39,264 nucleotides of DNA, taken from an uncultured Rhodospirillaceae bacterium. GTDB taxonomy: Bacteria > Pseudomonadota > Alphaproteobacteria > MPNO01 > UBA2964. Below, one piece after another: positions 1-39,264 of the stretch. A program made the position numbers and the translations under genes. The notes beneath the pieces are model-generated. The model was not told where the DNA came from, did no database searches, and saw nothing but the letters and a program-made list of their open reading frames with translations. How positions within the stretch are numbered: position 1 is the stretch's first letter; every line of letters starts with the position of its first letter. The stretch spans positions 1 through 39,264 of the forward strand of contig CAJXEC010000010.1 of the NCBI GenBank assembly GCA_913052165.1, given 5' to 3'.

Positions 1-1
1 A

Positions 2-1534
2 GACAAATCCCTTTTGGGGCACGTTTTAGCTCAGCGCTATTTACATCCAACAAAATATAGATCGAAATACTCCGAGCTGGCGGACTGGCTACAGTCATTT
101 GAAGATCATCCGGATGCATGGCGCATATATCGACTTGCTCTAAAGCGTAAACCTAGATCCGTACGACCACCGAAAAAGCCAAATTTTAGTAGATCCAAAA
201 AACCTGTGAGATTTAAAACACAATCTTATGGTATCTACTACCGATTGCGAAAAGCTTCTGTCCCGATTTCTTCCAAAACGCGAAATTTTCATCGTGAAGT
301 GCGCCGCCTTGTTTCAAAAGAAAGATTAACGCTAGCCGGAAGATTTGTAGATAAATTTAAAAAACGCGGTATGCACCCCGCCCATATTTCGATTGCGCGA
401 GCTCGGATATCTGCAGGTTGGTTTTATTATGGCGATGATAAAAAAACCACTGCTTTGGCAAAAAAAATAGATCCAAGCATGAGGCATTTGGCTCCTCTAG
501 GGTGGTGGTACAGTGGTTTGGCCTTCTTCAGAAAAGGCGAGTTTAAATCTGCAGCCAAAAACTTTGAATTACTGGCTCTTACCGATGATATATCCGAATC
601 CTCAAAAGCGTCTGCCTCGTTTTGGGCAGCAAGGTCGTACATGATAGCAAAATCGCCCACCAAGGCTATCAAATTTTTTAAAATTGCAGCAAGGCATAAG
701 TTCGAATTTTACGGGATTCTTGCACAAAAGGTCATCGGGTTAAAATTTTCTCAAAACTGGGAATCTGTCGAAAAAAATTCTAGGGAACTATCTATTTTTA
801 ACCAACATCAGTCAGCGCAAAGGGCTTTGAAATTATTACAAATCGGAGAGCGTATCCGAGCCGAGAGAGAACTGGACCAACTTAGGGGAGATCCGGGTCC
901 ACGTGCTCAGCGGGCCTTACTTCAATCCGCCGATGCGCTTTCCATGCCACGGCTAGCTTATCAAACTGCTAGATCTCTCGAATTTGATGGCACGCCATTG
1001 CTCTTGCGGGGCCTTTATCCCTTGCCACCTTGGATTCCCAAAGAGGGGCTTATCCTCGATCGCGCCCTTATTTTTGCCTTTATGCGGCAAGAATCAGCCT
1101 TTAGAACCAGGGCAAGAAGTCCCGCGGGAGCAAGGGGTTTGATGCAATTAATGCCAAAAACGGCCCTTTATATTGGTGGAAGAAAATATCGAGCCCGAAA
1201 TCTTCGCCGTTTATATGAACCAGAGATAAATATAAATTTAGGCCAGAAATACCTTAATTACCTGATGGAAAACGAATTAGTAGGACCCAATCTTTTATTC
1301 CTTACAGCTGCATATAACGCGGGCCCAGGAAACCTAAAAAAATGGAAAAAAAAACTTAAAACGGGTTTCGACTCACTCATGTTTATTGAGAGCATCCCCT
1401 CGAGGGAGACACGAAATTTTATCGAACGTGTCATTGCAAATTTTTGGATTTATAGAAATAGGCTCGGTCAGCCTGTTCCATCGTTAAAATCTCTAGCTGA
1501 AGGCGGGGTTCCAATGTATCAGGTACTCGACTAA
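2..1534 (+). CDS. slt: Soluble lytic murein transglycosylase (5' partial)
   Basis: Periplasmic enzyme that cleaves peptidoglycan glycan strands between MurNAc and GlcNAc, forming 1,6-anhydro ends. The reading frame is open to the left edge, so the true start and any signal peptide lie outside; a TTG at 14 is only an internal codon. Counting from 14, residues 1-330 form a helical-repeat region typical of the Slt superhelical domain. The catalytic goose-lysozyme-like domain follows, with the acid Glu in RQESAF (Glu360), then GLMQLMP (about 376-381) and AYNAGPGNLKKW. These three motifs define family 1 lytic transglycosylases. It lies 6 nt upstream of moaB on the same strand and may be cotranscribed with it. 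The family assignment is firm. Whether it is Slt70-like or a shorter relative cannot be decided without the 5' end. Confidence 0.93.
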   Translation, partial: DKSLLGHVLAQRYLHPTKYRSKYSELADWLQSFEDHPDAWRIYRLALKRKPRSVRPPKKPNFSRSKKPVRFKTQSYGIYYRLRKASVPISSKTRNFHREVRRLVSKERLTLAGRFVDKFKKRGMHPAHISIARARISAGWFYYGDDKKTTALAKKIDPSMRHLAPLGWWYSGLAFFRKGEFKSAAKNFELLALTDDISESSKASASFWAARSYMIAKSPTKAIKFFKIAARHKFEFYGILAQKVIGLKFSQNWESVEKNSRELSIFNQHQSAQRALKLLQIGERIRAERELDQLRGDPGPRAQRALLQSADALSMPRLAYQTARSLEFDGTPLLLRGLYPLPPWIPKEGLILDRALIFAFMRQESAFRTRARSPAGARGLMQLMPKTALYIGGRKYRARNLRRLYEPEININLGQKYLNYLMENELVGPNLLFLTAAYNAGPGNLKKWKKKLKTGFDSLMFIESIPSRETRNFIERVIANFWIYRNRLGQPVPSLKSLAEGGVPMYQVLD

Positions 1535-1540
1535 TTTTTA

Positions 1541-2083
1541 ATGCGAGACTTTAATATGGCAGGAATTGATCAAAATATAGAATTTAAGGCCCTTAATATT
1601 GCCGTCATGACAGTTTCGGACACCCGAACAGAAGAAACTGACAAATCCGGTGCGTTGCTCGTAGAAAGTTTGCTTGCAGCTGGTCATAACCTCTCAGCTA
1701 AAACAATTGTTCGCGATGAACAAACCGTAATAGAAGCCACGCTCAGGCAGTGGATCACTGATGAAACAGTCGATGTTGTATTGGCGACTGGAGGCACAGG
1801 CGTGACTGGCAGAGATGTGACCCCTGAAGCCTTTCAAGCGGTGTACGAAAAAGAAATTCCTGGATTTGGAGAATTATTCAGAATGATCAGTTACGACCTA
1901 ATAAAAACTTCAACATTACAATCTCGGGCAACAGCTGGGGTCGCTGGTGGCACCTACTTATTCGCTATTCCAGGCTCAACTGGAGCATGTCGTGACGCCT
2001 GGAACAAAATACTGATCCATCAACTAGACATTCGTCACAGGCCTTGTAACTTCGCTGAATTAATTCCGAGGCTAAAAGAGTAA
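1541..2083 (+). CDS. moaB: Molybdenum cofactor biosynthesis protein MoaB/Mog family
   Basis: Member of the MoaB/MogA fold, cytoplasmic. Members adenylylate molybdopterin or assist this step in molybdenum cofactor synthesis. Visible motifs are TVSDTR near the N terminus, the LATGGTGVTGRDVTPEA segment (about residues 80-96) and FAIPGSTGACRDAW near the C terminus, which form the pterin-binding surface of the family. The length of 180 aa (175 from the second ATG at 1556) fits MoaB. Neither ATG has a clear Shine-Dalgarno; the 1556 start gives an N terminus more like known MoaB proteins. No other molybdenum cofactor gene is nearby. E. coli MoaB is dispensable while Mog is the adenylyltransferase, so the exact role is inferred only at family level. 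Confidence 0.88.
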   Translation: MRDFNMAGIDQNIEFKALNIAVMTVSDTRTEETDKSGALLVESLLAAGHNLSAKTIVRDEQTVIEATLRQWITDETVDVVLATGGTGVTGRDVTPEAFQAVYEKEIPGFGELFRMISYDLIKTSTLQSRATAGVAGGTYLFAIPGSTGACRDAWNKILIHQLDIRHRPCNFAELIPRLKE

Positions 2084-2143
2084 TAATCAAAACTTTTATG
2101 GAACTGGATATTTTCTCTGTGGCATGTGGAACATGAATTGCCG

Positions 2144-3073
2144 ATGCAAAGCCGACGAAATCTTATTAATATTGGCGTAGACCTGGGCGGCACAAAAATT
2201 GAGTTTATTGCTCTTGATACGGATGGTTCAGAACTATTACGATTTCGTAAACATACTCCAGTTGATAACTACCCTGAGACCATCGAACTAATTGCAAGAA
2301 ACGTCTCAACCATCGAAAGCCGGTTTTCAGTTGAATGCAGTGTAGGAATAGGGATACCGGGATCAATTTCACCCTCTACTGGTCTGGTGCAAAACGCTAA
2401 CTCGACCTGGCTAAATGGCCAAGCTCTTGGTCAAGACCTTTCCTACGTTTTGAGCCGTAAGATTAAAATAGAAAATGATGCTAATTGCTTTGCCCTCTCA
2501 GAGGCAAAGGACGGCAGCGCTTTTGGTGCTCAGAGTATGTTCGGTGTTATTTTTGGTACTGGCGTTGGTGGCGGTCTTATCGCTAACAACAAGCTGATCG
2601 GAGGATCAAATGCGATAGGTGGAGAATGGGGACACAATCCCATGCCTGGCGAAGCCAGGGGCCTACATCAAGAGAGAAATTGTTGGTGTGGACAAAAAGA
2701 CTGCATTGAAACTTATTTATCAGGTCCTTCCCTGGAAAAAGAGTTTCTCGAAGAAACGGGGAAAAGATCGTCATGTGCTGAGATCTTCTCACCGGAGAAG
2801 ATTTTAGATCCTGCCGCAGCTAAAATAATCGCGCGCTTTGAAAAGCGGGCGGCGATAGCACTGTCGTCGGTGATAAATATCTTTGACCCCCAGATAATTG
2901 TCCTCGGGGGCGGTCTCTCCAATATAAAAAGAATCTACAATCAAATTCCGTTTCATTTGGAAAAATATATTTTCTCCAATGGCTACTCCGTTAATTTAAG
3001 ACCGCCGCATCATGGAGACTCAAGCGGCGTGCGTGGGGCAGCCCGTCTTTGGGATGACCGTATTTGCAGTTAA
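2144..3073 (+). CDS. mak: ROK-family sugar kinase, Mak (fructo/mannokinase)-like
   Basis: ATP-dependent hexose kinase of the ROK family, cytoplasmic. The phosphate-1 loop is GVDLGGTK near the N terminus, END at the substrate Asp region (ENDANCFALSEA), a GTGVGGG phosphate-2 motif, and the ROK zinc site GEWGHNP plus CWCGQKDCIETY, where one His and three Cys bind zinc. The segment NANSTWLNG and the wording around the zinc site closely match E. coli Mak fructokinase as I remember it, which is why I prefer fructo/mannokinase to GlcNAc kinase or glucokinase. A GTG at 2126 would add six residues; I chose the ATG at 2144 because it places the P-loop at a usual distance. It is 60 nt after moaB, with no sugar transporter nearby to confirm the substrate. 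Confidence 0.85.
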   Translation: MQSRRNLINIGVDLGGTKIEFIALDTDGSELLRFRKHTPVDNYPETIELIARNVSTIESRFSVECSVGIGIPGSISPSTGLVQNANSTWLNGQALGQDLSYVLSRKIKIENDANCFALSEAKDGSAFGAQSMFGVIFGTGVGGGLIANNKLIGGSNAIGGEWGHNPMPGEARGLHQERNCWCGQKDCIETYLSGPSLEKEFLEETGKRSSCAEIFSPEKILDPAAAKIIARFEKRAAIALSSVINIFDPQIIVLGGGLSNIKRIYNQIPFHLEKYIFSNGYSVNLRPPHHGDSSGVRGAARLWDDRICS

Positions 3074-3511
3074 GCTTCGCCTCTCATAAAAAGTTGAGAA
3101 GTATCCGCTACTTTGGCTGGCTGTATCATCACATTCTAGCTTTCTCGGGTGCACAACTTGCCTTTGTCTAACCCAAAGTTTGTGTATTTATCGGCTCTTT
3201 ATCGATTATGTCTCCCATACGTTCGGACCTTCAATCAGGTCGAGATTTGTTAGGTTTTTTTTGAACTTTGGTTGCCATAATTCTAGATTGTGTTCGATAT
3301 GTTTTACCGCGGCAAGCGGGGACTTGGTGGCAGGTTTAAGGTCCTCTTTTGGTCTCCTAACTCATAATACCCAGAGACTGCAGACTCTGTCCAACCAACA
3401 AAAAGCTTCTCAAAGACACAGAAATCCTCCTTCGCGTAAGCCCCACAATCAGAAAAACGCCTAAAAAGCAATATACTAATTTTGATCTATAAGTCTGCTA
3501 ATCTCTTAAGA
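3074..3511. other. Gap without recognised gene between ROK kinase and aspS
   Basis: This 438-nt stretch lies between two convergent genes. The open frames at 3180-3464 (+) and 3482-3667 (+) have no family features and unlikely composition, so I do not call them. On the minus strand there is a strong Shine-Dalgarno (AAGGAGGA, reading 3432 down to 3425) five bases before a GTG that opens a 20-codon frame (3419-3357). An 18-nt imperfect palindrome lies inside that frame (3372-3389). No tRNA, SRP RNA or 6S RNA signature was recognised. Confidence 0.4.
3372..3389. repeat. Imperfect 18-nt palindrome in the aspS downstream gap
   Basis: The sequence CAGAGACTGCAGACTCTG is symmetric about CTGCAG except for two symmetric A/A mismatches. 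It lies 122-139 nt beyond the aspS stop codon. It could be a protein-binding site or chance; no function is assigned. Confidence 0.3.
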
Positions 3512-5296
3512 CTACTCGTCTTTAGTCGGCGGCATCTCAACTCTTACATGAAGCTCCTCAAGGTGAGATTTACTTACTACCGCAGGAGCACCCATCATCA
3601 AGTCTTGAGCCTGTTGAGTCATCGGGAACATCGTGACTTCCCTAATATTTTCCTCACCCGCCAGTAACATTACAATTCTATCAATTCCAGGAGCAGAACC
3701 GCCATGGGGCGGTGCACCAAATTTCAATGCGTTGAGCATGCCGCCGAAACGCGCCTCTACCTCACTGGCAGCATAGCCAGCTAATTCGAAAGCCTTGTAC
3801 ATTATTTCTGGCCGATGATTTCTAATTGCACCGCTAGACAGCTCAATCCCATTGCACACTATGTCATATTGGAATGCTTTAATATCCAGTGGATCCTTCG
3901 CCTCAAGCGCTTCCAATCCCCCTTGAGGCATTGAAAAGGGATTATGGCTAAATTCCAAAGTTCCAGTTCGGGGGTCTAACTCGTACATCGGATAATCAAT
4001 TATCCAACAGAATTTAAACGTGTTCTGATCAATAAGCTCTAACTCGTTAGCTATCCGAGTTCTCGCCAATGCGCCAAACTCCGCAGCCGTCTCCGCCCTC
4101 TCACACACAAAAAATACTGCGTCACCGTCCTCAAAACCAGTTATATTTTGAAGTTTTGACAGGCGATCCTCATCAAGAAAACGAGCAATCGGACCTTTAG
4201 CCTCTCCATCTTGAAAAAGAATATATCCCAGACCCCCGGCTCCTTCTTTACGAGCCCAGTCATTGAGTTTATCGAAAAAACTTCTTGGCTGATTGGCGGC
4301 TGACGGTACTGGGAGAGCGCGCACTACTGCACCTTTCTCTATCCCTTTCGCAAAAATTTTAAAATCTGTTCCGCGCCAAACATCGGTCACATCCGACATC
4401 TCGATAGGATTACGAAGATCGGGTTTATCGGTCCCGTATTTCAGCATGGCATCTTCGTATGGAATTCGGGGGAATGGAGCGGCGGTTACTGTTTTTCCGT
4501 CACCAAATTCATTAAACACACCGTTTAAAACTGGTTCCAGCGCGGCAAACACATCTTCTTGTGTTACAAAAGACATCTCTATATCTAATTGGTAGAATTC
4601 TCCTGGTGACCTATCAGCCCTCGCATCCTCATCACGAAAACAAGGCGCTATTTGAAAGTAACGGTCAAAACCCGCCATCATAATTAACTGTTTAAATTGT
4701 TGGGGTGCTTGAGGTAACGCGTAAAATTGGCCTGGGTGCAAACGGCTCGGGACGAGAAAGTCCCTTGCGCCCTCAGGGGAAGTCGAAGTCAAAATTGGTG
4801 TCTGAAATTCAACGAACCCTTGTTCCGTCATTCGGCGCCTGATATCAGATATAACCCGCGACCGCAAAACAATATTTGAGTGAACTCTGTCACGCCTTAA
4901 GTCTAGGAAACGAAAACGTAATCTTGTCTCCTCACCATAATCTTCATCGCTATTCACTTGGAGAGGCAAAGTTTCTGCTGGACCTAAAACCTCAACTTCT
5001 TGTATCACTAATTCTACCTCGCCCGTTGGGATAGAGGAGTTAACCGTTTCATCACTTCTAGGAACTACTTTACCTGTCACACATATCACAGTCTCATTGC
5101 GGGCATCTTCGACAACGCCAAAAATAGGGCTGCTAGAGTCCACCACACATTGCGTGATCCCGTAATGGTCTCTTAAATCGACAAACAATAAGTTACCATG
5201 ATCTCGCTTGCGATGGATCCATCCTGACAATCTAACTTTTTCTCCGGCGTGTTCAATGCGTAGATCACCACACCGATGAGTTCTGTATTCGTGCAT
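3512..5296 (-). CDS. aspS: Aspartyl-tRNA synthetase
   Basis: Class IIb synthetase that charges tRNA with aspartate in the cytoplasm. The N-terminal OB-fold anticodon-binding domain ([18 protein letters not shown]) is followed by the bacterial-type catalytic core: QAPQQFKQ, class II motif 2 around [10 protein letters not shown], a GAD insertion domain, and motif 3 in [17 protein letters not shown] start it at the ATG at 5296 because [10 protein letters not shown] is the standard AspRS N terminus and gives 594 aa, near the usual length. A GTG at 5359 would add 21 residues with no family support. His33 in KRDHG corresponds to the position reported as His in non-discriminating bacterial AspRS (Leu in E. 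coli), hinting that it may also make Asp-tRNA(Asn). It diverges from rnd. Confidence 0.97.
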
Positions 5297-5429
5297 GTCG
5301 GTTCCAACCCCTATAAATACGTTACCTGGTCTCAACTCAATCCTCGACGGAGAGGCCACGGATTAGCTCTAAATGTCAAGAGGAATCGCCCCCTATCCGA
5401 GATGAAATTAATTGTGTATAGCCAGGCTC

Positions 5430-6593
5430 ATGTTAGTAATAACGGATAATGACACCCTCTTTACCTTTTGCGACAAAGTCGCCGCTTCTTCCGCCTTCAT
5501 AACGGTTGATACCGAGTTCATGCGAGAGACTACTTACTGGTCCGAACTCTGCCTAATTCAGATAGCGGGGGAAGAGGAAGCAGCAGCTATCGATGTGCTT
5601 GGCAACAATCTTGATCTCTCGCCGGTCCTAGATCTTATGAGGAACCTCTCAATAATGAAAGTTTTCCATGCTGCACGACAAGATTTAGAGATCTTTTTTC
5701 GGTTGATGGGCGAAATACCCAGACCCATTTTTGATACCCAAATTTTCTCCATGGTCTGCGGTTTTGGAGAGTCGGTAGGCTATGAGACCTTAGTGAAAAC
5801 ACTTACAAAAGAAAGAATTGACAAAACCGCTCGTTTTACTAACTGGAAAAATAGGCCCCTATCGGAAAAGCAACTTTCCTATGCGTTGTCAGACGTTACC
5901 CATCTGAGAATTATCTACAAAAGGTTGCTTCAAATGCTAGCTATAAACGAGCGAAAAGATTGGGTTCGCCAGGAATTAGAGGTTTTAACTAACGTCAAAA
6001 CATACCTGATGGATCCAAATGACTCATGGAAACGCATAAAACACAAACTTTCCAGGCCCCGCCAGCTATTAATATTACGGGAAGTAGCTGCATGGCGAGA
6101 AATTGAAGCTCAACGTCGAAATATCCCGAGAACACACGTGCTTCGGGATCAGGCCCTTTTAGAAATCGCCTCACAAGCACCAAGAACCGAGAAAGCTTTT
6201 AGGACGCTCCGCGGCCTAAAGACCGGCCTGCTGAAAACAGAAAAGTTAAGGTCTCTACTTGCCGCCATAAACAAAGGTGCTGAATTACCAGAAAATTTGG
6301 CTCCTGTGCTGCCCCGCAGAACTCAAAAAGACGCGTCCATGGAAGCGACAAGAGACCTTATCAAAATACTTCTGAAACATAGCTCAAATGAGCACGGTGT
6401 TGCCCCAAAATTAATAATTACCGCTGATGGAATCGAAAAATTGATATCTCGTGAGAACAGCGTAGAAGAAATGCTCCCCGGCTGGAGGTATAAAATCTTC
6501 GGAAAGCATGCGACTAAATTGTTAGAAGGGAAACTTGCACTCAGCACAAATGGTAAACACATTAAATTAATTGATCTTAGCCATTCCTTTTAA
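5430..6593 (+). CDS. rnd: Ribonuclease D
   Basis: 3'-5' exoribonuclease that trims tRNA and other stable RNA precursors. The DEDDy exonuclease domain is complete: Exo I VDTEF with D27 and E29, Exo II HAARQD with D85, and Exo III YALSD with Y151 and D155. An HRDC domain follows at roughly residues 207-285 (PRQLLILREVAAWRE onward), giving 387 aa, normal for RNase D. The ATG at 5430 is chosen; an upstream TTG at 5412 would add six residues. The gene is divergent from aspS, its usual alphaproteobacterial neighbour. It ends tail to tail with hdaA, with the two TAA stops sharing TTAA. Confidence 0.96.
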   Translation: MLVITDNDTLFTFCDKVAASSAFITVDTEFMRETTYWSELCLIQIAGEEEAAAIDVLGNNLDLSPVLDLMRNLSIMKVFHAARQDLEIFFRLMGEIPRPIFDTQIFSMVCGFGESVGYETLVKTLTKERIDKTARFTNWKNRPLSEKQLSYALSDVTHLRIIYKRLLQMLAINERKDWVRQELEVLTNVKTYLMDPNDSWKRIKHKLSRPRQLLILREVAAWREIEAQRRNIPRTHVLRDQALLEIASQAPRTEKAFRTLRGLKTGLLKTEKLRSLLAAINKGAELPENLAPVLPRRTQKDASMEATRDLIKILLKHSSNEHGVAPKLIITADGIEKLISRENSVEEMLPGWRYKIFGKHATKLLEGKLALSTNGKHIKLIDLSHSF

Positions 6594-7267
6594 AACCATT
6601 CTCCCAAAACATCACGTGCAAAAGGAATTGTAATTGCCCTTTTCTGTGATAGCGACTCCTCGTTAAGACGTTCAACGATTTCGAGAGCCGCGCTATAGCT
6701 TCTATTCATTCTTGTGGCGATAAAGTTTATTAGGTCGGAGTTCACAGAGACCTGCTTATCATCAAACATTTTTAACAAAATGCCTTTTAATAAATCATCG
6801 TCAGGGAGTCCTATTTCAGAGATTGGTAAACTTTTTAAACGCGAGATTAAATCAGGTAGGGAGCACTGCCAAACCGCCGGAGGCTTTTTAGCCGTAAAAA
6901 GAAGATAACCTCCTTTGGAATAGATATGATTGTATAAATGAAGCAAGGCCTCTGGATTAGCCAAATCCGCATCATCCACAAAACATGACAGAACCCTATC
7001 GTTTTCACGGACTGTTTCTAAGACCTTTGAGACTTCTGACCCTTTGACTCCTATTGCATTACTGTGATCTCTCCAAAGACAACTCAAGTGCGTTTTACCA
7101 GAACCATGAGGACCACAAACTACCAACCCATGCATTGGCCATTCTGGCCAGATATCGATCCAATGCATAGCCTCTCTGTTAGACTTCGAGACAATAAAAT
7201 CAGGGCGCCCGCTTAATGATCTTATGGAAACGTCTAGCACATACTGCCTTGGCAATTTTTCTCTCAT
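6590..7267 (-). CDS. hdaA: DnaA-like AAA+ regulator HdaA
   Basis: AAA+ protein homologous to the ATPase domain of DnaA but lacking its DNA-binding domain. Hda proteins bind the sliding clamp and promote hydrolysis of DnaA-bound ATP, limiting re-initiation. Walker A is GPHGSGKT (residues 52-59), Walker B ends in FVDDAD (about 96-101), and the sensor region ISRLKSLP follows. The N terminus has RQYVLDV, a degenerate version of the clamp-binding motif of Hda. The length of 225 aa is normal. It is the last gene of a four-gene operon, 10 nt after the AI-2E permease, and has no clear Shine-Dalgarno. In Caulobacter hdaA neighbours ppk1, but here rnd follows directly. Confidence 0.9.
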   Translation of the reverse strand: MREKLPRQYVLDVSIRSLSGRPDFIVSKSNREAMHWIDIWPEWPMHGLVVCGPHGSGKTHLSCLWRDHSNAIGVKGSEVSKVLETVRENDRVLSCFVDDADLANPEALLHLYNHIYSKGGYLLFTAKKPPAVWQCSLPDLISRLKSLPISEIGLPDDDLLKGILLKMFDDKQVSVNSDLINFIATRMNRSYSAALEIVERLNEESLSQKRAITIPFARDVLGEWF

Positions 7268-7277
7268 TTCAACAGTT

Positions 7278-8324
7278 TTAAAAATCTCTCAGGTTTTTTC
7301 TATAACCATCCGCTGCGAAACGAATTAAAACGCCACAAACTGCGGCAACTGGGATCGCAACGAGGACGCCACTGAAGCCCAACAATGCACCCCCAACCAT
7401 CAATGCAAATATCATCCAAACAGGATGAAGCCCTATCCTATCACCAACCAGCTTAGGGGTGATGAAATTTCCTTCTATTACCTGTCCAATCAAAAAGATC
7501 GCGGTCACTAACAGTAAGGGATCCCAACTTCCAAATTGTAAGAATGCCAGAACTAGTGAAACTATTAAGCCGAGTAGCATTCCAATATACGGCACAAAAG
7601 AAATAAGCCCAGCGATAATCCCTGCTACCAAAGCAAAGTCTAACCCAAGAAATATCAAAGCAACGGAATAGTAAAATACGAGTATTGAACAGACAATTAA
7701 TTGACCGCGTATAAAACTTGCAAGCACTTGATCTATCGAAGCCAAAAGACTTTTTGTAGTTTCTAAGTGCCGTTTGGGTATCAGATCAAGCAACAATGCG
7801 ACCAAGCGATCCCAATCGCGTAAAAGATAAAAAAGAACTATCGGGGTTATTATCACTAGGGAGAGAAAATTTAGCGCTGCCAGTCCACCAACCCAGAAAG
7901 TTCGGGTCAAATCACCTACCCATTTGATAGCGTGTGGTCCGTATGCTTCACTCACTTTTTCCGCTAGCAAAGCCTGATCAAAGATGGGCCAACTATCTTG
8001 AAGGTTGGTAATAATGGGACCAACGGCGATCCTTAATTTTTCAATGTAATTGGGCGCTTGCTCAATAAAATCAATAAACTGTTGCAAAAGAATAGGCGCA
8101 AAAAATATAAAAACGCCAACAGCAAGAAATATTGCACCAAAAGCTAATATCGCCGCTCCAAGCCAGCGCGGGCACCCTGCAGACTCCAAAAAATCTGCAA
8201 CGGGATCAAGCAGGTAAGCTAAAACAAGACCAACAATAAAAGGAAGAAGAATGTCAGAGATTGCCCATAAAAATCCAAATAAAAAGAAAGCAAATCCCAA
8301 AATCCAAATATTTCTTGAACTCAT
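7278..8324 (-). CDS. AI-2E family transporter (PerM/TqsA-like membrane protein)
   Basis: Integral inner-membrane protein of the AI-2E exporter family (PF01594), 348 aa. About seven or eight hydrophobic segments are visible, with the family's central amphipathic region (residues about 75-130) and the conserved segment FVPYIGMLLG after GLISF. Family members include autoinducer-2 exporters, Na+/H+ antiporters and permeases of unknown substrate, so a transported compound cannot be named. Its ATG overlaps the pgsA-like stop by 4 nt (ATGA), which implies translational coupling. It lies between the phospholipid gene and hdaA in an arrangement I recall as common in alphaproteobacteria. Confidence 0.9.
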   Translation of the reverse strand: MSSRNIWILGFAFFLFGFLWAISDILLPFIVGLVLAYLLDPVADFLESAGCPRWLGAAILAFGAIFLAVGVFIFFAPILLQQFIDFIEQAPNYIEKLRIAVGPIITNLQDSWPIFDQALLAEKVSEAYGPHAIKWVGDLTRTFWVGGLAALNFLSLVIITPIVLFYLLRDWDRLVALLLDLIPKRHLETTKSLLASIDQVLASFIRGQLIVCSILVFYYSVALIFLGLDFALVAGIIAGLISFVPYIGMLLGLIVSLVLAFLQFGSWDPLLLVTAIFLIGQVIEGNFITPKLVGDRIGLHPVWMIFALMVGGALLGFSGVLVAIPVAAVCGVLIRFAADGYRKNLRDF

Positions 8325-8872
8325 CTGGTAGCCCCTCCCGTTTCAGATATTTGATCACGGAAAATGCTAGAGATGTAAGCACCACCTGACAGAATTGTAA
8401 AAAGAGCTATTAAGTAAATTGCAACTTGTTTCACATCCCATAGCGCATGTTGAAAGGTAAGTTCAGCAAGCACAAAGATTATCAGTAAAATCTGCAAGGC
8501 TGTATTCAATTTGCTTATGATCAAAGTACGCAATTTGACTTCAGCTTTAGAAACGTGCAGGAGCAACACTCCTCCGATAATAAGCAAATCTCGGAATACC
8601 ACCAAAATAGCCAGCCATAAGGGAATTTGATCTATGGCGCCAAGGGTTATATAGACCCCCATCAATAAGACCTTATCCGCCAGTGGATCAAGATATGTAC
8701 CAAGTTTTGAACTCTGTTTCCAATGTTTAGCTATAAATCCGTCTAAAGCATCAGATATGCCAGCAGCTAGGAATAACCAAAACGCCGCATTGAAATGGTT
8801 GGTAAGGATTAACCAGACCAGAATAGGCACACTGAATAAACGGGCGAGTGATATGGTATTAGGTAAATTCAC
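8321..8872 (-). CDS. pgsA: CDP-alcohol phosphatidyltransferase (PGP/cardiolipin synthase-like)
   Basis: Inner-membrane enzyme of the CDP-alcohol phosphotransferase family, which joins CDP-diacylglycerol to an alcohol phosphate in phospholipid synthesis. The signature D(x2)DG(x2)A-K(x8)G(x3)D(x3)D is present at residues 41-66 with all four metal-binding Asp (D41, D44, D62, D66). The usual Arg after Ala is Lys49. At 183 aa with about five or six membrane segments it resembles phosphatidylglycerophosphate synthase, but a cardiolipin synthase role is possible and the substrate is not proven. It starts at a GTG one base after the DUF2066 stop, and its TGA overlaps the next gene's ATG. Confidence 0.85.
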   Translation of the reverse strand: MNLPNTISLARLFSVPILVWLILTNHFNAAFWLFLAAGISDALDGFIAKHWKQSSKLGTYLDPLADKVLLMGVYITLGAIDQIPLWLAILVVFRDLLIIGGVLLLHVSKAEVKLRTLIISKLNTALQILLIIFVLAELTFQHALWDVKQVAIYLIALFTILSGGAYISSIFRDQISETGGATR

Positions 8873-8873
8873 T

Positions 8874-10025
8874 TCAGTTTTCCATTACTGTCGGCTGTCC
8901 AGGATTATTAAGAAGCGTGATGCCCCAATTTTCCACCTCTCTAAATAAATCCAGGTTTTGTTGAACAAAACTCACGCCCAATTGCTCAGGTCTCCCGAAA
9001 AAATGAATTTTAATACCTGCTTGCTTCTTTGAAATATCACTAATCTCGATCTGGTAAATCGATGCAATCAAGGCCAACTTTTGCTGGATACTGACCCATT
9101 GCGATAGCCCATCATAATATACCATCGCTGATATTAAGCCTCGATCTCGGAAACGAATTACATTCTGTTTTTTCCACTTTTCAGATAGATCCCTTTCAAC
9201 CTTTTTGATCGCTCTCGCGAGAACATTCTCCAATGACCTGTTTTTCGGAGCGCGGATACTCCTCACTTCGGTATAATCAGGCAAACCCGTTTGGATGCGG
9301 CGTATAGTTAATTGCAACATAGTTTCATCTTTGCGGAAATTTTCGACCCGCTCTGCGGACAGCAAAAGTATTCCAGAAGCACCAAAATGGCGGCAAGCCT
9401 CTGCAATCTTTAACTTATCTGCTTCCATGGCCTGTTTCGCTGTTATGATCCGATTGAATGCTATATCTGCCGCAGGAATTTTTAGTGGCAGGAGAGAATA
9501 GGTTTTACTCTGGGCCTCCCAAGCTTTACGCCACGGGTTTTCAGTCTCCCAAAGTAATTGTTTCTCGCGTTCGCGAAATATTGGCAACACCAAAAGGGGT
9601 TTGCTAAAACCCTCTGCAAACCCCACACCCAAACCATGAAGGTATCGTCTGACATCTGAGCTTGAAAATATAATATTTAGAGAGGCTATATATCTTATTT
9701 GAGAACTTTTCTCGTCCTCAATCTGCACAGCTGAAACCAGTTCCTCAAGCTTCTCCTCACTGATTTGTGGCAACTTCTCCGTTTCTTTTTCTGGAACTAT
9801 TCGTTCAATCAGTCTCTGGAAAGCCATCAGCCGTCCTTTTTTGAGCGCTAATTCCCTCGCTATTTCAGCCGAAACAGCAGTGTGGTCTACAAAAACCGAG
9901 TCTATTTTATAAGCATTCTCAGCTTTTAGAACATGCCCGGACCAACCGAGAAAGAACATAACAAGCAAAATTAACGAAGAGACCCTAATCGGGGTCTGAT
10001 TTGACCAACCTAGCATTGCAAACAA
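8874..10025 (-). CDS. DUF2066 domain-containing exported protein
   Basis: Protein of unknown function matching the DUF2066 family in length (383 aa), context and overall pattern. The N terminus carries a hydrophobic segment (RVSSLILLVMFFLGWSG, about residues 14-30) followed by an exported-type body, so it is probably periplasmic or membrane-anchored. No catalytic motif is recognised. The annotated start is a TTG at 10025 preceded by AAAGG at suitable spacing; an ATG three codons downstream (10016) is the alternative. It heads the operon with the pgsA-like gene, the AI-2E permease and hdaA, and diverges from purM, an arrangement I recall in other alphaproteobacteria. Function cannot be inferred beyond a likely envelope role. 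Confidence 0.8.
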   Translation of the reverse strand: MFAMLGWSNQTPIRVSSLILLVMFFLGWSGHVLKAENAYKIDSVFVDHTAVSAEIARELALKKGRLMAFQRLIERIVPEKETEKLPQISEEKLEELVSAVQIEDEKSSQIRYIASLNIIFSSSDVRRYLHGLGVGFAEGFSKPLLVLPIFREREKQLLWETENPWRKAWEAQSKTYSLLPLKIPAADIAFNRIITAKQAMEADKLKIAEACRHFGASGILLLSAERVENFRKDETMLQLTIRRIQTGLPDYTEVRSIRAPKNRSLENVLARAIKKVERDLSEKWKKQNVIRFRDRGLISAMVYYDGLSQWVSIQQKLALIASIYQIEISDISKKQAGIKIHFFGRPEQLGVSFVQQNLDLFREVENWGITLLNNPGQPTVMEN

Positions 10026-10106
10026 ACTAATAACCTTTATCTTCGCCTATATCTGGCATAACGGAATTATTCAGACATTATCGCGATTGACATGAGTTAG
10101 AAAGAC

Positions 10107-11168
10107 ATGAGTTCCGACAGCTACAGGGAAGCCGGGGTCGATACACACGAGGCAGCCAAATTCATTCGGGATATAAAAGCTGACGTGCGGTCAACCCAAC
10201 GAGCCGGCGCCGATACAGAAATTGGAGGCTTTGGAGGTATCTTCGACCTCGCCAAGGCAGGCTTTAAGGATCCTATCTTAGTTGCCGCAACTGATGGTGT
10301 AGGAACCAAATTAAAAATAGCACTAGAGACCGGGCAGCATGGAACAGTGGGAATCGACTTGGTCGCGATGTGCGTAAATGACATAGTCGTCCAAGGAGCA
10401 GAACCACTTTTTTTCCTCGATTATCTTGCGACCGGTAAGCTAATAACTTCTATAGCAAAGGATATCATTTCCGGAGTTACCATCGGCTGTCAAGAAGCGG
10501 GTTGCGCCCTAATAGGGGGCGAAACGGCTGAGATGCCCGGCTTTTATGCGGCAGGGGATTACGATCTTGCTGGATTTGCTGTGGGAGCCGCAGAACGAAA
10601 TAGTGTCCTGAACGGAAGCACTATAAAGCCCCATGACCTCCTAATTGGCCTTGCTTCAAGCGGCCTACATTCAAATGGATTTTCCTTAGTAAGAAAAGTT
10701 ATCCGAAAATCTGGCATCGGGCTCGATTCTCCCTGCCCTTTTGCCAAGGGAACCCTCGGAGAGAACTTGTTACACCCTACAAAAATTTACGTCCAAAGTT
10801 GTCTCGCTCTTCACAGGGAGGGTATAGCAAAAGGCTTTGCACATATAACGGGAGGTGGGTTGATCGAGAATATACCACGTATTCTCCCAACTGGCTTAAG
10901 CGTCTCTTTAAATGCAAAACAATGGCCGGCTCCCCCCATTTATCAATGGCTTTCAGATGAGGGAGGGATACCGCCCTTAGATATGGCCGAGACCTTTAAC
11001 TGCGGTATAGGAATGATTTTGGTTGTTGCACCTGAAAACTTGGAAAAGGCCAATAAACTGTTATTACAACATAACCAAGAAAGTTTTATCGTTGGAAGGG
11101 TCATAGACTCCCAAAAAGGTCAAGAGTCGGTGAGTATCGATGGTATTAATGCCTTATGTCTAGGTTAA
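10107..11168 (+). CDS. purM: Phosphoribosylformylglycinamidine cyclo-ligase (AIR synthetase)
   Basis: Fifth step of purine synthesis: closes FGAM to aminoimidazole ribotide using ATP. The family motifs are clear: GVGTKLKIA near residue 70, CVNDIVVQGAEPLFFLDY, GGETAEMPGFY, LASSGLHSNGFSL and the HITGGGL segment. The length of 353 aa is standard. The ATG at 10107 gives a normal N terminus (YREAGVD begins at residue 5). Its last 13 nt overlap purN in another frame, so the two are translationally coupled. It is divergent from the DUF2066 operon across an 81-nt gap. Confidence 0.97.
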   Translation: MSSDSYREAGVDTHEAAKFIRDIKADVRSTQRAGADTEIGGFGGIFDLAKAGFKDPILVAATDGVGTKLKIALETGQHGTVGIDLVAMCVNDIVVQGAEPLFFLDYLATGKLITSIAKDIISGVTIGCQEAGCALIGGETAEMPGFYAAGDYDLAGFAVGAAERNSVLNGSTIKPHDLLIGLASSGLHSNGFSLVRKVIRKSGIGLDSPCPFAKGTLGENLLHPTKIYVQSCLALHREGIAKGFAHITGGGLIENIPRILPTGLSVSLNAKQWPAPPIYQWLSDEGGIPPLDMAETFNCGIGMILVVAPENLEKANKLLLQHNQESFIVGRVIDSQKGQESVSIDGINALCLG

Positions 11169-11809
11169 AAACCGCGATTCTTATCTCGGGCCGAGGAAGC
11201 AATATGCGGGCCTTGATAGAGGAATGCTGGAAGCCTGAAGCCCCTGCCGAAATTATCCTGGTAATTGCCAATAATCCCCATGCTGCGGGGCTAAAGTTCG
11301 CAAGGGAGAGTAACATACCTACTCATGTAATCGATCATAGAGACTTTAAGCACAGAGAGGATTTTGAGAATGAGATAAATAGCGTGTTGAGAGCTAACCA
11401 GGTTGATTTCGTGTGTCTCGCTGGTTTTATGCGGATACTTACCAATAATTTTATTGAGAGATGGAGTGACCGAGTAATAAACATCCACCCTTCTTTACTT
11501 CCTGCTTACCCTGGCCTTAATACTCATCAGAGAGCACTTGAAGATGGTGTAAAATTTGTAGGTTGCACAGTGCATTTTGTCAGAAAAGAGGTGGACGTGG
11601 GCCCTATAATAATCCAAGCAGCAGTGCCTGTTAGGCCAAAGGACTCAATTGAAACGTTGTCTGCACGAGTATTAGCCAAAGAACACGGGTGCCTTTGCTA
11701 CGCATTAACTCAAATTGCTCTGGGAAATATAAAAATTTCCTCTGGCAAAGTTGAAATCAACGCTTCCGCTGCACCAACCTCGAGCACAACAAACCCATTA
11801 GTATTATAG
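11156..11809 (+). CDS. purN: Phosphoribosylglycinamide formyltransferase (GAR transformylase)
   Basis: Third step of purine synthesis: transfers a formyl group from 10-formyltetrahydrofolate to GAR. The phosphate-binding loop SGRGSNMRAL (residues 11-20) and the catalytic triad N109, H111 (in NIHPSLLP) and D147 (in EVDVGP) are intact. It is 217 aa, with about 20 extra Ala/Ser/Thr-rich C-terminal residues that look unstructured. The ATG lies inside the last codons of purM, so reinitiation after purM is likely. The purM-purN pair is the usual arrangement in proteobacteria. Confidence 0.97.
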   Translation: MSRLKTAILISGRGSNMRALIEECWKPEAPAEIILVIANNPHAAGLKFARESNIPTHVIDHRDFKHREDFENEINSVLRANQVDFVCLAGFMRILTNNFIERWSDRVINIHPSLLPAYPGLNTHQRALEDGVKFVGCTVHFVRKEVDVGPIIIQAAVPVRPKDSIETLSARVLAKEHGCLCYALTQIALGNIKISSGKVEINASAAPTSSTTNPLVL

Positions 11810-11886
11810 TTCAGCCAAAATGGGGTTGACTATATCCAACCTGAGTACATTAATTCCTCAAATTTTTCGAGGAGAAAGGTAATTTA

Positions 11887-12015
11887 ATGAGTGACGATAA
11901 CGAAGAAATAGCAAGAAGGTCTGAGGCCGGCTTCAAAGGTTTCTGTCAGGCTACAACTATTGGAACCATTGGCGTGATTATTATATTGCTGTTGATGGCC
12001 GCATTTCTTCTCTAA
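11887..12015 (+). CDS. aa3-type cytochrome c oxidase subunit IV (42 aa)
   Basis: Tiny single-span membrane protein. The N terminus is charged and acidic (SDDNEEIARRSEAG), followed by GFKGFCQATT and one hydrophobic helix (TIGVIIILLLMAAFLL). This matches the pattern of the alphaproteobacterial aa3 oxidase subunit IV family (PF07835), whose members are about 40-70 aa with a GF-x-K/G-x-x-T segment before the helix. The Paracoccus protein is an accessory subunit of the terminal oxidase and has no catalytic residues. A good Shine-Dalgarno (GAGGAGAAAGG, 11870-11880) precedes the ATG. No other oxidase subunit is nearby. The call rests on pattern and length, so it is less certain than the larger genes. 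Confidence 0.75.
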   Translation: MSDDNEEIARRSEAGFKGFCQATTIGTIGVIIILLLMAAFLL

Positions 12016-12046
12016 AACTGCCGGCATTTCTTGAGGTATTACCACA

Positions 12047-12469
12047 TTAACCCACGATATCAGATTCAGAGAAGAAAAAGCCTATCTCATTTGCGGCGTT
12101 GGAAAGCGAGTCAGACCCATGTACTGAGTTAGCTTCGATGGACTCTGCAAAAGCCGCTCTTACGGTCCCCTCAGCTGCATTTGCTGGGTTTGTCGCACCC
12201 ATAATTTCTCGATTACGAGCGACCGCATTTTCTCCCTCCAGGACCTGAACAACAACAGGACCAGAGATCATAAATTCACATAAATCTTTGAAAAAAGATC
12301 TCTCTGCATGTACTCCGTAAAAACCCTCTGCCTGCGCTCTGGTAAGCTGGATCCGCCGTTGAGCAACGATCCGAAGACCGGCGTCTTCAAAAATTGCATT
12401 TATTTTTCCGGTAAGATTTCGCCTCGTCGCATCGGGTTTGATAATTGAGAGAGTTCGTTCAATAGGCAT
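12047..12469 (-). CDS. ndk: Nucleoside diphosphate kinase
   Basis: Transfers the gamma phosphate between nucleoside di- and triphosphates through a phosphohistidine. The catalytic residue is H117 in NSVHGSDS, with KPDA (11-14) and the nucleotide-binding [11 protein letters not shown] segment intact. I chose the second in-frame ATG (12469) because [14 protein letters not shown] is the typical N terminus and gives exactly 140 aa. The first ATG at 12484 adds five residues. Neither start has a good Shine-Dalgarno. A promoter-like element lies just upstream (12502-12530). It is downstream of pepA-holC on the same strand but can probably be expressed alone. Confidence 0.97.
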
Positions 12470-12501
12470 TGATTTTTGATCCATTAAAAAGTGTGGAGCG
12501 G

Positions 12502-12530
12502 CTTATAGCTGTTACGTAAGCCAACGGCAA
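12502..12530 (-). promoter_or_regulatory. Putative sigma70-type promoter of ndk
   Basis: Reading the minus strand, TTGCCG (12530-12525) and TATAAG (12507-12502) are separated by 17 nt, close to the housekeeping consensus. The expected start near 12495 gives a leader of about 25 nt to the chosen ndk ATG, or about 10 nt to the upstream ATG. Seen by eye only; no experimental support. Confidence 0.5.
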
Positions 12531-12590
12531 GATTATTTTGAGATAATTTGTTGTGGCCTTTAAGAGTCATAACAAAGAAAGTCTTGATAT

Positions 12591-13046
12591 TCAGGCACTG
12601 TTCTTTGTTTCCCACCTACCTTTTGAAGATTGCTGCCAGTAGGTGATAGTGTATCCACAGTCAGTATATTGCTTCCAACGGGTCCGAGCCAAGTCAGCAG
12701 CCACGGCGTCGGCCCCACAAAACACTTCTAAACAACGTTCAAAGTCGTTTAGATTTGGGGTTTCATTTCCATCCAACACAACTAACACATCTGATTTATT
12801 TGGATTTTCATGTTTCTCTGTAATCCAAATGGGCTGAGACTCGGCCTTTCCTTCTTTTATAGTTCCATGAGGCAAAAAGGATGATTGATCATATGTCCAT
12901 AGTATTGAATTAATTATTCCAACTCTTTCCTCGCTCTCCACTCGCACTAATGCTCGTTTTCCGGATTCAATAACCCTTTCCAAAAGTTTGGGCAGTGCCG
13001 CCTCAACACTGCTGGCGGTTAAATGGTAGAAGCTTATTTCCGTCAT
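12591..13046 (-). CDS. holC: DNA polymerase III chi subunit
   Basis: Accessory subunit of the DNA polymerase III clamp loader that contacts single-strand-binding protein. The family pattern is present: EISFYHL at the start, LPKLLERVIESGKRALVRV, then WTYDQSSFLPHG with the later PIWITEK and LVVLDG blocks. The length of 151 aa is typical of alphaproteobacterial HolC. The ATG at 13046 is the first possible start and lies 18 nt after the pepA stop, so the two are probably cotranscribed. The pepA-holC pair is common across proteobacteria, which supports the call. Confidence 0.92.
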   Translation of the reverse strand: MTEISFYHLTASSVEAALPKLLERVIESGKRALVRVESEERVGIINSILWTYDQSSFLPHGTIKEGKAESQPIWITEKHENPNKSDVLVVLDGNETPNLNDFERCLEVFCGADAVAADLARTRWKQYTDCGYTITYWQQSSKGRWETKNSA

Positions 13047-13064
13047 TAGAGCCCTAAAGAACCC

Positions 13065-14558
13065 CTATTTTTCGTAGTGTTCAGCCACTAAACGGTCAAG
13101 TAATCTGACACCAAATCCGGTTCCACCCTTTGGAACTGTCGGAGAATCTGCGTTTGACCAGGTAACACCGGCTATATCCAAATGTGCCCACTTTACTCCA
13201 TCCTGGACAAACCGCTGGAGAATCTGCGCAGCCGTAATACTTCCGGCATCTCTTCCGCCAACATTTTTCATGTCAGCAATCTGTGATTTTACTTGATTAT
13301 CATAGTCATCACCAAGTGGCATTCGCCAAACTCTCTCTCCTGTCTCCTCACCGCTCTCGGCGAGTTTCTTTGCTAAATCATCATCATTTGCAAACATCCC
13401 TGCATGATGGTGACCTAAGGAAACAATAATGGCTCCAGTTAGAGTTGCGAGATCAATCATAGTGTGAGGCTTAAACTTTTGCTGACACCACCACATCGCA
13501 TCAGCTAGCACAAGGCGACCTTCTGCATCCGTATTAATAACCTCTATGGTTTGTCCACTCATTGTTTTCACAACATCGCCTGGCCTTTGCGCCGTTCCCG
13601 ATGGCATATTTTCGACTAATCCTGCTACACCAACAGCGTTCACTTTTGCCTTTCTCTCTGCGAGGACACGCATTAGTCCTGCCACTACTCCGGCACCTCC
13701 CATATCCCATTTCATATCTTCCATGCCTCCTGAAGGCTTTATAGAAATGCCACCGCTGTCAAAAGTCACACCTTTTCCAATAAAGGCTATCGGGCGCTTA
13801 CTAGATGAATTAGGAGCACCATCCCATCGCATAGCGATTAGTCTCGGGGTCCGTTGACTACCTTGGGCAACCCCCAATAAGGCACCCATGCCCAATTTCC
13901 TCATTTCTCGTTCACCGAGTACCTGTATTTTAATTCCTAACTTGGTAAGTTCACGTGCTCGCTCCACGAAACTCTCAGGAAACAATATGTTAGCGGGCTC
14001 TGACACCAGATCCCTTGTAAAAAAGACCCCGTTCGCGACCTTAGATAAAGACGAATAGATCTTCTTGGCTTCATTGGGTTCATTAACCCCAATGATAAGA
14101 TTTTTCAGTTTTGGTTGATCTTTCCTACTCTCTTTTGTTCGATATTTATCAAATCGATAGCTGCGCAGATAACCCCCAAATGCCAATTGAGCGGAACATT
14201 CCATTGCAGAGAGCTTTGATCCCGGCATTGAGTCAACTACTACATGAACAGATTTTTGCGAGGCTAAATGAGAGTAAATTTTTCCTCCCAATAGTTGAGC
14301 CGATCCGGCCCGAAACTTTTTAGGGTCTCCGACCCCAACGAGAGCTATTTTAGAACTTTTTATTCCATTGGGTGCGTTTAAAACTAGTATCTGACCAAGA
14401 GTTCCCTCAAAATCTTCGTTCTTGATTACGCGGCTCATCAATTGATGTGTTTTTTTGTCGAGAGTTTGGGCTGAAGAGAGCAATTTCCCGCCATCAGAGA
14501 TCATTAAAACCAGAGGCTGATCAGTAGATAAATCAGCTTTAGAAAATTTTATTCGCAT
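13065..14558 (-). CDS. pepA: Leucyl aminopeptidase (cytosol aminopeptidase, M17)
   Basis: Two-metal aminopeptidase of family M17 that removes N-terminal residues. In some bacteria PepA also binds DNA at recombination and carAB sites. The metal and catalytic residues are all visible: K262 in GKGVTFDSGG, D267, K274, D285, and D344, E346 and R348 in NTDAEGRL (342-349). The length of 497 aa is normal, and the N-terminal macro-like domain occupies about residues 1-170. The ATG at 14558 is preceded by GAGAGG. It diverges from lptF across a 212-nt gap that contains an 18-bp perfect palindrome, and holC follows. Confidence 0.97.
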   Translation of the reverse strand: MRIKFSKADLSTDQPLVLMISDGGKLLSSAQTLDKKTHQLMSRVIKNEDFEGTLGQILVLNAPNGIKSSKIALVGVGDPKKFRAGSAQLLGGKIYSHLASQKSVHVVVDSMPGSKLSAMECSAQLAFGGYLRSYRFDKYRTKESRKDQPKLKNLIIGVNEPNEAKKIYSSLSKVANGVFFTRDLVSEPANILFPESFVERARELTKLGIKIQVLGEREMRKLGMGALLGVAQGSQRTPRLIAMRWDGAPNSSSKRPIAFIGKGVTFDSGGISIKPSGGMEDMKWDMGGAGVVAGLMRVLAERKAKVNAVGVAGLVENMPSGTAQRPGDVVKTMSGQTIEVINTDAEGRLVLADAMWWCQQKFKPHTMIDLATLTGAIIVSLGHHHAGMFANDDDLAKKLAESGEETGERVWRMPLGDDYDNQVKSQIADMKNVGGRDAGSITAAQILQRFVQDGVKWAHLDIAGVTWSNADSPTVPKGGTGFGVRLLDRLVAEHYEK

Positions 14559-14597
14559 TATTCTTTTTGCCTCTCAATCATTGCTATTTCAATTGTT

Positions 14598-14615
14598 AAA
14601 CAAGATATCTTGTTT
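14598..14615. promoter_or_regulatory. Perfect 18-bp palindrome in the pepA/lptF divergent gap
   Basis: AAACAAGATATCTTGTTT reads the same on both strands over all 18 bases. Its centre is about 48 nt upstream of the pepA ATG and 165 nt upstream of lptF, so it is placed to act on the pepA promoter. The symmetric form suits a dimeric regulator. It is not followed by a U-tract and has no loop, so it is not a usual terminator. Confidence 0.45.
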
Positions 14616-14736
14616 CATCACCTTGCAAAGGGAATTACTCCGTTCCCATGCTTAGTTAGTCGTCCCAAAGTTGACACATTTCAGATATTTGAGATGGAAA
14701 CAAATATAAATTACTCAAACAGCACCAGTTAACTCT

Positions 14737-14764
14737 GTGACACTCCCAATCCAATGTTTATACT
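14737..14764 (+). promoter_or_regulatory. Putative lptF promoter giving a leaderless transcript
   Basis: GTGACA (14737-14742) and TATACT (14759-14764) are separated by 16 nt. The predicted transcription start, six to seven bases after the -10 element, falls on the GTG start codon of lptF at 14771. LptF has no Shine-Dalgarno, which agrees with a leaderless mRNA. The evidence is positional only. Confidence 0.4.
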
Positions 14765-14770
14765 GACCCA

Positions 14771-15901
14771 GTGACAAGATTAGATTGGTATATTTTTCGC
14801 CAAGTGACAGCGGCGACTGTATTTTTGACGGTAACCCTTACAGGTGTCGTTTGGCTTATGCAATCATTGCGTTTCATTGAACTGATTGTAACTCGGGGTT
14901 TGTCGGGACAGGTTTTTCTGTATTTGACATTACTGCTGCTGCCTTCGCTTTTAAGCATCATTTTACCTTTGGGACTCGTAATGGCAGTACTTTTTACATA
15001 CAATAGATTGCTGAATGATAGCGAATTAATTGTTATCCGAGCCGGCGGTTGCAGCCAATACGGTCTCGCGAAGCCGGCAATACTGGTATCATTGTTGGTA
15101 ATGATTATTGGTTACAGTCTATCGCTCTACCTTTTGCCGACCTCTTTTCGAAATTTTAAAGACTTACAATTTCAATTGAGAAATTCAATTCCAGGAGTCC
15201 TTCTCCAAGAGGGGGTTTTTAGCCAAATGGGTGAAGGTATTACGGTCTTTATCAGAAAAAGATCGGACCAAGGAAAACTTAATGGTATTATGATCCACGA
15301 TGCACGGCTCCCGAACTCACCAATAACGATGATGGCCGATGAGGGGGTAATAGCTCCGGGAAAGAATGGCCCCAGGGTGATCATGGTAAAGGGAAACCGT
15401 CAGCAAGTAGACCAGATTTCAGGTCAGTTATCTGTTTTGTATTTTGACCGCTATAGCTTTGAACTTGCGTCTGTAGGGAAAAAAAGCTCACGTAGTTGGA
15501 GAGAGCCCAAAGAACGCTACCTTAACGAATTATTCTTCTCCTCTGCTCAAGAGAAGAAAATCCACCAATACCATAAACTGAGGATGGAGGGTCATTTTAG
15601 ATTATCCATGCCGTTATTATCGGTTGGGCTTGTTTTGGGAGCGCTGGGTATTTTGCTAAGCGGAGACCTCAATAGAAGAGGTCAAGCTCCTCGTATTCTG
15701 TCAGCTGCGGCGCTCAGCGTAGGCATACAGCTCGGACACTTCGCATTACAAAATCTTGGAGAGAAATTGCAATATTTAACTCTTGGGATGTACGTCTTGC
15801 CAATACTTCCCGCATTTTTAGGGATCGTCTTTCTACGCTCTTGGAGACCAATTTTCTTCTGGTCAAAAAAAATAACTAATCTCTCCGTGGGCAAAGACTA
15901 A
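14771..15901 (+). CDS. lptF: LPS export permease LptF
   Basis: One of the two inner-membrane subunits of the LptB2FG ABC transporter that extracts lipopolysaccharide and passes it to the periplasmic bridge. The N terminus (RLDWYIFRQV, then the first helix and SLRFIELIVTRG) is typical of the YjgP/YjgQ family. Three membrane segments precede a periplasmic beta-rich domain (about residues 125-265) and three follow it. Length is 376 aa. The start is a GTG; no ATG, GTG or TTG lies upstream in frame before a stop. It heads a run of six genes for envelope building and is followed 9 nt later by lptG. Confidence 0.95.
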   Translation: MTRLDWYIFRQVTAATVFLTVTLTGVVWLMQSLRFIELIVTRGLSGQVFLYLTLLLLPSLLSIILPLGLVMAVLFTYNRLLNDSELIVIRAGGCSQYGLAKPAILVSLLVMIIGYSLSLYLLPTSFRNFKDLQFQLRNSIPGVLLQEGVFSQMGEGITVFIRKRSDQGKLNGIMIHDARLPNSPITMMADEGVIAPGKNGPRVIMVKGNRQQVDQISGQLSVLYFDRYSFELASVGKKSSRSWREPKERYLNELFFSSAQEKKIHQYHKLRMEGHFRLSMPLLSVGLVLGALGILLSGDLNRRGQAPRILSAAALSVGIQLGHFALQNLGEKLQYLTLGMYVLPILPAFLGIVFLRSWRPIFFWSKKITNLSVGKD

Positions 15902-15910
15902 TATGTTATC

Positions 15911-17005
15911 ATGCGGTTGCATTTAACTTTATCCATCTACATCGGAAAGCTATTTTTGTTCTGGTGGACTTCTGTATTCTTGATTTTATCGCTCATAATT
16001 GCACTATTTGACATGATTGAGCTCCTCAGGATAACCGCAAGTGCGAACGATGTATCCTTTCAAACAATTTTATCCATGGTTTTCTTAAAGTTACCTACCC
16101 TTACCCAAAAGGCTGTGCCGTTTACGATCTTGTTTGGTGCCATGCTTACATTCTGGCATTTAAATAAAAATCAGGAATTTGTTGTCGCGCGTTCCAGTGG
16201 TGTATCAGCCTGGGAATTTCTTTTACCTGCAGTTTTCATTGCGATAGTAATAGGGATAATACAAGTAACCATTTATGGGCCTTTATCTTCAACTTTAATG
16301 ACAAAGTTTGAGCAAATAAAAAACGAAACATTAAAAAGAAAAAGTAGCCTAGCGACGTTGGCTGAAAAGGGAATTTGGTTTCGCCAAGCAACTCCGGACA
16401 CAAATTACATACTGCATGGAGCTCAAATAGAGCCGAGCACCATGGCTCTCAAAAATGCTATAATTTTTCGGTTTAACTCGGACGATAAGTTTGTTCAAAG
16501 GATAGATGCGCCCATAGGTTTTCTTTCTCGCAACAAATGGGTTTTCCCTGAAGCAAGTATCGCTAAGTCCCAGGGCCTTATTGAGAGAATAGAAAATTTT
16601 AAATTACCCACTGAGCTCACAAGAGGAAATGTTCAAGACAGTTTTGCCAAACCCAATACATTTTCTATATGGCAACTACCCAAGTTTATCGACGTTATTG
16701 AAAAAGCCGGGTTTTCAGGTGTCAGGCACAGAATTTATTTTTATTCGCTGCTTATCACTCCGTTCCTATTATCTGCCATGGTGTTATTTGCAGGAGTTTT
16801 TACTCTTCATAAGCAAAGACGGGGGGGCGGGACCATCACAGTAATTTTGGGGGTAGCATTTGGATTTATTCTCTATTTTGGCTCCGATTTGGCTCATGCC
16901 CTGGGTCAAGCAGCCCATATTCCACCAATGATGGCTGCGTTCAGTCCTACAGCTATTGCCCTCTTGGTTTCCATGGCCTTACTGTTTTACAGAGAAGATG
17001 GTTGA
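15911..17005 (+). CDS. lptG: LPS export permease LptG
   Basis: Partner of LptF in the LPS-extracting ABC transporter. The YjgP/YjgQ pattern is repeated: helix near the N terminus (LFLFWWTSVFLILSLIIALFD), FDMIELLR, two more helices with KLPTLTQKAVPF and LNKNQEFVVARSSG, a periplasmic domain of about 135 residues, and three C-terminal helices ending in a short tail. The length is 364 aa. The order lptF-lptG distinguishes the two paralogues. The ATPase LptB is not in the window, as is usual because it lies with lptA/lptC elsewhere. The lptD gene follows after 6 nt. Confidence 0.95.
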   Translation: MRLHLTLSIYIGKLFLFWWTSVFLILSLIIALFDMIELLRITASANDVSFQTILSMVFLKLPTLTQKAVPFTILFGAMLTFWHLNKNQEFVVARSSGVSAWEFLLPAVFIAIVIGIIQVTIYGPLSSTLMTKFEQIKNETLKRKSSLATLAEKGIWFRQATPDTNYILHGAQIEPSTMALKNAIIFRFNSDDKFVQRIDAPIGFLSRNKWVFPEASIAKSQGLIERIENFKLPTELTRGNVQDSFAKPNTFSIWQLPKFIDVIEKAGFSGVRHRIYFYSLLITPFLLSAMVLFAGVFTLHKQRRGGGTITVILGVAFGFILYFGSDLAHALGQAAHIPPMMAAFSPTAIALLVSMALLFYREDG

Positions 17006-17011
17006 CTCCTA

Positions 17012-19174
17012 ATGCGACTTTTCGTCGTGATAGCTCTCATATTTGTGTTTTCAGATCTATTGAGGGCCGAAGAGCTGAGTAGCTCGGATACCAAATCCGC
17101 GGTTTTCTTTAAAGCTGATGAATTAGAAAATCAGCAAGACACGGAAAAGGTAATAGCCCGAGGCAACGTCGAGATTGTTCATGAAGACCAAATTTTGAGA
17201 GCCGACTCGGTTCTCTATGATAGGGTTAGGGACAAGATTTATGCTTCAGGAAATGTTACATTATTACAGCCTGACGGCGATGTATTATTTTCCGATACTG
17301 CAGAGATAACTGGTGATCTTCGGGAGGGTATATTAGAGAATATTCGGATCCTTCTGGCAGATAATTCGCGGGCCGTAGCGACCACGGGTAGGCTGAGAGA
17401 GGGGAAGATTACGAATTTAGAGCGGGTTTCCTACTCCCCCTGCCAAATCTGCCCCAATACAGAAAAGAAGCCAACTTGGCAAATAAACGCCCAACGTATG
17501 TCTCACAACAAACAATCGAAGATAGTCGAGTACCGAAATGCATTTCTGGAGTTGTACGGACTTCCAGTTGCCTATACTCCCTACCTTTTACACCCAGACC
17601 CTAAAGTCAAACGCAAAACCGGTCTACTGCCAATCTACAATGGGTCTTCTTCCCAGTTGGGCTGGTTCGTCAATATTCCATACTTCATCGCACTTGATCA
17701 GGACAAAGACCTAACTGTGGAACTGATGCCTACCGCTAAGGGCGGTCAAGTTGTAAAAAATCAGTATCGCCAGAGATTCTCAAGAGGCTTTCTTGAATTA
17801 GAATTGAGCGGGACGGCTACGAGCTTAAGCCCAGGTGGCACAAAGGGTGATCTGCACGATAATAATTTTCGGGGTCACGTAAAGGCATCAACCCGATTTG
17901 ATCTCACCGAAGACTGGCGCACGGGGGCAGATATTTGGCTTACTTCAGATGATCTTTACATGAAACGCTATGAGATCAGCAACGAAAACGTGTTAAAAAA
18001 CAGTCTATTTATCGAAGGTTTCAGAGGTAATCATCACATAGAAGGCAGAACATACTTCTGGAGGGACCTTCGTTCGGGAAAATCTCAAGATGACATGCCG
18101 GTAATCTTGCCAATGATTAACTACCATCTGGTTGGACCTGTTACGAAATGGGGCGGCAACTTCGACTTCAAAGGCAGCCTAGTTTCACTGACACGAGAGC
18201 CCGGAGCGGATAGCAGACGGGTATCACTAGAAAACTCATGGAATCAGAGAAATGTCTCGAGATCTGGCCATGTCTTTGAAGCCCACGCGTCACTTGAAAC
18301 AGACCTATATTATGTATCTCAGTCAGAAAATTCTAATTCTTCAGAGGGAACGGAAACCCGCATTCACCCAAGACTAGGCCTAGAATGGAGGTACCCTCTG
18401 GAAAGCCTTATCGGCAATAGCTCAGTTGTTTTGGAGCCAATCGGGGGAGTCATGTTAAGCCCCAGGGGAGGCAACTCTGATGTTATTTCCAATGAGGACA
18501 GCCAGGCATTCGAATTTGACGATACAAATCTCTTAAGTAGAAATATGTTTCCGGGCCGAGATCGGATCGGGGTCGGTCAGCGCTTGTTTTATGGCTTCGG
18601 CTTTGGTGTCTATAGTTCAGAAGGGTATTCTTCGGGCTTTCTCGGTCAAACCTATCATTTTAACAATGAAACTGTATTTCCTGCTGGATCAGGCGTCGAC
18701 GAAAAAGCTTCAGATTTTGTAGGCCGAGTTATACTCAAACCCGCTCTGCCCATTGAGGCGATATACAGATTCCAAATTGATAACAAGGGTTCAAGATTTA
18801 AGAGAAATTCGCTTCACATAAATGGTGGGTTGCAGCTTCTCAAAATTGAAGTCAATTATGATCAAATAAATGCAAATAACAGTGACGAAAGTTTTACTGA
18901 CCGAGAAGAAATCTACCTCGGTCTCCGGTCACAATTCTCCTCAAGTTGGTCTGCTGATGCCTCGTTGACCCATGATCTTGTAAACGGGTTTACGTCCGAA
19001 CAAAAATTAGGCCTTACTTACTCAGATGATTGCTTTCAATTCAAGACGCTTTATAACCGCACGTTTTTTCGAGACAGGGAAATCGAACCTAATGATGCGT
19101 TGTATTTTCAATTAATCTTTAAAAACCTAGGTAACTTTCAAACATCAAGTATGTTAAATAGTAGAAAAAACTAG
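17012..19174 (+). CDS. lptD: LPS-assembly outer-membrane protein LptD
   Basis: Outer-membrane beta-barrel that inserts LPS into the outer leaflet with LptE. A signal peptide (RLFVVIALIFVFSDLLRA) precedes an OstA/LptA-like domain (about residues 30-140, VIARGNVEIVHEDQ and IYASGNVTLLQPDG). Two Cys in CQIC (about 143-146) may pair with the barrel Cys in DDCFQF near the C terminus, as in the disulfide-controlled family. The barrel (about 200-720) ends in a strand-like segment (ALYFQLIFKNLGNF) plus 13 extra residues. The length of 720 aa fits alphaproteobacterial LptD. It is placed between the permeases and its chaperone surA. Confidence 0.94.
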   Translation: MRLFVVIALIFVFSDLLRAEELSSSDTKSAVFFKADELENQQDTEKVIARGNVEIVHEDQILRADSVLYDRVRDKIYASGNVTLLQPDGDVLFSDTAEITGDLREGILENIRILLADNSRAVATTGRLREGKITNLERVSYSPCQICPNTEKKPTWQINAQRMSHNKQSKIVEYRNAFLELYGLPVAYTPYLLHPDPKVKRKTGLLPIYNGSSSQLGWFVNIPYFIALDQDKDLTVELMPTAKGGQVVKNQYRQRFSRGFLELELSGTATSLSPGGTKGDLHDNNFRGHVKASTRFDLTEDWRTGADIWLTSDDLYMKRYEISNENVLKNSLFIEGFRGNHHIEGRTYFWRDLRSGKSQDDMPVILPMINYHLVGPVTKWGGNFDFKGSLVSLTREPGADSRRVSLENSWNQRNVSRSGHVFEAHASLETDLYYVSQSENSNSSEGTETRIHPRLGLEWRYPLESLIGNSSVVLEPIGGVMLSPRGGNSDVISNEDSQAFEFDDTNLLSRNMFPGRDRIGVGQRLFYGFGFGVYSSEGYSSGFLGQTYHFNNETVFPAGSGVDEKASDFVGRVILKPALPIEAIYRFQIDNKGSRFKRNSLHINGGLQLLKIEVNYDQINANNSDESFTDREEIYLGLRSQFSSSWSADASLTHDLVNGFTSEQKLGLTYSDDCFQFKTLYNRTFFRDREIEPNDALYFQLIFKNLGNFQTSSMLNSRKN

Positions 19175-19220
19175 CAGAGATCGGCTCCCCGCGCGCGACA
19201 TCGTTCAATATTAAAACATT

Positions 19221-20510
19221 ATGACAAAAACATCCTCAAGCATTTATATATTTCAATTCCTCCCTGGCGTCCTTATTTCAATGTCTTTATTTTTGACCGC
19301 TGCAGTCCCCACAAATGCCCAAGAAACTATGAAAATCGCAGCAGTGGTTAACAGCGAGATAATTACAATGCGTGATATCGAGACGCGCATGAGGATTGTA
19401 CTTTTAGCTTCAAATTTACGCCCTACAAGAGCAGTCATTAAAAGGCTAGGAAATCAAGTGCTTCAAACGTTGATAGACGAGAGACTAAAACGAGAGGCAG
19501 CGAGAAAGAATCGAATTGAAGTGACAAAAACAGAATTTTCAGAAGCCCTGGCGATACTTGCAAAAAGGAACAAAATCGATCCAGATCGCTTTCGTCAATA
19601 CTTGACAAGTAAGGGTGTTGACTGGAATGCGATGAGCAACCAGGTACGGGCACAAATTTTATGGTCAAAGCTGGTACAACGTATTTTGTTGCCGAAAATA
19701 TTAGTTTCCGATAGCGAGATTAGTGATCGCTTAGAGCAATTAAGTAAAAGCCTAGAGAAACGCGAATACGACATTTCAGAGATATTATTATCTCCAGGCG
19801 CGCCAAGAGGAAATTCTCTTGCCAAAGAAAATGCCGAGCAGCTTATCAAGTACATAAAAAACGGTGCCGATTTTGGTGTTTTAGCCGAAGAATTTTCAGA
19901 CTCCACAAGCGCGTCTTCAAGAGGTTACATTGGCTGGCAAAAGCTGGAAGACCTGCCGCCCTTTGTTCACCCCTATCTCTTAAAAATGGGACCTGGAGAC
20001 ATATCTCCTCCAATCGAGTTTCAGGATGGGGTTTACATTATTCGGGTTAACAAAGTTAGATCTTATGGGATTAAAAACGGGGAGATGGAAGCGGTAGACC
20101 TTCGCCGCATGCTTCTCCAGGCTAGCTCAAATGACCCCGTGGGTAATAGAGCGAAATTTGCGAAGCGGATCGAGACTATACGAAAAAAAATCTCGTCATG
20201 TAATGATTTCGATCAGGCCGCAAAGAGGGCTGGATATAGTCGTGATACGAAATTGGGCAGGTTAAAACTCAAAGAGTTGTCTCCGAAGATCGTAAAAGAG
20301 ATAAGAAATCTTCCGATCGGGAAGCCCAGTTTACCCATTCAGATTGGAAACAATATTGTAATATTTGCCGTTTGCCAACGATGGCGCCCCTCCCGAGTAC
20401 CAGATAGACCACAAATACACCAAAAGATCTTCAGAGAAAAACTCGACATATTAGCGCGAAGGTTTTTACGTGATATGAGGGCTAACGCTATAATAGATAT
20501 ACGGATTTGA
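19221..20510 (+). CDS. surA: Periplasmic chaperone / peptidyl-prolyl isomerase SurA
   Basis: Periplasmic chaperone for unfolded outer-membrane proteins, including LptD. An N-terminal hydrophobic segment (about residues 14-32, ending near TNAQE) is a signal peptide. The SurA N-terminal chaperone domain (about 35-175) contains VVNSEIITMRDIE and a coiled helical stretch. One recognisable parvulin domain follows (about 185-290: DISEILLSPG, LAEEFSDS, GYIGWQ, GDISPPIEFQDGVYIIRV). The C-terminal part has no second clear parvulin domain. At 429 aa it is the usual length. Its TGA stop overlaps the TTG that precedes the pdxA ATG, and lptD lies 46 nt upstream. Confidence 0.93.
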   Translation: MTKTSSSIYIFQFLPGVLISMSLFLTAAVPTNAQETMKIAAVVNSEIITMRDIETRMRIVLLASNLRPTRAVIKRLGNQVLQTLIDERLKREAARKNRIEVTKTEFSEALAILAKRNKIDPDRFRQYLTSKGVDWNAMSNQVRAQILWSKLVQRILLPKILVSDSEISDRLEQLSKSLEKREYDISEILLSPGAPRGNSLAKENAEQLIKYIKNGADFGVLAEEFSDSTSASSRGYIGWQKLEDLPPFVHPYLLKMGPGDISPPIEFQDGVYIIRVNKVRSYGIKNGEMEAVDLRRMLLQASSNDPVGNRAKFAKRIETIRKKISSCNDFDQAAKRAGYSRDTKLGRLKLKELSPKIVKEIRNLPIGKPSLPIQIGNNIVIFAVCQRWRPSRVPDRPQIHQKIFREKLDILARRFLRDMRANAIIDIRI

Positions 20511-20512
20511 TC

Positions 20513-21538
20513 ATGGTTGCAGATAGACCACTAATTGCAATCACGATGGGCGAACCGGGTGGAATAGGTGGGGAGATAAGCATTCAAGCGTGGGAGAGGA
20601 AGCGAGAACTTTCATCAGTATTTTTTTTACTCGACTGCCCAAAACGAATACAGAAATTAGCTGCAAGCATCTCAAAAAGATGCCCAGTTGGGATCATATC
20701 TGAGCCAGATCAAGCTGCAGAGGTTTTCAAAACCGCACTGCCTATTATTCCCTTGTCGTATCAAATAAATACAGAACCAGGGACAAGTAATTTTTCCGAT
20801 GCCAAAGCTGTTTTAGAGTCCATTGACCGTGCTGTAATGTTTGCTAAAGCTAACAAGATTGATGGCATGGTAACTAATCCAATTCAAAAAGAAACGCTTT
20901 ATCAAAGCGGATTCGCCTATCCAGGACATACGGAATATCTAGCAGAAATAGCGGGCACAGGCCGGTCGGTCATGATGATTGCGTCCCAAAACCTTCGAGT
21001 GGTTTCCGTAACAACACATCTTCCGATAAGACAGGCTATTAAGTCTCTGACGATGGATGAAATCCTATATTCCGCGAGAGTAACGAGGGAGAGTTTGGAA
21101 AATTTTTTTGGCATTCTCAACCCCAGATTAGCAGTTTCAGGAGCCAATCCACATGCTGGAGAGGGGGGATTTTTGGGTCACGAAGAAAATCAAATCATAG
21201 AGCCGGCTGTCAAAATACTTCAAGCAGAAGGGATGGATATTTTTGGCCCAATATCAGCTGACTCAATGTTCCATGAGCGAGCGCGAAATAAATATGACGC
21301 GGCGATCTGTATGTATCATGATCAAGCACTAATCCCAATAAAAACGCTTGATTTTGATGCCAGTGTCAATATCACGCTAGGAATTTCGATAATAAGGACA
21401 TCACCAGATCATGGAACAGCTATGGACATCGCCGGGAAAGGAAACGCAAAAGCTGATAGCCTCATTGAAGCTATCGAATTGGCGGGAAGAGTGGCCATAG
21501 AAAAGCGGAAGAATTCTCAGCGTGGAAAAGTACGGTAA
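20513..21538 (+). CDS. pdxA: 4-hydroxythreonine-4-phosphate dehydrogenase
   Basis: Oxidises 4-phosphohydroxy-L-threonine in the DXP-dependent pathway to pyridoxal phosphate. Visible features are MGEPGGIGGEIS near the N terminus, the substrate segment GMVTNPIQKETLYQSG followed by GHTEYLAE, and the three metal-binding His in THLPIR, NPHAGE and MYHDQALIP. The closing SPDHGTAMDIAGKG motif is also present. About 341 aa from the ATG at 20513; the upstream TTG at 20507 would overlap the surA stop. The gene overlaps rsmA by 17 nt. The order surA-pdxA-rsmA is conserved in proteobacteria. Confidence 0.96.
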   Translation: MVADRPLIAITMGEPGGIGGEISIQAWERKRELSSVFFLLDCPKRIQKLAASISKRCPVGIISEPDQAAEVFKTALPIIPLSYQINTEPGTSNFSDAKAVLESIDRAVMFAKANKIDGMVTNPIQKETLYQSGFAYPGHTEYLAEIAGTGRSVMMIASQNLRVVSVTTHLPIRQAIKSLTMDEILYSARVTRESLENFFGILNPRLAVSGANPHAGEGGFLGHEENQIIEPAVKILQAEGMDIFGPISADSMFHERARNKYDAAICMYHDQALIPIKTLDFDASVNITLGISIIRTSPDHGTAMDIAGKGNAKADSLIEAIELAGRVAIEKRKNSQRGKVR

Positions 21539-22394
21539 TTTTTTTGACCCAAATAGATTACCACCACTTCGTGAGGTAATCAGTCACTTTCAGCTGTCGG
21601 CGAGACACAGCTTGGGGCAACATTTTATCCTGGACCCCAATCTTATTCGAAAGATTGTTCGGGGGGCTGGAAATTTGTCGGGAAAAACAGTGATAGAGGT
21701 GGGACCTGGACCAGGCGGGCTAACTAGAGGCCTTCTTGAAGTCGCGGACAATGTAACAGCCATCGAGACCGACAGGAGGTATTCAGAGCCGTTGAGCCAA
21801 ATTGTAGATGCATCCGAAGGCAGACTGAAGTTATTGGAAAAAGATGCGACAAAAATATCTCCCTCAGAAATATTGCGTCCTGGTGAAAGGGCAGCAATTG
21901 TTTCAAATCTTCCTTATAATATCGGCACACATTTGCTCATCATTTGGTTAAAGGATTTGTCATGCATAGAATCAATGACCTTGATGTTTCAAAAAGAGGT
22001 TGCTGAACGCATCACTGCCTTACCTGGTGATCGGTCATATGGAAGGCTCTCCGTTCTAACCCAATGGCTTTGCGAAACCGAAAAATTATTTGATGTTCCG
22101 GCCGAGGCTTTTAAACCAAGTCCTAAGGTAACCTCGACAGTGGTCTCACTGCATCGAAAACCCATTCCGCTGTATCCCGCAAAATTTAAACATTTGGAGG
22201 CTGTAACGAGAGCCGCATTTGGTCAAAGGAGAAAGATGCTTAGATCATCACTAAAATCCATCATGCCAAACCCTGGTGAGATGCTTAAAAAACTTCGAAT
22301 AGCGCCGACCGAACGAGCAGAAAATCTCTCGATCCTTCAATTTTGTATTTTAGCCCAAGAATATAACCTTCTGTTAGAAAGATCCTCTCAGTAA
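21522..22394 (+). CDS. rsmA: 16S rRNA (adenine1518/1519-N6) dimethyltransferase RsmA/KsgA
   Basis: Dimethylates two adjacent adenines near the 3' end of 16S rRNA during small-subunit maturation. The SAM-binding site is HSLGQHFILDPN (29-40) and VIEVGPGPGGLT (57-68), and the catalytic NLPY motif is at 129-132. The C-terminal helical domain contains AFGQRRKMLRSSLK. The length is 290 aa. The start is a GTG inside the end of pdxA, so translation is probably coupled; no ATG lies before the SAM motif. Its 3' end overlaps the end of the convergent gmk gene by 7 nt. Confidence 0.96.
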   Translation: MEKYGNFFDPNRLPPLREVISHFQLSARHSLGQHFILDPNLIRKIVRGAGNLSGKTVIEVGPGPGGLTRGLLEVADNVTAIETDRRYSEPLSQIVDASEGRLKLLEKDATKISPSEILRPGERAAIVSNLPYNIGTHLLIIWLKDLSCIESMTLMFQKEVAERITALPGDRSYGRLSVLTQWLCETEKLFDVPAEAFKPSPKVTSTVVSLHRKPIPLYPAKFKHLEAVTRAAFGQRRKMLRSSLKSIMPNPGEMLKKLRIAPTERAENLSILQFCILAQEYNLLLERSSQ

Positions 22395-23050
22395 CCTTCC
22401 TGAAGGCGTTTTACAAAATCTGTTAAGCCAATCATCCTATGCCGACGCAACCTCTCGGCGGCTATAATTGCCTCAACCTGCGCAACACTCTCTTCAACGT
22501 TGTAGTTTACAACGATAAAGTCATATTCAGCGTAGTGACTCATCTCACTTGGTGCTTTAGCCATCCTTGCCGACACAACCTTTTCAGTATCTTGCGCTCG
22601 ATTTTGGAGACGCCTATCTAATTCTGCTGTGGAAGGTGGTAAAATAAAAATACTTACGAGATCCTCCCTTGCCCTCTCAGCAATCTGTTGTGAACCCTGC
22701 CAGTCGATATCAAAAATCACATCTTTACCAATTCTTAATGCCTTCTCAACCGCACTAATTGGAGTTCCGTAATAATTATCGAAAACCTTTGCATACTCCA
22801 TAAGTTCACGCCGATTAATCATAAGATTGAATTCGGTTGGCTCTACGAAATAGTAATCTATTCCCTCTATTTCGCCGGGACGCATTGGTCGAGTAGTAGC
22901 AGAAACAGACATAGTTAAATTCTGGTCACGTGCTAACAATTGACGGGAAATAGTTGTCTTCCCCGCGCCAGAGGGCGAAGACAGAACCAGCAGCAATCCC
23001 CTGCGCTCTAATTTCGTTTCGTCACTCAGAACTTTAGCCTTTTTACTCAA
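22388..23050 (-). CDS. gmk: Guanylate kinase
   Basis: Phosphorylates GMP to GDP with ATP. The P-loop SSPSGAGKTT lies at about residues 24-33, followed by the GMP-binding region (SVSATTRPMRPGEIEGIDYYFV) and DIDWQGSQQI. The C-terminal tail ends near HRMIGLTDFVKRLQEGY. At 220 aa it is normal. The only possible start before the P-loop is a TTG at 23050, which overlaps the yicC end by 8 nt, so it is probably translationally coupled to yicC. It is convergent with rsmA. Confidence 0.96.
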   Translation of the reverse strand: MSKKAKVLSDETKLERRGLLLVLSSPSGAGKTTISRQLLARDQNLTMSVSATTRPMRPGEIEGIDYYFVEPTEFNLMINRRELMEYAKVFDNYYGTPISAVEKALRIGKDVIFDIDWQGSQQIAERAREDLVSIFILPPSTAELDRRLQNRAQDTEKVVSARMAKAPSEMSHYAEYDFIVVNYNVEESVAQVEAIIAAERLRRHRMIGLTDFVKRLQEGY

Positions 23051-23930
23051 TATTCTGCACCTGTTCTCGAAACTTATCGACTAGTAATTTCAGTTCCAGA
23101 CTTGCCTCGGTAATTTCAATCGAAGTCGATTTAGAACAAATTGTGTTCGCTTCCCTGTTAAACTCTTGACATAGAAAATCAATTTTTTTGCCCACTGGAC
23201 CATCGGTCTCTAAGCATAATCGTGTTGCCTCAACGTGGGATGAAAGTCTATCAATCTCCTCACTAATATCAGCTTTTGTCGCTATGAGTGCAACTTCCTG
23301 TGCCATTCTATCAGCTGGAATAGACCCAATACCCCCTAAAAGGTTTCCTACTCGCTTTTCTAGAGCCGCTAGAATTTGAGCCGACTGGTTTTCAGCTGTC
23401 TGTTTTATTAGTTTCACAGACGCCTCAATATCATCTATTATTGTAACTAGCACGACTCCAAGCCTTGCCCCCTCTCCCTGACGCGCCTCCTTCAGCAGTG
23501 CAACGACACTTTTAAAACTCCAAGTAATTTCCGCCCCTAGAGCCTTGTATTCTCTCGCGGCCGGACGCGTCTCAGATACTTGGATAACATCTCTAAAACC
23601 CAAAAAACTCTCAATACGAGGCGTATCTATTTCAAATTTTTTGGATAAAGCCTTGGCCTGAGTCATCAACTGCTCAAGCGCCCGTTCGTTTATCCTATAA
23701 ATAGGGTCTAGGTTTGGGCTTCTAATTGTTAACGACGCAGAGACATTGCCACGATATAAATACCTACTGGCAACTGCTCTGAGATCTGCCTCTAAGCTCT
23801 CAAACCCACTGGGTAATTTTATTCTTAAGTCGAGCGATCTCGCGTTCACACTTCGGAGCTCCCAACTCCACTCGAACCCATTAAACTCGTTTTGCAACGA
23901 AGAAAATCCCGTCATACTCGATATCGTCAA
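23043..23930 (-). CDS. yicC: YicC family endoribonuclease
   Basis: YicC/YloC family protein, reported as an endoribonuclease in E. coli and other bacteria. Both domains are present: the N-terminal YicC domain (SMTGFSS at the start, ELRSVNARSLDLRIKLP near residue 30) and the C-terminal DUF1732 domain (ADRMAQEVALIATKADISEEIDRL and FLCQEFNREANTI). The length is 295 aa. The TTG at 23930 is supported by AGAGG six bases upstream, and homologues often have a few residues before SMTGF; the ATG at 23915 is the alternative. It is directly upstream of gmk, as in many bacteria, and divergent from a short-chain dehydrogenase. Confidence 0.94.
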   Translation of the reverse strand: MTISSMTGFSSLQNEFNGFEWSWELRSVNARSLDLRIKLPSGFESLEADLRAVASRYLYRGNVSASLTIRSPNLDPIYRINERALEQLMTQAKALSKKFEIDTPRIESFLGFRDVIQVSETRPAAREYKALGAEITWSFKSVVALLKEARQGEGARLGVVLVTIIDDIEASVKLIKQTAENQSAQILAALEKRVGNLLGGIGSIPADRMAQEVALIATKADISEEIDRLSSHVEATRLCLETDGPVGKKIDFLCQEFNREANTICSKSTSIEITEASLELKLLVDKFREQVQNIE

Positions 23931-24001
23931 AACTGGCCTCTACCAAGGGTAATATTGGATAGTCTATACTGACCTCTCTTGGATGCAATGAGCGAGAGAC
24001 T

Positions 24002-24754
24002 TTGACAAGAAAAAAACAGACATCGATCCTTATCACTGGCGCATCCTCGGGCATCGGGGCGGCGCTTGCGGAGGAGTACGCCAGTCCAGGCATAAAACTT
24101 GTATTAATTGGCAGAAATACCCGCCGATTAAAAATGACCGAAGATATTTGCCGTAGATTGGGTGCGACAGTTTTTATATCTGTTTTAGACGTCACAGACG
24201 AAAAGGCTCTGGAGAGGGTTTTCGATGACTTGGGCCCCTTCAATATAGTTATTGCAAACGCGGGAATTTCAAGTTCGAGATCAAAAAGTATGGCACAGAA
24301 CACCAGAGAAATATTTTCGGTGAATATTGACGGTTTGGCTAATCCCTTTTTCCCAGCCATATCAGAAATGAAAGAACAAGGAGGAGGCAATATCGGGATA
24401 GTAAGTTCCATAGCTGGCTTCCAAGGCCTTCCGTCGGCACCAGCTTACTCCGCTTCAAAAGCAGCGGCAAAAATTTGGGGAGCAGGTCTTAGGGCTCGCT
24501 ATGCCGAGGAAAACATTGTTGTCTCAGTGATATGTCCAGGTTTTGTTGAAACTCCGATGACAGATAAAAATGATTTTTTTATGCCTTGGAAAATTCGTCC
24601 GCCCCTTGCTGCTAAGGCAATACGTCAGGGCTTAGAGCGAGGGAAGAGCTTGATCATATTTCCTTGGCAGATGGCATTAATTATCAATCTAATAAATGTC
24701 TTGCCGAGGCCGATCGTCGAATGGATATTTCGAAAACTTCCAAGAAAGGAATAA
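24002..24754 (+). CDS. SDR-family NAD(P)-dependent oxidoreductase
   Basis: Classical short-chain dehydrogenase with unknown substrate. The Rossmann motif TGASSGIG (12-19), NAG in IVIANAG (about 82-88), and the catalytic S136, Y149 and K153 (YSASK) are complete. The C-terminal region has a hydrophobic stretch (IIFPWQMALIINLINVL) that may tie it to membranes or lipids. Length is 250 aa. The start is a TTG with no Met upstream. It lies opposite to the surrounding genes between yicC and mltG, which are neighbours in many alphaproteobacteria. The sequence resembles a general SDR, not FabG of the adjacent cluster, and a FabG is already present at 27503. Confidence 0.88.
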   Translation: MTRKKQTSILITGASSGIGAALAEEYASPGIKLVLIGRNTRRLKMTEDICRRLGATVFISVLDVTDEKALERVFDDLGPFNIVIANAGISSSRSKSMAQNTREIFSVNIDGLANPFFPAISEMKEQGGGNIGIVSSIAGFQGLPSAPAYSASKAAAKIWGAGLRARYAEENIVVSVICPGFVETPMTDKNDFFMPWKIRPPLAAKAIRQGLERGKSLIIFPWQMALIINLINVLPRPIVEWIFRKLPRKE

Positions 24755-24810
24755 AGCCTTAACATTGGATCACAAGAATCGACGTCTTTGGTTGAATTAT
24801 TTTACAAGGT

Positions 24811-25794
24811 TTAGCGATAATTTTCTCTTTTAAGCAAACGCCATTTGGCTACGTTGAGGTTATGTTGATCCAAGGTGCGTGCAAACAAATGCCCGCCTTT
24901 GCCGTCTGCTACGAAATATAAATCATCGGTATTAGCCGGTTGAGCGGCAGCCCTGAGAGAAACTTCTCCCGGGTTTGCTATGGGTCCGGGCGGCAAACCC
25001 ACGACTAGGTAGGTGTTATAGGGAGAGCGTAACCTTAAGTCAGCCCGAGACAACCCTCTTTTTAGTTTTCGTGTGCCTTCGGTCAGGGCATAAATTACCG
25101 TCGGATCAGCTTGGAGCCGCATACCCAATTTCAGCCTGTTATTGAAAACAGCTGAAATCTTATTTAGTTCAGACGGGAGACGAGCTTCTTTCTCTATAAT
25201 CGAGGCTAATGTGACAAGTTCTTTTGGGGATCGAAGAACTGACGCTTTGTTGCGGGCAGCCCAAGTTTTTGTGATGAGCCCATCCATTTTAGTTCGCATC
25301 CGTTCTATTAATTTTGAACGGGTATCCCCCCAAGAATAAAAATATGTATCTGGAAAAAGGTTGCCTTCTGAGAGATTGCGAGCATCAATTGTTCCCTTTA
25401 AACCCAGTGACGAATTAACAAGCTCAGCAACTTCCCATTTAGTTAACCCTTCAGGGACCATCAGGCTCCTTTGGACCGTCTTACCAAATGCGAAATGATG
25501 CAAAATCTCTCGTGTCGACAACCCTGCATTTAACAAGAATTCACCTGACTTGATTTTTAAGGTCAAGTCATCAAACCGCGCTCCAAGTCGGAAAATCCAA
25601 GAAGACTCTAACACCCCTAACGTAACCAGTTGCGAAGCAACTTGATTGACAGTAGCTCCGGGTTCTACAACGAGGCGAATTTGGGGTCGATCGTTTTTTG
25701 AAGAGGTGTACTCATGCCATACCCAAAACAAAAAACAACCACTTATCGCAAGAAGTAAGCCGCAAGCTGTCGCAACCCAACGCTGAATGACCAT
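24811..25794 (-). CDS. mltG: Endolytic transglycosylase MltG (YceG-like)
   Basis: Inner-membrane enzyme that cuts nascent glycan strands during peptidoglycan synthesis. One N-terminal membrane helix (ATACGLLLAISGCFLFWVWH) precedes a LysM-like region (VVEPGATVNQVASQLVTLGVL). The YceG domain has the catalytic Glu in ASIIEKEA (E201) and MRLQADPTVIYAL, PYNTYLVVGLPPGPIANPG. The length is 327 aa. The ATG at 25794 has AGGAG six bases upstream that overlaps the fabF stop. It follows fabF in the fab cluster, the usual alphaproteobacterial arrangement. Confidence 0.95.
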   Translation of the reverse strand: MVIQRWVATACGLLLAISGCFLFWVWHEYTSSKNDRPQIRLVVEPGATVNQVASQLVTLGVLESSWIFRLGARFDDLTLKIKSGEFLLNAGLSTREILHHFAFGKTVQRSLMVPEGLTKWEVAELVNSSLGLKGTIDARNLSEGNLFPDTYFYSWGDTRSKLIERMRTKMDGLITKTWAARNKASVLRSPKELVTLASIIEKEARLPSELNKISAVFNNRLKLGMRLQADPTVIYALTEGTRKLKRGLSRADLRLRSPYNTYLVVGLPPGPIANPGEVSLRAAAQPANTDDLYFVADGKGGHLFARTLDQHNLNVAKWRLLKRENYR

Positions 25795-25800
25795 GATCTC

Positions 25801-27063
25801 CTAATCATTGAACCGTTTAAATACAATAGTAGCGTTGGTGCCCCCGAAACCAAATGAATTCGACATTGCACAACTTACGTCTCGCTCTTTAGCTGTCTTG
25901 GGAACAAGATCCAGATCGCACCCCTCAGAGGGATTTTCGAGGTTTAGGGTTGGTGGAATGATTGAGTCCCTGATCGCTAGGAGTGAATATACGGCCTCAA
26001 CAGCACCCGCAGCACCCAAAAGATGACCGATAGCAGATTTTGTCGACGACATTGACAGACTATACGCATGTTCTTTGAAGACTTTTTTCACCGCATTTAA
26101 TTCGATTTCGTCACCCAAAGGCGTTGAAGTACCATGGGCGTTGACGTAAGAGATTTCTTCCGGGTTTAAATTAGCTCTAGTTAACGCCGCTTTCATAGCT
26201 CTGACGGCTCCGCTCCCGTCTTCAGAGGGGGCTGTAGCGTGGTAAGCATCTCCAGACAGACCATAGCCCACGAGTTCGCCATATATCTTCGCAGATCGGG
26301 CTCGCGCGTGATCCAACTCTTCCAGAACTAGTACCCCTGCCCCTTCTCCCATCACAAATCCGTCTCGGTCAACATCCCAAGGCCGAGAGGCGGACTTAGG
26401 GTTTTGATTAAATTTACTTGCCAGAGCTCTTGCGGCCGCAAAACCAGCAATGCCAATACGGCAAATTGCTGACTCAGCGCCTCCAGCCACCATAACTTCA
26501 GCATCACCGAACTGTATAAGCCGCGCGGCATCACCAATTGAGTGTGCGCCGGTAGAACACGCCGTCGTCGCAGCGTGGTTTGGCCCTTTTAACCCAAATC
26601 GTATTGAAACCTGTCCTGAGGCTAAGTTAATTAGAGTAGAGGGAATAAAGAATGGCGATATTTTTCTGGGCCCACGATTTAAAAGAGTGACTGAAGCATC
26701 ATAGATACCTTCGAGGCCCCCAATACCAGAACCTATCATTACACCCGAGCGGACCTGTTCTCTCTCAGCATCAAGATCCAACCCAGAGTCACGTATCGCT
26801 TGCGATGCGGCAGCCACGGCGAAGATAATAAACTTTTCATTTTTTCTTTGTTCTTTGGGGTCCAACCAATCATGGGCATTAAACCGGCCACTGCCCTCCC
26901 CGATTGGGACCTCGGCGGCGATGGTCACGTTTAAATCCGACGCGTCAAATCCTTGTATCTGATCAACCCCACTCTCACCAGAAACAAGTCTGTCCCAATT
27001 AGTCTCAACACCAACACCTAAAGGAGAGACCAGGCCCAAACCAGTAACGACCACCCGCCTCAA
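25801..27063 (-). CDS. fabF: 3-oxoacyl-ACP synthase II (KAS II)
   Basis: Condenses malonyl-ACP with acyl-ACP in fatty-acid elongation. The thiolase fold is complete with catalytic C169 (TACSTGA), H310 (NAHGTST), K342 and H347 (KSAIGHLLGAAG). The length is 420 aa. The start is a TTG at 27063 with an AAGGGGGG ribosome site seven bases upstream (27078-27071); its product would begin MRRVVVTGLG, typical of FabF, and no ATG lies further upstream. It lies 55 nt after acpP and 6 nt before mltG. Confidence 0.97.
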   Translation of the reverse strand: MRRVVVTGLGLVSPLGVGVETNWDRLVSGESGVDQIQGFDASDLNVTIAAEVPIGEGSGRFNAHDWLDPKEQRKNEKFIIFAVAAASQAIRDSGLDLDAEREQVRSGVMIGSGIGGLEGIYDASVTLLNRGPRKISPFFIPSTLINLASGQVSIRFGLKGPNHAATTACSTGAHSIGDAARLIQFGDAEVMVAGGAESAICRIGIAGFAAARALASKFNQNPKSASRPWDVDRDGFVMGEGAGVLVLEELDHARARSAKIYGELVGYGLSGDAYHATAPSEDGSGAVRAMKAALTRANLNPEEISYVNAHGTSTPLGDEIELNAVKKVFKEHAYSLSMSSTKSAIGHLLGAAGAVEAVYSLLAIRDSIIPPTLNLENPSEGCDLDLVPKTAKERDVSCAMSNSFGFGGTNATIVFKRFND

Positions 27064-27118
27064 GAGATGACCCCCCTTAAATTAGAATCCAGGCCTGCCG
27101 ATCTAATCGCAGCCGCCT

Positions 27119-27358
27119 CTAACTACCAGAATTTTCTTCGATGAATGAAATGGCATCTTTCACAGTCAAAATCTTTTCAGCTGCATCATCAGGAATTTCA
27201 CATTCGAACTCCTCTTCAAACGCCATAACTAGCTCGACTGTATCTAAACTGTCAGCACCGAGATCATCTATAAAGCTTGCACCTTCTAGGACTTTCTCTT
27301 CATCAACACCTAGATGTTCGACAACTATTTTTTTAACTTTATCCGCTACTTCGCTCAT
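27119..27358 (-). CDS. acpP: Acyl carrier protein
   Basis: Carries growing acyl chains on a phosphopantetheine arm for fatty-acid synthesis and supplies acyl groups for lipid A. The four-helix acidic protein has the modification Ser37 in GADSLDTVE and 79 aa, typical of AcpP. A GGGGA ribosome site precedes the ATG at 27358. The 144-nt gap before it, uncommonly long for this cluster, contains on the minus strand TTCGAT and TATAGC (27426-27421 and 27404-27399) 16 nt apart. This may be a separate acpP promoter, plausible because AcpP is very abundant, but the element is weak. Confidence 0.98.
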
Positions 27359-27502
27359 AATTTCCCCACTACAATTTTTTTTATTAACTAATGCAAAGGC
27401 TATACCCGCGTAAAGGGCGAATCGAAAGGATGCGATGTCACGGATCCAACGATCAACCTAACGTGCCGTCTTTAACTCCATTTTCAGTTCGAAGTCATAC
27501 TT

Positions 27503-28240
27503 TTAAATCATAGCCATTCCACCGTTCACGTGAATTGTTTGACCGGTCACATAACGCGCCTGATTACTTGCCAGGAACGTCACACAGGCAGCTACGTCCG
27601 CAGGTTCCCCCAACCGACCTGCGGGGATCCGCTGCATTATAGCCGCCCTTTGAGACTCTGAAAGCGCCTCAGTCATAGGGGTATTTATAAATCCTGGCGC
27701 TACGCAATTAACCGTAATTCCTCGTGACGCAACCTCAGCAGCAAGCGCCTTACTCATTCCAGATAGACCTGCTTTCGAAGCGACGTAATTTGTTTGACCT
27801 GGGTTTCCTGTAAATCCAACAACTGACGTAATGTTGATAACACGTCCCCACCGGCTCTTCATCATTCCTTTTAGCGCTGCTCTAGCCAATCTGAACGAAG
27901 ACGTCAAATTTACCTCAATGACCCGCGACCAATCATCATCAGACATCCTAATCGCAAGGGCGTCCCCAGTGACACCTGCATTATTGACAAGAATGTCAAC
28001 ACCCCCGAGGGCTTTTTTTGCATTTTTAAAAAGATCGGCTTCTGAGTTGGGAGCATCGAGTGACGCTGAAAAATAACTCACTCGGTCTCCAATATCATCC
28101 GCTAACTCTTTTAAAATGCCCTCATTTCTTCCGCTTAGGACAACTGAAACTCCATGGGAATGCAAAGACCTGGCAATTGCACTACCAATTCCTCCCGTGG
28201 CGCCGGTTACAAGTGCGGTTTTACCCTCTAAATCAAACAT
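27503..28240 (-). CDS. fabG: 3-oxoacyl-ACP reductase
   Basis: Reduces 3-oxoacyl-ACP with NADPH in fatty-acid elongation. It is a classical SDR with TGATGGIG (12-19), NNAG (86-89), catalytic S139, Y152 and K156 (YVASK), and the C-terminal VTGQTIHVNGGMAM typical of FabG. Its 245 aa match E. coli FabG closely in length. It starts at an ATG at 28240 with GGGGGA upstream, 18 nt after fabD. The gap of 144 nt before acpP suggests a partly separate transcript for the downstream genes. Confidence 0.97.
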   Translation of the reverse strand: MFDLEGKTALVTGATGGIGSAIARSLHSHGVSVVLSGRNEGILKELADDIGDRVSYFSASLDAPNSEADLFKNAKKALGGVDILVNNAGVTGDALAIRMSDDDWSRVIEVNLTSSFRLARAALKGMMKSRWGRVINITSVVGFTGNPGQTNYVASKAGLSGMSKALAAEVASRGITVNCVAPGFINTPMTEALSESQRAAIMQRIPAGRLGEPADVAACVTFLASNQARYVTGQTIHVNGGMAMI

Positions 28241-28258
28241 ATACGATCCCCCAAGGAT

Positions 28259-29209
28259 TTAATTATTTTTCAAGCGCGTAAGAAGAATTTTTAGTCCTTC
28301 CGGATTGTTTACGGATATTGACTCTAAGTCACGATCTATGCGTTTACCCAGACCACTGAGCACACTGCCCGCTCCGACTTCAATTAATTGTCGAACACCC
28401 AACTCTTTGAGCCTCATAATACTCTCACGCCAACGAACCATGCCTGTTACTTGCTGCACCAGCAGCGATTTAATCATTGCGGGATCCTGCGTGGGTTCAA
28501 CGGTGATATTTGGTAAAACTGGAATAATCGGGACAGATATCTCTGCGGAGGCTAAAACTTCTTGCATTTTTTCGGCGGCAGGTTGCATAAGCGAGCAATG
28601 AAACGGCGCGCTGACTTGAAGGGCAACGGCACGTCTAGCTCCAAATTCAGAGGCTTTCTCTACAGCTCTTGATATTGCTGTGGCATGCCCCGACAAAACA
28701 ACTTGACCCGGGGCGTTATCATTTGCGGGCGTGCAAACCTCACCCTCTGAGGCAGCTGTTGCCAGCGCTCGAGCTGTCTCTAGATCTAATCCGAGGATAG
28801 CCGCCATCCCGCCTTGTCCCACGGGAATTGCCTGCTGCATGGCGGTTCCCCGGATTTTTAACAACTTGGCAGTATCAGCTAAAGACAGTGCGCGAGCAGC
28901 TGCCAGGGCAGAGTACTCACCCAAAGAATGCCCAACTGCAAATGAGAAATTTGAAGCCAGGTCGATATCGAAATGGCTCTCCATTACTCGAATTAGCGCC
29001 AAGCTCACGGCCATGAGCGCAGGCTGAGCATTCGCTGTAAGGGTGAGTTGATCCTCCGGGCCTTCAGAAATTATTTTGAACAATTTCTGTCCCAACGCAT
29101 CATCGACCTCTTGAAAGACTTGTCTCGCCTCCGGAAATTCATCCGCAAGCTTGGTACCCATACCCACTGACTGGGACCCTTGTCCCGGAAACAAAACTGC
29201 TAAAGACAT
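28259..29209 (-). CDS. fabD: Malonyl-CoA:ACP transacylase
   Basis: Loads malonyl groups from CoA onto ACP for fatty-acid synthesis. The nucleophile is S95 in GHSLGEYSAL, with FPGQGSQSVGMG near the start and the catalytic His in APFHCSLMQPA. The length of 316 aa is normal. The ATG at 29209 begins the fab cluster fabD-fabG-acpP-fabF-mltG. fabH and plsX, which sometimes lie beside fabD, are not in the window. The divergent gap before rpsF holds the likely promoters of both; I could not find a convincing -10 for fabD. Confidence 0.97.
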   Translation of the reverse strand: MSLAVLFPGQGSQSVGMGTKLADEFPEARQVFQEVDDALGQKLFKIISEGPEDQLTLTANAQPALMAVSLALIRVMESHFDIDLASNFSFAVGHSLGEYSALAAARALSLADTAKLLKIRGTAMQQAIPVGQGGMAAILGLDLETARALATAASEGEVCTPANDNAPGQVVLSGHATAISRAVEKASEFGARRAVALQVSAPFHCSLMQPAAEKMQEVLASAEISVPIIPVLPNITVEPTQDPAMIKSLLVQQVTGMVRWRESIMRLKELGVRQLIEVGAGSVLSGLGKRIDRDLESISVNNPEGLKILLTRLKNN

Positions 29210-29336
29210 AAAATTTCACTCATTTCGATCTAAAATGATTACTGGCACGCTTGTTCTTAATTTCCAAGTGCTCAATGTCAACACCCCCATTGAAGGCACA
29301 ATGTGGATCACACTTGACTCCAAAAGTCAGTATAAC

Positions 29337-29364
29337 TTGCAACGAAGTTGCAGATGTGTATATT
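29337..29364 (+). promoter_or_regulatory. Putative promoter of the rpsF operon
   Basis: TTGCAA (29337-29342) and TATATT (29359-29364) are 16 nt apart, and TGTG immediately before the latter resembles an extended -10. An inverted repeat TGCAAC-GAA-GTTGCA (29338-29352) overlaps the -35 element and could be an operator. The transcript would carry a leader of about 120 nt before rpsF. Confidence 0.4.
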
Positions 29365-29490
29365 ACCGCGGTTTCCAGCGGCTGGATTGGTGATGTTTAT
29401 CCTTGCTTTTCTGGTTCAATTGATTTTTTCAGTCAAAAGCTTTGTTGTCTGTTTGAGTTGCGGGCAATCCGACTAATAAGGAGTTCCGAA

Positions 29491-29916
29491 GTGGCCTACT
29501 ATGAAAGCGTATTTATAGCGCGACCGGATATTACAAATGTCCAAGTGGAAGCTATATCCGAAAGCTTTAAGGCTATTATTGCCGAGCATGGTGGGTCAGC
29601 AACCAAAGATGAGTACTGGGGCCTTAGATCGCTGGCATACAGGATTAAAAAAAACCGCAAGGGCCACTACGTAATGCTTAATCTAGACGCTCCTGCCAGC
29701 GCGATAAGCGAATTGGAACGGAATATGCGTTTAAACGAAGATGTCATTAGGTTTATGACAATCAAAGTTGACTCGTTGAATGAAGAGCCCTCTGTAATGA
29801 TGCGCAATAAAACTGCTAGAGATGAGAAAAATAGGCGAGATGGTTTTGTCGAGGAGCAGTATTCGGATAATAAGATCGTAACACCCACCCAGAAAGATCA
29901 AGGAGAAGGCCAATGA
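29491..29916 (+). CDS. rpsF: 30S ribosomal protein S6
   Basis: Small-subunit protein that binds 16S rRNA together with S18. The start [13 protein letters not shown] and the block [26 protein letters not shown] are typical of S6. I start at the GTG at 29491 because a strong AAGGAG (29478-29483) is seven bases upstream and the N terminus then matches the family. An open frame continues upstream to 29251 but that part has no S6 features. The 141 aa include a charged C-terminal extension of about 30 residues. It overlaps rpsR by 4 nt (ATGA). Confidence 0.97.
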
Positions 29917-30143
29917 AAAGCCGTCGGCCTTTCTTTCGCAGACAAAAAAGTTGCCCATTTTCTGGTGTCGACGCTCCGGCTATCGATTACAAAGACGTAA
30001 AACTCCTTCAAAAATTTGTATCAGAGAGGGGTAAAATTGTCCCCAGGCGGATAACTGCCGTGTCGTCAAAAAAACAGCGCGAGTTGGCTCAAGCGATCAA
30101 GAGAGCCAGAAATCTGGCGCTCATGCCATACGTTGTGGATTGA
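29913..30143 (+). CDS. rpsR: 30S ribosomal protein S18
   Basis: Small-subunit protein of the S6-S18 pair on the platform of the 30S subunit. At 76 aa it has the S18 pattern: [15 protein letters not shown] near the start, [19 protein letters not shown], and the basic tail ending [14 protein letters not shown]. The start ATG overlaps the rpsF stop, so translation is coupled. Only one Cys is seen in the N-terminal segment, so there is no full zinc site. Confidence 0.98.
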
Positions 30144-30152
30144 AATTATAAT

Positions 30153-31097
30153 TTGGTCTCTAAAATAAATAGCGCTCTGCTACTATCTCTCCTAGGAGGC
30201 TTCGCCAGTGTGCCTCTAGGAGTTTTTTTTTTCGGGCCCGCCCCAATTTTGGCGGTGGGCCTCATTTTTGGGACTTCCTATCCGCCAATTTCAGCAGCAC
30301 TCGCCGGACTGGTTGCTCTCGCATGGACGGGTGGATATGGGGCCCTGTCTTATTTGGCTTTGACGGGTATACCGTCGGCGTTAGCGGTACAACTCGCGAT
30401 CTCAAATAATGGTTTATCTGGCAAGATAGACACTAGCCACGCGATTACTGTGGTCTCCATCTTCGGTCTGTTCGTTATATTATTTTTGAGTATTGATTTG
30501 ATTGGATTGGGATCCAGAGCGGAAAACTATGTGGAGAATAGTTTCCAAAATTTTTTCGCCCAATTTCAAAAACAGTTTCAAACAGTTACTGATCCTCAGC
30601 AAGGCGAAACGGTGGCGCTTGCACTCAGTGCTCTTGGAAAATTTGCTGCGAAAATTTCCTTTGGCGCCCTCGGGGCGGTGTCATTTTTGATATTGGCTGT
30701 CAATGTGGCCCTGGTAGAGACGCTGACAAACAAAATCGGTCAATCCAGGTTAATTAGGGCCGATTATTCGTTGACGCAGCCACCTGCATCACTGAGCATC
30801 ATATTTTTTGGAATGATTGGCCTGTCTTTTTTTGCCGGGGATGTAGGTAAATTCGGTCTTAATGCCACAATTTTTCTATCATTTCCCTTTATTCTCATCG
30901 GTTTAGCGGTTATACACACGATCGCGCGCGACCGCAGCAATGTAAAGGTTGCTCTGTGGGTTTTCTACGCACTGGTTTTTGTTTTGGGCGTTGTTTTAGG
31001 GCTATTAGCCCTTATAGCCATTATATTAGCACTAATCGGGGCATGTGAATATTGGGTTGGCGTGCGGAAGCGAATACGGAAATCGTCACCTGATTAA
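30153..31097 (+). CDS. DUF2232 family membrane protein
   Basis: Integral membrane protein of unknown function, 314 aa with about eight hydrophobic helices. The position between rpsR and rplI is the known place of DUF2232 (YybS-like) proteins in alphaproteobacteria, and the sequence agrees in size and hydropathy. No active-site motif is visible. The start is a TTG at 30153, with no other start near the first helix and no clear Shine-Dalgarno. It may be translated by readthrough of ribosomes from rpsR, which ends 9 nt upstream. A role in translation or membrane organisation is speculation. Confidence 0.8.
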   Translation: MVSKINSALLLSLLGGFASVPLGVFFFGPAPILAVGLIFGTSYPPISAALAGLVALAWTGGYGALSYLALTGIPSALAVQLAISNNGLSGKIDTSHAITVVSIFGLFVILFLSIDLIGLGSRAENYVENSFQNFFAQFQKQFQTVTDPQQGETVALALSALGKFAAKISFGALGAVSFLILAVNVALVETLTNKIGQSRLIRADYSLTQPPASLSIIFFGMIGLSFFAGDVGKFGLNATIFLSFPFILIGLAVIHTIARDRSNVKVALWVFYALVFVLGVVLGLLALIAIILALIGACEYWVGVRKRIRKSSPD

Positions 31098-31112
31098 CAA
31101 GGAGGTTTTGTG

Positions 31113-31679
31113 ATGGAAATAATTCTTCTTGAAAGAATAGAAAAACTAGGTCAAATGGGTGATGTAGTCTCTGTGAGGCCTGGTTTTGCGAGAAATTATC
31201 TTCTACCTGAAAAGAAAGCTCTGAGGGCCACTAAAGCAAACAGGGCGTCATTTGAAAATCAGAGAACTCAACTAGAGGCGGCAAACCTGGAGCGTCGGTC
31301 GGAAGCAGAAGCAGTAAGGAAGAAACTTGACACCAAGACCTTCGTAATTGTTCGGCAAGCCAGTGATAACAATCAACTTTACGGTTCAGTAACAGTACGC
31401 AATATCTCTCAGGCCATAACAGAGGCGGGATTTACCATTGATAGTAAACAGGTTCAGATGGGGACTCCGATCAAAACAATCGGTCTTCATCCGATCAGGA
31501 TCCAATTACACCCGGAAGTTTCGGTTACGGTTACTGTGAATGTAGCACGCTCTGAAGAAGAGGCGACCATTCAAGCCGAAGAAGCCGCTGATAAAAAATC
31601 TGATAGCACCTCTAAAGAGTCAGCACCATCACAGGAAGCCGCTGACACACAGGAAAGCACCGAGATCTTAGAGAACTAA
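31113..31679 (+). CDS. rplI: 50S ribosomal protein L9
   Basis: Large-subunit protein that bridges 23S rRNA near the L1 stalk. The N-terminal domain has [21 protein letters not shown] and [11 protein letters not shown], then a long helix and a C-terminal globular part ([31 protein letters not shown]). About 40 extra C-terminal residues are rich in Glu, Ala, Ser and Thr (188 aa against 149 in E. coli), as in other alphaproteobacteria. The ATG at 31113 is preceded by AAGGAGG (31099-31105) with ideal spacing; the GTG at 31110 is not needed. Confidence 0.97.
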
Positions 31680-31776
31680 AATCAGCTCTTTAATCGGTTT
31701 GAATTTCAAATAAGAAAAGATTTTTTAGACAATCGCCGCTTAATCAACAACAACAAAATACTTGCAGTCAACCTCG

Positions 31777-31808
31777 GCCTTACCAAACTAAAGAAAGTTC
31801 GATAAGGC
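31777..31808 (+). other. Possible two-part RNA hairpin before nadK
   Basis: In the 188-nt gap between rplI and nadK, GCCTTA (31777-31782) pairs with TAAGGC (31803-31808), and inside this AACT (31786-31789) pairs with AGTT (31796-31799) around a six-base A/G loop, separated by 3-nt internal loops. It lacks a U-tract, so it is not a typical terminator. Support is weak. Confidence 0.25.
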
Positions 31809-31867
31809 TAGTACAGATGTTTTGGTTCGCTCCATCCTCGGATGTTTAAACAATAGTTATTTCTTTG

Positions 31868-32635
31868 ATGGTTTATAAAAATATTCATTTTGTGAGTTCT
31901 GATGACCAGCGCGCAAGTCGTGCCGCCAAAAGACTTTCAAATTTACATGGCAATGCACCGATTTCCGAGGCAGATGTTGTAGTCGTTCTAGGCGGCGACG
32001 GAACGATGCTAGAGACACTCCATGCCAGTTTTGAAAATGGAATGCCGATTTATGGGATGAACCGGGGGACTGTGGGGTTCCTTATGAATGAATACGAGGA
32101 AAGTAATCTTTACGACAGGTTGAATAGTGCCCAAACCGTTACCCTCCACCCATTGGAGATGAAAACCCTGGATGTGCATGGCAACGAGAGTCAATCGCTG
32201 TGCATTAATGAGGTGGCCCTTCTCAGACAAACACGGCAAGCTGCAAAACTCAGAATCTCTATAGATCACCAAATAAGGATGCAAGAACTGATTTGTGATG
32301 GGACTTTGATAGCCACACCCGCTGGAAGCACCGCCTACAATCTATCGGCGCATGGTCCTATCATACCACTCGGTTCGGAATTATTGGCGCTTACTCCAAT
32401 TAGTGCTTTTCGCCCCCGGCGCTGGAGAGGGGCTCTTTTGCCATCTACTGTTAAAATAGAGATTGAAATCCGTGAGCCTCGCAAGAGGCCAGTGAGCGCC
32501 GTAGCTGATGACACCGAGATCAGGGAAGTATTACGAGTAACAGTATGTCAGAAACATAGCATCACTCTTAACCTATTATTTGACCCCGAGCATAACTTAG
32601 AAGAACGAATCCTTAACGAACAATTCATCCCGTGA
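31868..32635 (+). CDS. nadK: NAD kinase
   Basis: Phosphorylates NAD+ to NADP+. The GGDG motif is at residues 42-45 (VLGGDGTML), CINEVAL follows at about 112-118 with the conserved N114-E115, and the [17 protein letters not shown] segment is intact. The 255 aa are short but normal for the alphaproteobacterial form. The ATG at 31868 is preferred over the adjacent TTG at 31865. It stands alone between rplI and the convergent thiamine operon; in some relatives dnaB, alr or radA follow rplI instead. Confidence 0.95.
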
Positions 32636-32777
32636 AGTTAAATAAGTATTAACCGTAAATACAATTTGAAGAATTGATTGGGCAAAGACAACAGATTAGG
32701 TGCGCAACCTCTCAGCGCAAATAATGCCCCTAAGATGAAATTTCTTTTTAATTTGATAACGCAGTTGGAAAACGGAG
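32636..32777. other. Short gap between nadK and thiE
   Basis: This 142-nt stretch separates two convergent genes. It contains no open frame of interest and no strong GC-rich stem followed by a U-tract. I see no RNA gene or riboswitch signature in it. Confidence 0.4.
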
Positions 32778-33425
32778 TCAGCTACAAGAATAATTTTCCA
32801 TTTCACAAATATCAATAAGTTCTCTTACTGCCTTTTTTGGATCAAAGGCTCGCATTATCCCTCCCATCACAGCGAAGCCCGCAGCCCCGGAGCGGAGAAC
32901 TTCCGCTGCATTGCTTCCAGAAATACCGGCCAGTGCAATAATGGGAACACTTGATGCTTTTACAGCATCGGAGATAGAGGAAACTCCAAGCACAGGGCCA
33001 TAGCCAGGCTTGCTATTAGTCTTAAAAATCGGGCTTAGAGTGACGTAGTCTGCCCCTGCGATTGCTCCGGCAGCAGCATCGTGAATTGAATGAGCGGAAT
33101 ATCCGATGAGGCGTTTTTCTCCCAAAATCCTCCGGGCCTTAGCAACATCAGCCGTCTTTTGGAAGTGAGCCCCATGAGCTCCAGATCTTATCGCCGCCTG
33201 AAGGTCACCGTTGACTATCACAATTGCAGTCGGATCAACGGCATCCATCAACTCTTTTGTTAAAAAAATCAATTTTTTTGTATCAAGTAATTTTTCCCGT
33301 ACCATAAACCATCTCAGACCCGCATCAGACGCTGCGGCAAAAATGCTTTGGATCGGCACTCTGGCTTGGCTTGAGTCGCTGATTAGCAAAACCGGGGGGA
33401 CCGGGAGAATGCGAAACTCGCTCAA
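32778..33425 (-). CDS. thiE: Thiamine phosphate synthase family protein (ThiE/TenI-like)
   Basis: Expected to join HMP-PP and the thiazole phosphate to make thiamine phosphate, by family and operon place. The TIM-barrel pattern is present: MVREKLLD near residue 42, [52 protein letters not shown] and IIALAGIS. Several family motifs are altered: canonical IND, GVHLGQxD and GPxFxTxTK read [12 protein letters not shown] and SPIFKTNSK. TenI-like thiazole isomerase function or reduced activity is therefore possible. At 215 aa it is normal. The TTG start overlaps the thiG stop (TTGA), so the two are coupled. It is the last gene of thiO-thiS-thiG-thiE. Confidence 0.8.
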
Positions 33426-34207
33426 AGATCGGCCATCCCCTCTGAAGGGCTGGATGCAGTAGCATAAAGCTTCCGAGGTATCCTTCCCGACTCAAAGGCC
33501 AGACGCCCTCCCTGAATTCCGAGCTTCATTGCCTTTGCCATTCTTATCGGGTTTTGAGCCCCCGCAACAGCTGTGTTTAAAAGAACACCATCCATCCCCA
33601 GCTCCATCGCGAGAGCCGCATCAGAGGCGGTTCCAACCCCTGCATCAACAATCAGAGGCAAGGAACATTGCTCACGAATGATCCTAAGATTGTATGGATT
33701 ACGGATACCCATGCCTGATCCGATTGGAGCCGCCAGCGGCATTACCGCAGCGCAACCTATATCTTGAAGTTTTTTGCAGGTAATCGGATCATCATTGCAA
33801 TAAGGGAGGACAACAAAATCCTTTTTTACGAGCTCTTCAGCGGCTTTCAGAAGCTCTTCCACGTCAGGAAATAACGTCTCCTCATCCCCAATAACCTCAA
33901 GTTTTACCCATTTAGTCTCAAGCGCTTCACTCGCAAGTTCCGCCGTAATTACAGCGTCACGCGCTGTAAAGCATCCTGCTGTGTTGGGAAGAAATTGATA
34001 TTTGCCTCGCAACAAATCAAAAAGTCCCTCTCCGCCACTTTCAAAACTTACACGACGAACAGAAACTGTAACAATTTCTGCACCGCTAGCGGATATCGCG
34101 TCTAGCATGACTTGCTGATTAGGGTAACGAGATGTTCCGATCAGAAGCCTGGAGTTAAATGTTTTACCCGCTATCTGCAGGCCACTCTCCAAAGCAGTAG
34201 AAACCAT
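33422..34207 (-). CDS. thiG: Thiazole synthase
   Basis: Builds the thiazole phosphate ring of thiamine from DXP, dehydroglycine and sulfur carried by ThiS. The Schiff-base lysine is K102 in [11 protein letters not shown], and the phosphate-binding [31 protein letters not shown] block is intact. The length of 261 aa is normal. The ATG at 34207 follows thiS by 3 nt, with GTGGGGG upstream as ribosome site. It is encoded with its sulfur carrier and the glycine oxidase that supplies dehydroglycine. Confidence 0.97.
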
Positions 34208-34210
34208 TGA

Positions 34211-34414
34211 TCAACCCCCACGAACTATTTGTACGATCTCCACTTTATCTCCATGATTTAAGAGAGTTTGCTCCCATGCAGATCTTGAAACGACGGCCCC
34301 ATTCACCGCAACCGCTAACCCGCTCTGTCGCGGTTTAAAACCCCGAGCGATGAGCAAGTCAGGGATAATCTTGCCGTTGAATGTAGTAACTTCTCCGTTC
34401 ACGTGTATTTGCAT
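34211..34414 (-). CDS. thiS: Sulfur carrier protein ThiS
   Basis: Ubiquitin-like protein whose C-terminal thiocarboxylate gives sulfur to thiazole synthase. At 67 aa it has the beta-grasp pattern (MQIHVNGEVTTF, LAVAVNGAVVSRSAW) and ends in the diagnostic Gly-Gly (RGG, residues 65-67). The adenylating enzyme ThiF/MoeB is not in the window. It lies 53 nt downstream of thiO and 3 nt before thiG, consistent with a thiO-thiS-thiG-thiE operon. Confidence 0.96.
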   Translation of the reverse strand: MQIHVNGEVTTFNGKIIPDLLIARGFKPRQSGLAVAVNGAVVSRSAWEQTLLNHGDKVEIVQIVRGG

Positions 34415-34467
34415 AAACTCACCTAATCAAGTTAAATAGTCCAGGTTCAATCCTTTTCTTGAACCCA

Positions 34468-35589
34468 CTAAAAGCGACCCACGCCAAAGCTACTAATCAA
34501 ATTCGAATCCTTTCCTTCAATTATATAACTTGAAATTTCCGATGCTGTTATGGGAGAGAGCAAAATACCATTTCGATGATGCCCGGTGGCGTATGTCAGC
34601 CCGGCTATTCCCGACTTGCCAAGGATAGGGGCATCATCTCTACTCGCCGGACGCAATCCAGACCAACTATCAATGAGAGGAAGGTCATATATCCCAGGCA
34701 ACACCTCCCAAGCTGATCTAAGTATTTCCAGAAGACCTCCCCCGGTCATACGTTTATCGAAACCCATTTCCTCTACCGTGGCTCCCACAACAAGGCGACC
34801 GTCGCTTTTGGGAGCCAAGTAGACATTAGATACAATGGAGTTACCAGGACCCCAAATTACATGAGCAATCAAAGGCGCATTTTCTGGCATTTCCAAGGCA
34901 AGCATTTGCCCTTTTAGGGGGCGCACGGGGGGACGAGAGATTTCGGGGATCCCCGGAATATTCCTCGACCAAGCACCTGCAGCAACCACAACATGGTCAA
35001 CTGTAATTTTGTCACCATTTACAATTACTCCCGTCACGCAACCTTCATCGATAACTATTTCTTCCACGGAAGACTGCTCTCGCAATATACCGCCGGCTTT
35101 TTGAAGAGCTATTTTCAGAGCTAGGGCAAGGGCTCGATTATCAACCTGGTGATCTTGAGGGCTGTATATACCTCCAGTCACGGCTCGAGAGATGTGCGGT
35201 TCTAGTCGGCGGACCTCGTAGGCTGAGAGTTTTTCAACCTCTAATTGGTTTCGACTGAGAAAACTAAAACGATGATCAAGTTGTTCTTGCTCGTCTCTAT
35301 TAAGGGATACCTGGATCGTACCCTCTCTTCTATAATCAATATGAATTTCGGTTTCAGCCTCTAGCTCTTTTGCGAAATCTGGCCATATTTTTCGGCTTGC
35401 CATGGTCAGAGGCAAAAGCATCTCCTCACCATACTCAGCTTCTATTTGGGGCGCCAACATTCCCGCCGCCGCCCAAGTCGACTCCATCCCCGCCTTATTA
35501 CGCTCATATATAGTTACATTCTGACCGGCCTGAGCCAATCGCCAACCAATTGCCAATCCAGAAACGCCGCCACCAACGATGACAATCAA
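34468..35589 (-). CDS. thiO: Glycine oxidase ThiO
   Basis: FAD-dependent oxidase of glycine that supplies dehydroglycine for thiazole synthesis in aerobes. The N terminus is a Rossmann fold VGGGVSGLAIGWRLA, followed by STWAAAGMLAPQIE, and a C-terminal SGLRPASRDDAPILG and ATGHHRNGILLSP, all typical of the DAO/ThiO family. The length is 373 aa. The start must be the TTG at 35589 or an internal codon, because a TGA lies two codons upstream in frame; GAGGGG six bases before supports TTG. No TPP riboswitch motif (CTGAGA with its partner) was seen upstream. Confidence 0.93.
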   Translation of the reverse strand: MIVIVGGGVSGLAIGWRLAQAGQNVTIYERNKAGMESTWAAAGMLAPQIEAEYGEEMLLPLTMASRKIWPDFAKELEAETEIHIDYRREGTIQVSLNRDEQEQLDHRFSFLSRNQLEVEKLSAYEVRRLEPHISRAVTGGIYSPQDHQVDNRALALALKIALQKAGGILREQSSVEEIVIDEGCVTGVIVNGDKITVDHVVVAAGAWSRNIPGIPEISRPPVRPLKGQMLALEMPENAPLIAHVIWGPGNSIVSNVYLAPKSDGRLVVGATVEEMGFDKRMTGGGLLEILRSAWEVLPGIYDLPLIDSWSGLRPASRDDAPILGKSGIAGLTYATGHHRNGILLSPITASEISSYIIEGKDSNLISSFGVGRF

Positions 35590-35697
35590 TGTTCACCCCT
35601 CACACGATTTCTACAACTTTCATACGGGTTTTAACCTAACCTTGACCCGATGTTTTAGAGGACTAAGTTGTTAGCACAATCGCTCATTGGAAAAAAC

Positions 35698-36927
35698 ATG
35701 ACACAAGATAATCGTATTCTAATTTCTGGAGCAGGCCCGGTCGGCTCAATAACTGGTTACTACCTGGCTAAGCATGGAGTGCCTGTTTCTGTTTTTGATA
35801 CGGCCCCTCTTACACCAAGGGACCACCGAGCCTCCACTGTTCACCCCACAACTCTCCAGATGTTGGCGTCTATAGGCATCACAGAGAAGATAATTCCCCA
35901 AGGCATAATCTCGCCGATATTTCAGTTTCGCGACAGGTTCGATGATCGCGTAGTTGCAGAATTTGATTACGGGATTCTTAGCGACATATTTGACTTCCCT
36001 TTTGCCCTTCAGGTTGAGCAACATAAAGTTATTAATACGACCCATGAAATCGCCAAAGAATATGACACTTTTGAACTTAGGCGCCCTTGCGAAGTCATCG
36101 GTCATGTTCAAGACGAAGATGGCGTCACGTTGAAGGTAAAAAACCAAGAAGGTGAGATAGAGGATCACAGGGGACTTTTTTTACTGGGAACTGACGGCGG
36201 TAGGAGTGTTACCAGAAAAGATGCGGGGATCGATTTTCCCGGTTTTACGTGGCCGGACAGATTTGTGATTGCAACTACGGAGTATGACTTTGGCACACAA
36301 AAAGGCGGAAAACATCATTACCGTAATTATGTGGCGCATCCAGTCCAGTGGTGCGCACTCATAAAAGTCGCCGGAGATGACATGGCTGGTTTATGGCGTA
36401 TTTTGTTGCCTGCTATGGATGATGATCCCTCCGGGCTTGAGATAGGTTCATCTGAATGGGTGCAAAAAAAATTCGTTGAATGCCTTCCGTATGAAGACGA
36501 ATACAAAATCATTGATATAAATCCATATAATGTACATCAAAGAGTCGCCGAAACTTTTCATAAAGGGCGGGTATTACTTGCAGGAGACGCTGCCCATGTT
36601 AACAATCCACTTGGCGGCATGGGTATGAATGGAGGTATTCATGATGGCGTAAATCTCGCCGAGAAGCTCCTCCACATTTGGCGGGAGGACAAAAGTGCCA
36701 ATGAATTATTGGCTCAATATGACCGTCAAAGGCGGCCTACTGCCCTGAAGTACGTGCAAGCGCAATCAATCGCTAACAAGGAATTACTGCAAGAAACAGA
36801 TATGCAACAACGTCGTCAAAGACTTGATGTTCTGGCTGCAACTGCAGAAGACCGGGATAGGTGCAGAGGCTATCTCAAAAAATCGTCTCTCTGGACTATG
36901 TTAGAGGAGGCAAAGAATATTACTTAG
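35698..36927 (+). CDS. FAD-dependent aromatic hydroxylase-type monooxygenase
   Basis: Class A flavoprotein monooxygenase of the PHBH fold, with unknown substrate. The FAD-binding GAGPVG (11-16), the DG motif GTDGGRS (about 164-170) and the GD motif GRVLLAGDAAH (about 290-300) followed by NNPLGGMGMNGGIHDG are complete. The length from the ATG at 35698 is 409 aa; a TTG at 35668 would add ten residues. Motifs resemble phenol- or hydroxyphenylpropionate-type hydroxylases more than UbiH, but the reaction cannot be named. It is divergent from thiO and convergent with a broken MFS exporter, with no catabolic genes nearby. Confidence 0.88.
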   Translation: MTQDNRILISGAGPVGSITGYYLAKHGVPVSVFDTAPLTPRDHRASTVHPTTLQMLASIGITEKIIPQGIISPIFQFRDRFDDRVVAEFDYGILSDIFDFPFALQVEQHKVINTTHEIAKEYDTFELRRPCEVIGHVQDEDGVTLKVKNQEGEIEDHRGLFLLGTDGGRSVTRKDAGIDFPGFTWPDRFVIATTEYDFGTQKGGKHHYRNYVAHPVQWCALIKVAGDDMAGLWRILLPAMDDDPSGLEIGSSEWVQKKFVECLPYEDEYKIIDINPYNVHQRVAETFHKGRVLLAGDAAHVNNPLGGMGMNGGIHDGVNLAEKLLHIWREDKSANELLAQYDRQRRPTALKYVQAQSIANKELLQETDMQQRRQRLDVLAATAEDRDRCRGYLKKSSLWTMLEEAKNIT

Positions 36928-36957
36928 TTTTGCGCTGAACTGACCGCACCCGGACTT

Positions 36958-38204
36958 TTATGAGTCACTATTTCTCTCCAGCGATTTTTCAAGAAAGCCC
37001 CTGATAGAAAAGATCCAACCACACAAGAGTAAAAGAGCAACACCTCCTATGAAGACCGGCCAGGAAATACCCAGCCACTCGCCCATCACACCCATGCACA
37101 TTGAGCCCATTGCCGTTCCTCCCCTCATCATCAAGCCGTAGAGCGCCATTACGCGTCCTCTTAATTCGTTGCTAATCGAGTTTTGAATCAGTTGTTGTTC
37201 GCCCACCCCAATCATCACCAGGGCCAGCCCCGCAAAGCCAGAGCAACAGACTGCAAAATAAAAATTATCCAATCCGGCAAAAAGAATTAAAGAAGCACCC
37301 ACCAAGGACACCGATATCCCGGTTATCCTCGTCATACCGGTTACCATCCCCCTTCGCGCAAGATAAATACTCCCGAGCATTGCCCGGCATCCCATCGCTG
37401 CATGAAAATATCCAAGCCCCTGGACACCCCAACCAAAAACTCCATCCGCAAAGCCGGGTAACAACTCTGCGAAAGCACGGCCGAAAAATGCGACAACGGC
37501 GAGGATGACAAAAACTTGCCCCATACCAGCTGTCTGGAGGCAGTAGCGCATACCATCCGCTATCTCTCTAGGGATATTCCAAAGTGATTTTTTTTATCTC
37601 GCGGGGGTATAACCAAATCAATAGCATAAAGAGAAATTATAAAAATTAGAAAGCTCAATGCGTTAATAAAGAAAGCTGCCCCCACGCCCCATATCGCAAT
37701 TATAAGTGACGCCAATACTGGCCCGAGAGAGCGCGCTAGATTGAAAGATATTGAATTGATTGCAATTGCAGATGGGAGATCCCTGCGCTCTACTAAGCTT
37801 GGTAACAAGGAAAACCTCATGGGCTGATTGAAAGACATTACAACCCCACGAAAAAGTGCCAAACCGAACAACCACCAAATCGTCGCCATACTTGTGTAGG
37901 CTAAAAAGGTCAAAATCAAAGCCTGCAATAATGCAAGAAGTTGAGTAAATTGAATTCCCTTCAGACGATTGACTCGATCTGCAATAGCCCCCGCAAAGGG
38001 AGCTAAAACCATCGCTGGGACCATATCTGCAAAACCGATAGCCCCCAGCCAAAATGGTGACTCGGTAAGCTCCCATGCGAGCCAACCCATACCAACCCTC
38101 TGAATCCAGGTGCCAAAATGGGAAAGCACATTTCCCGCGGCGTAATAACGATAATTATCGTTGGCAAGCGCGCTTTTTACAGCATCAAAGTCCTTTTTTG
38201 GCAT
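36958..38204 (-). pseudogene. MFS exporter (MFS_3/EntS-like) split by a frameshift
   Basis: Reading the minus strand, 38204-37560 encodes an N-terminal half of 214 aa with MFS helices (RYYAAGNVLSHFGTWIQRVGMGWLAW, FAGAIADRVNRLKG), ending early at a TAG. The C-terminal half lies in another frame, from 37551 to 36958, and joins upstream without a stop through IPREIADGMRYC, a linker wording typical of the family. The two frames meet at an A8 tract (plus-strand T8, 37588-37595); nine As would restore one protein of about 415 aa. This may be a true pseudogene, a homopolymer sequencing error, or a slippage site. The N-terminal ATG follows a 16-nt inverted repeat. Substrate is unknown. Confidence 0.85.
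37588..37595 (-). other. A8 tract at the MFS frameshift
   Basis: Eight consecutive T on the plus strand, A on the coding strand, follow GAT in the N-terminal half frame. One base more would align this frame with the C-terminal half. Slippery A tracts of this length can be misread by RNA polymerase and by sequencers. Confidence 0.8.
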
Positions 38205-38208
38205 AATG

Positions 38209-38224
38209 TTTGATCCCGATCAAA
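38209..38224 (-). promoter_or_regulatory. 16-nt inverted repeat at the MFS exporter start
   Basis: TTTGATC-CC-GATCAAA lies four bases upstream of the MFS ATG at 38204, spanning the place where a ribosome site should be (GGGA in the loop on the coding strand). It could be an operator for a dimeric repressor or an RNA hairpin that hides the ribosome site. Confidence 0.35.
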
Positions 38225-38340
38225 AGCGTTTTTTTCTCGGTGACCATCATAATATAAAAGTGCGCTGTTACGCACCGCCCTTGACGAGAGAGGGGTTCAA
38301 GAGGCACAAATACGGAAACCATAAATAGATCAGGTAGACT

Positions 38341-38559
38341 ATGGCTAAGGAAGAACTTTTAGAGTTTACAGGAATAGTAAAAGAACGCCTTCCAAATGCA
38401 ATGTTCAAAGTAGAGTTGGAAAATGGTCATGAGGTTTTAGCCCATACAGCCGGCAAAATGCGTAAATTTCGAATACGTGTGCTCGAAGGTGACAAAGTGG
38501 ACGTAGAGATGACCCCGTACGATTTGACCAAAGCAAGAATTATTTTTCGCCACAAATAA
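38341..38559 (+). CDS. infA: Translation initiation factor IF-1
   Basis: Small OB-fold factor that binds the ribosomal A site during initiation. At 72 aa it has the conserved [13 protein letters not shown] start, [35 protein letters not shown] and [16 protein letters not shown]. The start ATG is preceded by a weak CAGG. The gene lies between two MFS transporter genes, and the maf gene that I recall beside infA in many alphaproteobacteria is not found in the sequence that follows. Its own promoter probably lies in the gap at 38205-38340, where TTGACG (from 38281) is seen without a good -10. Confidence 0.98.
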
Positions 38560-38636
38560 AAAGTCTCGGATCAGAGAATCTTATAAATGGCTTTGGTGAT
38601 AGCTTAAGCACTTATGTTACTGTTAGTCAGACTGCG

Positions 38637-39264
38637 ATGAAACTGGATTGGTCAGAAGGGAGGTGGAAGACGCCAGCCACCATCTTGGTCTGTGGCACCT
38701 GTATACTATTTTGCTCCTTCGGCATTAGACAGACCTATGGTCTTTTCCTGGCACCAATCTCAGAGGCAAATAGCTGGAATATTGCGATATTCTCATTTTC
38801 TATGGGATTACAAGTTCTCGTATGGGGATTAACCCAACCCTTGTGGGGCGTGATAGCTGATAGGTTCGGGGCCGGCAGAGTCGTTAGCCTTGGGTCGGTT
38901 CTGTATGCGGTCGGCCTCTTTATGATGGCGAAGTCTTCAACGATACTAGAAATTCACCTCAGTACGGGCTTTCTTACTGGTATAGCGATGAGCGCTACTG
39001 GATTTCCAATAATTTTAGCAGTAATTGGCCGCAGCGTAGACGCTAAAAGCCGAAGCCTTTTTTTAGGTATTGCAAGTGCTGGGGGTTCAAGTGGGCAGGT
39101 CATCGTCGTACCATTTGCGCATTTTTTTATGGTGGACGGGGGTTATATCAACACACTTCTATTCCTTGCTCTCGTAATGTTGCTGATTATTCCTTTGACC
39201 ATCGCATTGGCCGGAAGACCAAGTCGTCCGGCAGGCGACTCGGGCCCGGATCAAAAGGTCATGG
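38637..39264 (+). CDS. MFS transporter, OxlT/monocarboxylate-like (3' partial)
   Basis: The frame opens at the ATG at 38637 and runs off the right edge without a stop, so only the N-terminal 209 codons are seen. It has the first six membrane helices of a major facilitator: a helix with ILFCSFGIRQTYGLFLAPI, the WGVIADRFGAGRV loop between helices 2 and 3, GFLTGIAMSATGFPIIL, and ASAGGSSGQVIVVPF. This wording resembles the oxalate/formate or monocarboxylate antiporter group. An SD is not obvious. It is not similar enough to the broken exporter at 36958 to suggest a recent duplication. The substrate is unknown. Confidence 0.85.
   Translation, partial: MKLDWSEGRWKTPATILVCGTCILFCSFGIRQTYGLFLAPISEANSWNIAIFSFSMGLQVLVWGLTQPLWGVIADRFGAGRVVSLGSVLYAVGLFMMAKSSTILEIHLSTGFLTGIAMSATGFPIILAVIGRSVDAKSRSLFLGIASAGGSSGQVIVVPFAHFFMVDGGYINTLLFLALVMLLIIPLTIALAGRPSRPAGDSGPDQKVM

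Follow-up and report, generated by a model that had tools for sequence, protein, structure and literature searches.

An MFS_3/EntS-like exporter gene split over two reading frames at an A8 run, probably an early pseudogene

The window analyzed here, a stretch of 39,264 nucleotides, is the whole of contig C10 of a draft genome (G000) that measures 2.48 Mb in 141 contigs and is 86.6% complete with 3.4% contamination. Its GC content is 44.7%, and that of 436 kb of the same genome is 45.9%, so the AT-rich genome assumed by the initial annotation did not hold. All but about the first 3.5 kb of the window is collinear with a single contig of G001, the only congener found in our search of the bacterial family. 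The window yielded no tRNA, and no Rfam family matched it at gathering score. An exporter gene of the major facilitator superfamily (MFS) sits between genes for an FAD-binding monooxygenase and for the initiation factor InfA (Table 1).

MFS transporters comprise 12 helices. Reading of the open reading frames (ORFs), combined with profile searches, revealed one MFS_3/EntS-like exporter distributed over two minus-strand frames. The N-half stops at a TAG codon (37560–37562), and the C-half frame is closed upstream by a TAA codon (37594–37596) that overlaps the A-run. The frame change must fall between these stops, in the overlap of the two open frames, which starts within a run of exactly eight A. 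Against PF05977 (gathering cut-off 27, exceeded by both halves), the N-half aligned to profile positions 6–192 (E = 5.4e-35, 121.3 bits) and the C-half to positions 205–386 (E = 2.7e-12, 46.4 bits). TIGR00900 was covered at positions 2–179 by the N-half and 194–363 by the C-half, and the EntS model NF007792 gave the same picture, with the halves on consecutive parts of the model. In this consecutive matching, and in the presence of the linker and motifs, the gene resembles MFS_3/EntS-like proton antiporters; it differs from them in its interrupted coding frame and in that neither half attains the curated NCBIfam cut-offs of TIGR00900 and NF007792. The profile matches and the exact run length bear out the initial annotation, which had proposed a single exporter in two minus-strand frames joining at A8; the interval it had assigned to the feature (37560–37620) covers the junction but not the whole gene.

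Table 1 Features of the exporter locus in the window and of the interrupted copies in two relatives.
Feature	Position	Strand	Match or remark
FAD-binding_3 monooxygenase, conserved opposite flank	35668..36927	+	PF01494, E=1.1e-50
Exporter C-half, first ATG at 37551, frame offset by one base	36958..37593	-	PF05977
Exporter N-half, 214-aa ORF that continues for a short tail past the A-run	37560..38204	-	PF05977
Overlap of both open frames, 31 nt	37563..37593	-	Bounded by the flanking stops; contains the frame change
A8 run (T8 on the plus strand), probable frame-change site	37588..37595	-	Absent from the linker of 20 homologs
infA (IF-1), divergent neighbor, conserved flank	38341..38559	+	TIGR00008, E=8.2e-31
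G9 run in the G006 ortholog	L005 (G006:C17:137792-141373), reverse complement 2641-2649
G007 ortholog and tandem remnant	L034 / L173, G007:C3 near 373,700-374,400

We aligned both halves with 12 homologs, all of which cross the linker in a single frame (12/12), the G006 copy leaving its frame near the end. The linker motif [MLVI]-P-x-E-I is present in 11 of the 12 and reads here as NIPREI in the C-half frame, which puts the frame change on its upstream side. Within the part of the overlap upstream of the motif, A8 is the sole run of six or more bases. If the A-run is counted as shared, 13 residues lie between the last helix of the N-domain and the N of NIPREI, the same number as in the three closest orthologs. 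Taken together, the consecutive profile regions, the single-frame homologs, the motif in the C-half frame and the equal linker length indicate an ancestral gene for one continuous exporter, predicted at about 420 aa. The N-half shares 61–63% identity with the orthologs of G010, G008 and G006, and the C-half 45–53% with the best copies in G010, G008, G006, G007 and G002. The view of a single split gene also stood up in the relatives inspected, none of which encodes two separate conserved proteins at this position; there, both halves run in one frame across the linker.

Of the twelve other genomes of the family, we inspected the locus in six (G001, G002, G006, G007, G008 and G010). The order ThiO, FAD monooxygenase, MFS, tandem MFS, infA, MFS_1 is complete in G010, G006 and G007, the tandem copy of G007 being a remnant that keeps about the last 93 residues. 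In G008 the locus is partly visible and the contig stops inside the tandem copy; G002 carries a single MFS gene, the likely ortholog, between infA and the monooxygenase gene, with other genes interspersed. The gene infA is present at the locus in G001, G002, G006, G007 and G010. G001 keeps both flanks, and the roughly 280 nt between its monooxygenase gene and infA (L078, G001:C5, reverse complement 15854–16130) contain no match to either exporter half at E ≤ 1e-3, a gap that, by sequence comparison, marks the loss of the exporter in the congener. Since the exporter occupies this place in the relatives and the flanks are kept in G001, it is ancestral at the monooxygenase–infA locus and absent in the nearest relative.

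Among the six genomes that carry the exporter at the locus, a single frame spans both MFS_3 domains in G002, G008 and G010, and the gene is interrupted in G000, G006 and G007. As assembled, the G006 ortholog stays in frame up to a G9 run some 30 residues short of its end, its C-terminus being readable in another frame, and the G007 ortholog stays in frame for about 120 residues, until a G5 run or a point right beside it. In the stretches taken from five relatives (46 blocks of best hits, with a reference ORF minimum of 120 aa, two plus-strand antisense-frame rows left out), the exporter genes of G006 and G007 were the only splits; these stretches had been chosen for carrying the MFS gene, and the neighboring genes served as control. 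Both breaks may themselves be assembly errors. Elsewhere in G007, further MFS copies (G007:C1:663027-663607 and G007:C3:467816-468376) appear split or interrupted, and this genome may therefore hold many frame errors or pseudogenes.

We consider it probable that a recent slippage indel has struck a dispensable exporter, leaving an early pseudogene. A single-base indel arising by replication slippage in the A-run would have put the second half of the exporter out of frame, and the gene would now yield an N-half fragment of 214 aa in place of a full transporter, its function presumably abolished. We propose that this bacterial family can do without the exporter and that the indel was tolerated for this reason; the species would then be at an early stage of losing an exporter that its congener G001 already lacks. 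Ordinary recent decay (or a consensus error) is most likely, and not a new mode of expression, because in some relatives, too, this gene seems to be broken or lost. In the assembly, the frame is disrupted relative to intact orthologs, as in a pseudogene; that the indel exists in the cells, beyond the consensus, we infer. The C-half frame contains no further stop codon, which points to a recent break, if it is real, and agrees with the initial annotation, where the open halves had been taken to point to a recent event or an error.

The main rival to this account, possible but in our judgment unlikely, is an error of consensus or assembly at the homopolymer, the gene being intact in the cells. 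Such an error would fit a single lesion at a homopolymer between halves that are otherwise open, in a draft genome as fragmented, incomplete and partly contaminated as this one, and homology-validated singleton frameshifts are expected, in the available part of PMC3711429, to be sequencing errors and not real indels. We checked frame integrity by aligning 274 non-redundant genes (86,771 aa, from 436 kb of G000, the exporter itself being outside the set) to 2.0 Mb of G001, with a split test that compares all pairs of matches and not the best ones only. The test recovered the exporter split with nine queries (four control proteins from relatives and five from G001) and found no other credible split among the 274 genes aligned to G001. 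Three pairs with 26–47% identity (L056, L060 and L066) were dismissed by eye as shadow frames or modular proteins, and a plus-strand row from query CTRL_L006_3 at the junction as an antisense frame. In 28 of the 274 genes a single stretch covered less than 80% of the reference, 18 of these lying at stretch ends and 10 elsewhere. The same alignments contain 40 A or T runs of at least eight bases read in frame, 28 of A (A8, 19; A9, 7; A10, 2) and 12 of T (T8, 8; T9, 3; T10, 1). Since no other credible split was found and these 40 runs stay in frame, homopolymer error is not general in G000; one isolated error could still have occurred. The intact runs, A9, A10 and T10 among them, thus weigh against an error at A8, as does the position of the gene at a locus from which G001 has lost it. 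Many of the 133 candidate pairs returned by an ab initio hunt for frameshifts by codon usage could plausibly be operon overlaps, and this approach was set aside in favor of homology.

A composite account, in which the family locus is phase-variable or tuned by slippage, with scattered indels, the gene switched off in three of the six carriers as sampled and the N-half perhaps kept separately, seems improbable to us, and its components are weighed below. The first of these is that a full exporter is made by transcriptional slippage or by −1 ribosomal frameshifting at A8, as the initial annotation had suggested with regard to slippage. The direction is right for backward slippage, the C-half is free of further stops, and transcriptional insertions, as described in the available text of PMC5574713, are mostly single bases in A or T runs and become far more frequent as the run lengthens; in the same text, a genome-wide RNA study, no case of a restored frame is reported. 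The run is, however, absent from all 20 homologs, whose longest linker A-run is one to five bases, so that A8 is seen in G000 only. These 20 had been picked as continuous ORFs of at least 300 aa, and their continuity is therefore by selection; the G007 copy, outside this set, likewise reads through the linker. The same frame organization in at least two non-identical homologs, which the accessible portion of PMC1088944 uses as a criterion, was found in none of the 20. The length of the run argues in the same direction: the host RNA polymerase of Escherichia coli slips to no detectable extent on A-runs of fewer than eight bases (PMC6260861, part of the text), which places A8 at the lower limit, and the run falls short of the nine or so bases that serve as a length criterion for slippage-expressed genes, nine also being the length at which many genomes show evident selection against slippery runs (PMC1088944, as far as its available part goes).

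Two further tests addressed the expression of the gene at the junction. Relative to synonymous shuffles, A and T runs in the genes of G000 were counted at 19 against 17.2 (A8), 7 against 5.0 (A9) and 9 against 11.7 (T8), so runs of at least eight are not clearly under-represented in this genome. The 93 nt from the run onward folded no better than shuffled sequences (z = −0.54, with 60 of 200 shuffles folding at least as well; one stretch was folded, for structures free of pseudoknots), and no convincing signal of ribosomal frameshifting was found at the junction. In the AT-rich symbionts Blochmannia and Buchnera, frameshifted genes with A-runs are reported to be still functional, rescued by transcriptional slippage, in the available part of PMC3017870. 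The exporter resembles these genes, and those of the works cited there, in its single A-run indel and its otherwise open frame; it differs from them in a GC content of about 45%, a run of only eight bases that is not shared by homologs, and the absence of the gene in the congener. Low-level slippage at A8 is possible, but the results lend no support to a dependence of the exporter on it, and with the run in none of 20 homologs, a genome that is not AT-rich and a run at the slippage limit, we regard expression by recoding as quite improbable.

Phase variation, in which homopolymer length would toggle the gene within a population in the manner of a contingency locus, would gather under one cause the frame changes that three species show at homopolymers or directly beside them (A8 in G000, G9 in G006 and G5 in G007). 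These lie, however, at three differing places and involve differing bases, and A8 and G9 are missing from the intact orthologs of G010 and G008. Runs such as A8 and G5 are also short for phase variation, which we hold to be very unlikely here.

We compared the constraint on the two halves using 45 homologs. Of the sites conserved in at least 90% of them, 29 lie in the N-half, none of them changed, and 32 in the C-half, 7 of them changed (Fisher p = 0.011); of the invariant sites, none of 15 is changed in the N-half, against 2 of 9 in the C-half (p = 0.13). A leave-one-out analysis at 95% conservation found the C-half changed at 3 of 19 sites, and three of the 45 homologs showed as many changes or more. 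Measured from the node that joins this gene to its closest orthologs, the N-half branch is 0.41 long, against 0.34–0.44 in those orthologs, and the C-half branch 0.94, against 0.37–0.52. A column bootstrap gave a C-minus-N excess of 7.3 points (confidence interval 2.7–12.2), and single relative-rate tests assigned more own changes to the C-half than to the ortholog in 27 of 27 comparisons (p from 0.005 to 0.54), comparisons that share sequences and to which we give no weight. When the C-minus-N contrast was calibrated over the other homologs (44 of 46 sequences scored, two being dropped for too few outgroups), the exporter ranked third of 44, three of the 43 other rows mirroring the same comparison. 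The ratio of C-half to N-half terminal branches was 2.16, against 2.12–2.13 in the three closest orthologs, and would by itself indicate no difference; the terminal branches of these sisters are very short (0.02–0.09 for the N-half). The faster change of the C-half, at first a strong sign of relaxed constraint, lies within the range of other homologs once calibrated and may or may not reflect such relaxation, and the N-half is not evolving faster.

The N-half thus lacks the decay that a dead gene would be expected to show in both halves and, together with the C-half frame that is still free of further stops, this counts against a pseudogene. The unchanged conserved sites of the N-half would also suit its maintenance as a separate protein, but the N/C contrast is nothing unusual after calibration and no inspected relative is split here (three are continuous, G006 loses its last 30 residues and G007 breaks elsewhere), which makes this explanation barely credible. 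Among the publications listed for half-size MFS proteins, as judged by titles and abstract openings, we found nothing on point.

For the early pseudogene that we favor, a close counterpart is the singleton class of GeneTack, pseudogenes or errors (PMC3711429, in its available part), with which the exporter shares a homology-validated frame change at an unconserved site; it differs from that class in that relatives show loss or frame changes at the locus. If real, the break would offer a snapshot of step-wise exporter loss at a conserved locus, where a tandem pair, a single broken copy and nothing at all are represented. The understanding of MFS transporters and of recoding would be unchanged, and annotation would list two half-transporters at the exporter locus. 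Elsewhere in the window, an A9 run (1346–1354) lies inside the ORF of an SLT-domain protein and a T10 run (30223–30232) inside that of a DUF2232 membrane protein, so long runs do occur in frame in G000.
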